Origin: Tubulanus polymorphus
Taxonomy: Eukaryota > Nemertea > Palaeonemertea > Tubulaniformes > Tubulanidae
Assembly: GCF_964204645.1 (NCBI RefSeq)
Contig: NC_134035.1
Span: 6,946,501-7,010,500 of the forward strand
Direction of reading: 5' to 3'
DNA length: 64,000 nt
Position 1 is the stretch's first letter. Each line of letters starts with the position of its first letter. Of the stretch, positions 1 to 64,000 are shown in pieces. The notes beneath the pieces are model-generated. The model saw only the letters and a program-made list of their open reading frames with translations, had not been told where the DNA came from and did no database searches. The position numbers were made by a program, and so were the translations under genes.

Positions 1-400
1 GTATTGAATATTTTAGGATTTTTGATTCCATTATCAAAAGTATCAATTAGTTCAGTAATTAAATATTTTTCATTTGATAATATTTGATTAATTATAGTAA
101 TATTATCGATTTTATATTGTCTTGCATACACTTAATTTGTTGCTGAAATATAATTTTTAATGTTTAACAGTGAAAATTAGTTATTGGTTTCATTGATTTC
201 GATTTTGAATTTGGGTTCTTCTTCTTTCTTCATTTTTATAAATAAACATTTTTTAAAATAAATCTAACTCATTCAAATATATATACTCAATCTTAAAAAT
301 ATAAATTATTTCAATCACACTTTACTCACACTTTTTATGTTTAAAAATCAAGAATCATATAAAAGCATATAAATATAAATATTCATGTTTTAAATATAAA
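1..400. other. AT-rich stretch, no confident gene
   Basis: No intact gene is seen. On the minus strand between about 20 and 235 there is a lysine/asparagine/isoleucine-rich reading frame interrupted by stops. It could be a decayed AT-rich coding fragment similar in style to the AT-rich pieces near 39.2 and 62.0 kb, but nothing in it is diagnostic. Confidence 0.3.
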
Positions 401-424
401 TTAGTTACCACGCACTTTACTCAC

Positions 425-586
425 ACTTTTTGGTTTACCTTTGGCAGCGATATGAAGTTGGCATTGAGCCAATTCATGTAAAATCGCGGTACGTTTTTTT
501 ATGAGAACATTTGTTTCATTGGTTCTCGGCTTAAACGACGTATAATCGATGCGATTGAAGACATGGCGAACCTCCGTCGATGACAT
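425..586 (-). CDS. Possible first coding exon of an unrecognised gene
   Basis: Reading the minus strand, an ATG at 586 opens 54 codons that run without a stop to a good splice donor (AAAGT then GTGAGT, donor at 419-424). The frame extends further upstream, but only from a TTG, so the ATG is preferred. The peptide is basic, with no transmembrane segment and no motif I recognise. No acceptor or second exon can be pointed to in the window, because the next sequence runs off the left edge. It may be a real 5' exon or a chance open frame. Confidence 0.22.
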
Positions 587-1682
587 GGTCAACTGAGTTA
601 AAATTCTACGAAAAACTGCTTTTGGCGGGAAAATTCTTAGCTCTCGCGTATAAAATTGCAATGACCTCGATTTGGAGGCGTTATCTCTACGAGCGAATGT
701 GATTGGCTGTTTTGGGGATTTACGGGGAATTCCGACGCTACTAAAATAATTATGGGAAAGCCATAGTAGAATGGCGAATGTTTCATTGGACTAGATGCCG
801 TATATGTGCGAATTTCAAATACTCATTGCTGTTGATAATGTAATTATTATCCGCCATAGGTATTGTTTCATTTTAATACCCGGTGATTGATTTGATTGAC
901 ATTGAAGTGTAAGCGAACATTCACTAACACAAGGCCTCCACGTGCACGCGGAAATCATTAGATTAGACTGTTGCACACACAAACACGTGCGTTCAGTATA
1001 CACTACTATAGTGATACTGTAACGCTGCTTGCTGGCGCATTTGACATTTAATCAGCAGAAGATTAGCGCTGTGTTTTCTGTTTGATAGAATTTGTAATAA
1101 ATTGTTATTTCTTGTGACCTGAAAAAACTAAGCAGCAAACTATAGGTATAGGTCGAGGTCTGAATATTGTAGTGGTAAATTCCAGGATTTAAAACGATCT
1201 AATACGCCGATTTTACTGCACCGGTATTTTAGCTTCCGCGGCCATAGATTCAGCCACCCTATGATATGTGACATCATATGAATTTCATTTGAATATTTTT
1301 TCATATTATGAAAAATATTTCTTTGGAAATATAAAATAGTTTCCATGCCGCGCCTACCTGTACCCTACGAAATTTTTGATGTGGACCGTAAACAAATGAA
1401 TATCTTTGGTCCTTTGACTACAAAATAATCCTTTAAGAAAGATAGAATAGAATATTTAAACTTGTAGAACTATGAAGTCACGAATTAAAAAGATTTTTCA
1501 AGCAATGGCCTTACCCCAAACAATCTCTAGCTTTCAAGGTAAACCACACTTTGCCCATGGGGAATTTATTATGTTTAAAGATTGATTTTTTATTATTCGA
1601 AATCTATATTTGATCTTATTTATCTAGATTATTATGCTAACACTTTACTCTGACTTTTAATTTATGGAATTATTAGAGTAAT
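587..1682. other. Non-coding, nothing recognised
   Basis: Mixed-composition sequence with frequent stops in all frames. No repeat, RNA gene or splice structure that I can support. Confidence 0.4.
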
Positions 1683-1821
1683 AGGGAATATGGGGGTTCA
1701 GATTATAGGTTGAAGGGGCGAGTGAGTAAAAAATAAAAAATAAATTTGAGCGTGCGAGAATTTATTTTTATTTTTTATGAGCTAGACCCTTCGACCTTTG
1801 ATCTGAACCCCCATATTCCCT
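1683..1821. repeat. Foldback (MITE-like) hairpin of about 140 bp
   Basis: The left arm (1683-1716, beginning AGGGAATATGGGGGTTCAGA) is the near-perfect reverse complement of 1786-1821. The AT-rich interior also pairs (1728-1746 with 1759-1777), leaving a loop of about 12 bases. This is the structure of a short non-autonomous TIR element. No clear target duplication was found. Confidence 0.7.
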
Positions 1822-3088
1822 CTTACTCCTGCGCACTCATGAGGCGGTAGCAGCCGCTTACGCACTCAGCAGCACGATTCACTTTGTTATGTGCGCTAAT
1901 AACTTATTGCGTAGCAACAGTTGGTGTCTACCCATATCAGTGTACCTACATTAATGACATTTTGACGGAGATTCCTCATTAACAGGGTTGTATCGCAGCA
2001 ACCAATCGGAGCTACGCGCACCTGCTTCGGAGTCCCGTCGATAGACTGCTTAGTAACACATTTTCCTCGCCAAACTTGTATTGTGTAGGATATAAAAATC
2101 ATCATCATTCGAAACGATATGGCTTGTCCGAAGCGATCCCGCATCGAGAGGGGAAAATGAGTGTTTTGCTTGCATTTCGCCATGACGCTCTGATTTCATT
2201 CGGGTGTGGCTGCGGGTGTCTTTAAATGCGACGTCGCGATGGAATCAGTCTTAGATTATTGCTAATTTATCAGTAAAGAGGCTGGTGCGGTATAGAAGCT
2301 CTGTCGTTGGTTCTGTGATAAGCCGATGTTGTTGCTACGGCCCGGTTCATTCCTCTAACCCGGATCGAATTTATACGTTTATTTCAAATTGCATCCCTAT
2401 ATCGTTTACTGACATTTTTTGAACTTCGTCAATTCATCTCATCTCTGCATTTCATTAGGCTGTGGTCAACCTCTTGGCCCATCGGCAATTATTATTTTGA
2501 ACAAAATAAACTTTATCATAGATTTTTATCTCGGGCGAAGCGCGAGATGTTGTAATGGGTCCAAAAATAGAATTTTTGCTGACAAATGAGGTTATAACTT
2601 TGAAGTCATGCAATCTACTATGTTTATGTCCAAAATGTAGCTTCATCATGCGGCTAAAATCTGTTGGAAATGGAATTTTGAATATCGCGTACATTTAAGG
2701 GAAATCGACGAATTTGTGGCGATTTTTAAAGAAATTTCAAGGAGGATTTTGTTTCGTAAAACGGCTAGAAGGCCGATGCACAACGTTACATTGATGTAAA
2801 ATAACTGCTCCCTGCGGTTGGCTGAGCTCCCGCTGTCAATCAATGTAAGGGCATATTCGATTGACGCAGACAAACCGGTCTTTTAATCTTCTCATCTATT
2901 AATCTGCTCGGTTCTAGTTTCTCATTTCCCAGTCATGGGAGAGTCTTATATGTTTATTTTTAATTTGATAGCCGTAGTATCGATTCCGTCTGCCCATATC
3001 TATTTCATTATGCATATAACCGAAGATTCAATCGATACGCTACTTCACGAAAGATTATGCGCGCACAATCGAATAGGCCCAAACCTCG
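1822..3088. other. Non-coding, nothing recognised
   Basis: No open frame with recognisable protein similarity, no tandem array and no foldback was seen here. Confidence 0.35.
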
Positions 3089-3693
3089 TCTCGCTTCAAG
3101 TTTTTAGTTAGCGATATTTTACTTACTACACAACGGCACGTATAATCCTTTAAGTATGATATCCTGACCATGTGTTGAATTCGATAAAACCTCACTTTGA
3201 ACGCTAAAGATCACTAGAAATGTCAAAAAACAACCAAAAATCACAAATTTAGCGATGACGCTCGAAGCAGCTAACGGAAGTAATGACTGGTGCCGGGTGT
3301 CATCACTTTGTTGTTGAGTTCAAGACTCTAAGGTGAATTTTTTGCAGGCTACACTGATAAATATGAAATAATATTATGAAATAGAATTGATTTTGGAAGG
3401 ACTACACTCGTAGATTCATAATAAAAATATGAAAAGTACCAGGACTCGAACCAGCAATCGAAATTGGGCCGTCAAGTGCTGCCACCATGTGATACCTGGC
3501 AACCAGCCTTTACATCTTCAGCCGTCGCAAAATGTTTTTTGATAATTTTAGGACACTTATAGTGATTTGTAGCCTTTGCAGTGAGGTTTTATCATATCCA
3601 ACGTAACGGTAGGTTATCTTATTTAAAGGATTACGCGTGACGATATATAGTAAGTCTAATTAATATCGCTGATTGAAAACTTGAAGCAAGAGA
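3089..3693. mobile_element. Foldback element with ~115-165 bp degenerate inverted arms
   Basis: The left arm, from about 3089 to 3230, reappears as the reverse complement at about 3530 to 3693. Blocks such as CTTCAAG, GCGATATT, TAATCCTTTAA, GATAAAACCTCACT and CAAAAAACA pair in the same order at roughly 80% identity with small gaps. No coding capacity. The unpaired centre holds a tRNA-like segment (see 3435-3502). Best read as a non-autonomous TIR transposon of unknown superfamily. Confidence 0.65.
3435..3502 (-). repeat. tRNA-like SINE core with pol III B box
   Basis: On the minus strand the segment carries GGTTCGAGTCC (3442-3452), a strong RNA polymerase III B-box match. A weaker A-box-like stretch lies about 45 bases upstream. 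It does not fold convincingly into a full cloverleaf, so a tRNA-derived SINE relic is more likely than a tRNA gene. Confidence 0.4.
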
Positions 3694-6563
3694 TTTTCAT
3701 TGCAAATGAACTGGAGCATGGCGGATTTAAGTTCCAATTTCCGGTTCTAACTAGCGCCATCAAACGATTAATTCAAGAACTTGAATTTGTCGATATACCG
3801 TATTGCCGTGATGATTGCTGATTAGATTTCGATGATGTTGTTCACCGAAATCAGCAGATTTTACACATCCATGAAGTGTTATTATGCAAGAAGATGCATC
3901 AATCAGATGGCGCCTATACATTACAAAGATAACATTCTGCGCCCGAGGTATTAAGATCCGTGGATCTCTTGTTTTCGAATTGAATCGAGCGGCCTCGGTG
4001 GCTCAGTAAAATAAGGCGTGATGCAGTTATGATGCGTGATGCGTGATGCTGACAACTGAGGTCAGGCGACTACTGAATTCAAGAGTGCATAATATCCCAT
4101 CAACTGCATGGTCATTCATGAAGGGATAAAGCCATACTCCTTCATACGAGTCCATATTAAAACAAACCAATATCATCTCATTTTAACTTAACATCCATTC
4201 TTGAATTTTTAGTGTCATCTTAAGGATAATCATGTGTTTAACATAGATTTGATCTGCATATAAATATCTCTTTATCTATAAGATTAACATTTTTGTACAG
4301 TGACATTTAAAATCTACAATATCTAAGATAATTATCACTGACCTAACAACACTTCAGAGTCTGTGGAAATATTTTTCAAATGTGGATTGATTTATCGTCT
4401 CATGAGTCATGTGCCATTATTTTGCTTAAAAATCCGTCTAAATATCATGTTTCACCTTAGAAATTAGTTCAGACACTCTGTAATACAATATTGACTTCTG
4501 TATCCTTTGAAAATATTCACCCTTGAATGCAACGACTTCAAAACTGATTTTATTAGACTTATTTACTTAAAACTTATTTCTTCATTTTCTTGGGGTAAAA
4601 TTGGAAATGTTTTGCTCTTTATTCTTTCTTGCTTGTATCCATAGTAACAAGCAGTTAGGGTCAGCGAGCCTGTGATGCTCATGGTGAGTTTGACCACGTT
4701 CAGCTGTCAATATCAATTTTGTTGTTGATACTTGCTCTTTGAGAGTGAAATGCCGCGATCATATCCACTGGGATAGACTTTAGTTTCGTCTCTTAAACTG
4801 AATCGCATTAATGAGGTTTAACGGTACAAATAGCCTAGGCTAAATCGTTGTGTGGTCCTCCAAATCAAAATCGTCATAGAACATTTTCCTGCAGATGTAA
4901 AGCATTATTACCACTTAATACCTTACCACAATATATTCTACCAATGCCCATGGGCCTCTTGTTTATCATTAATTTTTACTGTTTTAGTTTGTCGAAATCG
5001 AAGGCGTGGAAACCATCAAGCTCAACTCTATTGACACCAGCAATTTTTAGAGCATGGTTTACTGTTACTAATGATCCCCGAGACACATTCGTTGATACTC
5101 AGGTCTGGTTCTCCTTTCAAATCAAAATCACCAAAATATGTATATAAATAATAATGGATAATTATGGATATAATCTGATATATATTCAGCCGTAGCTTAC
5201 CTTCCATGCCCTCTGTAAGGCAATATGAATTTCTAAAATTTCCTTCTTAAATCAAAGAAGTAGATTCTGGTGAAAAAAAAAAAATCTTTCTTTTGAGAAG
5301 ATTGGTAAAGAGAGATAAAAAGGGGCACCATATCCAATTAAAAAGGCACATAAAGTAAAAAGAACAAATAAAGGGACACTTTATGATGGCTGATACAGTG
5401 ACAAATTCTTTTTTAAGAGGGCACAAATTCCAGAAGATCTCAAGAAAATGGGCACTTTTTACCGGTCAATCCTAGATGCCCAAGATGGGTAAAGGGGCAG
5501 CATGTAAAGTAAAAAGAACAAAGAAGAGAGCACTTTTTATCGGCCAATCTTGAGGGGGCCAGTTTCTTACAGGCCTTAGCTTTTTACTGTTCCCTCCTCT
5601 TTATTTCTGTTATATATTATGTGAAATAAATCCTTTATCTTTATTAATAAATCATTTATTTATTTACTTACTTATTTATTTACTAATACTGATATATGTA
5701 TTGATGTTTATTAGTGTACTTCAATTAACAATGATTTCACATTATATGTAACAGAAATTGTAAAAGAAAATCAAGATGATGATATGATACTGTGAAGATT
5801 TTTTCAAAAATTTTACAAAATCTTTTCTTGAAATCTCAAATTACATCTCAGGACCTCAATTTTCAAATTTTTTGGGTTGAATATCTTTTCACGTTTATTG
5901 ATAATAAGTGCCTATTACTGCCCATTTGAATTTGGAAGGTAGTTTGAAATGGCCCCTAGATCCGCCACTGATATTGCATTATTAAGCACACTCATAGCTG
6001 TAACGCTATAAATGTGCTTAAATGAGTCGAATGATCGGTTGTCCTTGCATGTCCAGTTGCTAAGTAATGTGTCTTGCAGACTCTGTGTGGTCGGGTTGGA
6101 TAATTTTAGTGGTTCGACTTCTCTTCATTTCCCACTTTTCTCGGTTATTTGACATGAGATAACTTTGTCGCTTGCTCAGCCAATCTGAAATTGGTTGCGC
6201 TTTCCTGAGTTTGTTAAAACCCTATTAGTGTCTCGGGCGCACCCGTAGCGCCGTGAGTTTTTCCCTAACGGAACGCAGGCGCACCAGTTGCCCCACTGTG
6301 TTTAAAAATTCAATATGTGGCAAACGTATCAGCGTATGTTCACTAGATTTGTCTGACAGCGCGGTATACTAGCGTTATGAATCATACAGTCGCTCCTACA
6401 ATAACACTCACAATACTCACGTCGCACTGTGCTTGACCTCTCAATATATCAATACATGCTCTATAGACAGTAGTACAATAGTACATAGTACATAGCGTTC
6501 GCTGTAGTAGTGCAATACTGTACAATGGGGTCTCGTCAATGGTACTCCGGTGATGAAGCCAGG
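3694..6563. other. Non-coding, minor repeats only
   Basis: No gene could be supported. From about 5310 to 5560 a loose repeat recurs, with GGGCAC-type blocks, AAAGTAAAAAGAACAAA twice and CGGYCAATCYT twice, suggesting an old partial tandem duplication. The stretch immediately before the gypsy insertion is unremarkable. Confidence 0.35.
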
Positions 6564-6567
6564 GATC

Positions 6568-6761
6568 TGTAACGAGGTCCTATTCTGCCTGTTCCACAGT
6601 AGAAGTTTCCTCCAAATATCGACTCTGAGAGCCCAAAAACCAGTAAAAAGGCGGACAAAAGATATTAACACAATCACCTATTGTTCTGTATTGTTTTGAG
6701 AGAGAGGGCAGCACCCTTCAGTTACAACATAGAAAACGACTGATGGACATATTCCATCACA
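6568..6761 (-). repeat. 3' LTR of the gypsy element
   Basis: In element orientation it starts TGTGATGG and ends CTCGTTACA. It matches 13929-14122 except in a T/GA-rich run and one C/T change. It lies directly after the polypurine tract, which marks it as the 3' LTR. Confidence 0.93.
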
Positions 6762-6773
6762 CCACCCCCCTTC
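6762..6773 (-). other. Polypurine tract
   Basis: In element orientation the sequence is a purine run GAAGGGGGGTGG that abuts the 3' LTR. This is the expected plus-strand primer of an LTR retrotransposon. Confidence 0.75.
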
Positions 6774-7273
6774 AACTTGTTCAAACTCCTATTTGAACAG
6801 GAATATATAGTCAAAATATCTACACAAATTAAATTATAGTCCTTATTATAGTATATTAAGCTCCAAACTTCTCGGCTCTGGATACAGTAGACATCTAACA
6901 TGGCGTAGTCGTTGTTTCGCATTAGGGTTGCATCTCAGTGATAATACATGCAGCTTTCGATCTCCACTAATGGTTTGTGGTTTGTTTTCGGGGCGCACCT
7001 AAGCGTAGTGTCTAACCAAAAATATCTATACCATCAAAAGGTAGATATGGCCAATGGACACTGCACTTGGCTTGCCCCTCTGCCACTGTTCCTCGTCCTG
7101 GGAAGCTGAAAAATACAATCAAAAGAAAACGGAAAGAAACTGTTCGCAATGGGGTGTGCTACATCTGGGGGGTCACGTGTGGTAGTATTTGGACTGAATG
7201 GCTTTTTGTCACTAACATTACAAAGAATAAGCGACTCCAGGTGAACCATCGTTAGGTACCGAAGGAAACACAT

Positions 7274-8107
7274 TCAGACGCGATCTACCACACGGATTAT
7301 TTCCCGACAGACATAGTGCATGGCCGACTTTTTGTAGTGGATCCCCACAAAATCAGAATCAGGGATATCTGGATGGTCGGCCTGTTGGAACCCGGCACGG
7401 AGGGCGAAGACGTTAACCCGGTTGATGTTGTTTACCCGATTGTGGTCACCACGCCAGCAAGGAGGGACAGGGGTCTGTAGGTGGAAAAGGGGAACAGAAG
7501 GGTGCTTGCCCTTGAGTAGCGCCAAAACTTCCGCCAACTCCTCTGTCGTCCTGCCATAATCACCGGCATGGTTCATACCATGCGTGACCACAATCGCTCT
7601 TGCCCTAAAGGATACATGTGGGAGGTACTCCAACAAATCACCGAGTCGTTCACCAGGGTGGCAAATTGGAATCAAACCGCCGCTGGCCTTTAGCCCCGTA
7701 AACATCGAGTCTCCCAGCAACACGATTGGTAAGTCCTCAACTGCCCTCTGTTTCAAGTCTCCAAGTTTGGACCAGATGTACGAGGAGTCACCACCACATT
7801 CGGCCAGGGCGTTCACTAGTTCCTGGCTGATGTACTCAAATGCAGCTGTGCTCATCTTCGGCCGAAAACGTCGGGTCTTTGTCGTCTTGAGACCGGTTAC
7901 TACCGCACCGGTTACTATGCGACCAGGATCCTCCACAAACGACTGTTCTACGGCAGAGTTATAAAGTCTGCCCATCTTGGCTCTCAATTCGCTGAGGGTC
8001 TTGTCCTGTCTGTGAAGGGTGGAACAGACTTCTTTCGAGACCTGCCGTTTAAGGGTCTGTGTCGCCTCGTGGAGGCTAGATAACTGGTCTAACTCGATAC
8101 AGTCCAT
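7274..8107 (-). CDS. SGNH/GDSL-hydrolase-like ORF at the env position of the gypsy element
   Basis: A 277-residue intact ORF with its own ATG, lying between integrase and the 3' LTR. Residues 1-50 are helix-forming and charged. From about residue 125 the SGNH signature blocks appear in order: a hydrophobic strand ending in LLGDSM (candidate nucleophile Ser134), a Gly-containing GERLGD segment, THGMN (candidate Asn179), and a terminal D-x4-H pair (Asp252, His257). No signal peptide or transmembrane helix is seen, so it is not an envelope protein. SGNH esterase domains are known in ORF1 of CR1-type LINEs; in an LTR element this placement is unusual. Function in the element is inferred only from motifs. 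That this ORF is intact while gag and pol are broken is notable. Confidence 0.7.
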   Translation of the reverse strand: MDCIELDQLSSLHEATQTLKRQVSKEVCSTLHRQDKTLSELRAKMGRLYNSAVEQSFVEDPGRIVTGAVVTGLKTTKTRRFRPKMSTAAFEYISQELVNALAECGGDSSYIWSKLGDLKQRAVEDLPIVLLGDSMFTGLKASGGLIPICHPGERLGDLLEYLPHVSFRARAIVVTHGMNHAGDYGRTTEELAEVLALLKGKHPSVPLFHLQTPVPPCWRGDHNRVNNINRVNVFALRAGFQQADHPDIPDSDFVGIHYKKSAMHYVCREIIRVVDRV

Positions 8108-8353
8108 GCTAGAAACGATAAATAGTTCAAAACATGAGTTGGCTGCAACGACAAGACTAAATTGCGGAGATTCCGTTCATTCAGATACCACCCGAATCAT
8201 GCAAGGTGGGTGGTCCCAAGCATACCATCAGGAGGTGCAAGGGGTCTGAAATCCTAGTCACCACCAGTTACAAATGATAATAAACTGTCTACTAAAACTA
8301 AGTAAATATATATACAGGGTTATATACAAGGGTACTAAATATATATATAGGAT

Positions 8354-8668
8354 TTAACCCTTTGATTTAAGGTACCGGCCCATTTCTAACCAGTAGCCTT
8401 TCCTCATGTTAATCCGGGACCGAACTTCGCGACATTTCTGGCAATTTTGGATCAGTTCTATATCAAAAATGTTGTTCTGCTCAATCTTGTCCGAGGCGAC
8501 TGGAGGTCCTATAAGTGTGTTTGGATCCACCAAAGGGTCTGAGGCCCTATTTTGGTTGGCTAGCGAATCATCGTTATTGACTGTACATGAGTTTACGAAC
8601 CGACTAGGGCGCCTGATCCCTACTCTGGGCCTGAGTCTTCTGTGCCCCTCAGTGTTTGTAATGTTCAA
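8354..8668 (-). pseudogene. Displaced integrase C-terminal tail
   Basis: This frame encodes a basic tail with an Arg/Pro-rich block (RRPSRF) and a Cys-rich patch (CQKCREV), as seen at the extreme C-terminus of many gypsy integrases. It is not in the frame of the integrase core, which stops at 8728. The usual module between core and tail appears deleted or shifted between 8668 and 8740. It could also be an unrelated small ORF. Confidence 0.4.
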
Positions 8669-8727
8669 AGGCCCAGGCTTGGAGCGGTTTTGAGTAGGAG
8701 GCTCGCGATGGTTTTGGGTAGGGTTTG

Positions 8728-11700
8728 TTACAAGAGGTTCTTGAATAACATAGCATAGTCCATTTTCTGACGCCTTTGTGCCATCGCTAGTCGATCACGA
8801 ACAATGTTGTGTGACGTAGTGAGGCGGTCAGAGAGGTCCATGCCATACTTAGTCCTTGGTTGGTGGTCCTCGGGCAAGCCTACGCTGATGTCGATTGGTA
8901 GTGACATTTCCTCGGCGTACATCAAGTAGAACGGCGTTTCAAGAGTGGAGTGCTGGACGCTTGAACGAAATGCCATCAAACACGCTGGTAGTTCCTCGTC
9001 CCAGTTTGTTCCACACTCATTGACGGCTGTAGTCAGCATGGCCTTCAGGGACTTATTGAAATTTTCCACCTGCCCATTGCCCATAGGATGGTAGGCAGTG
9101 GTTCTGGTCTTTTCAATAGCCAAGATCCTACACATCTCCATGAAAACTTTCGACTCGAAGTTCGTGCCTTTGTCCGAGTGGATGGATTCAGGGCAGCCGT
9201 AACGGGTGACCCACTCGTTCACAAGGGCACGTGCCACCACGGAGGCCTTTTCCGTGCGAATTGGCCATGCTTCGGGCCACTTAGTGAATGCATCTTGAGC
9301 CACTAGAATGTAGACATTGCCGCGGCGGGTTCTCGGTAATGGGCCCACGATGTCTATATGTACACGCTGGAAGCGTCGCCCTACCGGTGTAGACATCATT
9401 GGGGCTTTTGGTAGTTTGGACGGGGACTTGCACTCTTGGCAAGTTTTGCAGCCCCGAACAAAATCCCTGACCCTAGCTGAGAGGCCTAATACCCAGAATC
9501 TTTCCCTAATTTTGCACTCTGTCTTTTTGGTACCGAGATGTTTCCCGGCAAATCCCTGATGTATGACTCCTATGGTTCCATCAGTCAGTGAAATGGGTAG
9601 TACCACTCAGTGTCTCGTTGAGGTAGCCCCCGGAAGTGGTTTAAGCGCAAGAATGCCATCTAAAAGCTCTAGACGCTCAACCAGACTATAGAGGCTCCTC
9701 GCTGTTCTACCACACCGTTGTAGCCGTTTCTTGTCCTTGACCCCATCTCCGGCCAAGAACTCCCTAATTTCTGATATTTCGGGGTCATTTACTTGCGCCT
9801 CGATTATTTTGTTCCTGGACAAGCCAGTGGAGTGCGCTGTCAAATCGCCCTGATGTTTTGCAGTCACCTGGTATATAGATGGACCAGTGTCACCACAAGT
9901 TGGGCAGTCCCCATGTTTCCTCTGTCTCTTAGGGATGCGAGACAGGGCGTCTGCGTTCAAATGTTTGCTTCCAGCTCGATGTTCGATCACGAAATCATAT
10001 TCCGACAGGCGTTCAAGCCACCGAGCCACTTGGCCCTCAGGGTTTTTGAAGGTTTGTAGCCAGTTGAGTGCTGCGTGGTCTGTGCGAACTTTGAATTTCC
10101 TGCCTAGTAAATGGTGGCGGAAGTGATCAATCATGTCAACCAAGGCCAACATTTCGCGCCTGGTGGCACAATAGTTCTCCTCTCCACCTTTCAGCGTGCG
10201 GCTACTGTACTCGATCACTCTCTCAGAACCATCGTGTTGTAGTTGTGACAGCACCCCTCCGATAGCCCAGTTAGAGGCGTCACAGTCCAAAATGAACTCT
10301 CCAGCACCCTCCGAGAAATCTGGGAATGCCAGGATAGGGGAGCTGGTCAGCTTTTCTTTCAGTCCGTCAAACGCTAGTTGTTGCTTGAATGTCCAGACAA
10401 ATGGTTCATTTTTCCTCGTAAGGCGGTGTAGCGGGGCTGTCAAGTCGGCGAAATCCTTGATGAATTGCGAGTAATATGTCACAAGACCAAGGAAACTACG
10501 CAGTTCGGTAACTGACGTTGGGGTCGGCCAATCCCTGACTCTATCGCATTTGGCACCGTCGGTTTCGACACCGGCCTCGCTTACTACATGCCCCAAAAAC
10601 TTGAGGCACCGCTGGAAAAGCGAGCACTTCCTCGGTTTTAGCTTGAGACCGGCTTTCTGAAAGCAACGAAATACCTCTTGTAATCGCGTCAGATGGGTTG
10701 GTAGATCATGACTAAACACCACTACATCATCCAGGTAGATAAGGCATGTTTTCCATGCAACATCATCCACTACCATTGCCATCAGTCTGCTGAATGACGC
10801 CGGGGCATTACAGACTCCAAACGGCATGACATTCCACTCAAATAGATGGTTTTCAGTCGTGAATGCGGTCTTATGTTTGTCTGATTCCTTTATTGGGACC
10901 TGCCAGTATCCGCTAGTTAAATCGAGGGACGAGAACCAGGTTGCGCCCGATAAAGCCTCTAGGGTACTGTCTATTCGACCTAATGGGTGAGCGTCTTTGA
11001 CTGTTGCGTCATTGAGTCGGCGGTAATCGCAGCATAGACGCAGGGAACCATCGGCCTTTTTCGCTAGAACTATTGGGCTTGACCACGGGCTGGTGGATGG
11101 CCGGATCAAGTTGTGTTTTAAAAGCTCCTTGGTCGTACCCTCAACAAAAGCTCTCCTACCGGGGGGTAGCCGACGGGGATGTTGTTTTATCGGTGGGTGG
11201 TCACCGGTGTCAATCTCGAATTCAAGCGAATCTGTTCGACCAATGTCAAAGTCTCCCATCGAGAATACTGACTTTAGCTCCCGTATGATGTCAACAAGCT
11301 GTGTTTTCATGTCAGTGGGGATTTCAAGCTGGTCGATTTTCAATTCTCTCAAGAGGTCCTTGAATTCAGTATTGTCACCACCCTGCAGATGGATTTTTGG
11401 AGTTGACGGGTTTTGAGCATGGTCGTCGACAGTCATGATGTCAACTGACTGTAGGGGGCAGAATAGACCAATAGTCTGGCCCCTGTCGACTCTACAAGCC
11501 TCATCCGAGAAGTTAGCCAGCCGAACCGGTATCTGGTTTGCCTCCGGTACCACCAGTGTTTTCCCAGTGCAAAAATTATTCCGTCCACAGCTGCTGATCA
11601 TCCCTGAGGTCGAATTATTATGAGCATAACTCCGTTTCATGTATCCATTTACCACCACCTCGGATCCAGCTGGAATGATTTGGCTCTTACTGATGAACAC

Positions 11701-12593
11701 CCTGCAAGCGCTCGCGCGTTTGGGGCTCTGGCGGACAGGCACCTCGCTGAGGCTTCCGAAGCGGAGCACTTTGTTACGGTAATCTATGTTGCAGCCATAT
11801 TTCTCGAAGAAATCACTTCCAAGCAAGCAGTCTTGTGCCAAATCCTCACTGACGATCATGGGGACATGAAATTCTTCAGTTCCAACTCTCAGACATACAT
11901 CAGCTAATCCACGTAACTCCATTGGCTGACCGGTAGCCGTTGTCACGATTCCTTCGATTGGCCTCAGTGCAGCGGCTTCACCAGTCGGGCTGCTAGAGTC
12001 CCATACCAAACCTCTAATGATTGTGCAGGAGGCACCAGTGTCCAGGAGTACCACCGCTTTCGAATGGTCATTTACTACGGCATCACAGAAAAGGCCCGAG
12101 GCGTGGAGCCTCACTGTTCCGATGTTTGTAACTAAACTCGTCTGGGCTGGTTCTGTCCCTGTTGTTTGAACCTTGGTGTCGCGCAACTTGTGACAAGTGT
12201 TTTCCGTAGCCGGACTGGGAGCCTCACTGTTCTCCGAAGGGTCACGTCGATTTTCTTCTATACTTTGGGTATGTTGTGGTGGTCTAACAGTGATGGTTCT
12301 AGTAGGATGCGGACCATCAGTAGGTGTATCTCCACTAGAATCACATGCCGGGCCAGCAACCACATATCCATCTTGAGGTGTCGTTTGAATATGGTTTGAT
12401 GGTCTCGATATCATTTGAATATGGTTTGATGGTCTCACGGTGGTGGGGCTAGTATGATGGTAACCATCAATAGGTGCATCTCTACTTGCATCGCACGTTA
12501 GACCATTTGCCGTATTCATCCGATTTTTCCTACGTCTTGCGGGGGGTATATACAGCGGTACAGGGGGGACTATTTCCTGATGGGGTTTCCACT
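8728..12593 (-). pseudogene. pol: gypsy pol: protease-RT-RNase H-integrase, one in-frame TGA
   Basis: The pol frame is open from the frameshift heptamer at 12594-12600. Counting from the Met at 12519, the protease active site LLDTGAS is near residue 160. Reverse transcriptase spans roughly 430-620 with YLDD and MPFGVCNAPASF. RNase H follows at about 745-860 (LDCDAS, EMLAL, RTDHAAL). A single TGA at 9607-9609 interrupts the frame just before the integrase HHCC zinc domain. The same frame then continues to 8728 through the D,D-35-E core (HIDIVGP, HSDKGTNF, GQVENFN). Everything except the TGA and the shortened C-terminus looks functional. The TGA could be a recent nonsense mutation. Confidence 0.9.
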
Positions 12594-13686
12594 GCCCCCC
12601 TGAAAACCCCGCTTCTCGTTTCCCTGGTTTCCCTTAGGTAGGTGGCAGTTACTTGAATAGTGACCACTCCCCCCGCAATTATAGCATTTAACTTGTGGGC
12701 ACAAGTTTTTGGGGTGGTCTGCATCCCTGCAACGCCAACATTTGTCATCGGCGGGTGGTCGACGATTGCCATTACCAGAGACAACTGCTTCCAAAACTTA
12801 CTCGAGTCATCAGCGTTCCCATCATCGACTTCAATTCATCGAGTTGTTTGGTTATGGCTGAGCTAGTCGAGTTGAGCTGGGTCTGGTTAACGGATACTTT
12901 TTGTTTATGAGTCGTGCCCTCAGTCAACCGTCTCGCTGTTTCCAGAGTCCGTGCTTGAGCGACTGCTGCAGCCAACGAACTTGGCTGGGCCGCATACATT
13001 GACTGCTTCGCTGAGACGGGTAGGCTATTACCTTTAAGGAATTGGTCTTTGGCCAATTCATCCTGCAGCTCGAAGGCAATGCCAGGGTATGCGTTCCTTG
13101 CCAGCTCTGCTAACTCGTCGGCATAGCGTTCCACAGATTCAGTTGTCTTTTGGTCCCTCCCTTTCAACAACATCTTAAAGTCATCCACAGTCTTTGTTTG
13201 TTGGAAACGGGATGATAGCCGCCGACAGAAATCATCATACGACAGGCTCGAGTCGAGACGTAGGTTCGAGACAGCCTGGTATGCCTCATGGTCAAGTCGC
13301 ATCATCAGGTGTGATTTACGCTGTTCGCCCCCGTTGATGCGAGAACTAATCTGGGCCAGGTCAGCGAATGCGTCAAACCTTTCGAGCCAAACGCGGAAAT
13401 TGTGTCCCATGGTATAGGGCTTGGGTGCCGGAATATTGTGCATTTTCGGGGTGGGTGCATCTCTCGTCACGACCCTCTCCATCACTTCAGTCAGTCGCTG
13501 GAGGATGGAATCCTCAGATGTTTTCAAATTTTCGGCTTTTGTCTTCGTTGGACGGCCACGTTTTGGTTTTAACGAGAGGTTACCCTCCCCACTAACCAGG
13601 AGGTCATGATGTGCAGCTCCGGCCGTTGGTGACATCGGCCTAGATAAGGCCAAGGGCTCACACACATCCTTCTCAACATCCGACAT
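12570..13686 (-). pseudogene. gag: gypsy gag with two CCHC knuckles, one frameshift
   Basis: The first 304-codon frame (13686 to 12772) is a typical retrotransposon Gag. It has a basic N-terminal patch with an AT-hook-like GRPTK, then the conserved W-x2-F region and the helix-rich capsid domain. The nucleocapsid lies in the next frame (12794 to 12570), with two zinc knuckles (CWRCRDADHPKNLC and CYNCGGSGHYSSNC). A 1-base frameshift close to 12,790 joins the two. The nucleocapsid frame stops at TAG just after the candidate -1 slip site into pol. The ATG at 13686 starts close behind the primer-binding site and is the natural start. Confidence 0.85.
12594..12600 (-). other. Candidate -1 ribosomal frameshift heptamer between gag and pol
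   Basis: In the nucleocapsid reading frame the sequence is G GGG GGC, which fits the X-XXY-YYZ rule. Slipping one base back places the ribosome exactly in the pol frame, which is open from here. The gag stop codon is 21 bases downstream. A following structure was not assessed. Confidence 0.5.
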
Positions 13687-13908
13687 AATTACTATTCTTT
13701 TATATAAATGACACAGAAAATACAGGACCGCAAATAAATGTAGGGGAAACAGGCACTTAAAAATACTAAATATGTACTAGGAATTACGAAGTAGGTAAAA
13801 AAATACGTTAAGTACATACAAAAAGTAACAGTAATTTACACAGACTAAACGGAGAAAAACGTGTTCACCGCTTCAACTCAATTTCAACTGGTTTTTTCAC
13901 AATCAAAT

Positions 13909-13926
13909 CCCACTACGCTGCCACCA
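13909..13926 (-). other. Primer-binding site
   Basis: Two bases after the 5' LTR the minus strand reads TGGTGGCAGCGTAGTGGG, beginning with the TGG that pairs with a tRNA CCA end. The exact tRNA was not assigned. Confidence 0.6.
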
Positions 13927-13928
13927 GA

Positions 13929-14122
13929 TGTAACGAGGTCCTATTCTGCCTGTTCCACAGTAGAAGTTTCCTCCAAATATCGACTCTGAGAGCCCAAAAA
14001 CCAGTAAAAAGGCGGACAAAAGATATTAACACAATCACCTATTGTTCTGTATTTTTTTTTGAGAGAGGGCAGCACCCTCCAGTTACAACATAGAAAACGA
14101 CTGATGGACATATTCCATCACA
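13929..14122 (-). repeat. 5' LTR of the gypsy element
   Basis: The partner of the 6568-6761 LTR at about 98% identity, followed in element orientation by the primer-binding site. At 194 bp it is short for a gypsy LTR. No TATA box is obvious. Confidence 0.93.
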
Positions 14123-14126
14123 GATC

Positions 14127-15039
14127 TTACGGCAATATGTAGGTTGGAGACAATGATTCTAGTGAAAACGATTAGCGAATCGAGCCAGGGTTCGCGGTAG
14201 AGGAAGGGGCCAGGTCAAAATCATGAATTTTGATATATTGGATTTTTGACCCCCCCCCTTTCTATCAAATCTTTTCCAAGACCTAATGGACCATATTTTT
14301 TCATAGCCATTAGGTATATCTATCTATATATAGGGAAAAATATTCATTCTGGGGACATTTTCTATTTTTCAAAACCATTTATTTCTCATTTTTTGCATAA
14401 TTTTCGCCAATTTCATAGAACATTTTTTGATGAAATTTAGATTGACAAGGTATATTTGACTATGATATTAGGCCTGGGTAAGGACATATAACCAGCTCCT
14501 CTCATGCGCTTAAGCAGCTAAGATGTGTTTCGAAAAACCGGTTCATCTTATATCACGTGACTAATACAGTTTTCTGCTTGTATCACGTGACTTATACAGT
14601 TTTCTGATACCCGGTTCAAAAGTTATGAACTAAATAAAATAAATAGTTTTCATCCGATTTACTCTAACTAAAATTCGGAGAAAAATGAGAATGATTAATA
14701 AGCATCGAACACTGTGCTGAAAATTCCATGTTGATGCCCGGCGTAGAATGCAATATTCACTGCGGAGCTGGGATGATAGCGCCCTCGTCTACTTACACAT
14801 GTAGCTCACCAAAATCAACGAAGCTGTTAATCTTAGTGACAGCGACATTGTATAAAGATGGCCGCTCACACCATAATTCTACCAATTTCGTTTCTAGATT
14901 TTCGGTCCAGCCTTCTGCCGTGCTGAAGGTTTGGTTTACGTTTTGAACTACTTGAATTTTAAAGTTAATGACTAATTACCAAGGACGCTAACTAGCGGTG
15001 ATAATTTGTACTATGTATATACGGTCACTCATTGGCTGG
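14127..15039. other. Non-coding, nothing recognised
   Basis: A short imperfect duplication (TATCACGTGACTTATACAGTTTTCTG-like, near 14,550-14,605) is the only structure noticed. No gene. Confidence 0.35.
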
Positions 15040-15310
15040 AACCCCTGCGCTCAGTTCCGTCGCGTCGCAGATGAGCTTATGTCGGCTGCGATCGAAAGCA
15101 ACTGCCCGCCTACCGTAGGCCGCAGTAGAACATGGGCAACTAGCCGGATACGGCTTGCGACGAGTCGGTAGGCGTCAGTAGGCGTCGCGTTGCCGTCGCA
15201 AGCCGGCTTATGTCGAACCGATTGAGGAGCAACTGACGGCCTCTCGTAGGCCGCTAGTTGCCGCTAATCGGCGATAAACCCAGTTGCGTCGGTAGGCGTT
15301 GCGTTGCTTG
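15040..15310. repeat. GC-rich internally repetitive block
   Basis: An abrupt GC-rich island in AT-rich surroundings, built from recurring TCGGTAGGCGT, GGCCKMTAGTTGCC and CTTATGTCG words in both orientations. It resembles the TCGCATCGCA/GTAGGTCGG repeats at 40,320-40,540 and 60,930-61,070, so it is probably a member of a dispersed non-autonomous family. Confidence 0.45.
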
Positions 15311-15689
15311 TCGACAAAAGCGAGCCTTTAGACAAAGGATAATCTGTTGATAGAAAAAGTTTTGTTTGAAAATATTTGAACTTAAAAATCAATTATGCAT
15401 ACGCCCGGGGTTAACTTGACGAAAAAAACGTTTGTATCATATGCAGATAAATTTTAAACAAGACTAATTTGCATTAAAAAACACCATGCTGGTGGACCAA
15501 CATAGTGAAATCGAACTCATGGTTCGGTGTGGTATTGTTCGCTATAATCCTGCCTCTGTACGGGAACGGTCACGATGACTTCTACCTCACACTGGCACTA
15601 CGGTATGATGAGGAGACGGTTACGTAACAAAGTTACTACGGATTGGCACGGCAACTACAAGGGAATGTACCTTTCAAAAACACCCCATT

Positions 15690-16080
15690 GAAGTTTGTTA
15701 CTTGTTCCTTATTCCTTGTTCCATTACTTATTAAGAATTCATCTCCGAATAAGGACAAGGAACCATTACTTGTTCCTTATTCAGATTTTGTCATTACTGG
15801 TTCAACTCTCGTTACCGGTTCAACTTTTTAATATTTTTTCGCCTCTATTATCACTAAAACTCCATAAATCGATTTGGCGTTATGGTTTTAGTATCGACGC
15901 ATAATCCGGTATTGATTAACTCCAAAAACACCAACAGACGACCTCTCACGACCTCCCCAGAGGGTTTTTCCTATTCAGAATTCACCTCCCAATAAGGAAC
16001 AAGGAACCGTTACCTGTTCCCGATTCAAATTTCTCACTACCGGTTCAACTTTCGTTACTGGTTCAACTTTTTTGATGTTT
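15690..16080. repeat. Partial tandem repeat with CTTGTTCCTTATT/GGTTCAACTTTT words
   Basis: Two diverged units, about 15,705-15,830 and 15,965-16,072, share in order GAATTCAYCTCC, AATAAGGAACAAGGAACC, TCACTACTGGTTCAACT and TTCAACTTTTT. A third diverged unit is at about 17,300-17,490, beyond the next array, with the same CATAAATCGATT and CTCACGACCT words. Open frames here are low-complexity by-products. Confidence 0.6.
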
Positions 16081-16739
16081 TTTTTGCCTACTTGGGACTT
16101 TAGTCCCAGCGGGCTATTGCGTTCACTTTTCGTCCGTTGTCCGTCGATAGACGGAATCCAGTTATTTTGGGAAGTTTTGAAGACGCTTCATGGTAATGTC
16201 TTGATATTTGGTTTATACATGTATCCTAGACACATCTTCAGCCCAAAAACTGGCCCTGTCAGATTCAAGATGGCCGACTGGCAGCCATTGTTGTTCGCCA
16301 AAATCAGCACTTTTTACACATTTTCGACGTTTTCGAGGGAAATTTTGAAGACGCTTTGATCAATTACCTTGATCTTTAGTTTATGTTTGAATCTTCCAAG
16401 GGCCCATCAGCATAAGAAAAATTGGGTCGATCTGACTCAAGATGACGTTTTTAGTGCCCAAAAATGTCAATTTTGGCCAGAATTCTAGGTCCTGTAGCTT
16501 CCTACTGGTTTGCCATTTCTCATTGCAATTTGTGATGGGTATTCTTTGGAAAGGGATGTTTTATACCTGAGACAGGTATTTTTGATCAGCCAATTATGAC
16601 GTACTCATTCGTAGGTGGGAAAAAGTTTTTCCACATTAAATTGATACCTAAGCATATTGTGTTACTATATTCAATTGATAAGTTGTAGCCCATAACGTGT
16701 TCTATGATTTTGGTGAGTTTCAAGGTCATTGGTTTTTGT

Positions 16740-17230
16740 ATGTGGCCACCAGGGGGCGTTGAATAATACAATAACTTAGTATTTCTATATTATATTTGTA
16801 CCTATGCATGTTTTGTTACCACAATAAATTGCAAAGTTGTAGCTTATGACATCTTCCATGATTCTGTTGGGTTTTAAGGACATAAGTTATTGTATATGGT
16901 CACCAGGGGGCGTTGAATAGTAGAATAACTTAGTATTTCCTTATTAGATTGGTACCTAGGCATATTTTGTTACCATGATCCATTGCAAAGTTGTAGTTCA
17001 TGACATTTACTACGATTGTGGTGAGTTTTAAGGTTTTTTTATTGGGTTTTCCATATGGTCACCAGGGGGCATTGAATAGTAGAATAGCATAGTATTTCCA
17101 TATCAAATTGGTAACAAGGCATATTTTGTTATCACAATCAATTACAAAATCATAGCTGCTGACATGTACTATGATTGTGGTAGGTTTCTAGGTCATTTGT
17201 TTTGTATATGGTCACTAGGGGGCGTTATTT
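16740..17230. repeat. ~155-bp tandem repeat, four units, each with a CTCF-like motif
   Basis: Each unit contains a YCACCAGGGGGCRTT box (at 16746, 16900, 17059 and 17212), followed by AATAGTAGAATARCWTAGTATTTC, TACCTAGGCATATTTTGTTA and CAAAGTTGTAG words. Spacings are 154, 159 and 153 bases. The box closely resembles the vertebrate/fly CTCF core. Whether CTCF binds here is unknown. Confidence 0.7.
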
Positions 17231-17480
17231 ATTAAAATTGTTAGATTTTTGAGCATTTGAAACCACTTCCCAAGTGGGCATGGTGTCCCTGGACCCCTAG
17301 TTTTCGTGTCTATTATCACTTAAACACCATAAATCGATTCGGCATAATAGTTTTAGTATTCACATCCTCCAGTATCGATTACCTCCAAACAAACCGACAG
17401 GCAACCTCTCACGACCTGCCCAGAGGGTTGTTACCTATTCAAAATCCATACCTAAATAAGGAACAATGAACCATTACTTG

Positions 17481-17810
17481 TCTGAAATAGTAGATTTCAT
17501 TATCTGGTGATCTTGTCTTTGGATGGGTACCGTTTTGATAATGCAGACTGGTCGTCGCTTATGCTATGATTTGACCATTCATCATGATGGCTATTGCGGT
17601 TTACAGCTCGAGTAGTTTTCAGCAACCCGTCTTATCATTCCCATAATACTTTTGCAATAATGATGCAGCAGCACAGATGTTTAAGGCATTTTTTGAACCA
17701 TGGACTTTTAAGCATGTTTGAAGCTAAGTTACTATTCCTCAGTCAATCTTCACAAATATCTTGAAGGGTCAGTAAATATATTTGATAAACTTTTAATCGA
17801 CTTGAGGGTA
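17481..17810. other. Short non-coding spacer
   Basis: No feature seen between the repeat array and the left end of the pogo-like element. Confidence 0.4.
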
Positions 17811-18153
17811 CTGTATAACCTCTCTATAGTCAACACTCGGGGTTCCGAAGAAATTGTACACTATAGAGAGGTGTTCACTAAATAGAGGAAGTCTCGGACT
17901 ACGATTACGATTACGATTACGAGTTATTTACACTCCAACCATTTCCATGGTATATGGAAGAAAACTATTACACATGTATATACAAATATTTACAAAACAA
18001 CACTGAAGTGATTAAAATTTAGAGAATGAAAACGTAACGAAATATATATATATATACATCAACTATTTACAATACTATATATACTATTATATACATCAAC
18101 TATTTACAATACTATATATACTATTGGAGGGATCTATATACATCTAAGCCGGT

Positions 18154-21100
18154 CTAAATGAATTTAGCTAAGTTGACCGTTGGGTTTTTCAGAATATCAA
18201 GGGTATTTAAGGTATTCAAATTCAAAAAGTTTTTGCGTTGTTCGTTAAGTAAGGTACAGTCAAACAGAAAATGGGATTCGTCACCTAAAGTATTACAAGT
18301 GGGGCATATTCTCTCGGCTCTGTCTAAATGAAGGCTTGAAAATTTGTTCACAGGTAAAATATAGGACCCCACCCTAAATTCAAATAAACTAGTTCCTAAG
18401 TCATCACCAAGTTCTATTATATACTTCTCTAACCTAATATCATTTTTATATTGCCTAAAGTTAGTGTATATCGGATTAGTATTTATGGCAGATACAGTTT
18501 CTTGAAGGTGCTGGTCACGGAGTATCTGTTTTATTCGTTTTGAAAAAGATTTACTGTTAGTCATGAATTGCTGCGTCCAAATGCAGGACAAACCACAGTC
18601 ATCAAACGTTTTCTTTATATATGATAACCAAGGGCTCTTAAATTTATCCCTTAAAAATAAATTGAAAGATATTTTATAGAGTATTGAATTAAGTTTGGTT
18701 TGCTTTCCAGATACTGTTTTAACCCAAAAGTTAAATAATCCTGCGTCTAACATCTATATTCAAAGGGTAACGTCCTAGCTCTGATAAAACTTGTAAGTTG
18801 CGAGAATATTTCGTCACTTTCATTAAGATTTTACAGAAGAAGCAATGAGTATTTTCTAATAAATCAAGATTCGTATCCCCAGATCTCACACCCATACATG
18901 GCTATTGGAGCAACACACGTATCAAATAATTTAAACATAACATCTATGGGCAATTTCAAATGTCTGCCTTTATGAACGATCGAAAACATAGCTCTCATAG
19001 CTTTATCGTAAAGATACTTTTTTGCCTTAGCAAAGTTACCATTCCAATTGAATTTTACTCCGAGATAAACATAATCTTCAACTACCTCTAACTCTTGATC
19101 ACCAAACATAAATTTCGAAATCGTTTTTATCCGGGATTTACTTCGCGCAAATACTAGTACTTTATTTTTCTCTGAGTTAACAGTGAGACCATTAGCCGCG
19201 CAATATTCAAATAAGGTATCTAAGTGTAGCTGAAGAGATTTCGCATCCTCAGCAAGAATAACTGTATCATCTGCGTATAGTATTATGAATAGATTCAGTA
19301 AAGTATCAATATCCTGATCACGATTCAAATTTAGTTTTTCTATAAATGACAAAGTCGGTTTTCCAAGATCAATGAAAAATTCTTCAATGTCGTTTAAGAA
19401 TAACGAAAAGAGGATAGGTGAGAGATTTTCGCCTTGTCTTAAGCCTCTATCAGCTGCAAAGTATTGTGACGTGCAACCATTTAATTTAACACATGATTTT
19501 ATGGAATTATACATATTTTTGACCACATTGAAAAAGTTTCCATTAACACTGTTAGCAATTAATTTTCGCCATAACGTTACCCTACAAATCGAGTCGAAAG
19601 CTTTCTTAAAATCAACAAAGGCGCAAAAAAGTCTTCTTCCCTGACAAAGATACAGCTCTACGATTGTTTTAAGCGTGTAAATATGATCAATGGTGGAATA
19701 TTTCGATCTAAAGCCAGCCTGGGCTTCACTTATAATGTGATTCGTATCTAGGAATGTTGACAATCTTTGATTTAGGGTACTTGTAAATAATTTACCAAGA
19801 CAGCTAACTAAGGTAATACCTCTATAATTATCAGGATTAGAGGGATCGCCATTCTTTTTGAAAATGGGTTTGATGACGCCTATAGACCACATCTCTAGAA
19901 CATATCCTGTTTTAAGAACTAAATTGAATAATTTTTGTAATATATCAACTAAAAACGGATACTGACTAACTCCCAACAGCTCATTCGTGATTCCATCAAT
20001 GCCTGGGGCCTTATTGTTTTTGAGTAAAGACATAGCCTTAATTACCTCATCACTGGTTATATCACTGTTCAAAATATAATTGTCATAGACAGGATGGTCA
20101 CCCACGTCTGGGGGCTCATCATCATCATCGTTTTCATTGTTAACATTATTCAAATCATTTAATCTCATAAAATGTTCAAGAAAAATATCAATATCTATAT
20201 TAGCCTCATTATTTTTTGTTCCGCTCGCAGAGTTTAGCATCGACCAATACTTTTTTGGGTTATTAATTTCGCATTCTCTCAATTCCTTAATAAATTCATC
20301 CTTTTGTGTCTTCTTATTTCCTCGGATGACCTTTTTATAGTTTTTAGACGAGTTCTTAAGGGATTCAAAATTGGAATGGGTAGGGCAACCCCTATATCTT
20401 TTTTTCATATAATTATATTTCTTCTGTGCATCTCTACAGTCCCTGCCAAACCATCTTTTGCGGACCGGTTTTTTGCAGTTATTACTTTTCCTACTTTTTC
20501 TATGGTACATCAAATTACACTCATCAGCACTTGATAATAAAGAAGATACAAATCTATCGGTAAGTCCATTAATGTCATCTGGCGATTGATTTCCTAGATC
20601 TTGCAACCCGTCCAACAGTAACTTATCTAAATCATTATCTCGTAATCTTGATTCTACATTCAGGAAAAATTGATTTGATCTAGTACTGTCACACCTAACT
20701 GAAGTGTTAAAGTTCGCGTGTTCATTACCCCTTTCATTATCGCTAGCAATGGTGTACCTAGAATTCGTATACACGCACAGATTAATAGGATTATGTCCAT
20801 CAGATAATAATGGGTCAAAAGGCATTATTTCAAAGTCCTCAACATAACCAAACAGTTCTAAATCACACACAAAATAATCGATGACACAAGTGTTCCTAAA
20901 AGTATAATTACCTGTCTGATCATTGCCACATCTGCCATTGAGGATAATTAGTGAATGGTTCTTACACAAATCTATTAGTTGATAGCCTGTATTATTCTTT
21001 CTTTTGTCCTGATTATTTCTAGTTGTGGGAACGCCTAAATTAATCAATGAGTCAACAATAGGGTCTAAGTTATCATCTTGAATTATCTGATTATCAGGTT

Positions 21101-21915
21101 CCAAAAAGTCTGGCATACAAGCGGTGTAAGCATTAAAGTCACCAGAAATTAACACATTGAAATCATACTCAACTTTCAATTGCAATAACTCTATTTCAAT
21201 TTCTCTGATAGCTATTTCTGAATAATAACGACTATTTTCTGGAGGAATATAAATTACACCTAAAAGTACATGTTTGTCGCGATTAAATAAATCTTTATCT
21301 AATAAATACCAAGATACAAACGCAGAGTCAGTCGAAATTGGTTTTATTTTATTTTTCATGAACTTCCTATATATGATACCGACGCCACCTGATCCTTTTT
21401 TTTGAAAACTTTTTCCTATTTTTAAAGTGCGCCATATGGGAGGCGGGCAAGCTACAACCTAAATTACCGTCTAAATCATCTAAGTGAGTTTCAGTTAGAC
21501 ATGTGATGTCATTATTGCTAATCAATTCACAGAATTCTGGGATATCGAGTTTAGCTATAAGGCCACATACATTCAGCGTAGAAAACTTTAATGATGATTT
21601 GATACAAGGAATTTCACTTATGTTTGCTGTACTAGTTACATTTTGCTTATTTAAATCAGAAGTGTTAACATTTCGCTTATTTACATCAGAAATGAAATTG
21701 TTAGGAGTTACATCAGGTACATGATTGTTACTATTTACATCAGGGTATGTATCTACCGTATGAGAATTTACATGCCAGCCAACGATATTTCTATTTACAT
21801 TTGGATAACTGTCACATAAATTTACACTATTTACAAATTCTATAACATAACAACAACTTCGAGATACAAGGACAGTCCGGTCTACGAATTGTACGCAAAG
21901 TCCCTCCGCTGGTTC
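18154..21915 (-). pseudogene. LINE ORF2: AP endonuclease and reverse transcriptase, frameshifted
   Basis: Three frame segments cover one protein. 21915-21367 starts in frame right after the ORF1 TAG. It has an Asn/Val-rich spacer, then the endonuclease N-terminus (TLNVCGL, CLTETHLDD), and shifts at an 8-base T run at 21396-21403. 21359-18864 holds the rest of the endonuclease (GVIYIPPE, SGDFNA, SDGHNPI) and the RT (FVDFKKAFDS, RGLRQGENLSPILFS, ILYADDTVIL, YLGVKFNW). 18753-18154 is the C-terminal domain with CPTC-x7-H-x4-C. There is no ATG in the first 160 codons. A further frameshift lies between 18,753 and 18,890. Endonuclease and RT motifs are otherwise intact. Confidence 0.85.
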
Positions 21916-22701
21916 CTAGTGGCTGTCCATCGGTACGCGGTCACGGTTTTCGCGGATAACGAGTTTGTCCCGTACAAAGAAAGCTTGTTTTCCGTTCGCT
22001 TTCGCGGCTCTCAGCTCGGGTAGCTTTTCGCGTCGTCTCGCCGTCCATTCCTCAGGCACCTGTTCATTCAGTCCTAAAGACGAGCCCGCGAGATTTTTCG
22101 CAACTGAACGTACCAGTTCACGATCTTTGAAGAATTTGAATTTTGCAACAATTGGGCGTGGTTTTTTCTGTTCGTTTTTCCTTCGTCCAAGGCGATGTGT
22201 TCGCGCGAATTTGAATGAGTCCACGGTCGTCTTCGGTAACTTAAGGTCTTTCTCGTAAAGGCCTTTAATTAAGTCCTCGGTATTCTCATTTTCGGATTCC
22301 TCGACGCCGTAAAAGATCAAATTATCGCGCATGCTACGCCATTGCTGATCTAGGAGTAGTTCATGGTCCGATTTGATAATTGCATCCTGATCAGCGACAA
22401 CTTTCTCTAAATCGCGAACTTTGCTTCTAAGTTGTTCGTTTTCACTCTTTAGTTGTAATACGTCCTGGTGGCAAAATTCAAGCGATTGTTTAACTTCGGT
22501 CATGTCCCTCTGCAAGTCGTCTAGAAGCTTTAATTTCGAAAGCTGGGAAAGAATCGCATCAAGTTTTGACGATATTCCATTGTCTGCTTCCACACGTGAT
22601 GCCGTTTCCTCAGTCGACTTATGATTCTGGCGATTCGGACGATTTGATGCTGCAGTCTTCTGCTTCTTGTTAGGGGGTGAAACACTTTGTCTTCCCGCCA
22701 T
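21916..22701 (-). CDS. LINE ORF1, L1-type nucleic-acid chaperone
   Basis: 261 codons from an ATG at 22701, intact. The N-terminal 35 residues are basic, and residues about 40-115 form a leucine/charged heptad coiled coil. From about 120 the non-canonical RNA-recognition fold typical of L1 ORF1p follows (MRDNLIFYG), with a C-terminal region carrying HRLGRR and FKFFKDRELV. Such proteins trimerise and bind LINE RNA in the RNP. The stop is a TAG, and the ORF2 frame continues directly behind it without a frame change. Confidence 0.85.
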   Translation of the reverse strand: MAGRQSVSPPNKKQKTAASNRPNRQNHKSTEETASRVEADNGISSKLDAILSQLSKLKLLDDLQRDMTEVKQSLEFCHQDVLQLKSENEQLRSKVRDLEKVVADQDAIIKSDHELLLDQQWRSMRDNLIFYGVEESENENTEDLIKGLYEKDLKLPKTTVDSFKFARTHRLGRRKNEQKKPRPIVAKFKFFKDRELVRSVAKNLAGSSLGLNEQVPEEWTARRREKLPELRAAKANGKQAFFVRDKLVIRENRDRVPMDSH

Positions 22702-23559
22702 TTTCTCCAGATCTCACCGAATATCACACAGATTTTGTGGTTGAAAAAGAAAAACAAATCGGTTAAGTTTCAATATATAGAAACGGGATTAACTGGACGC
22801 AAAGAATTAAACTAATCTAGGCCCTACGCACGTTAGTTCGTTTGTCATCAACCGGTGCGATTAGTCTTTGTCGACTATGCAATGTTAATTCGTTTGATAT
22901 AAGCTAGTTTTTAGTGTCTGTCGTGGCCGAATAATTAATACTAAATTCTCAGCTAATACGGGCTAAACGCACAAAAACGGCAACGGAATATAATAGATCT
23001 AAGGTAGAAAAAATAGTTTCCTTGGATAATGTTTCTAAGTGAAATGTGAAAATTTACCTTGACGGTCGTTTAAACAATTCAAGGAGCGCGCCGAAAGTAC
23101 GTCCGCAGAGTTCAGTACCTGTAGTCTCGTTGTGTCACGCCACCTACCAGCAGTTTGAATAACTACTCCCTAATATTAAGCATTAATCCAAAACAATAAC
23201 AGCTGTCCATTCACAATTGTAGTCTCCAATTAACCTAATCAGTACTGCCTGGGGACTATTAAACACAACTAGCCATTGAATGACCATGAGTTATGTACAT
23301 ACGGTATGTGACGAACAACTAGATGCTGATAACAATGAGTATACTAGCAATTTTGACTGTCTAGACATTCTGGGATGGGACCACTGTTCACAATAGAGAG
23401 GAAAAATGCTCATTTGGTACCAGAAAAAGCGTTCACTGTTTGTTATAGGGAGGTGTTCACTAAATGGAGGTTCTGTTTAATTGAAAATGAGTAGGGAACA
23501 TTTGGTTCCGGGCAAGAAGTGTTCACTAAGGGAGGTGTTCATTAAGGGAGGTTTTACTG

Positions 23560-24640
23560 TATTTTTTCTTGGAATTATAATGCATTTAATATTATATTAA
23601 TATTTAAAGCTTATAAGCACTGATTGTGGTTCCAGTACCTAATGGTTCTCTTGCTTATTCTAGGGATGGAAAAAAGGTGTTGTGTTCATAAATGGATTTA
23701 ATTTGGGACGTTACTGGGATATCGGTCCACAGAGGACCTTATATTTACCCGGTCCATTATTGAAAAAGGGTGAAAATGAGGTATGTAGCTAGATATTTTC
23801 ATAAGGAAACTTTCACTAATAAAATGATATTAGATTGAGACACATAGAAGAATTGAGACTAAGAGGAGACTAAACGACATGTAAATTGAATTGATCTTTT
23901 TCAGGTGTTGATATTCGAACAGCATCAAGCCAGCAACTCTATATTGCTAACAGATATTCCAAACCTTGGATCTTAGTCTAAATCTGTCTCTTCACTCACC
24001 TTTCTCTTTGATCATGTGTTACCATATATCATTTTGGAATGAATTCGGTGTCACAGTTTTCGCTTCTGTTATACCAATTTGTTTCCTGAGGCAAACCATT
24101 TTTAGAGAGGGCATCAGTTGGTGCGCAATTGTCACCCTGATATAAGTCACATAGTTTATAATCATATGTATCAACAATTTCATATCGAATGGTTCATAAT
24201 ATTTCATATCTCTTACTACATGAAATGCTTAATAATAATAATAATAATGATTATAATTAAAATTATTATTATTATTATAATTATTATTATTATACTAATA
24301 ATTTAATAACTGAATATAGTATCAAAATGTGCTTAAATCGTAATCAACATGTGACATTACTCAATATGTTTTCATAGTAATTAGCTCTAGTCAGTGCTCA
24401 TCAATAATTAATTAATGTCTCTCAAATATGTCACTAGGTGTTAGTTTGTGAGTCCTGATCTGACACCTAGTTCTCACATTATACTCATGATTCTGTATAT
24501 AAAGACTATGTAAAGTTATGATAATCATTCTCATTCCGGGATGCAATTAAGATTGTACATATAAGGTTTAAATGCCTGATGGATGGAATCCTGTACCGCG
24601 GGTGTAAATGCTAGTTCCCCAGCCTGCTGATACAACAACC
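23560..24640. other. Non-coding; contains an AAT microsatellite
   Basis: Nothing coding. At 24,230-24,303 lies an (AAT)n/(ATT)n tract that is self-complementary: a TAATAATAATAATAATG run followed by ATTATTATTATTATAA. Confidence 0.5.
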
Positions 24641-25100
24641 AGCCGGTTACAGACCCTAGGCACAGAAAATTTCGTCTTAAGTTATGATTTTATTTCAGTT
24701 GGCCCATGTCCTACTCATTTGTGTTGAAATTAATGCTGGACAAAAACTGTTGATTAAAGCCAGTTTTTTGACAAAAGGGGGCATTAGGGGGTTTTAAAGG
24801 TGTCTTAAGTGGGGCTAGGCAGGGAAAATCTCGTCTTAAGTTACATTTTCTGAATCAGCACATAAAATACTATGATTCTGAGGTAGAATCAGACCTGGGG
24901 CCGGTTCCATAGTCGAGACTTAAGTCCAAAAAGTGGTCTTAAATCTTAAATCTGGTCTTATTTTCTTAAGACCGAAGGTTTTCTGTTCCAGAGAGAAGAC
25001 TTAAGCTTAAGCCACAGTCTTAAGTCTGATATTTTTAAGTCTGTCCATTAGTGGACTTAAATATTTAAGACCGGTCTTAACATCTAAGGAAAAATACAAA

Positions 25101-26299
25101 ATGGCGCATTTACTTTTGGGTATAATTTTGCCAGCTCGAAAAGAAAGAGAATTTCGTCGGTTAGGTAACCCATTAGAGGTTTTTACCGCTGATGAGTTGA
25201 AAGAACGGTTTCGATTCAGGCCAGAGGGCATCGATTTTCTTGTGAGAACATTCGGAGACGCGTTGACGCCTATGCAGGATAACGAAAGAGGGAAACCAAT
25301 CTCAGTAGTTTGGCAGATTTTAATCGCGCTTCGGTTTTATGCCACAGGGCATTTTCTGCAAGTAATTGGGGATACTTTTGGTATAGCGAAGAGTTCCGTT
25401 TCACGCATAATAACTCGAGTAACAAATGCAATCGTTGACCAAATACCAAGATTTGTAAGATGGCCAACCGACGAAAATACAAAGCGCGAGATAATGCAAG
25501 GATTCTATGACATAGCCCATTTTCCATCAGTTATTGGGTGCATCAACTGTACACACATCCGAATACAAAGACCACATCATCACGAAAATGACTACGTAAA
25601 CCGCAAGCGGTATCATTCATTGAATATTCAAGCTGTTTGTGACAACAAAGGTAAACCCTCACCAAATTATTGGCATATTCATATTTTCGTCAATCCAAAG
25701 TTGATCAAAGAAATATTGATTCATAGAAAATTGATATTTTCTAGGTCGTTTTACTAATGTAGTAGCGCGCTGGCCAGGAGCCACTCACGATAGCCATATC
25801 CTGCGAACTTCACAAATCGGGAGGTAAGTTTCACATTTTCAAGAATTGTAATGTAGAATTGTGAGGTGATTTGACTAAATATCCTACGTATAATAGGTAT
25901 TTTGAGGGAAATCCTGCAATCGGAGGATTGAGAAATGGACTGGTTTTGGGAGATAGCGGCTATCCATTAAAACCGTACTTGATGACCCCATTTCATCAGC
26001 CCGGAGACAGGTCCGAAGAAAGTTATAATAGGGCTCATAAGATGACTCGTAGCCTCATTGAAAGAACATTTGGAGTGTTCCACTGTCTTCATGGCGAAAT
26101 TCGTATGGAGCCAGAAAAAGTTTGTAAGATATTTTCGGCGTGCGTGGTTTTGCATAATATAGCGATCAACTTGAATGAACCTTTAGATTTTGATGAAAAC
26201 TTTGAAGTCGATTTGCCAGAACAAGAGGCTGTTCGTGAAGTTCTTGGAAATCGCGGGCAAGAAACAAGAAATCACATTGTTCAAGAATATTTTTTGTAA
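25101..26299 (+). CDS. HARBI1-like DDE transposase, three exons
   Basis: An ATG at 25101 opens the gene. Two GT-AG introns, 25651-25744 and 25824-25896, restore one uninterrupted frame of 343 residues across exons 25101-25650, 25745-25823 and 25897-26299. Both junctions fall inside conserved motifs (D-N-K-G|R-F-T and S-Q-I-G-R|Y-F), which supports them. Seen motifs: helix-turn-helix-like N-terminal half ([13 protein letters not shown]), the first catalytic block (here GCINCTHI), [17 protein letters not shown], the second catalytic block LGDSGYPL, and IERTFG with the catalytic Glu. The first block normally has Asp where this copy has Asn (AAC), which would disable catalysis. Length matches the family. 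Confidence 0.88.
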
Positions 26300-26428
26300 A
26301 TATTTAACCTCAAATATATATTTTTTGAGAATATTTATAACATGTATCGTATGGTAATATAAATTCAAAGAGTTAAACATAAAATTAATCATAACAATAA
26401 CAATATGTTAATTGGCATTTGATTAAAT

Positions 26429-28069
26429 TTAAATTTCTTGTTTTTTCAGTAGATTTAATTCAATTTTAATTTTTTCTATTTCGAGGTCAGTCTTCATCAT
26501 CTTTCTTTTCACATACTCCATCTGAAGCTCGATGAGATCTGCCTGTGTCGCCGTTCTCTTTTTCTTGTTGCCTATAATCAAATAGAATATTAAACTAAGC
26601 GTTCTATTCTAGTTCTTCAAAATTTCATTCATTTAAAAAATATCTACCATCAGCCTTAGATGAACTAGCTTGCTCTGTTTCTGCTGCCTGTAGGCCTACT
26701 CCTGAAAAACACGTATATAATATCAAGGTACCCAGTCGGGTTACAGATGGAATACAGTATACCGGTATGTAACGTTTCCAATACTTACCTCCTTCAATCA
26801 TGACATGCGGGCCATCTCCCATAGCTGTTTCAATCAGCGTTACATTTTTATTTGCTTGGTCATCTCCTTTAACGGTAAGAATATACTATTTATTCATGAA
26901 AGATTGAATAATTTCATACGAGAATACCAATAGAGCTAAAAATAACTCGAAACAATTTGTTTTATGTAGCGTACTAGTACTACTTGTCTATTTTTCAAAC
27001 AAAAAATACACTGGAATCATTTAAGCACTGTAAAAGAACTATATGTAAGCTTTACCTAGATTATTTGTCGTAATTGTGGGCAGAGGTATTGCATTGGGAG
27101 CTTCAATATTTCGGATTTGCTCCGCTCCATCGTCTAAAATTAGAAACAATATGAATTTACGGGATTCGAACTATGCGTCAATTTAGCTTAGAATGGGAAT
27201 ATACTTCATGGGAAAGAGCTGTCGCCTGACACTACGGTTTACGACGATGAGTTTATTAAATCATGTTTAATACTCGATTGCTATGGATTTAGCCGGGGAT
27301 ACAGTTCAGTCATGCAATGCTAGATTGGAATATAGTTAGATATATATGTGGATAAGTCTTCCAATAGCTGTCAAGGTAGGAATCTTCCTATAAAGTCAAT
27401 TAGTTTGGGATTCGATTCAAATGTTGCCAGTTAGCAGGTGCGCGCCAGTTAGCAGGTGCGTGATCAGATGACGTACTAGGTCAGGGTCACCTTTGTTTAC
27501 ACACAGACGAAAATGAGTTAGGGCAGGCTAGACTGATTCTGATTAAACAAACAAACTATGAGCTCTAGACAACTAACAAACACCCCACACCCTCACCATT
27601 CTTAAACAAATGGTGAATCGTGAATGATTTAAATCCAAAAAGATAGAAACAATAAACTTACTTTGTAGAATGAACGTTTCCACGCCGTCGATCCCGCACC
27701 ACGTTGGATTGTCACACCACAATTCGATCACGTTCTGGTTGCGTGGTCCAACTCAGAGGGTGGAGGTCCTCCACCGGTCTTGGAAATCAAATTGTTTTGT
27801 TTAACGAATTTCTTTTTCGCCTCCCCTTTGATATTCTTCCACTTTTTCTTGATTTCATCGACCGTTCTTCGCGCTACGCCGATCGCGTTCACTTTCGAGC
27901 AGATTTCTTCCCAAATTTCGCGTTTTCGTTTAGCGGTTATAGTATTGCTAAATGCACCCGATAAAATTGCGTTATTGTCATTAACTAATTTAACTAAAAG
28001 ATTAGTTTCATCCGTCGTATAATTGAAAGATCTCTTCCGCGCGATACTGTCATTTAAAATCTCCGCCAT
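26429..28069 (-). pseudogene. Harbinger Myb/SANT-like DNA-binding gene, five exons, one frameshift
   Basis: The ATG at 28069 starts a Myb/SANT-like trihelix domain (residues about 10-80: KRSFNYTTDETNLLVKLV, IWEEICSKVNA, DEIKKKWKNIK). Exons by GT-AG junctions on the minus strand: 28069-27662, 27133-27056, 26866-26789, 26701-26648 and 26571-26429. Phases agree across exons 2-5. The last exon encodes a charged coiled coil ending at TAA. Exon 1 is one base off: the frame breaks near 27,730, after which the conserved acidic/Trp motif with WCGIDG is in another frame. In PIF/Harbinger elements this partner binds the ends and carries the transposase into the nucleus. Confidence 0.8.
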
Positions 28070-28570
28070 TTTGGATTCAGTCTTAAGTCCTTAAAAAAGG
28101 GCTTAAGACTGTCTTAACTAAGACCAACACTAAGACCACTCTTTGGAACGCAAAATTAAGACCAACTTAGCAAAGTCGGTCTTAGAGGATTTAAGACAAA
28201 AAATGACTTAAGACTAGACTTATTTTAAGTCTCGACTATGGAACCGGGCCCTGGACAAAAACTGTTGATTAAAAGTTGCCTAGGCCCCCGAAAAAGGGGG
28301 TCTTAAGGGACCCTAGGCACAGAAAATTTCATCTTAAGTTATGATTTTATTTTAGTTGGCCCATGCCGTACTGATTTATGTTGAGATTAATGCTGGACAA
28401 AAACTGTTGATTAAAACAATTTTTGGGGAATTTAAGGGGCCCACATACCCCCCGCAGGCATGGCTTTGAAACTTAAGACGTTCCTTTCCTAAGTAGATAT
28501 GGGCCAACCTTGACATTCCACACCTCAAACTTTCTTGACTAAAACTGTTGATTAAATGTGGGCCAGCTCC

Positions 28571-29188
28571 TGGACTATTATTTCACTGTACATTATGGAG
28601 AAGCATTCAACAATTTTTTCCATCACAATTGGTGACTGCTTTTCTCCAAAATTATACAATTGGAGAAGATACTGTTGATTTTCAGGCTTAAACATTTTTG
28701 CAATTGACACCAACGTACCAGGATTTAGCTAAAGACGGAATCTGATTTTCGAGACTCATCATAATGCTTGGAACTCCATTTGGGATAAGTTGTTCTCCCA
28801 AGTATAATATTTCATAATTATAAGAATAAGGATTTGTATCTATTCCCATCACGTTATATGCGATACGAAACCTTCAGGGGCCAGTTACTCATAAGTTGGT
28901 AAAAGATGACAATGGATAAAAACCATAGTAACAACGAACTTTCAATTGTCATTTTGGCTACTAAGCACTCTGACCAATTTTTGGCAACTGGCTCCTGTGT
29001 GTTAAAATTACAGAAACTGATGATAGACAATAATTACAAGCAAAAAATTGCATCCCTTCTTAACTTTCACTGTGAGTCAAACATGCGAATGAATTACTTT
29101 TAAAACAACCCCTCGTATTGTCAGAAATTGTCCACTGTTGTAAAAGTAAAAACAAGTTGAATAATTTCAATGAAGCTTACATTCTTAC
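28571..29188. other. Non-coding, nothing recognised
   Basis: A 65-codon open frame at 28,906-29,103 has no recognisable similarity and is probably chance. The end of the repeat family trails into this region. Confidence 0.35.
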
Positions 29189-29288
29189 AGAAAGATTCAA
29201 GATGGCGGACTAGTGCGATCACGCATTCGTATATGTCCTGACAAAAATTATTTATCAAGTGTTTTTCACTGTGGATTTATAACGAGTA

Positions 29289-30441
29289 ATGGGTTCATTG
29301 GATTGGAAGTGTTCTATCAAGTTTCCTCTGAATGAGGTAAACGGAAAAATTCTTCATCAAGATGTAATTAACGCTATAAAGGACAGTGCCGACGGTGACG
29401 TGAGTAAAATAGCAGCGATTCAAATAACGTCAAAATTTTGCATAATTACTGCAGTAGATGAAACGAGTAGCCTAAAGATCTTCTGAAACAATCCGGATTA
29501 ATCTTTCGAGGGAATAAAATCACTCCGGATGATGTAGATTTAACCTTTTTGTCTGTGAAAATAGTCGATGCTCCGTATGAGATGTCGGATCTGACCATTG
29601 TCAACTTTATTAAAAATTATGGTGATTATGTTGAAGGATCGGTAAAAAAGGCGTGATAAGGGACACTCAAATATATACTGGGACCAGATATTTGAAATTG
29701 AAACAAGTTAATAAAGTTATTCCAAACTTCACATCAATCGATGGATTCCGCGTAAGAGTGTACTATGAGGGTATAGGGTGTCAACATTGCCTTGGCGATC
29801 ATCGCTCAGCTGACTGTCCGTCACGATTTAAGTGTTTCAAATGTGGCGCCGCAGAGCATAAAGCTCGTGATTGTACCGTGACTCTGAGCGACACGATATC
29901 CAACGAAGCGCGTGACTATTGCGAGAAAACGTCAAGCGAACCGCAGTCCAATACTATTACAAATAATGTATTGGTAATCGGTGATTCTAACCTCCGTGAC
30001 GTCGAGTTTCCGAATGGCACGGTTATTTGCCAGCCTGGTGCTAGCGGTGAAAAGATTTCATCAGATCGATCGTCGATTACTGACGTTATTCTCCACCGTA
30101 CAAACGATATAAGTAACAACAAAAATGACAGTGACACTGTTGTGGTGAATCTGTCCTTAGCCATGGCCAAAACAACGGAACATTTCAATGAAGCCCAGAT
30201 TCACTTCTCTAGTATCATTCCAAGAAAAGGTAACTCCAACAACGTAAAAGAGTACAACAGCCTTGCAATAGCAGTTAACAACCATATCGGGAAACTATGC
30301 GCGGAACAGAATATCATGTTTATTGATAATGACACTATATTGAAACTTAAACCGTCTGGTAAAGCTTTGGACCACTTTTATTGTATCACCTCAGTGAAAC
30401 CGGCAAGCTTGCATTGCTTAAATACTTTTGCGAGGCAATAG
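29289..30441 (+). pseudogene. LINE ORF1: RNA-binding N-terminus, CCHC knuckles, SGNH esterase-like domain
   Basis: An ATG at 29289 opens the N-terminal part, and frameshifts near 29,480 and 29,650 separate it from the main frame (29,653-30,441). Two zinc knuckles are visible (CQHCLGDHRSADC and CFKCGAAEHKARDC). The SGNH domain follows: VIGDSN holds the nucleophile, and the usual GTND block has become RTND in this copy. The frame fails before the terminal Asp/His block. SGNH esterase domains in ORF1 are known from CR1-type LINEs. Confidence 0.82.
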
Positions 30442-30585
30442 ATGGCGTCACTAGTGATGCTTTCTGCATACCGACCTCGGCAAAACGAAAGGAGAGATCA
30501 CTATCCGGAACACCACCTTCAATAGAAAAAACCAGGAAAAAACAATACGTTGAATATTAGTCCAACACTATGACTTGTTATTTGT

Positions 30586-33500
30586 ATGAAAAGCTCAGTA
30601 ACTGATATACCTTGTACAAACAACAGTTGTTTGTACTTTAATGTTGACGAGGGTTCTCCTCTTGAACGGGGAAGTCTATCCATCATTTCTCATAACATCA
30701 GAAGTGTCAACAAAAATTTTGACAGTTTAACTGATTTTTTGAATTGTTGTAATGATCAATTTTCGGTCATTGGTTTGACCGAGACTTGGACTAATTCAAA
30801 TAATTCTAACTCTAATTTGTATAGAATTAACGGTTACACGAGTATTTTTAGATCCCGCGCCAATGGTCAACTTGGTGGCGGCGTAGCTCTCTTCCTAAAG
30901 GAAAATTTCAATTTCAAAGTACGGACAGACTTATCAACTAGGAATCATACTTTCGAATCTTTATTCATCGAAATTGTTTTAGATAAAAAATCCAATATTA
31001 TTGTTGGAGTAATATATAGACCTCCAGGAGGAAAATTACCAACTTTTCAAGATGAATTTGAAGTTTTAACGGCAGAAATTACTCGCGAGAACAAACTTTG
31101 CTACCTGGTGGGGGACTTTAATATAGATCTCATGAAATATGATACGCACAAAGATACTGAAATATTTCTCGAATCTTTATTTTCTCATTCTTTTTCACCT
31201 TTGATTGACAAGCCAACTTGTGACTTGACAATATTTTTTGTAACGATTTGCGACATGTTCACAAATCTGGGATTTTTATGACCGACCTTTCGGATCATTA
31301 CCCAATATTTACTATCTGCAGTGGTGATCAGCCTCTGTCTGACAGACAACCTTTTAAAACTAGAATTTTCTCGCAGCGCAATATTTCTAATTTCAACAGA
31401 TTACTAATGAATATTAACTGGAGTGAAGTGTATTCATCTGATAATCCCTCAGTTGCATACACTACTTTCATTGAAAAAGTTTCTTTAGTTTTTAATCAAG
31501 TTTTTCCTCTGGTACCAGTTAATCATATTAATCCCTCATTCCATAAACCATGGATAACTCCTGGTATTATCGCAGCAATTAAAACAAAAAACAACCTTTA
31601 TAGGAAATTTATTAGAACACGTTCAGAAAAAATAAAATCAAAATACAACTCGTACAAAAATCTCATTTCAAAGCTTATTAACAAAAGCCGAATCTAATTA
31701 TTATTCTGAAAAATTTCTCGCTGCTGGAAATGATATGAAAGAAAAGTGGAAACTGTTGAACACAGTTTTAGGTAGAAACATTTATTCTAAAATGCCTAAT
31801 TCTTTTACTTCTGATCAACGTGTTATTTCTGGTAATATAAACATCGCCAACGAGTTTAACAATTTTTTTGCAAATATTGGTGAAAGGCTTGCTTCTCAAA
31901 TCCCTGATACAGGGCAATCCTTTCATCAATATATGAATAAACGTGTCAATGAAAGTCTATTTCTGTTTCCGACTTCACCTCATGAAATAAGTGATGTGGT
32001 CTCGGGTTTCCCCTTAAAGAAGATTGCCGTTGTCGATGGTTTGAGTATTTTTGTTATAAAACAGGTTATTGACATCATTAAGTTCCCTTTATCCCATATC
32101 TTTAACCGTAGTCTTCAGACTGGAATAGTTCCCAATGAACTCAAAATTGCGAAAGTTTGTCCTTTGTTTAAATCCGGAGCCCCTAATTCTTTAAATAATT
32201 ATCGACCCATATCTTTGCTTCCTAGCTTCTCAAAAATTCTGGAAAAACTAGTTTACAACAGATTGGTTTCCTTTTGTAACAAACAGGATATTGTAATCCC
32301 CGACCAGTTTGGCTTTCGTTCAAAACATTCAACAGATTTGGCATTAACCAAGGTTGTTGATAATCTTTCTGAAGCCTTGGAAAATAAGAATATTACTATT
32401 GGATTATTCTTGGACCTGTCTAAGGCATTCGACACCGTTAACCATGACATTTTGTTAATGAAGCTTGATTATTACGGAATCCGAGGTGTTCCTCATGATT
32501 GGTTTAAAAGCTACCTGACTGACAGGAGTCAAGTTTTAAGTTTCAACAATACCTTATCGTCTCCATTAAATGTATCAATTGGTGTACCCCAGGGTTCTAT
32601 TCTAGGCCCTTTGCTCTTTTTATTATACGTTAACGATTGCGTTAATGCGTCCAAATTACTCCATTTTATCCTCTTTGCCGATGACACGAATTGTTTTTAT
32701 AGTAACTCTAATATCAAAGAATTGGTTTCCATAGTAAATTCTGAACTGGCGAAACTTGGCATCTGGTATCAAGTAAACAAACTTTCAATAAATATTGCGA
32801 AATGCCACTTTATGATTTTTGGTCGTGTATATCACTTTAATTCTTCCATATGGTTAAATGGAGAATTAATCAAACGTGTACATAGTACGAATTTTCTTGG
32901 TCTTTTTATAGATGACAAATTAAATTGGGATGTCCATATCAAATATGTCTGCAGTAAAGTGTCACGCTCCATTGGAATTTTAACCAGATTAAAAAAGCAT
33001 TTCCCATCAAATATCCTTATTACCCTTTATTATAGTTTTGTTTATCCTCATTTACAATATTGTAATTTAATCTGGGGAAGTAATTATGCAAACAAGCTTA
33101 ATCCACTAATTTTACTACAAAAAAGAGCAGTAAGAATAGTTAATAAGTCTCATTTCCTAGAACACACTGACCCTATCTTCAAGAAATTGAATATCCTAAA
33201 ATTTAGACATATTACAAAATTTCAATTAAGTCTATTTATGTTCAAATTCAATAATTCAAAATTGCCAAATTCCTTTAATCGGTATTTCAAAAAGAATGTT
33301 GATATACACTCGTATTCAACCAGAAATATGAATTCTTTTCGTGTTGCCAGATTTCGGACTAACAAAACACAATTCACAGTAAAAATTCCTTTAATCGGTA
33401 TTTCAAAAAGAATGTTGATATACACTCGTATTCAACCAGAAATATGAATTCTTTTCGTGTTGCCAGATTTCGGACTAACAAAACACAATTCACAGTAAAA

Positions 33501-33604
33501 ATTTCTGGTCCTGTTGTCTGGAATAATTTGCCAAAAAGTTTAAAACAACTGTCGTGTATAGATACTTTCAAAAGAAAAATTAAATTGTATCTAATGAATT
33601 TGTA
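30586..33604 (+). pseudogene. LINE ORF2: AP endonuclease and reverse transcriptase
   Basis: Segments 30586-31281, 31248-31697 and 31735-33447 form one protein with frameshifts near 31,240 and 31,690. Endonuclease motifs: SHNIRS, GLTETW, GVIYRPPGG, VGDFNID, SDHYPI. Reverse transcriptase motifs: NYRPISLLP, DLSKAFDTVNH, GVPQGSILGPLLFL, FADDT, NFLGLFID. The final 35 codons (WNNLPKSLK and on to TAA at 33,602-33,604) are pushed out of frame by a 116-bp tandem duplication. Motifs for catalysis are intact, so the decay is recent to moderate. Confidence 0.85.
33271..33502 (+). repeat. 116-bp exact tandem duplication in the LINE 3' end
   Basis: 33271-33386 is repeated without visible change at 33387-33502. 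116 is not a multiple of three, so the duplication shifts the last codons of ORF2 out of frame. Confidence 0.9.
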
Positions 33605-33880
33605 ATTAATCTGTCTGTATCTGTCATCTATTACCAGATTGTAAGAGTGAATGAAAGATAGTGTGATTGGGTGCATGTTGGGTGAAGGTGTATGACTGCA
33701 TGTGTGTATGAGTTGAGTGAATCGGTGTATGCTAGGGGATTAGAGATTTTATAAGCCTTCATTGGCTTCATCTAATCTCCTCCACAGTATATTAAAACAT
33801 TTCATTTTTGTATATCTCTTTATGACATGTTGTAATTTTATTGTGGAAATAAATTTATTATTATTTATACATCAAAACTG

Positions 33881-35433
33881 AAGTTTTCCCTTTCATTCAA
33901 AAACTGAATTTATATTGGCTTTAGAAAAGTTATTGTTCAGCCTGGTTCTAAATCCTCATTCGACAAACGACCACAACGATGCACAGTTCCAATACGCTCA
34001 TTTATTTACAATCAGAATACCGTATTGCTTGAACGACTTATCGAGAGAGTGAGTGTGGTTGGCTTCAAAGGTACAAAAATACAAAATTAGACAAGAACGT
34101 TAAAAAGGCCAAACTTTAGTTTGTAATTCAGCAAATCTAAATTGATATTAATACTTACACTAACTATGCCGTACAAGGGGTATATAGAACCAGACTGACG
34201 CCTAGCCAAGAATTCACGGTTTAAATACAGTGCTGGTCATAATCGTGAAAAATGTTGTAAGTTCGCGTAACAAATAACAATTGCAGGATTTAATACGCTT
34301 CGAGCACAATACAATCACACTACTGAGCGTCGAATACATAATACAAATAGCTAAAGAAGTACATTAAATCATCTGATTGGGTATTCCGCGAGAGTACAGC
34401 ATCTTCGCATTTCTGGTAATTTCCATCAAGAAAATTCCTCACTCGTATTGTTGTCAAGAAATAAAATCCGGGCTGGCGACGAATCGAGCAGAGACAATAA
34501 TCTACCGATCCTCTCTCAGTTAGTGTAAACCGGGAACTCCGCAGTTTCTATGAACTACTTGCGGATGTATCAGTGCGCGAGCACCTGTCAGGATAATGAT
34601 GGGGATAACACTTCATTGCCGGGTAAAACCGATATAGACAATTCACTGACAGGTAGGTGTTCATGTGCCTTAAAACTTTCCATAATTCATCAAAATTTTT
34701 GGAACCTTGGCACGACATGCTATGGGCAAATGACGCGTTACAGACACATTTATCGGATTATCAGTTCTATTAGGATTTAACATTATGGGACTATATCCGT
34801 GGCAGTAGAGATACTACGGCAAGATTTTTACCAGCGACGACCCCTATATTGTCTTCGACCATTGAAAGAACGTTGATACATAGAACTACTTCATACAAGC
34901 AATAATTGAGTTTCTGCCTCTGGTAACAATTCAAAACCTCGGGAAACAATAAGTTACCTAAAATCTGACAATTGCATGTTTTAACATCACAACATCATTG
35001 TTTCCAAACATTTTATTTGACACAAGGGGGTAAAAGTCAACCAAGCCAACAATTGCAATGCCCCAATTTTGTCCTTTTTTTAAGCCTGTACACTCTGCAA
35101 TAACTATCATATTCAGTGTCCTTCTCTTTTGCAATAATATAAGGAATCTTGTAATATAAGCCATGATGATTTCTCCAAATATGATACAATTTTAACCATT
35201 CAAGGAAATGACAACATCCATAACTTTTTTATAAGTTGTACCTTTGTATTAGTAATCAACTTTTTCAACTACAGTACCGACATTAGGAGTATAACAATCA
35301 ATGACACCAACAACACACAATATGTCATTGCAGTGAACCGTTAAGGTCAAAGGTAATTATGCAACATCAACTGTGTCATTTTAGAAGCTACGGTTATTAT
35401 GGAATGGTCAACAATCACACGTGCTACGTGTCA
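33881..35433. other. Non-coding, nothing recognised
   Basis: No gene, tandem repeat or foldback that I can support in this stretch. Confidence 0.35.
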
Positions 35434-35776
35434 CTAAACCTAAGACCCATAAACCTAAGACCCGACTCTAAATCATTATTTGTGTACTTTAGACTATTCA
35501 AAATGGTTCTAATATATAGATATTAGTTAAAATGATCCATCGATGGCCTATTTAAATTTGGTTCATTTATCAGAGACGAGATATTTGGTGGTCTTAGGTT
35601 TATGGGTCTTAGGTTTAGTATATTATATATAGGTGTCACTAAACCTAAGACCCATAAACATAAGACCTGGCTCTAATTCGTTATTTGTTTACTTTGGACG
35701 AGATATTTGGGGGTCTTAGGTTTATGGTTCTTAGGTTTAGTATATCATATATAGGTGTCACTAAACCTAAGACCCC
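35434..35776. repeat. Head-to-tail MITE array with 29-bp inverted ends
   Basis: Copy 1 (35434-35618) has perfect 29-bp inverted ends that start CTAAACCTAAGACCCATAAA. Copy 2 (35639-35740) has the same ends with single changes and a shortened interior. A third copy begins at 35761 and is cut after 16 bases, right before the virus-like element. Copies are joined by TATATYATATATAGGTGTCA. No coding capacity. Confidence 0.8.
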
Positions 35777-35789
35777 CTAAACATCTATT

Positions 35790-35859
35790 CAATATTTATA
35801 GTTGGTTCCACCCCCCGCTGCCCTTACCCCCGTCACTCACTACGACCCTCGAGCAGAGG
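35790..35859. repeat. Left copy of the 70-bp direct repeat flanking the virus-like element
   Basis: Matches 38985-39055 except for one inserted base in a C run. It is followed inward by an imperfect GC palindrome (about 35,893-35,925, CTGCGGCGCG...CCCCGCTGAT) that could form a hairpin. Confidence 0.85.
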
Positions 35860-35970
35860 AGGTAGTCGTATTAATTTCTTTTTCCCCTTATCATCTGCGG
35901 CGCGTAGCGCGGAGCCCCGCTGATATCAAAAACTACTAAGACAAACACTAATATTTATAACAGAGATCGA

Positions 35971-36027
35971 CCGACCCGACCGTATTATCGGAATCCGGGC
36001 TAAAAAGGAGCGTCGATGGTTTTTTAT
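35971..36027. repeat. Left inverted repeat of the virus-like element
   Basis: Its reverse complement (ATAAAAAACCATCGACGCTC and onward) aligns with 38805-38860 along its length, with a few mismatches and one gap of about 4 bases. The position just outside the Rep stop suggests a decayed terminal repeat. Confidence 0.65.
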
Positions 36028-36105
36028 TAATGAATCATGTTATGTGAGGCAACTAGTTCGTTATCGGCTAGCGCGTTTTGTTCTTCGTACATGCCTACTA
36101 GCTCG

Positions 36106-37420
36106 TTATCCGCTAGCTCGTTCGTTTGTTCTTCGTACATGCTGGCGTAAAAATCTCGGGACAGTTTGGCGTTCTTGTTTGAAATAGCGTTCTCTATGGG
36201 CTTCGTCGTCGAGTAGTTCCATGATGTCCATCGCTCCGTTGTCGTTGATTTCTTTGACTAGTTCTACGAGTATCTCCTCGCAGACCGCCGGCGAAATGTC
36301 GTACTTCGTAGATCCCATGTCGATACGTCCTTTAAACCGTACCGCTAGAAATCTTCTTTCCGCGGCTTCTAGAGCTATGGTGGCGGCGAATTTTTCCATG
36401 GGATCTCTTTCGTTGGTAGTTATCAGAGTCATACACGGCGGGTTGCTCTGTTTCGTCGAATGCACTTTAGCTTCCCACGACGATTGGTACATGGCGAGTA
36501 TCATCGATAGTAGCGCCGAATTGTGCCAGAACGAGTCGGACGCGTCGTCTACTTTGAATACTCTGTGACCGTTCGACATCTCGCACGCTCCTACCCCTTC
36601 GCTATCGTTAGGCATTTGCGAGCTTATCAGGTCGGGAAATAATATTCTCGCCAGTAACGATTTGCCGGCTCCGGCGTCTCCGTAAAAAATTATATGCGGC
36701 GCTCTAGTTATCACGCTCATTCGTGCTTCTATTACCGCGTTCACTAGCACTAGTAATAATTCGTGGTGACCGAGTAGGCGTCCGTCCCACGTCGCTTCGG
36801 TTACCAGTCCCAATATTTGTTTTATCAATATCACCCCTCCTTTCGGGCTCAATTTGACCGTTTCCCGTTCCCGTTTTTTCTTCAGCAGTTGCGCGCCTTT
36901 ACGAACGCGCGGTATTACGCTCAACGGCCAGTTTTTGTAGGCGCGTCTTATTTTCAATTCTTGGACGTTATAGCCGAATTCTTTTACGATTCGCATCGCC
37001 CATTCCGACGATCCGGGTCGGTGATCGTATTCCGCGTACAGTTCTTCTACTCTTGGCGAAGAAATCTTCGTTGACTTTCGCGTTTTGGGTTTCCAGATGT
37101 TGCCGCAATTCGAGCGGTATGGTTTCGGCGTGTTTATACATATATTGTATGTACGCGCCTAATTTCTCGGTCGGTTTCACGTACTCGTTCGCCAACTCGA
37201 TACCCTTCTCCGTCAGTAGTTGTCGTATGGCCGATTCCGATTGTTTGTTGGCCACACCGTTGTCTCCTTTTTGCGTTATTATTACTCCGTGGGCGAAACC
37301 GTCTCCCGGTTCTCGCGGGCCGATGTGTATGCGTACGTCGCTTCGTCCGATACGCGCTTCGAGTCGTACCGATTCACGGTTGCTCGTCGTGAACGACCAG
37401 TTTCTGGCTCTTGTCGACAT
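36106..37420 (-). pseudogene. rep: Rep-like protein: HUH endonuclease plus SF3 helicase, frameshifted
   Basis: The N-terminal frame (37420-36968) carries a CRESS-type motif I (WSFTTSN, residues 8-14), a motif-II-like FAHGVII with a single clear His, and a YMYK motif III (Tyr93, Lys96) as the nicking site. The C-terminal frame (36996-36106) has a superfamily 3 helicase: Walker A GDAGAGKS (106-113), Walker B FKVDD (about 147-151) and motif C LITTN (about 191-196). A 1-base frameshift at about 37,035-37,065 separates the two. In ssDNA viruses such proteins nick the origin and unwind the genome in the nucleus. Motif II looks weak. Assignment to parvovirus NS or CRESS Rep is open. Confidence 0.75.
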
Positions 37421-37635
37421 GTTCGATTTTCTCTGTAGTCGAATAATCTTCTAGCTATTTCGGTGATGCGCCTTTCGCGAAGTACCCGATTCTCTAGAGC
37501 GCCGTGTTTTATAACCCAGGTATTAGTCACCTCGTCTCTTATCGCTACGAAATCTGCCGTCCTTCCCATGGTATAACCGCGCCACTTGCGTCCGAATAGA
37601 TAACCGGATACGATGAATAGGAAAACGACGATCAT
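37282..37635 (-). CDS. Small ORF with N-terminal membrane segment, between capsid and Rep
   Basis: 117 codons starting with ATG at 37635, nine bases after the capsid stop. Residues 2-14 form a hydrophobic helix followed by basic residues (GRKWRG), a signal-anchor arrangement. The remainder is Arg/Glu-rich. The last third overlaps the start of Rep in another frame. It is unbroken although both neighbours are frameshifted. No family recognised. It may be a viral accessory protein or a chance frame over Rep. Confidence 0.45.
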   Translation of the reverse strand: MIVVFLFIVSGYLFGRKWRGYTMGRTADFVAIRDEVTNTWVIKHGALENRVLRERRITEIARRLFDYRENRTCRQEPETGRSRRATVNRYDSKRVSDEATYAYTSARENRETVSPTE

Positions 37636-37643
37636 AGCTCTAT

Positions 37644-38740
37644 TTATATTCTGTTCTTGTGTAATATCTTATACTCGACCTCGGCCGGTATGTGTATTTC
37701 GGTGGCCGCTACGGCTAGGTTTTTACGAATGGAGTGGTTGTAAATGCACAGCTGAGTTATCAGGGCGCAACTGTTCCACAGGCTGTAGAAGTGTTCGTCG
37801 TACCAATTATCTTTCGACCCTATGTCGACCGTTCTTATAGTCTTCGTCGGATCTGTAGTACTCGTTATTTCGCTACGCAGTACTCCTACCGGTATGTTCA
37901 GGGTTACGCATCCCAGTCCCATGTCGTGGTTCCTGTAACTGCCCTTTTGCGTCAAATGGTTGGCGTCGTGATAATTGCTGCCTGCTACCGTTCGTTTCAG
38001 GTCCCAATCTACCGCCGTCCGTAGCCAGGCTATGGGATTTTGCGGCGCGTTGCTATTGTTCGCCCCCCCCCGTCCGATATAGCCCCTTCGGTCGACAACG
38101 GGAACAGGGTTATTTTCGCGTCCAATACTTTGAATTGATCGTACAAGTTAAAGAACGCCGGATGGTTATTGGGGAATACTTTCCATCCCGGAGTTTCGGT
38201 TAGATCGAAGCAGAAGCTAGTCATTTGCGACACCCTAACCTCCGCCTTATCTCCGTAACCTCCCGAACTCGGATCGCTGGACCAGCCCGTGAACGTTAGA
38301 TACCCTCGCTTAATCAGCGACGTCTGGTGATAGTTTTCCGGTTTTAACGTCGTGTGCGCCGCCATGTCTTGCGCGTTTCCGTAGTCTTCTCCACCGCCCG
38401 CGCTTCTTCTTGCCCGTTTCATCGGGGTTTGTCCGTCCGTGGTTTCGTCCGCCATCGCCGGGAATAGCGCTCTCTTGGTTTTGAATACAGCTGATGTTAA
38501 TCGCGCACCGAAACCCGTTACACCGTTCGCACTTTCCAAGAATTTCTGATCCGCCGAGTTGTATCGCAGGTACGGCGCCCATGAACCGTACTTTTCTTGA
38601 AGTTCCCCGTATTCCTTATCGTGTTGCCTGCAAACTTCGTCTATTCCTTCTCCTCGCTTATTAGAGATATCGTTGAACGGTCCGCAATGAGGTAACCCGG
38701 GTAACGTGTATCCGTGTCTTTTACGTTTCAACGCGGGCAT
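37644..38740 (-). pseudogene. Capsid-like protein with N-terminal phospholipase A2 domain, frameshifted
   Basis: An ATG at 38740 opens the frame. A basic KRKR stretch is followed by the parvovirus-type PLA2 signature: a calcium-loop-like PHCGPFN (residues 17-23), the catalytic VCRQHDKEYG with His40-Asp41, and ADQKFL. A second basic patch (MKRARR) precedes the capsid portion with YDQFKVLDAKITLFP. The frame is lost at a nine-base C run near 38,062-38,071 and continues in another frame at 37,955-37,644. The total length (about 350-360 codons) is short for a parvovirus VP1 and nearer to small single-jelly-roll capsids. In parvoviruses the PLA2 acts during endosomal escape. Confidence 0.75.
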
Positions 38741-38804
38741 TTACCTATATCCGCGGAACTCTCCGTGTCTAATACCAAAATGTGTAGCGCGGCCTTCCAC
38801 GCCG

Positions 38805-38860
38805 ATAAAAAACCATCAACCCTCATTTTTACCCGGGACTCGGATAATTGGGTCGGTCAG
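38805..38860. repeat. Right inverted repeat of the virus-like element
   Basis: Partner of 35971-36027, starting ATAAAAAACCATC and passing through ATTTTTACCCGG to GGGTCGGTC. It lies just upstream of the capsid ATG. Confidence 0.65.
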
Positions 38861-38917
38861 GCCAAATGATGAATAAATAAATGAATTATGAATAAATACT
38901 AAGATGCAATCGGTCCC

Positions 38918-39055
38918 TGGAGGCGAAGCCGACCTTGCCAATGTTCCCCGGAGGCGAAGCCGACCTTGCCAATATTTATTTTGCCAATATTTATAGTTGG
39001 TTCCACCCCCCTGCTGCCCTTACCCCCGTCACTCACTACGACCCTCGAGCAGAGG
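38918..39055. repeat. Short tandem repeat and right copy of the 70-bp direct repeat
   Basis: GGAGGCGAAGCCGACCTTGC followed by CAAT occurs twice (from 38,919 and from 38,950). After a doubled TTGCCAATATTTAT comes the 71-bp copy of the flanking direct repeat (38985-39055). Confidence 0.8.
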
Positions 39056-39446
39056 TATATGTAAAATATATAAAAAGTAAAATAGAAGAGAAATATTTTG
39101 AAGGATCTGGTTTAATGTTTGATGAAATAATATTTATGACTTTACATATGTACAATACAAGAATATAATAAATTACCTAAATCAAAACCAATAGATGAAA
39201 ATAATTTATCATATTTTAAAGATGATAATACATGTATTACCATTTAAAACTAATGCTGTTATAAATGTACATAATTTTGATGATAAATGTTTTCTATGGT
39301 CTATTATTAGTTGTTTACATCCTGCAACTGATAATATTTGTATAGTATCAAATTATAAACAATTTAAAAATAATTATAAGATAGACAATTATCCTGTTAA
39401 AATTAAACAAATACCAAAAATAGGAGATAATAATTTTGAAAATATA
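39056..39446 (+). pseudogene. 5' half of a Maverick/Polinton-associated reading frame
   Basis: AT-rich sequence encoding, with frameshifts, an EGSGLMFDEI motif (39,100-39,130), a LPKSKPI-type linker and a domain with NVHNFDDKCFLWSI, HPATDN, SNYKQF and IPKIGDN. I recognise this order of motifs from the region next to or fused to protein-primed DNA polymerase B in Maverick/Polinton-like elements. The frame ends abruptly where repeat DNA begins (GCTGCAAAGCAGC hairpin, 39,450). The likely continuation is at 61,917-62,145. Confidence 0.45.
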
Positions 39447-39475
39447 GCTGCAAAGCAGCGATAACTGCACAGTCT

Positions 39476-39740
39476 TAGAATCCTGTTCAACGGTGGATTT
39501 CGACAAAGCATTTGATAAGGCACAACATTAGCCATTACTAAACAGGCTATTAGGATACAGTATGAATGATAGGTCGCCCTAAATGGCTCAGCAGTTATCT
39601 CTGAACGAAAACTTGCGGCCGAAGTCAACGGAACGCCTCATCTTGGAATAAGTCGGTCTAACTAGTGGAGTCACGCAGGGTAGTATCCTAAGTCATCTTC
39701 TGTTTAATGTCCTGACAAATGACATACACAGTAATCCAAA
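39476..39740 (+). pseudogene. LINE reverse transcriptase fragment, heavily decayed
   Basis: Conceptual translation with frameshifts shows VDFDKAFDKAQH, WLSSYLSER, VNGTPH and GSILSHLLFNVLTNDIHS, that is, RT motifs 2a to 4 of a Jockey/CR1-type LINE. A second copy is at 58,406-58,680. Confidence 0.65.
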
Positions 39741-39769
39741 ATATACCAGACCGAGTAAATTTCCAAAAC

Positions 39770-40550
39770 GACCTTAACACGCTGTTCGACCAAAAAACTT
39801 AATGTTCCGACAAGAAAATCTTGTTCGAAAAAAAACAATTCTGTTTGATCGAACAATACGCTTTTTGTTTGAACCAAAACTTTTCTTCATTCTGTCAAAA
39901 AATGTGTTCGAATAAAAAGCTATGTTATTGTTGAAATGAAAAACTTTTTGTCCCGGCAAAAAAATTTGGTTGAGCGAAAACAATTTTTTTCGAACGAATG
40001 TTTGAATGAAAACAATTCGGTTCGATTGAATGAAATACCTAATACTTTTGGTTCAGAGAAAAAACTTTTTACAATATGCTTGTTCGATCGACAAACTTAA
40101 TGATCTCACAAGAAAATTCAGTTCAAACTAAAACGATTCTGTTCGATCAAACGATTGTTCGAACGAAAAACTTTTCGTTTGGACAAAAAAGTTTGTTCAA
40201 TATGCGTGGTTCTAACGATTTTTTCAAATTGGTTCAATCGAACAGAATATTATTGGTTCGAACGAAATAGATTTTGTTCCAACGAAAGAATTTTCAAGGA
40301 AATGGTCTTTTGAACGAAAAAAGATTGCGATGCGATGCGATCCTCGCGTTGCATCGCAAGTTGTTTCTGCCAGTCGCAAGAGCGCGTAGGTCGGTTGTGA
40401 CAGTCGTGTCGCGTCGCATCGCAAAAAGTAGTCGAAAGGGAGCGTAGGTCGATGAGTCGTTGCGACACAATCGTCGCTGGCGGTCGCAGTGAATGGCGTC
40501 GCAGTGAGTCACAAGCCGTCGCAAGGCCGACCTATGCCCGGCTAAAGTCA
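39770..40550. repeat. TTCGAACAAAA-rich repeat ending in TCGCATCGCA block (copy 1)
   Basis: Words such as CACGCTGTTCGACCAAAAAA, AAAGCTATGTTATTGTTGAA and AAATTGGTTCAATCGAACAG occur in the same order at 60,358-60,880. The GC-rich tail (GCGATCCTCGCGTTGCATCG, GTAGGTCGGTTGTGACAGTC) also recurs at 60,940-61,070. Open frames here are low-complexity and not genes. Confidence 0.8.
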
Positions 40551-40560
40551 TTAGGAATTA

Positions 40561-41277
40561 ATGAAATACCAGTTTCATTTATGATGAAAAAACTCAAATG
40601 AAAAGTCTGGCTTGCTGTATGCTCAGACGAAATTTTCAAACAAGGTGCCCGTGGGCACAGTGAGATTCAGCTTTGAAAGTAAATAGTCATGTGCCTGACA
40701 AATTGTCATGGGATTATGACATGTTTCTCATAAAAAGAAGAGTGGTTGACCCTCCACTGGACCAAGTAACCAAAAATTGATTGAGGGAACTTATTTGGAC
40801 CAGTGCCTGCTATGATGTATGAATGAACACTCAATTTCTAGTGTTTGCACGAATTATGATTCTGGTTTCATACTATCATTTTGGCCTTTGCAAAGCTGTC
40901 AGTTACAACGCATGAAACTGGGGACCAAGCAGCAGCAACAGCAGTAGTATATTTTTCTTTATTGCAACCCTCGGAGGTAAATGTGCTACAGTCGTGGGAT
41001 TCTTTTTCGTCTGTAGTTTCCGTGTATTCATCATCTGAAAAAAATAATGGCAAAAAAAGTTAACTCATGTGAATAGTAACAACTTTTCTGGTTATCATTG
41101 GTGGTATACCTTGCTATTGCTTTAAAGGTTTAAACTCAATATACTAAGTTACGTAGAATTTGAATGGAGCCATTAATTTCAATTAGTAGCACATACATTA
41201 TTTGGTTTATGGTATGCAAGCAACTGCATTAAGGTAGGACCAAATGTGTTTACCACTTCAGTTGCAACACAGGAATT
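40561..41277. other. Mostly non-coding; one exon-like stretch
   Basis: On the minus strand a pyrimidine-rich TTATTTTTTTCAG acceptor (ending about 41,036) is followed by an open acidic segment to about 40,868. It may be an internal exon of an unknown gene, but no donor or partner exon is evident. Confidence 0.2.
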
Positions 41278-41850
41278 CGTGTATGGTAAGTAGTGAAGAG
41301 TTAATATCAGTGTATGGTTAGTGATAAAGGGTTAATATCAGTGTATGGAAAGTGGTGAAGGGTTAATATCAGTGTATGGTAAGTGTTGAAGGGTTAATAT
41401 TAGTGTATGGTTAGAGGTGAAGGGTTAAACTCAGTGTATAATAAGTGGTGAAGGGGTTAATATCGGCGTATGGTAAGTGGGGAAGGGTTAATATCGGTGT
41501 ATGGTAAGTGGGGAAGGGTTAATATCGGCGTATAGTAAGTGGTGAAGGGTTAATATCAGTGCATGGTAAGTGGTGAAGGGTTAATATCGGTGCGTGGTAA
41601 GTGGTGAAGGGTTAATATCGGCGTATGGTAAGTGGTGAAGGGTTAATATCGGTGTATGGTAAGTGGTGAAGGGTTAATATCGGTGCATGGTAAGTGGTGA
41701 GGGGTTAATATCGGCGTATAGTAAGTGGTGAAGGGTTAATATCAGTGCGTGGTAAGTGGGGAAGGGTTAATATCGGCGTATAGTAAGTGGCGAAGGGTTA
41801 ATATCAGTGCATGGTAAGTGGTGAAGGGTTAATATTAGTGTATGGTAGGC
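41278..41850 (+). repeat. 31-bp minisatellite, about 18 units
   Basis: Unit AAGGGTTAATATCRGTGYATGGTAAGTGGTG, repeated in register from GTGTATGGTAAGTAGTGAAG at 41,280 to about 41,850. Variants mainly affect four positions (A/G in CAG/CGG, T/C in GTA/GCA, GTG/GGG). Confidence 0.92.
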
Positions 41851-43584
41851 CTAGTAGTGAAGCGCACACCTGGTCAAAATGGAATGTAAAAATTCTTAAC
41901 TATTAAATTATTAACGGTGCATAACAGGGTTATTAATATTGCAGGGATGTGGCATTTTAAGCAGGCATCATAATGGGGTTTCAATAGTTAGGCCTTTTAT
42001 ATCCCCGGGTTTAAAAAAATTGATCTATGTATGGCCTAAGCCTATATCGGTATGTATTTCTTGTTGAAAAATAAATGAACTCAAGGATGAAAATAAAGTA
42101 GCCTTATATTTTAGGCTATCCAAAAATAATTGTCTATTTGCCGTAACACCGACTCAACTTTTCAGGTAGGTAGGTAGAAATTTTTTTGCAAAATCTTTGG
42201 GCAAAAAAAACAAATTTATCACCTTTGTTGCATGGAAAAAGTATCACAAATCTACGTTGTGCACAGAAAATTTGTCTAATAGCGTTGCGTAGATTTCAAG
42301 AATTATTCTAAAATTATAACCTCGTCCAGAGCGTAATCTCTGTTAAAAATGGAACAGTACTTGAATATATGCGCGCTTTTATGTTACCAGCTTTAATATA
42401 GTCACTATTAGAATGAATGGCAGCTTATTGGAACACTGCCAGTTTTCTGGAAAACTTAAACTAGGCCACATGTCAAGGCATGTTTTCACACCATGCCCAC
42501 TTCAAACATACGTAGCTCGGCAGTGGATCGGTCGGCCGTTTTTATAAAAAATAAAATTTATTTCAATGAATCCCAGAAAAAAGTTTTCACCCGGTAGCTT
42601 TGAAGTCGGGTCGGTCGTGTTACGGCAAACAGACCATTGTTTTGGGATGGCCTTATTGGAATATTTATTAAGCCCAAGCGCCAAAACGGTAACTCCAGCA
42701 GTAAGGTATTGTTTTTTTAATGATCTGAATTGCGTCTCTGCGGTTGTACAACTACGTATGTATCAATGCCTGTATAAACATCAATGACTATAGTGCTGTA
42801 CTACTGTACTCAGCACAGCACGTATATGTGGTCGCTTCGACCGAATGCATTCAAAGAAAGGTGAAGCTTCACTGAACTAGGGCCGGAAAGCGCTTGTGTA
42901 ATTCATGGACCGAATAATACGATAAAAATACATAATCGTGGATTCAAGACCACTGTCTGGATATATGGGCAAGTAAAATCCTAACATCACCTACAAGTAC
43001 CGGCCGAGCTAGCAAAAAAATTGACGTACGTTTAGGCCTTAGTGCCGCCGGACGGGAACTGACAAGACACATCATTAGTGAAATTGCCAGTTAAATACGC
43101 ATTGACAACTCTTATTCTCGACAGAAAAAAACGATTCAACGCTTTATTGACATCTAGTCTAAACATAATTTACACATCAAATCCTGTCATTTTCACAAAA
43201 AGAATGTAAAATGCCGGTACCAACCTCTAGACTCGCGTCACAGTAAGTCAATGGCGGCGCGCCGTAGTAACGTATCCATTCGCAATATTCAGTATTTATC
43301 TACTAGCGCATGGAAACTATATTTTCCCGTAAAATATTATGAAAGTTTTAAGGGACGATCGATTGCATCTACTTAGAAAATATTTGCAGTTTCGGACTCA
43401 TGCGATAAGATGTTGGCCTACTGGTACGATGATCTTTTTACAGCGCGTATATCTACATGTATAAATGTCATTCAGATGGGCGTGCTGCGGTTCGCCTCCA
43501 CGCGAAAATGACGTCACATGTCACTTCAGAAATGCCCAAAATCGTATGGAAATTAGCCCCCAGGGCCCAAATTAGATACACCAG
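41851..43584. other. Non-coding, nothing recognised
   Basis: No gene or repeat could be supported. A 60-70-codon frame open on both strands near 42,500-42,790 lacks any recognisable motif. Confidence 0.35.
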
Positions 43585-43692
43585 GGTCCAGTTCCACAGT
43601 TTTGAGTTAAGATTTGACTCTGAGTTAAAACATTGAAAATGAACTAACTTTAACTCAGAGTTAACTCTAACTCACAACTGTGGAACTGGGTC
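43585..43692. mobile_element. 108-bp Harbinger-type MITE
   Basis: Inverted ends GGTCCAGTTCCACAGTTKTG are flanked by CAG on both sides (43582-43584, 43693-43695). The whole element folds on itself. The ends resemble those of the Harbinger at 24,898 (GGGCCGGTTCCATAGTCGAG). A diverged half copy is at about 45,825-45,925. Confidence 0.7.
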
Positions 43693-43695
43693 CAG

Positions 43696-44567
43696 ATATC
43701 CATACCACCAGAATTTATGACCCTACAACTGTAACAATCCTGTTGACATAACATTCATAGCGTCAGGTGCTACAGATTAGTGTTGCACAACTTCTCCGCT
43801 TAATCAGTCGGCACCATTTAGTAAACTAATAGATTCAGCTGCGCTGAATCTAAAAATCTTCATTTTTGCTAGTAAAATTGATAACTGTGATTGATCGTTG
43901 CAAGTCAGAACCTGTTAATGACGTGCATTTTAATAAATCTGATACCTCCTTTACAGTGAACTTAGCTTTAACCTAGTAGAGGCTACTAGCCTATGTAGGC
44001 CTATGTATATGCGTAGGCCTAACATCCGGACAGATTGGTCGTAGGCCTATTGAATAACAACCCTCTTAATATCGTAAATTTTGTTTTGAAGTTCAATCCA
44101 GTGAGTCTGTTAATAAACACAACAATTAAACTGTGTTTGTTTGAGACAGTAAAGCTCAGTACCGGTAGGCCTAAAGCTGCGTAAAACTCGATAAACACTT
44201 CAAGCGACACAGCGAACGATCTCCTTTCCCCCACAGCGAACGCTTACTCCGAATGTTAAGTATAAACATATCAAAATACGTTCAGTAAAAATGAGACACC
44301 ATGTGTGGAAAGTTGTTTGTTAATACTTGGTTATTATGATTTTATATATAATGCCTCTTTGATGGTGATTTCAAAGTCATTTTTTCCAGAATCAACGATT
44401 GAAAAGTTGTATTTTAAAGAAAAATTTGATGCACAATTTATACATGATGTTAAATGTTCCTTGCTGAAGGTGTGTTATATACTAGTATTTAGTAAATACC
44501 TTGTGCATTTGACAATGATCGGTATTTACTGTAGGAAATATAGAGTATTGATGGTATTTATATAGAG
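43696..44567. other. Non-coding, nothing recognised
   Basis: Contains a TAGGCCTA-rich patch (about 43,985-44,060). No gene. Confidence 0.35.
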
Positions 44568-46500
44568 GTTGAAGCCCGCGGCCGAATAAAGTAATATATT
44601 CTTTTATTTTGATACCTCGTCGACATAACAGCTTTTCTCCGCTATATCTCTTCGGCGTGTTTCGTTTAGGCCGACGACTCCCCGGTACACTTATGATTTA
44701 TCTTAGTAAATACACGTTTAATTTGATAAAGAAAAATAGGTATTGCTAAACTAACTGCTTGACGCCCGCGGCCAAATCACTGGTAGTAATAAATTAATTT
44801 GTACTCGATTTGATTCTCATGATGAGGAGAAACTCGCAGCTGATCCCCGGAACGACGATGTAGTGACACACGTCGATTCGTCGATTTTTACGGCTCGTCA
44901 GTGCTTTTAAAATCTAAAATAGTAAATTTCCTGTCTATCGGTAATATGATTTGATGAGGAAAATGGGCTATTGTTAAAATTACTGTTTGAAGACCGCGGC
45001 TGAATGTGAAGTCTGCGGCAAAAAATTCGTTCATTTATTCTTGAATTGTCAATCGAAGTCGCAATCGGCCTGCGGGTTGATTTCGGGATGACGACTCGAA
45101 AAACATGTCGCCCCATTGCGGTGTTGTCATATCGCGGAAAGACGTAATCGCGGAATTTTCAAAAAACGCGGAATTTCTTCATTTTTACTTTAAATAGTAA
45201 ACGGGTTTTCCCACGGGGATACCCACTGTCGGACAGGGCACCGGACCGATCGATGCAACGACTTAGGTTCGAATCCCATTATTTGCAGCCAATTATGGAA
45301 TTATTATATTACGATACCGTTGACTGGCTGCCACCTGTAGAAGAAGTCAGAATCAAGTGAGGTGAAAGAGACCAGGCACCTAATGTCTATTTCTATTAGG
45401 CAAACTTCGGTCATCGAAGTTCATCGACTTTTTGAGAACTTCAGAAACGAATATTATCAGATAAATATTGAGCACGTTCGCGGTGTCGGACCGTAGTTGT
45501 TGATGGTTGCAAACATGAAATCCTACGACCAAACAAGTACCGGTTCAAATTCCTTTGAAATTATTATAATTTTACGGCCGTCCAGTACCGGTACCAATAA
45601 GATTCTTTTGATCCAAATAATCAGCATAGGAACATATATGTTATAGCAGTCACAAAGTAAACATTAAAAAAAACGAAACCATTTTATAATCTTCATCATT
45701 TAATTCTAAAAGATAAACCACATTATTTCGCTTATAACAACAATGTAGACACACAACACGCATGAACAATCCTAAGCCAGAATGAAATATACATAATGTC
45801 TATTTATTTTCGTCTGACATCGATCCAGTTCCACAGTTGTGAGTTAACTATGAGTTACTTAGAATCAATTCATTTCCAATGTTTTAAATCCAGAGACCAG
45901 AGACAAATCTTAACTCGGAAGTGAGTCCTGGAGAATGACCCATGGTGTCATCACAAATCTTACGTTTACGTACCATCGATTTGTATTCCTTCAGTTAACG
46001 CAGCGATACTCTGTATCACTGAATTCGCAAAGCACGTATTGCCTAGGTTCTCCATTATTTGGAACAGTATCGTTAAGTTGTTGACTGGCGATATAATAAA
46101 TTATCAAATACTAATTCCCGGTGTTGAAAACCTGGGTCCGGTGCCCAGTCCGACAGTGGGTATCCCCGTGGGAAAACCCGTTTACTATTTATAGTAAAAA
46201 TGAAGAAATTCCGCGTTTTTGGAAAATTCCGCGATTCCGTCTTTCCGCGATATGACAACACCGGCCCCATTGAATGGGGCTAAACTTTCGATGTTTACGG
46301 CCCGATAGTGCTTTTGTAACGTTGATTCTTCAAAATACGCACGGAGTATTTGTAGATCGAAGTGAGCTGAATGATATCGGATTGTATCGGCAACAGCGGT
46401 AATGTAAAAAAGCCTATGTACTTTTGACAAAAAAGTGTGGAAAAAAATGATAATAAATATAGCTGCCAAGCAGCGATGACGGGTTTTCTGCAAAGGCATT
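44568..46500. repeat. Dispersed repeat family R, copy A (interrupted by a Mutator-like element)
   Basis: Degenerate units start with TTGAAGCCCGCGGCCGAAT (about 44,568), TTGACGCCCGCGGCCAAAT (44,758) and TTGAAGACCGCGGCTGAAT (44,985). The family continues after the insertion (46,264-46,500) with CGATGTTTACGGCCCG, CAGTGCTTTTGTAACGTTGA, GAGCTGAATGATATC and CGGCAACAGCGGTAATGTAA. Other copies: B at 52,008-52,111 plus 55,610-55,735, and C at 61,080-61,480. Confidence 0.75.
45119..46263. mobile_element. Mutator-like foldback element with 9-bp target duplication
   Basis: The first ~130 bp (starting CGGTGTTGTCATATCGCGGA) are repeated inverted at the right end with roughly 97% identity. GCCCCATTG flanks both ends (45110-45118 and 46264-46272). 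Long TIRs plus a 9-bp duplication are the hallmark of Mutator-like elements. No transposase frame is present, so it is non-autonomous. Repeat copy C preserves the unoccupied site near 61,257. Confidence 0.8.
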
Positions 46501-47389
46501 CAGAATGATGGGAATTGTAGTAAATTGAAATATCGATACATAGTATAAAATGCATTGACAGATTCGGACCTAATATGCAACCACTGTGTAAACGTCAAAT
46601 ATGATACAGCTTTGAAACCGAAAATACGCGGACGTACAATCAACTAATATTAATTTATTTGACCAGGCGTTTATTTTGGCATTCAAACATCATGATACTG
46701 TATTATCACCATGCTTAAAAATGGATCTGTCCTATTAAGAACTCATCTTAAGCACCTGCTGAGTCGATAGATTGAGTGAATTTACAGATAAGAACGTATT
46801 ATGATTTAGAATAGATTTAAGAAGTTAATGTTTTTATTGAAATATTTGAATAAATACATATTGTAGTGTAGATTCAATCAATAAATTATGAATTGATTTG
46901 GTCTGAGTTTCGGGCTGATGTTGATTTTGACTTTTATGGATTACAAATTCTATAGTGATAAACAATTGATACCTGCAACATGTGCGTAAATCAAACCTAT
47001 TCCACTAGTTGTGTGTGTTTCCTAATAAACGGGAGAGTCACTCTTGATCTGAGTTATTAGAAAAATAACGTTCATTTAGTTATAGAAATTCATTGCCTTT
47101 TTGGAAATTCTGTAATAATATTTGTTCTGTCCTAATTTTTATTACTGTATGAACCAATGATATGCTTTGTAAATATGATGTAATAAAATAAATATGAATT
47201 TGAATTAAATTTGAACATGAGAATCAAGCATAACTTGTGTTTTTTCAACTTGTCTTACTTGTCTTTTGTTAACAGTTCCAGAGTTTCAATAACAATCAAA
47301 TCCAAATTGGCTAAGAGGTACATAGGACTAAAAGAAATGAACCGTTAGTTACTGCAAACCTATTCCAGTGTTATGTCGATCGTGTTGAA
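46501..47389. other. Non-coding; likely 3' UTR end of the minus-strand gene
   Basis: A minus-strand AATAAA (reverse complement TTTATT near 47,138) lies about 250 bp after the stop codon of the two-exon gene and could be its polyadenylation signal. Nothing else seen. Confidence 0.35.
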
Positions 47390-48975
47390 TCACTTTCCTT
47401 GAGTTGAAAGAATCAGATCTTCTATGGTGCAACATCGGTCGAAGAGAGATATCTTCATTGGTGTTGACTGTCCTTGACCATCTAACTTCTTGCGTTTGAC
47501 ATTGGAATCAGCATCATTCCCATTTGAACTGCAAAATATTCATACAACATGAAAACCGACAGTACATGTATACTGTAATCAAACTTTCACCGATGTTGGA
47601 TATTTGAATGAACGTTAGGCTTATTTCAGTATTCTAAAGCAGGAAATAATAAGCCCAATCAATAGGCCCTTTTTCCATTGGAACAATTGTATAATGCGTA
47701 CAGCTGTACCGTACACTTATCAAGAATGGAGAAATCGGTATACCAAACCTACGAACAGCAAAATGTACAGGCCTACAATGATTTTTTTGTATACAAGCCG
47801 TGACCACATGAACGTTTTGGTTTAACTATTAATGTCAGTAGGTCAGAGAAGGCCTGGCCAAATTTAATCACATGGCTCAAATCAATTAGCCTTTCTGCGT
47901 GTGAATACTTCACTGTATTGTTTTAAAAATAGGCCTATCGAGTGAATTAGTACATAGACTGAATTAGACTTTAGGCTAGTCCTGACCTAATCCTATCCAT
48001 GTTATAATGGAACCAGTTATAGTAACATCACTGGAGGGCCGAAGAGAGGGAAAAAGTTGTGTTTGTAGTACATAGGCATGGTAGGCTTGTCGTACTCACT
48101 TAATACTTAAAACGCTGTTGTTACCTGTACGTGACTGTACGGCGATTTCTACAGGTTAGCCGTATGTGAGTAAGTTGACGCTCAGACTTGCAATATAGGG
48201 GTTCGAAACCAAACGAAAAAAAAATCCAGTAGTAGTCCAGTGATTTACCCACTGTGCCACGGAACGCAACTGCAGGGTGGATGAAATTTGATTTAGAAAT
48301 AGCCTAGCCTCACCTAACCCAAACTCTATTCTTTCACGCATGCACGTTTGCAGATTATAGAAACTCAAGTACAGCGTTTTTAGGGAACTCACGAACGGTT
48401 AACCTGTGGATATCACCGTACAGTCACGTACGGGTAACAACTTCGTAATTCAAATGGTATTGGCTACTAGGAACTCACGTACAGCGTTAGTAGGGAACTC
48501 ACGTCAATTAAGCTGTGGAGATCACTATACAGTCACATACGGGTTACAACTTCGTATTCAAAATGGTATTGGCTACTATAATAGGCCTATAGACAAATAA
48601 ATACTGGTAGGCTTTCTTAGCTTCCACACTTCACAACCGAACCAACTGACCAACCAGTATATTTAGTCCCAGTGCACACCAACCGGTAGTCAGTAACCTG
48701 TCTGTGGTTTAGTTTCACGATCGGATATTTTCACAAACCACAGTCAGGAATGGGAAGGTCATTTTTGTATGAAATCTTCGTCAACCAATTTGACTGACGA
48801 GTAATTTGCCTGGCATTTCATTGTCTCTTAAGATATCCGTCAAATTTTTGTTGTAATCGACACACAACAGATTCGTAGTTTGTCTGATACCTATAACACC
48901 TCACCTGACGATCTTAATCCATGTGCAAATCGGCCGTAAAGTGGAGTAAATTTCCGTAGAGTCAACAGCTGCCAT
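47390..48975 (-). CDS. Candidate two-exon host gene, 69-residue protein, function unknown
   Basis: Exon 1 (48975-48905) starts with ATG in a good context (AAAATGGCAG) and ends at CAG|GTGAGG. Exon 2 (47528-47390) follows an acceptor ATATTTTGCAG and ends at TGA. The exon phases match and the joined length is 210 bases. The peptide begins MAAVDSTEIYSTL, has a central basic patch (VKRKKLDG) and ends with a hydrophobic-acidic segment (ISLFDRCCTIEDLIL). There is no signal peptide or transmembrane helix. I do not recognise the family. Base composition differs from the transposons around it, and a repeat-filled intron of 1,376 bp is normal for an animal gene. More exons in the intron cannot be excluded. 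Confidence 0.4.
48117..48580. repeat. Inverted and tandem repeat around a SINE core, within the intron
   Basis: 48117-48172 is the reverse complement of about 48,388-48,445 (GTTAACCTGTGGATATCACCGTACAGTCACGTACGGGTAACAA-type words). The right arm is duplicated once more 110 bp downstream (48,481-48,580). The unpaired centre holds the tRNA-like core. Confidence 0.65.
48198..48262 (-). repeat. tRNA-derived SINE core with A and B boxes
   Basis: On the minus strand TGGCACAGTGGGT (48,248-48,260) matches the pol III A box and GGTTTCGAACCCC (48,198-48,210) matches the B box, about 50 bases apart. The spacing and order fit a tRNA-derived SINE promoter. Confidence 0.55.
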
Positions 48976-51900
48976 TTTAAAAATTACTGGAGGTGCTGGT
49001 GTAGCGGAAATTCGTTTCACTTCGTTCTGTTCTTTTTATTTTCCAGCTGCAGAGTCCTCCCCAGCTCAGTCTAAAATTCATATTAAATTCCTATTAAAAG
49101 TTTGTATGATGTAAAATAAAACCTTATAATGTATTTGTAACTCTTGAGACAAGAATGTTTAATGCTTTGGACTTCGGTCTGGTGGATTAGAAACTATTTT
49201 TATTTCTATCTTAATGAAATATTGTATGATTTAATCTGAATTCAAAAACTGTACCTAAAGACCTTTTCTATGTGTTCGGGTCACTCCCGGTTTGTATTTT
49301 TCGAGTTAATGTGCCTAAGTCGATGTTCCCGTGCTTAAATCGATATTTTTATGCTGTGCTCTGTGCCCGAGATGGCGCCACTATACGGTTCTTAATTGTA
49401 TTGTGTGCTCGGGGTGCTTTGTTTTAACCAATTAGATGGGGTTACGTCATAATCTGGGCTCTATAAAAGGCAAACATGTGCTTTATTAATTAGTCTCGGT
49501 GCACATTCTTAGGTGTGTATTACTAAGATTTTGAACTATGGGGGGAGGGATTAATCTAATTTTCTTAGTAAGTCATACTTAGCACTGATTCTCTTTAAGT
49601 ATTTCTTGATCCTTATTCTCAAAGTTGTTTTTCTTCCAAGATGTTTTCGGAAAACAATCTTTCAGGGTTCAAGGAGGTTTTCTCCTTCGAATTATTCCCC
49701 GAAAGTATTCTTCTTTCCGATTTCCTCTCTTGGTTTTTCCCTCAACTTTTGAGTTTTCGGAGTAGTGACCATCTCTTACATAAACATAATAGGAAGAATG
49801 ATTAAATAAATACTTAACTGGAACTATGATTAAATATAGCGAAAATTCTTATCTTTATTAAGAGCACTTAGAGTTACATCTTCTTTAGCGTAAAACGAGC
49901 GCAGGGTTTAAGTAACTATTGTTGAGTCGTAATGTTAGAATATCTGAAATCTTTATTCCTAATACTATTGAATTCTGGTGCGAGTCGTGCACTTGTAATA
50001 AGGGCAATATGCCCTTGTTAATCTCCTCCTTTGGTGGCCGGTTGGCCATCTTATCTACCTTAAATGTTGTAAATAAGAGATAACCTCGAGGTTGTGTATA
50101 TATTGTTCATTGTTCGAATATTTCCAAGAAATAATAAATAGTATTCAAGAGAATATTATCATATACATAAAATTCTAAATCTTTGCCTTTTTCCCTAAAC
50201 TATTTTTGTGGTGTCGGATTTACTATCAATTGAGGAAAGGATTTTCTTGTGCATTTTTGGGATTCTGTGACACCATAAAATATTCTTGAAGAATCTTGTG
50301 GGTTGGAGAGTTTAGGGCATCATGTAAGTCTTCAAAAAGGGGAAGCATTGAGGGCACCCTCTAGTGGGAGAGGCCAAATATTGGTGAATGCTCTTCGTTT
50401 TATTTAGTTGGTATCTATTATTCTTTTTGAAGCTAAACGCCTGATCAGGTCGGCTGTGGAGGCTGGAAATACTTGTAGCGCTGGACGCAGTCCTGTATTT
50501 CCTCCTCAGTCGGAGAGAAAGCTAGGGGATTTTTATTTTATTTGACTCATTCATGATTCTTCTATTAATTCTTTTGGTCACAGTTTTTCATACATGCACA
50601 CGCCTTTTTCATGGGTGATTTGTGAGGACATTCAGTCACCCGTGTTACCATTATGACTTATCACTGAGAATTAGGACTCCATTAAGTATTCTCACTCACC
50701 AGAGGAAGACTTGACCTTATTTTTGCGCGTTAAATCTCATGGAGGAAAACAAGAGAATTTTCCCCTTCTAGCTTCTCTACCTCCCAGATGCTAGTGACGT
50801 GAGCGAACCCTAGAAGCGACGCCTATATGCAACTTTTTTTCTTAAATGTATAGGATTATAGAAAGAGAGAGAGAGAGAGTTACCTGTATTCCCTCTTGGT
50901 CGAGGAAATTCCGAGAGTTGAGACCTTAGACTTGACATTATGAATTTTAACGGAAACGGAAGTAGATTTTTGTAGTCACTTGCCAAAGCACGCTACCCCG
51001 AATCCCGGTATTCCGCTTCACTGGCACCTGTGGACTGAGGCCAGGACAACAGCACAAACTAACGAAGCGAAACGACGAAATTGAAAAATATTAAGAAATC
51101 AACACTTATTCACATTTTTCTTTTACCAGAATTTATTATTTCATTATTTATAATGGAAAACACGAAGATTTGAAATATAGGTTGGAAAACCATCAAAAAT
51201 AAAAATTGTCGTTTCGTCTTGAAAGTTTTATCTAAATCCTTGTAGGTCCCCTTGTCTTATCATGCCACATGTGCAATACAGAGAAATGGCGGCCAATGGC
51301 GAAATTTGTAAGGAAATTAATTAATTTCTCAAAATAATGTTGATTAATCACTCGAAACATACATAGAATTGGATTATTTCGAAAGGTACCCGTGTTAGTT
51401 TGTGAATTAAGCCATTAATTGTGGACTGAAGTGGATAGAAAGTATATTTTTGAAGTGTTACTTTTTTCAACCGTGTTTTGGTCCTTGTCATCCCTAACGT
51501 TGGTATAAGCCCATCCGATTATAAAAAGCTTACCACCAACGATTAGGTAACTAACTAACCAACCGGCACAGGCCTAACGCTGTTTGTCAACTGTGTGTAC
51601 CGTAGTAGGCTATCGATAATCACCTGATACTTTTCTGTCGTTTGTTTTCTCTCTGAGACGAACGTAATTCTAGTAGCCCTACGCGACTTAACGACCTTGA
51701 TCTAAACGTGATAAATTCAAAATCTGTTTATTGACGCTTTTGGTTACATGAACTGATCAGCAATATACTTAAATGAAATAACCGGAATAACAAGAAATAT
51801 TAAAGAGGTAACAAACAAATGCCCGTAAACCTGTCAGACACGCGAACGCCGGACTCGTAAACTCTTGGACTCGGACCCGCTGAGCAATAAATTCATGAAA

Positions 51901-52007
51901 TTGACTTTGAAATTGCTTGTGGCGAAGAGAGGTATTATTCGATAGCTCTTCCTCGAAAAGAAGAGAGAAATGTCAGAAAGAAAACACAACATGGCTACTA
52001 ATTGAAC
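48976..52007. other. Non-coding; possible solo-LTR-like promoter segment
   Basis: No coding frame. Between about 49,115 and 50,210 the order TATA box, transcribed AT-rich part and AATAAA suggests an LTR-like unit, but no partner copy is in the window. A short GA microsatellite lies at 50,861-50,878. Confidence 0.3.
49462..49468 (+). promoter_or_regulatory. TATA box
   Basis: A canonical TATAAAA in CTCTATAAAAGGC, followed about 30 bases later by TTAGTCTCGG, a plausible initiator. A polyadenylation signal AATAAA is at 50,133-50,138. Consistent with a pol II promoter of an LTR-like element. Confidence 0.4.
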
Positions 52008-52111
52008 AGAGCCAAATTTCCGATGTTTACGGCTCGACAGTGCCTTTATAACGTGGATTTATCAAAATTCCCATGCAGTATCTGGAGATTGAAGTGAGCT
52101 GAAGGATATTT

Positions 52112-53055
52112 TAGCAACGGACTTTTTGCGCGTTGCCAATTTTACAAAACAGAAAATTCAAACGATTGAATTTATGTGTTAATACCAGTTTATTTTACGT
52201 CTTAATCAGTTGGATAGCAGGCACAGAGTGTTATGATAATTAGTTACAGTATACACAGAATAGAATCGAATATTATACTACTTGATTACTCATACTTCAT
52301 CAGATCGTAACTGAGATTGTCCTACAATGACTTTTCTTTAACTACATACTTAATACAAAGGCCTATTTCTACAAACAAATAATCATTAGCCGTCATTTTA
52401 GATTAAATACCTAATCTATAAAAATTGACTCTCAGTACCAAATGTACGTGTTACATAAAGGTCTGATTTCTCAGCTAAGCCTAGGTACACATTTATGCCA
52501 AAACATATATAAGATTTAACTATGAAAAATGGATGTAACTCACCTGAAAATTCAAACGATTGAATTTATGTGTTAATACCAGTTTATTTTACGTCTTAAT
52601 CAGTTGGATAGCAGGCATAGAGTGATCAAATCTGTGCTGCCAAAAACCAAGTTGATTAAGACACTCCCATCAAGAAATTAGTGACCAAAACTTCTAGCGA
52701 TTGGTTCATCCAAATCTTAATGACATATTAAGACACTAATTACCTGATGAGAGCTAAACTAGTTGCGAGGGCAGGTGAGTTGAGAGTTGTTTATATTGCT
52801 ATTACATCACTTATTCAAAAATAGTTCCAGTTCGCTAGGTAGACAAAATACTCAATAAACAAGACAGCCTACTTGAGCTGCCAAAACGGTATCCGGGTAA
52901 AAGTGACAAAGACTAAGGGTTAGATCCATTAATGGACATAGGAAAAATCTACAAATATGTTTTCTTAGCTACAAATGACCTGGCAAAATATTGATTACAA
53001 TATTTAAACATAAAAACACAATCCGCAGTTCCAGTTAAAAATACTCCTTGCTAAA
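52112..53055 (-). repeat. 3' LTR, enlarged by a ~400-bp insertion/duplication
   Basis: It matches the 553-bp right LTR over its length, but is interrupted by about 300 bp of unrelated sequence. A ~100-bp segment (AAAATTCAAACGATTGAATT to AGCAGGCA) occurs on both sides of this interruption. Confidence 0.75.
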
Positions 53056-54205
53056 CTCTCCCACACTATATTCAAGCTTTTGTCCACAAAAGCAGAAAAT
53101 TAACACACAAGTCTAGGGAGGTAAAAATATAAAGTCATCTCATTCAACATAAGTCCTGCAATATATCTCTAAAAACTTACATTCCTATTCCATTGCATAA
53201 TTCTTATAATACTAAAAGGGTAAATACATGGCAAAACATCAGCAACAATCAACATAATCACCTAACAATAGACAGTGACTCATCGATATTGTTATATTAG
53301 AAAAAATAACCCAAATCCAGGTGTAGTAACATTAATAATCCTTATCATATAAAAATATGAAATACTCATCAAATCATAGATATAGTAAAAAAAATTCACA
53401 GATACAGAAAAATCACCGCCACCATTTAGCTGCAACATCGGCGCATTGAAAAATACTATAGAACGGATATACATTTTTTTTTTTTTTTTTTTTTTTTAAT
53501 GGTTTATAATATAATTATGTACCATGATCTGTACTATGAAAGTAATACAAATTTCATGACATTGGTAAATAGTACGCCAGATCCATATTATACTCGAAAA
53601 CTTGACATGTAGTATTTTAACTGACGGTAATCCTCGACGGAATGTAATTAATCAATAACCCAACAAAATTTAGACTACCACAGATTCATTCTCTTTGAAG
53701 ACGCATTGCACAAAATTCAAGATAACCTGTCACGACGATTCAAGTTGACCGGTGTGGGGTGGCAACTAACGGACACCGTAAGTTGTACCAGATCCAGGCG
53801 GACACGAGAGAAACATCCCGCACGAGATAAGTCATAGCTCACCAAGGGAAGAGACTAATCACGAAAAATCCTTCAACAAATTCCAGTATTCGAAAAATCG
53901 TTCCACCTAATAAAAAGAAATTCAACCTAGGAGTATGACACCTGCTATTTCAAGCAAGAGACGCGAAAGGAGAGTTGTGCGCACAACTCATAGCACATAT
54001 AAGTTGTCTCTACCCGTGCCAAACTCCTAAAAAAAACACATTCCAATCACAGTTGAAACAGCAAAATCGAGTTATGATCTCTTGAAACAGAACCTTCGTT
54101 TTCGCGTTTTACCCTGTCTCGTGTGGGTACGGAAGAACTCGTCCTTGGCCGACTGGGTAAGATTATCAGAAGGTTGCCACGAACTTGGAGATTTATCGGA
54201 CCATT

Positions 54206-54993
54206 TTACATAGCAGAGGTGTCTTTCAAATTCTGTTGAAATTGCTCGGCGATGACGGTCGTAAGAGCCTGCGATTTCTCCAAAGCAGCATCCGTCGAAG
54301 TTGCAGCAGCGGCTACAACAGGTGTAGATAACGGCACGAAATTGCTTGAGTTTTCGACGGTCAGGGCGATTTTTCGCAGTTTCGGCATGCTATCATCGGG
54401 CAAATGGCCAGCTACAGTCGCCGCAATTCGTGGCTGTAACCCTTGTATTGCCCGCGAAACGATTTGTTGCGGGGTCAGTGACGATTGTGACGCGAGAATG
54501 TCGATACGGTTAAGATAATCGTTCACCGACTCGTTTTGCGCTTGTATAATATTGGTCGTAAGCAACTGGTCCTCCAACGGCTGAAAGCGCTCTTTCAGTG
54601 CCGCTTTTAACTTATTGATATCTAGTTGGTCGGCAACCGGGAGGCTGTTCTTGATATTGGCCGCATGGTGCCCTAAATGATATAAAACACATCGACGTGT
54701 TTCTCCGCTGGTACGTTGTTCAGCCTGAGATATTGGTCGAAACGATCCAACCAGGCTGGTACATTGGTACCATACCCGACGCCAAAATAATCTAAACTAA
54801 CTTTCGGCATATTGCTTTGTTCGTCCCGTACTAACGCGTGCGCTTCCTGATTGTCCGTGCTGTGCACACGTATATCGACGGGCTGCAGACGTACCGGAGA
54901 GCTCAGTACAGCCAAATTCCAGAGAGGATCGTTCCTCGAAGTCGTCGATCTTGTTATCCTGCCGTTGTTTTGTGCTACCGAGCGAGGATTCAT
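54206..54993 (-). pseudogene. gag: Gag of the LTR element, one frameshift
   Basis: An ATG at 54993, about 60 bases behind the 5' LTR, opens a frame with the typical Gag segment (YGTNVPAWLDRFDQYLRL). Near 54,675 a one-base shift leads into the second frame, which is open to 54,206 and contains the capsid helices (VNDYLNRIDILASQ, IQGLQPRIA). No zinc knuckle follows. Closest in style to Ty3/gypsy Gag. Confidence 0.7.
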
Positions 54994-55056
54994 TTGCGAG
55001 AGGTTTCGGAAATCGTTAAAGGGTTCTCACCATTTTAGCAACGGGTTCTCCACCAT

Positions 55057-55609
55057 TTTAGCAACGGACTTTTTGCGCGTTGCCAATTTTACAAAAACTG
55101 AAAATTCAAACGATTGAATTTATGTGTTAATACCAGTTTATTTTACGTCTTAATCAGTTGGATAGCAGGCATAGAGTGATCAAATCTGTGCTGCCAAAAA
55201 CCAAGTTGATTAAGACACTCCCATCAAGAAATTAGTGACCAAAACTTCTAGCGATTGGTTCATCCAAATCTTAATGACATATTAAGACACTAATTACCTG
55301 ATGAGAGCTAAACTAGTTGCGAGGGCAGGTGAGTTGAGAGTTGTTTGTATTGCTATTACATCACTTATTCAAAAATAGTGCCAGTTCGCTAGGTAGACAA
55401 AATACTCAATAAACAAGACAGCCTACTTGAGCTGCCAAAACGGTATCCGGGTAAAAGTGACAAAGACTGAGGGTTAGATCCATTAATGGACATAGGAAAA
55501 ATCTACAAATATGTTTTCTTAGCTACAAATGACCTGGCAAAATATTGATTACAATATTTAAACATAAAAACACAATCCGCAGTTCCAGTTAAAAATACTC
55601 CTTGCTAAA
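55057..55609 (-). repeat. 5' LTR of the gag-only element
   Basis: 553 bp, nearly identical to the shared parts of 52,112-53,055. The junction with the primer site is duplicated (AACGGGTTCTCCACCATTTT-type 25-bp tandem, 55,022-55,066). Confidence 0.8.
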
Positions 55610-55739
55610 ATATCATACGGATTGTATCGGCGACAGCGGTAAGGTAAGGAAGCCTTTACACTTTTAACAAAAACTGTGTGGAAAAGGGAAAAAAATAATA
55701 ATAATCACGCGAATTTCAATAGGGTTTTCTGGAGTGAAG

Positions 55740-57720
55740 TCAATCTTAAGAATTAGCAGAACATGGTGTCACAAGCCCCGGGGCATGTCACGCCATATCT
55801 GACATGGCGTCACAAGCCCCGAGTAAAATGCAGACTATATATAATTCACGCGGAACGAAGATATATGTTCGCGTCGAACAGACCACGTTTTTAAGTCCGA
55901 TACTACGTGTAAAACCTGAATGATATAATTTCAAGTACCGGTATGTCAATGTGTAATGAATTTCTTCTTTTTCTAAACTTATTATCTAAACGTATACACA
56001 GTACCGGTACTTATACGTTATGAAGTATTCCGTTCAGTGCAACCACTTTGAAAGAAAATTATATCCCTTTTTTACTTAAGATTTTTATGTAAAATTCTTC
56101 GAATATGTTTTTTGCAGGTTTCCGTTATGGTGCGAGACGATCAGAAGATCATCAGCTACATTTACCAAAGCGATTTTTGTATATTTTTACATATGAACAA
56201 AATAAAAACAACGATTTATAAACTTTCTAAGACTTAATGATTGTTGTACTACTGATTGAAATTTAAGATAATCAGTCACAATTATTCATTTATTTCTACG
56301 GAAATCCGATCGGGTCCTCTCACGCCATGAAAATTGAAGCTATTCTGCAGACCATTTAGGGCTCGATACGCCATATTGGCTGCTGAACATTTGGGGCCTG
56401 ACACGCATAGAAGACAAATCGCGATTTTTCTAGCAGTATTTGTTTTGTTTTATAAGACTTAATGATTATAAACAATATATATAAATAATTGAAACTAAAG
56501 ATATAATTAGCGGCAATTAGTTGCTTCCATAGAAAACTGATCGGGTCCTCTCACGCCATATTGGCGGCAGAACACTTTGGGGCCTGACACGCCATGTAGA
56601 AGACAGCGTGATTTTAGGAGCATTTTGAAACAATATTTGCCTTTTTTCTAAGTCTAAATGATTGACAAACCATGTATAATGATCAATCTTTGAATATTTA
56701 TGAAAATTATTCATCAATTGAAGCTATTCTGCAGACCGTTCGGGGCCTGACACGCCATATTGGCTGCAGAACATCTGGGGCCTGACACGCCATGTAGGAG
56801 ACAGCGTGATTTTAGGAGCTTTTTGAAACAATATTTGTCTTTTTTCTAAGTCTAAATGATTGACAAACCATGTAGAATGATAAATCTTTGAATATTTATG
56901 ATAATTAGTGACAATTATTCATCAATTGAAGCTATTCTGCAGACCGTTCGGGGCCTGACACGCCATATTGGCTGCAGAACATTTGGGGCCTGACACGCCA
57001 TGTAGAAGACAGCGTGATTTTAGGAGCTTTTTGAAACAATATTTGTCTTTTTTCTAAGTCTAAATGATTGACAAACCATGTAGAATGATAAATCTTTGAA
57101 CATTTAACACAATTTATGACAATTATTCATTTGTTTGTACGGAAAACCGTTCGGGTCCTCTCACGCCATGTCTCAATTGAAGCTATTCTGCAGACCATTT
57201 GGGGCCTGACACGCCATATTGGCTGCAGAACATTCGGGGCTTGACACGCCATAGAAGACAAATCGCGGTTTTTCTAGCAGTATTTGTTTTGTTTTCTAAC
57301 ACTTTGTGATTGTCAAATCATGAACAATATATAACAAATTGAAACTAAAGATATAATTAGTGACAATTAATTGCTTCCATAGAAAACCGATCGGGTCCTC
57401 TCACGCCATATTGGCTGCAGAACATTTGGGGCCTGACACGCCATGTAGAAGACAACGTGATTTTTGTAACAGTATTTGCTTTTTTCTAAGACTAAATGAT
57501 TGACAAACCATATAGTACGATTTAATCTTTGAAAATTTAAGAAAATTAGTGACAATTATTCATTTGTTTGTAGGAAAACCGATCGGGTCCTCTCACGCCA
57601 TGTTTCAATTGAAGCTTTTCTGCAGACCATTTGGGGCCTGACACGCCATGTAGAAGGCTTAGTGATTTTAGGAGCCATATTGACTGCAGATCACACTAGA
57701 TTGGAGCCTGGCTCACCATA
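55740..57720. repeat. ~200-bp satellite with GGGGCCTGACACGCCAT boxes
   Basis: From about 56,300 to 57,720 units of roughly 200-240 bp repeat about seven times. Each has TCTCACGCCAT or CTGACACGCCAT boxes, TTGGCTGCAGAACAT, AGCGTGATTTTAGGAGC and TAAATGATTGACAAACCAT. Scattered earlier boxes start near 55,770. The open frames inside are repeat by-products. Confidence 0.85.
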
Positions 57721-58377
57721 TATGTTTTTCTAACATTATCTATGTTCTTCTAAGACTAATTGATCAACAAATCATGTAAAATAGATGAATGATTCATTGA
57801 AATGTAAGATAGTTCATTAAAATTTTTATTCTGTAAAACTCATTCAGTAGATATGTAATGTTTTTGTATTTTTCATATGCTGGCGAAATATGTGATTGTT
57901 TAAATTGTGTTTCAAAATAAAGTGTGTACACTGCATTAGATTAACAAACAACGATCAATTTCTATTCTGTAAAACTCATTTTGTAAATATGTATGCCAGT
58001 GAAGTAGGATAAGATAAGTTTTTAATTGTGTTTTAAGTGTAAAATGTTTTCAATCTATCAATACATTCCGTAAATAGATATGTTAAGTTTTACCTTACCC
58101 CCTGGTATTTTCCTGTTCCATCAGATTCTTACAAAATAAGAAATTCATATCAAATAAAGTTTGATTCAAACATTACTCGTTATAAGTTATTGATTAAAAG
58201 TAATCTTCTGAATCAAATCATGTTCATATATGCGATGTAATATGTAGGTCTTATTATGTATATATAGTACGTTGTAAATCATCTATGACAAATAAATATC
58301 CAATCGAATATTTCAACTTCGGAAGAAAAACCCGCGAGACGTAGTCGACGTTTCATCTCCTGCATAGGATTTGATTG
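57721..58377. other. AT-rich non-coding spacer
   Basis: Contains a short duplicated TTCTATTCTGTAAAACTCATT word but no gene. Confidence 0.4.
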
Positions 58378-58405
58378 AGCGATAACGGGTTTTCTGCTGT
58401 CTTAG

Positions 58406-58680
58406 AATCCTGTTCATCGGTGGATTTCGACAAAGCATTTGATAAGGCACAACATCAGCCATTACTAACTATACAGGCTATTGGGAAACAGTATCAATGA
58501 TAGGTCGCCCAAATGGCTCAGCAGTTATCTCTGAACGAAAACCAAAATAGCCAAAATCAACGGAACGCCTCATCTTGGAATAAGTTCTAAGTAGTGGAGT
58601 CACGCTAGGTAGTATCCTAAGTCGTCTACTGTTTCATGTCCTGACAAATGACATACACAGTAATCCAAAATATACCGCAA
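58406..58680 (+). pseudogene. LINE reverse transcriptase fragment, second copy
   Basis: Over 85% identical to 39,476-39,740 by eye, from GTCTTAGAATCCTGTTCA to CAGTAATCCAAAATATACC. It shows the same decayed RT motifs with different indels. Confidence 0.65.
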
Positions 58681-58919
58681 ATCAATTGTGACAAAGTATT
58701 GATGCGAATGACCTATTTAGTTCATTGACCATGTACCGAACACTATTATTGTGCCCCAGCATTTGGGGTATTCTACCTGAACCCCAACATTCAATATGTC
58801 CACCAGATTCTGGTGATGATGAAGTCATTTTAATTTTTCTGCCAACTTCATTTCTTCTTTCATATTAATCAAACATTAAACATCATTAAGTATGCGTCCC
58901 CTTATTGAAATTAGGTTAA

Positions 58920-60230
58920 CTATCTCAATATATCGATGTAACTAGGAAGACCTTATTTAAAATGTCGTGATTTTTATGTCGACTTTTTGCGATATTGTCT
59001 CAATAAATTGCCATACGTATCACGACATTTTAGCTAAAGGGGTGATAATTATGTCGACGGTACGCGGTTATGTTGAGATACAGACGTCGAGATTGGTGAA
59101 AGGCGTGATCCGTATAACGATTTATCGTGATATTAACACGATATATCGACTTAATTATGTCGATAAATCGCGATGTATCATATTTGTTCGACATAATTTC
59201 GTCGTGATAAAAGGTCGCGACGGTTTTGTACGGGTCCCATATATACGGAAGTACGGAAGCGATAAGGGGCCTCGAGTTGTCGCGTTCCAACTCGACAAAG
59301 TCGCCATATTTATGTCGGCATATCGCGATATATCACTTCAAGTCGACATGAATATGTCGACATATTGTGACGTTTTGACGACATATTTCGTTTTCTCAAC
59401 CATTTTCCTCGCAACAATTCGACATATTCATGACGACTTGAAACTCAGTCGTACGGAAGCGATTAAGGGCCTCGAGATGTCGCGTTCCAACTCGACAAGT
59501 CGCCATATTTATGTCGACATACCGCGATATATCGCGTCAAGTCGACATCAATATGTCAACATATCGTGACGTTTTGACGACATATTTCGTTCTCACGACC
59601 ATTTTCCTCGCGACAAGTCGACATATTCATGACGACTTGATACTCAGTCGTCATATCACTGGCGTCCTCATCTTACATTTAGACATGTCTTCAAATGACG
59701 GCTTGTCCTATGGAAAATGGGCAAAAAAGCGAAATTTGTCGTGAAAACGTCACGATATGTCGACATATTCATGTCGACTTGACGCGATATATCGCGATAT
59801 ATCGACATAAATATGGCGACTTGTCGAGTTTGAACACGACAACTCGAGGCCCTTCATCGCTTCCGTACAGTCGCCATATTACTGGCGTCCTCATCTTACA
59901 TTTAAACGTGTCTTCAAATGACGGCTTGTCCCGTGGAAAATGGGCGAAAAAGTACGGAAGCGATAAAGGGCCTCGAGTTGTCGTCAAAACGTCACGATAT
60001 ATCGACATATTCATGTCGACTTGACGCGATATATCGCGGTATGTCGACAAAAATATGGCGACTTGTCGAGTTGGAACGCGACATCTCGAGGCCCTTTATC
60101 GCTTCCGTAAAAAAGCGAAATTTGTCGTGAAAACGTCACGATATGTCGACATATTCATGTCGACTTGACACGATATATCGCGATATATAGCTAATAAAGT
60201 GGGCGACAAAACCAAAAGAATGAATTGTCG
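58920..60230. repeat. Self-complementary GTCGAC/CGATATATCG array
   Basis: 1.3 kb built of short palindromes (GTCGAC, CGATATATCG, CTCGAG) and of larger units in both orientations. TCGACATGAATATGTCGACATA, GGAAGCGATAAGGGGCCTCG and ATATCGCGTCAAGTCGACAT recur three to five times. Because the units are inverted copies, long frames appear on both strands; they are not genes. Confidence 0.8.
59953..60109. mobile_element. 157-bp foldback with perfect 25-bp inverted ends
   Basis: The left 25 bases (TACGGAAGCGATAAAGGGCC and CTCGAG after it) are the exact reverse complement of 60,085-60,109. AAAAAG flanks both sides. A related sequence at 59,713-59,735 (GGGCAAAAAAGCGAAATTTG) lacks the insert and serves as the empty site. 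Confidence 0.7.
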
Positions 60231-60357
60231 AAGCGGGCGTTTAAACCAAAATAATCAATTGTCGCTGGCGATAAAACCAAAATATTGAATTGTCGCGGGC
60301 GACAAAACCAAAAAATGAAGTGTCGCGGGCGATAAAACCAAAATCTTGAATTGTCGT

Positions 60358-61075
60358 GACCTTCACACGCTGTTCGACCAAAAAACTTAATGTTCCGACA
60401 AGAAAATCGTGTTCGAATGAAAACAATTCTGTTTGATCAAACAATACGCTTTTTGTTTGAACCAAAACTTTTCTTCATTCTGACAAAAAAATGTGTTCGA
60501 ATAAAAAGCTATGTTATTGTTGAAATGCTTTGTCCCGGTTAAAAAAATTTGGTTGATCGAAAACAATTTTTTCGAATGAATGTTTGAATGATAACAATTC
60601 TGTACAATTGAACGAAATACTTTTGGTTTGGAGAAAAAACTTTTGACAATATACTTGATGTTCTGACAAGAAAATTCTGTTCAAATTAAAACGATTCTGT
60701 TCGATCGAACGATTGTTCGAACAAAAAACCTTTCGTTTGGACAAAAAAAGTTTCTTCAACTTTGGTCTAACCATTTTTTCAAATTGGTTCAATCGAACAG
60801 AATATTATTTGTTGGAACGGAATAAATTTTTTTCCGACGAAAGAATTTTTAAGCGAAAGGTCCTATGAACGAAAAAAAAGATATTTCTGGGGCTCCGCAG
60901 TAACCTTAAGCCGGACATAGGTCGGCCTTGCGACGCGATGCGATCCTCGCGTTGCATCGTAAGTTTCGGCGCAAGTCGGTTGCGATACGATTGTCAGCGA
61001 CTGTGTACGACTAGTTTCTGCCAGTCGCAAGAGCGTGTAGGTCGGTTGTGACAGTCGTGTCGCGTCGCAGAAAGT
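60358..61075. repeat. TTCGAACAAAA-rich repeat with TCGCATCGCA block (copy 2)
   Basis: Second copy of 39,770-40,550, same order and orientation, with several small indels. The GC-rich tail (GGTCGGCCTTGCGACGCGAT onward) follows at 60,930. Confidence 0.8.
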
Positions 61076-61079
61076 AGAA

Positions 61080-61440
61080 CGTCGTAATATAATTTGATGA
61101 GGAAAATGGGTTACTGTTAAAATTAGTTTTTAAAAACCGCGACAGAATGTGCAATCTTTCGGTAATAAATTTGTTAATTTATGCTTGAATTAATAATCGA
61201 TGTGACAAGAAACGTGCGGTAGATTTCGGAAAGACGACTTAGAAAAACATGTCGGCTCTTTGAATGGGGCTCAATTTTCGATGTTTACGGCCCGACAGTG
61301 CTTTTGTAACGTTGATTCTTCAAAATTCGCACGGAGTATTTGTAGATCGAACTGAGCTGAATGATATCAGACGGATTGTATCGGCAACAGCGGTAATGTA
61401 AAAAAGCCTTTGTACTTTTGACAAAAAATGTGTGGAAAAA
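61080..61440. repeat. Repeat family R, copy C (empty-site copy)
   Basis: Carries without interruption the sequence split by the Mutator-like element in copy A (around 61,257) and by the LTR element in copy B (around 61,364). Confidence 0.7.
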
Positions 61441-61915
61441 AATAATAATAATAATAATAAGAAACACGCGAATCTCAATAGGGTTTTCTGTGATGTAACA
61501 GAAAACCCTAATAATAATAAGAAGAAGAAACACGCGAATCTCAATAGGGTTTTCTGTGATGTAACAGAAAACCCTAATAATAAGAAACACGCGAATCTCA
61601 ATAGGGTTTTCTGTGATGTAACAGAAAACCCTAATAATAATAAAAAACACGCGAATCTCAATAGGGTTTTCTGTGATGTAACAGAAAACCCTAATAAGAA
61701 ACACGCGAATCTCAATGGGGTTTTCTGTGATGTAACAGAAAACCCTAATAATCACGCGGATATCAATAGGGTTTTCTGTGAAATAACAGAAAACCCTAAT
61801 AATAATAAGAAACACGCGAATCTCAATAGGGTTTTCTGTGATGTAACAGAAAATCCTAATAAGAAACACGCGAATCTCGATAGGGTTTTCCGTGATGTAA
61901 CAGAAAACCCTAATA
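61440..61915. repeat. Eight tandem hairpins, AGGGTTTTCTGTGATGTAAC type
   Basis: The palindrome AGGGTTTTCTGT-GATGTA-ACAGAAAACCCT (12-bp stem, 6-base loop) occurs at about 61,479, 61,544, 61,601, 61,661, 61,716, 61,768, 61,828 and 61,882. Copies are separated by AATAATAAGAAACACGCGAA and TCTCAAT with a variable AAT count. One copy has a mutated loop (GAAATA). Frames open on both strands result from the symmetry. Confidence 0.9.
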
Positions 61916-61916
61916 A

Positions 61917-62145
61917 ATGTATCCGATTTATTTAAATTACCAAATACAAAAGGTAATAATATTAAACATTATACATTAGAACCTTTATATCTATCAAAAG
62001 ATTATGATTCAAATGGTGTTATAGATATATTATATTATGAGAATCATTATATATGGATTAAACTAATTGATTTATTTTTTAAATCAGAAACTAAATTCAG
62101 TAATGAGAGTGCATTATTAAATCATAGATTTTTTAAGTAGTTCAT
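61917..62145 (+). pseudogene. 3' half of the Maverick/Polinton-associated reading frame
   Basis: AT-rich frame with EPLYLSKDY, NGVIDILYY and ENHYIWIKLI, the motifs that normally follow the domain seen at 39,200-39,440. It ends at a TAG in HRFFK and trails into AT-rich sequence up to the LINE at 62,232. The codon style matches the 39-kb piece. Confidence 0.4.
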
Positions 62146-62229
62146 TAGATGATTTATCAAAATCATTAGTTGATGATGAATTAAAAATATTAAAACAACA
62201 TTATCCATGTTGATGCAAGTGAGAACTAC

Positions 62230-63324
62230 ATGTCGTTGAAAATAGTTGACGCGCCGATAGAAATGTCAGATCAAACGATTATCAACTTTGTTTCCAAATA
62301 TGGAGAATATGCTGAAGGATCATTTAAAATGGGACGAATTAAAGGTACTAGCATATATACTGGGACTAGGTATCTTAAGTTAAAAAACGTCATTGAGGTT
62401 ATTCCGACATACACAAGAATCAACGGTTTCAATATCAGGATTTTCGGTACGGGCTTTTGCTGTCAGTTTTGCCTAGGTGATCATAACGCATATGAATGCC
62501 AGCTCAGATCAAAACCAGTCGAGTGTTACCGGTGTGGTAGTTTAAACCATAAAGCGCGAGATTGTGGCAAAATGTCACAGCCGCTCTCTGCACCTGCGGG
62601 TGGAGTAGATCGGGCAGTGAGTGACAGTATTAAAATCGACCACCCAATTGACCAGCCAATTGATCAACCATCCGGCACGAAAGTTGTCATTCTTGGAGAC
62701 TCAAACATGCGGGATTTTCAATACCCCGATGGAAAAGTAATTCATCAGTCAGGAGCAACTGTTGAATACATCGACCAACTACTCTCGAAAGTTAGCTCAA
62801 ATATTGCCCATCCCGATTCTGTTGAAAGTGTCGTGGTCCATCTCGGAACTAACGACATTAATCGTCATAGATCCGATGTTGACAGTGTTAAAATGAACTT
62901 CACCATTGGGTTAGCGAAAGTTCAGGAGCATTTCCCGAAATCGAAAATTTGCGTATCAAGCATTATACCTAAAAAGGGGTCATCTCCTACCGTAAAAGAG
63001 TATAATGCAGCGGTTGGTTTCGTAAATAGATATATGGAGGCGTTTTGTGTTAAGCAAAATATGATTTATATAAATAATGATGTGATCATCAAACCTACAG
63101 GCAACATTCGAGATAGGTATTACAACGTCAGTGATAGTCGCGGGGTGCATCTTAATGATTTAGGAAAGTCGGCACTTTCCAGTAACTTTGAATCTGTTCT
63201 TAAACCTGACATTACGTCTACACCATCAAATAACAAAAGAAAGAATAGATCGGTGACCTCTCCACCCAGTGCGGAAAAATTAGCGAAAAAACCAAATGTG
63301 GAATCAGATGGCGATGATGAATAA
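62230..63324 (+). CDS. LINE ORF1 (copy 2): CCHC knuckles plus SGNH esterase-like domain
   Basis: A 364-codon open frame. Relative to the copy at 29.3 kb it lacks the N-terminal part, because the insertion is 5'-truncated at about 62,232, so the ATG at 62230 is probably not the original start. Zinc knuckles: C78-C81-H85-C90 and C99-C102-H107-C112. SGNH domain from about residue 150: LGDSN with Ser158, LGTND with Asn208, and D302/H307 before LNDLG. The C-terminus is basic (KRKNR). In contrast to copy 1 all SGNH blocks are present. Confidence 0.85.
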   Translation: MSLKIVDAPIEMSDQTIINFVSKYGEYAEGSFKMGRIKGTSIYTGTRYLKLKNVIEVIPTYTRINGFNIRIFGTGFCCQFCLGDHNAYECQLRSKPVECYRCGSLNHKARDCGKMSQPLSAPAGGVDRAVSDSIKIDHPIDQPIDQPSGTKVVILGDSNMRDFQYPDGKVIHQSGATVEYIDQLLSKVSSNIAHPDSVESVVVHLGTNDINRHRSDVDSVKMNFTIGLAKVQEHFPKSKICVSSIIPKKGSSPTVKEYNAAVGFVNRYMEAFCVKQNMIYINNDVIIKPTGNIRDRYYNVSDSRGVHLNDLGKSALSSNFESVLKPDITSTPSNNKRKNRSVTSPPSAEKLAKKPNVESDGDDE

Positions 63325-64000
63325 GACTCTTGAAAGAGTGTCCCGACTCGGGTCAATGTTGACATTAATGTGTTCACTCGACTAGAACATTTATTCTATG
63401 GTTGATATATCAGGCAATAATACCTGTCGTTATTACGACGAAAATGAATTACTCTCAAGTGGAGATAATTTATCTTTTTTTTTCACATAATGCCAGGAGT
63501 TTCAATTCAAATTTTGATAAAATAACGGATTTTCTCTACTATTCGGCCGATAAATTTTCTGTTCTAGGATTCACAGAGACATGGACAAATGATGACCATG
63601 ATAATAGTATAATGTATAATATCCCTGGTTATTCAAGCGAATTCAATTCCAGGATCGAAACCCAGGGTGGTGGAGTAGCTCTTTATATCAAGAACTCATT
63701 GAAATATAAAACCCGCAACGATATCGCACCAAGTTCTCTTACATTCGAATCTCTTTTTATCGAGATTGATATGGGCAAACGCTCCAATATCATTATGGGA
63801 GTAATTTATAGACCCCCAGGAGGAAGGCTCGATCCCTTTGTTGAAGAGTTTGAAAAACTACTTGTAAATATCAATCGCGAAAACAAACGGTGTTACCTTA
63901 TCGGTGACTATAATATAGATTCATCCAAATTTGATGAGCACAGAAATACTGAGGTGTTCGTGGATACTCTGGTTTCATCATCTTTTTTTCCATTGATTGA
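62232..64000 (+). mobile_element. 5'-truncated CR1/L2-like LINE, cut by the window end
   Basis: Similarity to the LINE at 29.2 kb begins at GTTGAAAATAGTTGACGC and continues through ORF1 and the start of ORF2 to the window edge. It is inserted in the AT-rich Polinton-like remnant. Confidence 0.85.
63398..64000 (+). pseudogene. LINE ORF2 (copy 2), partial: AP endonuclease
   Basis: An ATG at 63398 opens the frame. A nine-base T run at 63,475-63,483 shifts it by one base, after which the endonuclease continues in the next frame to the window end. Motifs: SHNARSF, GFTETWTN, GGGVALY, GVIYRPPGG and IGDYNID (usually GDFN). RT lies beyond the window. Confidence 0.8.

What the first reader, a model, noticed from the sequence alone, without database searches (positions are those of the whole stretch)
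36106..38740. Virus-like element with PLA2 capsid gene upstream of an HUH-SF3 Rep on the same strand
Seen: PLA2 signature (GPFN, CRQHD), then a small membrane ORF, then a Rep with a CRESS-like motif I (FTTSN), YMYK and SF3 helicase motifs, all on the minus strand within inverted repeats. Known: parvoviruses encode NS first and VP second (or ambisense), and PLA2 is a parvovirus capsid trait, while motif I of this type is a CRESS-virus trait. Inference: a chimeric ssDNA virus lineage with inverted gene order, fixed in an animal genome.
Basis: partly seen in the sequence, partly recalled or inferred. Interest (0 to 1): 0.88.

Follow-up and report, generated by a model that had tools for sequence, protein, structure and literature searches.

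The report
Circular PLA2-capsid DNA virus in genome
A eukaryotic, probably animal, genome carries copies of an apparently undescribed small DNA virus whose coat protein bears a parvovirus-type lipid-cutting enzyme but whose replication protein matches no known family, including a run of about forty near-identical head-to-tail copies with mostly unbroken genes.

Summary
The minus strand of 35,790-39,055 is a viral element: a PLA2 capsid (Pfam PF08398, 3.5e-14), a small overlapping ORF, then a Rep with HUH-like and SF3 motifs. Capsid and Rep each carry one frame break. The decisive evidence lies outside the window: the same three genes in the same order, 47-63% identical by piece and under purifying selection, form a head-to-tail array of about 40 units of 3,406 bp on contig C14, 22 of 36 compared units identical. 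So the order capsid - small ORF - Rep belongs to a lineage. Head-to-tail units and a 71-bp terminal redundancy around the window copy point to a circular genome, on which 'inverted gene order' loses most of its meaning. The 52-nt inverted repeat is real but absent from the array unit. Rep passes no Pfam or NCBIfam cut-off and has no significant PHROG or PDB match; the capsid resembles parvoviruses only in PLA2. The array closes on both ends of one 45.4-kb chromosomal segment, as in virus-host amplicons. Best reading: a new, probably family-level lineage of circular ssDNA virus. No database rich in eukaryotic viruses could be searched, so novelty is provisional; the host was not identified.

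The parts
35790..39055 (-). whole inserted element, about 1.02 unit lengths of a circular genome of about 3,195 bp
   Evidence: 71-bp direct repeat at both ends, only two matches in the 267.8-Mb genome; viral noncoding motif just inside the right copy
38985..39055 (.). right copy of the 71-bp direct repeat (terminal redundancy; rival: target-site duplication)
   Evidence: one 1-nt indel and no substitution between the copies
35790..35859 (.). left copy of the direct repeat
38741..38984 (-). noncoding region upstream of the capsid gene, with GGCAAGGTCGGCTTCGCCTCC repeats shared with the array unit
   Evidence: match to the array noncoding region, E 3.6e-8
38805..38856 (.). right arm of the 52-nt inverted repeat, 83% complementary
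   Evidence: 43 of 52 against a shuffle maximum of 31; no counterpart in the array unit
38030..38740 (-). capsid gene, first piece: PLA2 domain (residues 10-89) and start of the capsid part
   Evidence: PF08398 3.5e-14; 58% identical to the array capsid
37644..38063 (-). capsid gene, second piece in another frame
   Evidence: 47% identical to array capsid residues 216-360; no Pfam match
37282..37635 (-). small ORF (117 aa) with hydrophobic N-terminus, overlapping the Rep start; TATAAA at 37648 just upstream
   Evidence: 50% identical to the array's 102-aa ORF
37052..37420 (-). Rep, N-terminal HUH-like part: NWSFTTSN, AHGVIIT, YMYK
   Evidence: 63% identical to array Rep 1-123; coordinates; motif names recalled; no Pfam match above cut-off
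36106..37053 (-). Rep, SF3 helicase part: Walker A 36681-36658, Walker B 36555-36544, motif C 36423-36412
   Evidence: 60% identical to array Rep 124-406; motifs conserved; coordinates
35976..36027 (.). left arm of the inverted repeat; an AATAAA after Rep starts at 36028 on the minus strand
35860..36105 (-). noncoding region downstream of Rep
   Evidence: from the Rep stop to the direct repeat

Best explanation
The element is an integrated copy of a small circular single-stranded DNA virus of about 3.2-3.4 kb that carries, all on one strand, a capsid protein with an N-terminal phospholipase A2, a small ORF with a hydrophobic start, and a Rep with an HUH-like nickase domain and an SF3 helicase. 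Inferred mechanism: Rep nicks and unwinds a hairpin-bearing noncoding region between Rep and capsid, the circle is copied by rolling circle into head-to-tail concatemers, and PLA2 opens the endosome during entry as in parvoviruses. Linear products opened in the noncoding region join host breaks by end joining with little homology. One such event left the single, slightly redundant, now broken copy in the window; a very recent one left about 40 near-identical units on C14, joined to both ends of a 45.4-kb chromosomal segment. Shown: gene content and order in two diverged copies, purifying selection, the head-to-tail array, the redundancy and the junctions. Inferred: ssDNA and circle, nicking, PLA2 activity, entry route.
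For: PLA2. Same order in the array unit: capsid 360 aa, small ORF 102 aa, Rep 467 aa. Protein identity between window and array 47-63% by piece. pN/pS 0.36-0.48 in the capsid pieces, the Rep pieces and the small ORF before Rep starts; 0.58 over the whole small ORF. Head-to-tail units: 35 of 36 compared units exactly 3,406 bp, 22 of 36 identical; capsid frame 360 aa in 37 of 38 anchored units, small ORF and Rep full length in 38 of 38. Direct repeat with no third match in the genome, and a short motif repeated across its inner edge. All four ends of the two insertions lie in the noncoding region. Two strong hairpins there in the array unit, z -5.4 and -5.0. C2 edges free of virus.
Against: No profile assigns Rep to HUH or SF3 families above a cut-off; the first His of the HUH motif is Y/F in both copies. 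Two AlphaFold jobs on window pieces gave no usable model (mean pLDDT 39 and 37). No exogenous circular genome was seen. The 71 bp has no match in the array noncoding region, so a long target duplication is not excluded. Parvovirus DNA can also form head-to-tail circles (recalled).
Confidence: 0.7

Rival explanations
1. A highly derived parvovirus with a linear genome and terminal hairpins; the window inverted repeat is what is left of its telomeres, and the array came from circularised intermediates as in AAV.
For: PLA2 matches capsid VP1 chains; the 52-nt inverted repeat is real; the array noncoding region has two strong palindromes.
Against: No Parvo_NS1 match. No VP1 match in the capsid beyond the PLA2 part. 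Order capsid before Rep. The inverted repeat has no counterpart in the array unit. The window copy ends in a direct repeat; terminal folds there are no better than shuffles.
Confidence: 0.2
2. The 71-bp direct repeat is a host target-site duplication, so the window copy says nothing about circularity.
For: It matches only at this site, lies at both ends, and has no match in the array unit.
Against: A duplication of 70 bp is unusual (recalled). GC 0.57 against 0.37 and 0.30 in the flanks and 0.49 in the element. A short motif (GCCAATATTTAT) is repeated across its inner edge.
Confidence: 0.25
3. The C14 array is an assembly artefact, for example reads of an active infection joined to a repetitive host stretch.
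For: Units nearly identical; the left flank is a dispersed repeat with 98-99% copies on C1, C6 and C7; C14 is a separate contig whose start recurs at 181.49 kb.
Against: Both flanks match C2 best, at a spacing of 45,440 bp, which equals the non-array part of C14 (45,439 bp). The two array stretches (one site tested) and the two segment copies (8 sites in 18.5 kb) differ, as real copies would. Even then the virus itself would be real.
Confidence: 0.2

Closest known systems
Parvoviridae
   Same: N-terminal PLA2 of family PF08398 in the capsid protein; Rep with SF3 motifs; small genome
   Different: No NS1 profile match; capsid of about 360 aa without sequence match beyond PLA2; capsid gene before Rep; probably circular
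Cressdnaviricota (CRESS viruses)
   Same: HUH-like plus SF3 motifs in Rep, motif I of FTTxN type, probably circular genome of 3.2-3.4 kb with hairpins in one noncoding region
   Different: No Viral_Rep profile match; PLA2 is not mentioned for CRESS capsids in the passages read of PMC11945456; no canonical nonanucleotide shown
RepE1 cressviruses of sea anemones (Buck preprint, PMC11071296)
   Same: Cress-type virus endogenised at high copy, beside retrotransposons, in an invertebrate (passages read)
   Different: Their Rep resembles papillomavirus E1 and one has a Hepecap capsid; here no E1 profile match and a PLA2 capsid
Circular Cah-bearing parvoviruses and Parvo3071 (PMC11071296, section 13 read)
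   Same: Blur parvovirus and CRESS traits; apparently circular genomes or an extra CressRep
   Different: They keep a parvovirus NS1; genomes over 5 kb in the Cah group
HPV heterocateny and hybrid ecDNA (PMC13386876, passages read)
   Same: Viral concatemer linked to both outer ends of one host segment, repeated
   Different: There in tumours with papillomavirus; here in a genome assembly with a PLA2 ssDNA-type virus; circle or chromosome not settled

Membership tests
Parvoviridae | NS1 profile (Pfam Parvo_NS1) | tested here: not met
   Not listed for window pieces or array Rep at E up to 10; HMMER filters limit sensitivity and no known NS1 was run as positive control
Parvoviridae | PLA2 in the N-terminus of VP1 | tested here: met
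   PF08398 3.5e-14 (window) and 2.4e-11 (array)
Parvoviridae | parvovirus-type capsid beyond PLA2 | tested here: not met
   By sequence only: best stretches in VP1 chains end at profile position 117 or earlier; fold not tested
Parvoviridae | linear genome with terminal hairpins | tested here: inconclusive
   Inverted repeat in the window copy only; array head-to-tail without it
Parvoviridae | NS gene before VP gene, or ambisense | tested here: not met
   Capsid - small ORF - Rep on one strand in both copies
Cressdnaviricota | Rep motifs I-III plus Walker A, B and motif C | tested here: inconclusive
   Motif I, motif III and SF3 motifs conserved; motif II has only one His; assignment from recalled motifs
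Cressdnaviricota | CRESS Rep or RNA_helicase profile match | tested here: not met
   PF00910 0.059, 14.3 bits against a cut-off of 21.5, window piece only; Viral_Rep not listed
Cressdnaviricota | circular genome | tested here: inconclusive
   Head-to-tail array and terminal redundancy agree with a circle; no episome seen
RepE1 cressviruses | papillomavirus E1-like helicase | tested here: not met
   No E1 profile listed at E up to 10
Bidnaviridae | protein-primed PolB and segmented linear genome | tested here: not met
   No further long frame that could hold a polymerase in either copy; definition from PMC4061559 passages

The most novel reading that the evidence does not exclude
A family-level lineage of circular ssDNA viruses that pairs a parvovirus-type PLA2 with an unrelated small capsid and an orphan HUH-SF3 Rep, and that persists in its animal host as a young virus-host amplicon of about 40 genomes with mostly unbroken frames per unit, a natural counterpart outside tumours of papillomavirus heterocateny.
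Probability: 0.35. Interest if true: 0.92.

Novelty: new variant of a known kind. Interest (0 to 1): 0.8.

Why it matters
PLA2 in a capsid is treated as a parvovirus entry device; here it sits on a different small capsid next to an orphan Rep, so the entry module would have moved between ssDNA virus lineages. The array would give a rare view of how circular virus genomes concatenate and enter a host genome, with unbroken frames that can be dated and whose junctions can be read. It also makes testable whether virus-host amplicons of the papillomavirus type arise outside tumours.

Tried and rejected
Relatives: the 5.8-billion-protein set gave none for the helicase piece (2,091 candidates, E up to 1), the first capsid piece (181, E up to 0.01) or the Rep alignment (7,998 scored of more, E up to 10). 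IMG/VR gave none with protein queries or PLA2 patterns. These IMG/VR blanks are weak. Of the 70, 12 were read, 10 of them with GPARTGKTN; 8 of these 12 were scanned in Pfam: 6 are phage terminases, 2 matched nothing. Of the 80 listed, 10 were scanned and all 10 are UvrD-type helicases. The single E1-pattern hit is a DnaB-type helicase. The other stretches were not examined; the collection as held seems poor in small eukaryotic DNA viruses.

Structures: both models are too poor to search with, so no fold search was run. PDB searches with Rep pieces gave no significant match. PHROGs were run on window pieces only (best 0.012).

Terminal hairpins in the window copy: not better than shuffles. A link between the window inverted repeat and the array noncoding region: none. 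A simple insertion of the array at one chromosomal site: rejected, since its two flanks lie 45.4 kb apart and face outward on C2. A plain circle read 1.3 times by the assembler: less likely, since a variant at C14:55538 is absent at the matching place of the second array (one site). Host species: not settled; a STING family search found nothing, and nothing in the controls either, and the COX1 search did not complete. A whole-genome search with the full array capsid did not complete.

Full report
What was claimed and what is there. All of it is in the sequence. The capsid frame 38740-38030 matches Pfam PF08398 over residues 10-89 with E 3.5e-14 and capsid VP1 chains in the PDB. The Rep lies in two overlapping frames, 37450-36968 with NWSFTTSN and YMYK and 37158-36106 with Walker A, Walker B and motif C. 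No Pfam or NCBIfam entry reaches its cut-off for Rep, and no PHROG or PDB match is significant; the lowest E-value is the generic AAA_10 for the array Rep (0.0019, 17.7 bits against 27.5), and the weak matches that cover most of the helicase domain are to SF3-like P4 primase (0.035) and VapE (0.056). The 52-nt inverted repeat is far beyond chance.

State of the window copy. Capsid and Rep each change frame once, the capsid between 38075 and 38063 in a G-rich tract and Rep near 37053 between its two domains. No base that would mend them was sought. The small ORF (37635-37282) is open, starts just after a TATAAA at 37648, and overlaps the Rep start. The two copies of the 71-bp direct repeat that bound the element differ by one inserted base and no substitution, which suggests a young insertion.

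The relatives in the same genome. A whole-genome search with the helicase piece returned 50 matches (a capped list): the window locus, 46 on contig C14, one on C8 and two pieces on C2. With the first capsid piece, 47 of 50 matches lie on C14, the others being the window, C5 and C10. On C14 a 3,406-bp unit repeats head to tail from about 38.39 kb to 174.43 kb, 39.9 units, and again from about 219.9 kb to the contig end, of which only 1,962 and 251 bases were read. In the unit the order is capsid (360 aa), small ORF (102 aa), Rep (467 aa), then about 697 noncoding bases. Of 36 units compared, 35 are exactly 3,406 bp and 22 are identical, with 13 variable sites among the 35; three units in one gap between anchors were not compared. 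Of 38 anchored units, 37 keep a 360-aa capsid frame and one has 307 aa; all 38 keep the small ORF and Rep; two further units missed by the anchor keep capsid and Rep.

Window copy against array unit. Identity by piece is 58% and 47% (capsid), 50% (small ORF), 63% and 60% (Rep). pN/pS is 0.36-0.48 in the capsid and Rep pieces and in the small ORF before Rep starts; over the whole small ORF, which overlaps Rep, it is 0.58. Synonymous sites are near saturation in the capsid and Rep pieces, so the two copies descend from virus lineages that diverged long before either was inserted and whose genes were under selection. This speaks against a local rearrangement as the source of the gene order.

Circular rather than linear. 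Three facts bear on topology. First, the array is seamless head to tail, as expected from rolling-circle concatemers or recombination of circles; rolling-hairpin replication of linear parvoviruses gives head-to-head and tail-to-tail forms (recalled). Second, the 71-bp direct repeat matches only at the two ends of the window element in 267.8 Mb; beside the right copy lies a motif that the array noncoding region also has, a short motif is repeated across its inner edge, and its GC is virus-like. A copy slightly longer than one turn of a circle explains this; a 70-bp target duplication is the rival. Third, all four ends of the two insertions lie in the noncoding region between Rep stop and capsid start: 246 and 316 nt after the Rep stop in the window, about 227 and 429 nt in the array, near the strong array hairpin at 249-312 nt. 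Two breaks are few, so a preferred break at the origin is a suggestion only. The 52-nt inverted repeat of the window copy has no counterpart in the array unit and therefore does not define the lineage.

The array and its host segment. The 981 bp left of the array match C2:17666847-17667827 at 100%, and the 1,000 bp right of it match C2:17711287-17712286 (1,795 bits against 1,804 for itself); both flanks also have copies elsewhere (left 98-99% on C1, C6 and C7; right about 80-84% in part on many contigs), so C2 was chosen by identity and by spacing. The C2 places enclose 45,440 bp and the non-array part of C14 between its two arrays is 45,439 bp. Only the ends of that stretch were compared with C2, not its interior. 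About 1.3-1.4 kb past each end was read on C2: host DNA without a match to the unit. The viral array thus joins the two outer ends of one chromosomal segment, and this repeats at least once more on C14. Junctions show two to three shared bases (read by eye). The two segment copies differ at 8 sites in 18.5 kb, all between 13.7 and 15.2 kb, and a variant of the first array is missing at the matching place of the second, so these look like separate copies. Whether the amplicon is a circle, a chromosomal tandem or an assembly product cannot be told from contigs.

Literature. The Buck preprint (PMC11071296; passages and section 13 read) reports RepE1 cressviruses endogenised at high copy in sea anemones, parvoviruses that seem circular and a parvovirus with an extra CressRep, but in what was read no PLA2 capsid next to a sole orphan Rep. 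A review of ssDNA capsids (PMC11945456; passages) gives PLA2 for parvoviruses. A survey of parvovirus sequences (PMC5013282; passages) lists one cnidarian species. The Nematostella virome paper (PMC7077227; term search only) holds none of the terms parvovir-, CRESS, circovir-, ssDNA or densovir-, and removed genome-mapping reads. The HPV ecDNA review (PMC13386876; passages) describes the amplicon pattern that C14 resembles. That nothing closer is in print rests on ten searches of an open-access library and is weak.

Verdict. The chimeric gene content and a lineage-wide order are real; the linear, inverted-order reading is probably wrong because the genome was most likely circular. The array of units and its virus-host junctions are the stronger finding. 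Main limits: no database rich in eukaryotic viruses could be searched (controls), no fold was obtained, the host was not identified, and no reads were at hand.

Noticed in passing
G000:C14:38391-174430 and about 219880-241462: Head-to-tail array of about 40 plus at least 6 viral units of 3,406 bp, nearly identical where compared, in a contig whose non-array part equals a 45.4-kb segment of C2.
   Followed up: partly
G000:C8:565659-566030 (L038:1057-1419): Isolated fragment of a related Rep (residues 246-366, 66% identical to the array Rep).
   Followed up: partly
G000:C2:9510872-9512172, C5:16677909-16678214, C10:4774990-4775238: Further partial copies: Rep pieces with stops on C2, a capsid piece with four stops on C5, a weak capsid match on C10; probably independent, older insertions.
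   Followed up: no
G000:C14:177581-178303 and 181491-182213: Inverted pair of a 723-bp stretch, 99.4% identical, in the AT-rich part beside the array; origin unknown.
   Followed up: no
window 8728-13776 (-): Gypsy-type retrotransposon with long open frames (protease, reverse transcriptase, integrase by eye).
   Followed up: no
window 35425-35784: Inverted and direct repeats of a TAAACCTAAGACCC motif just outside the left end of the element.
   Followed up: no
Viral-contig collection: Control patterns for parvovirus, CRESS and papillomavirus helicases returned phage-type terminases, UvrD and DnaB helicases where examined; the collection as held seems poor in small eukaryotic DNA viruses.
   Followed up: partly
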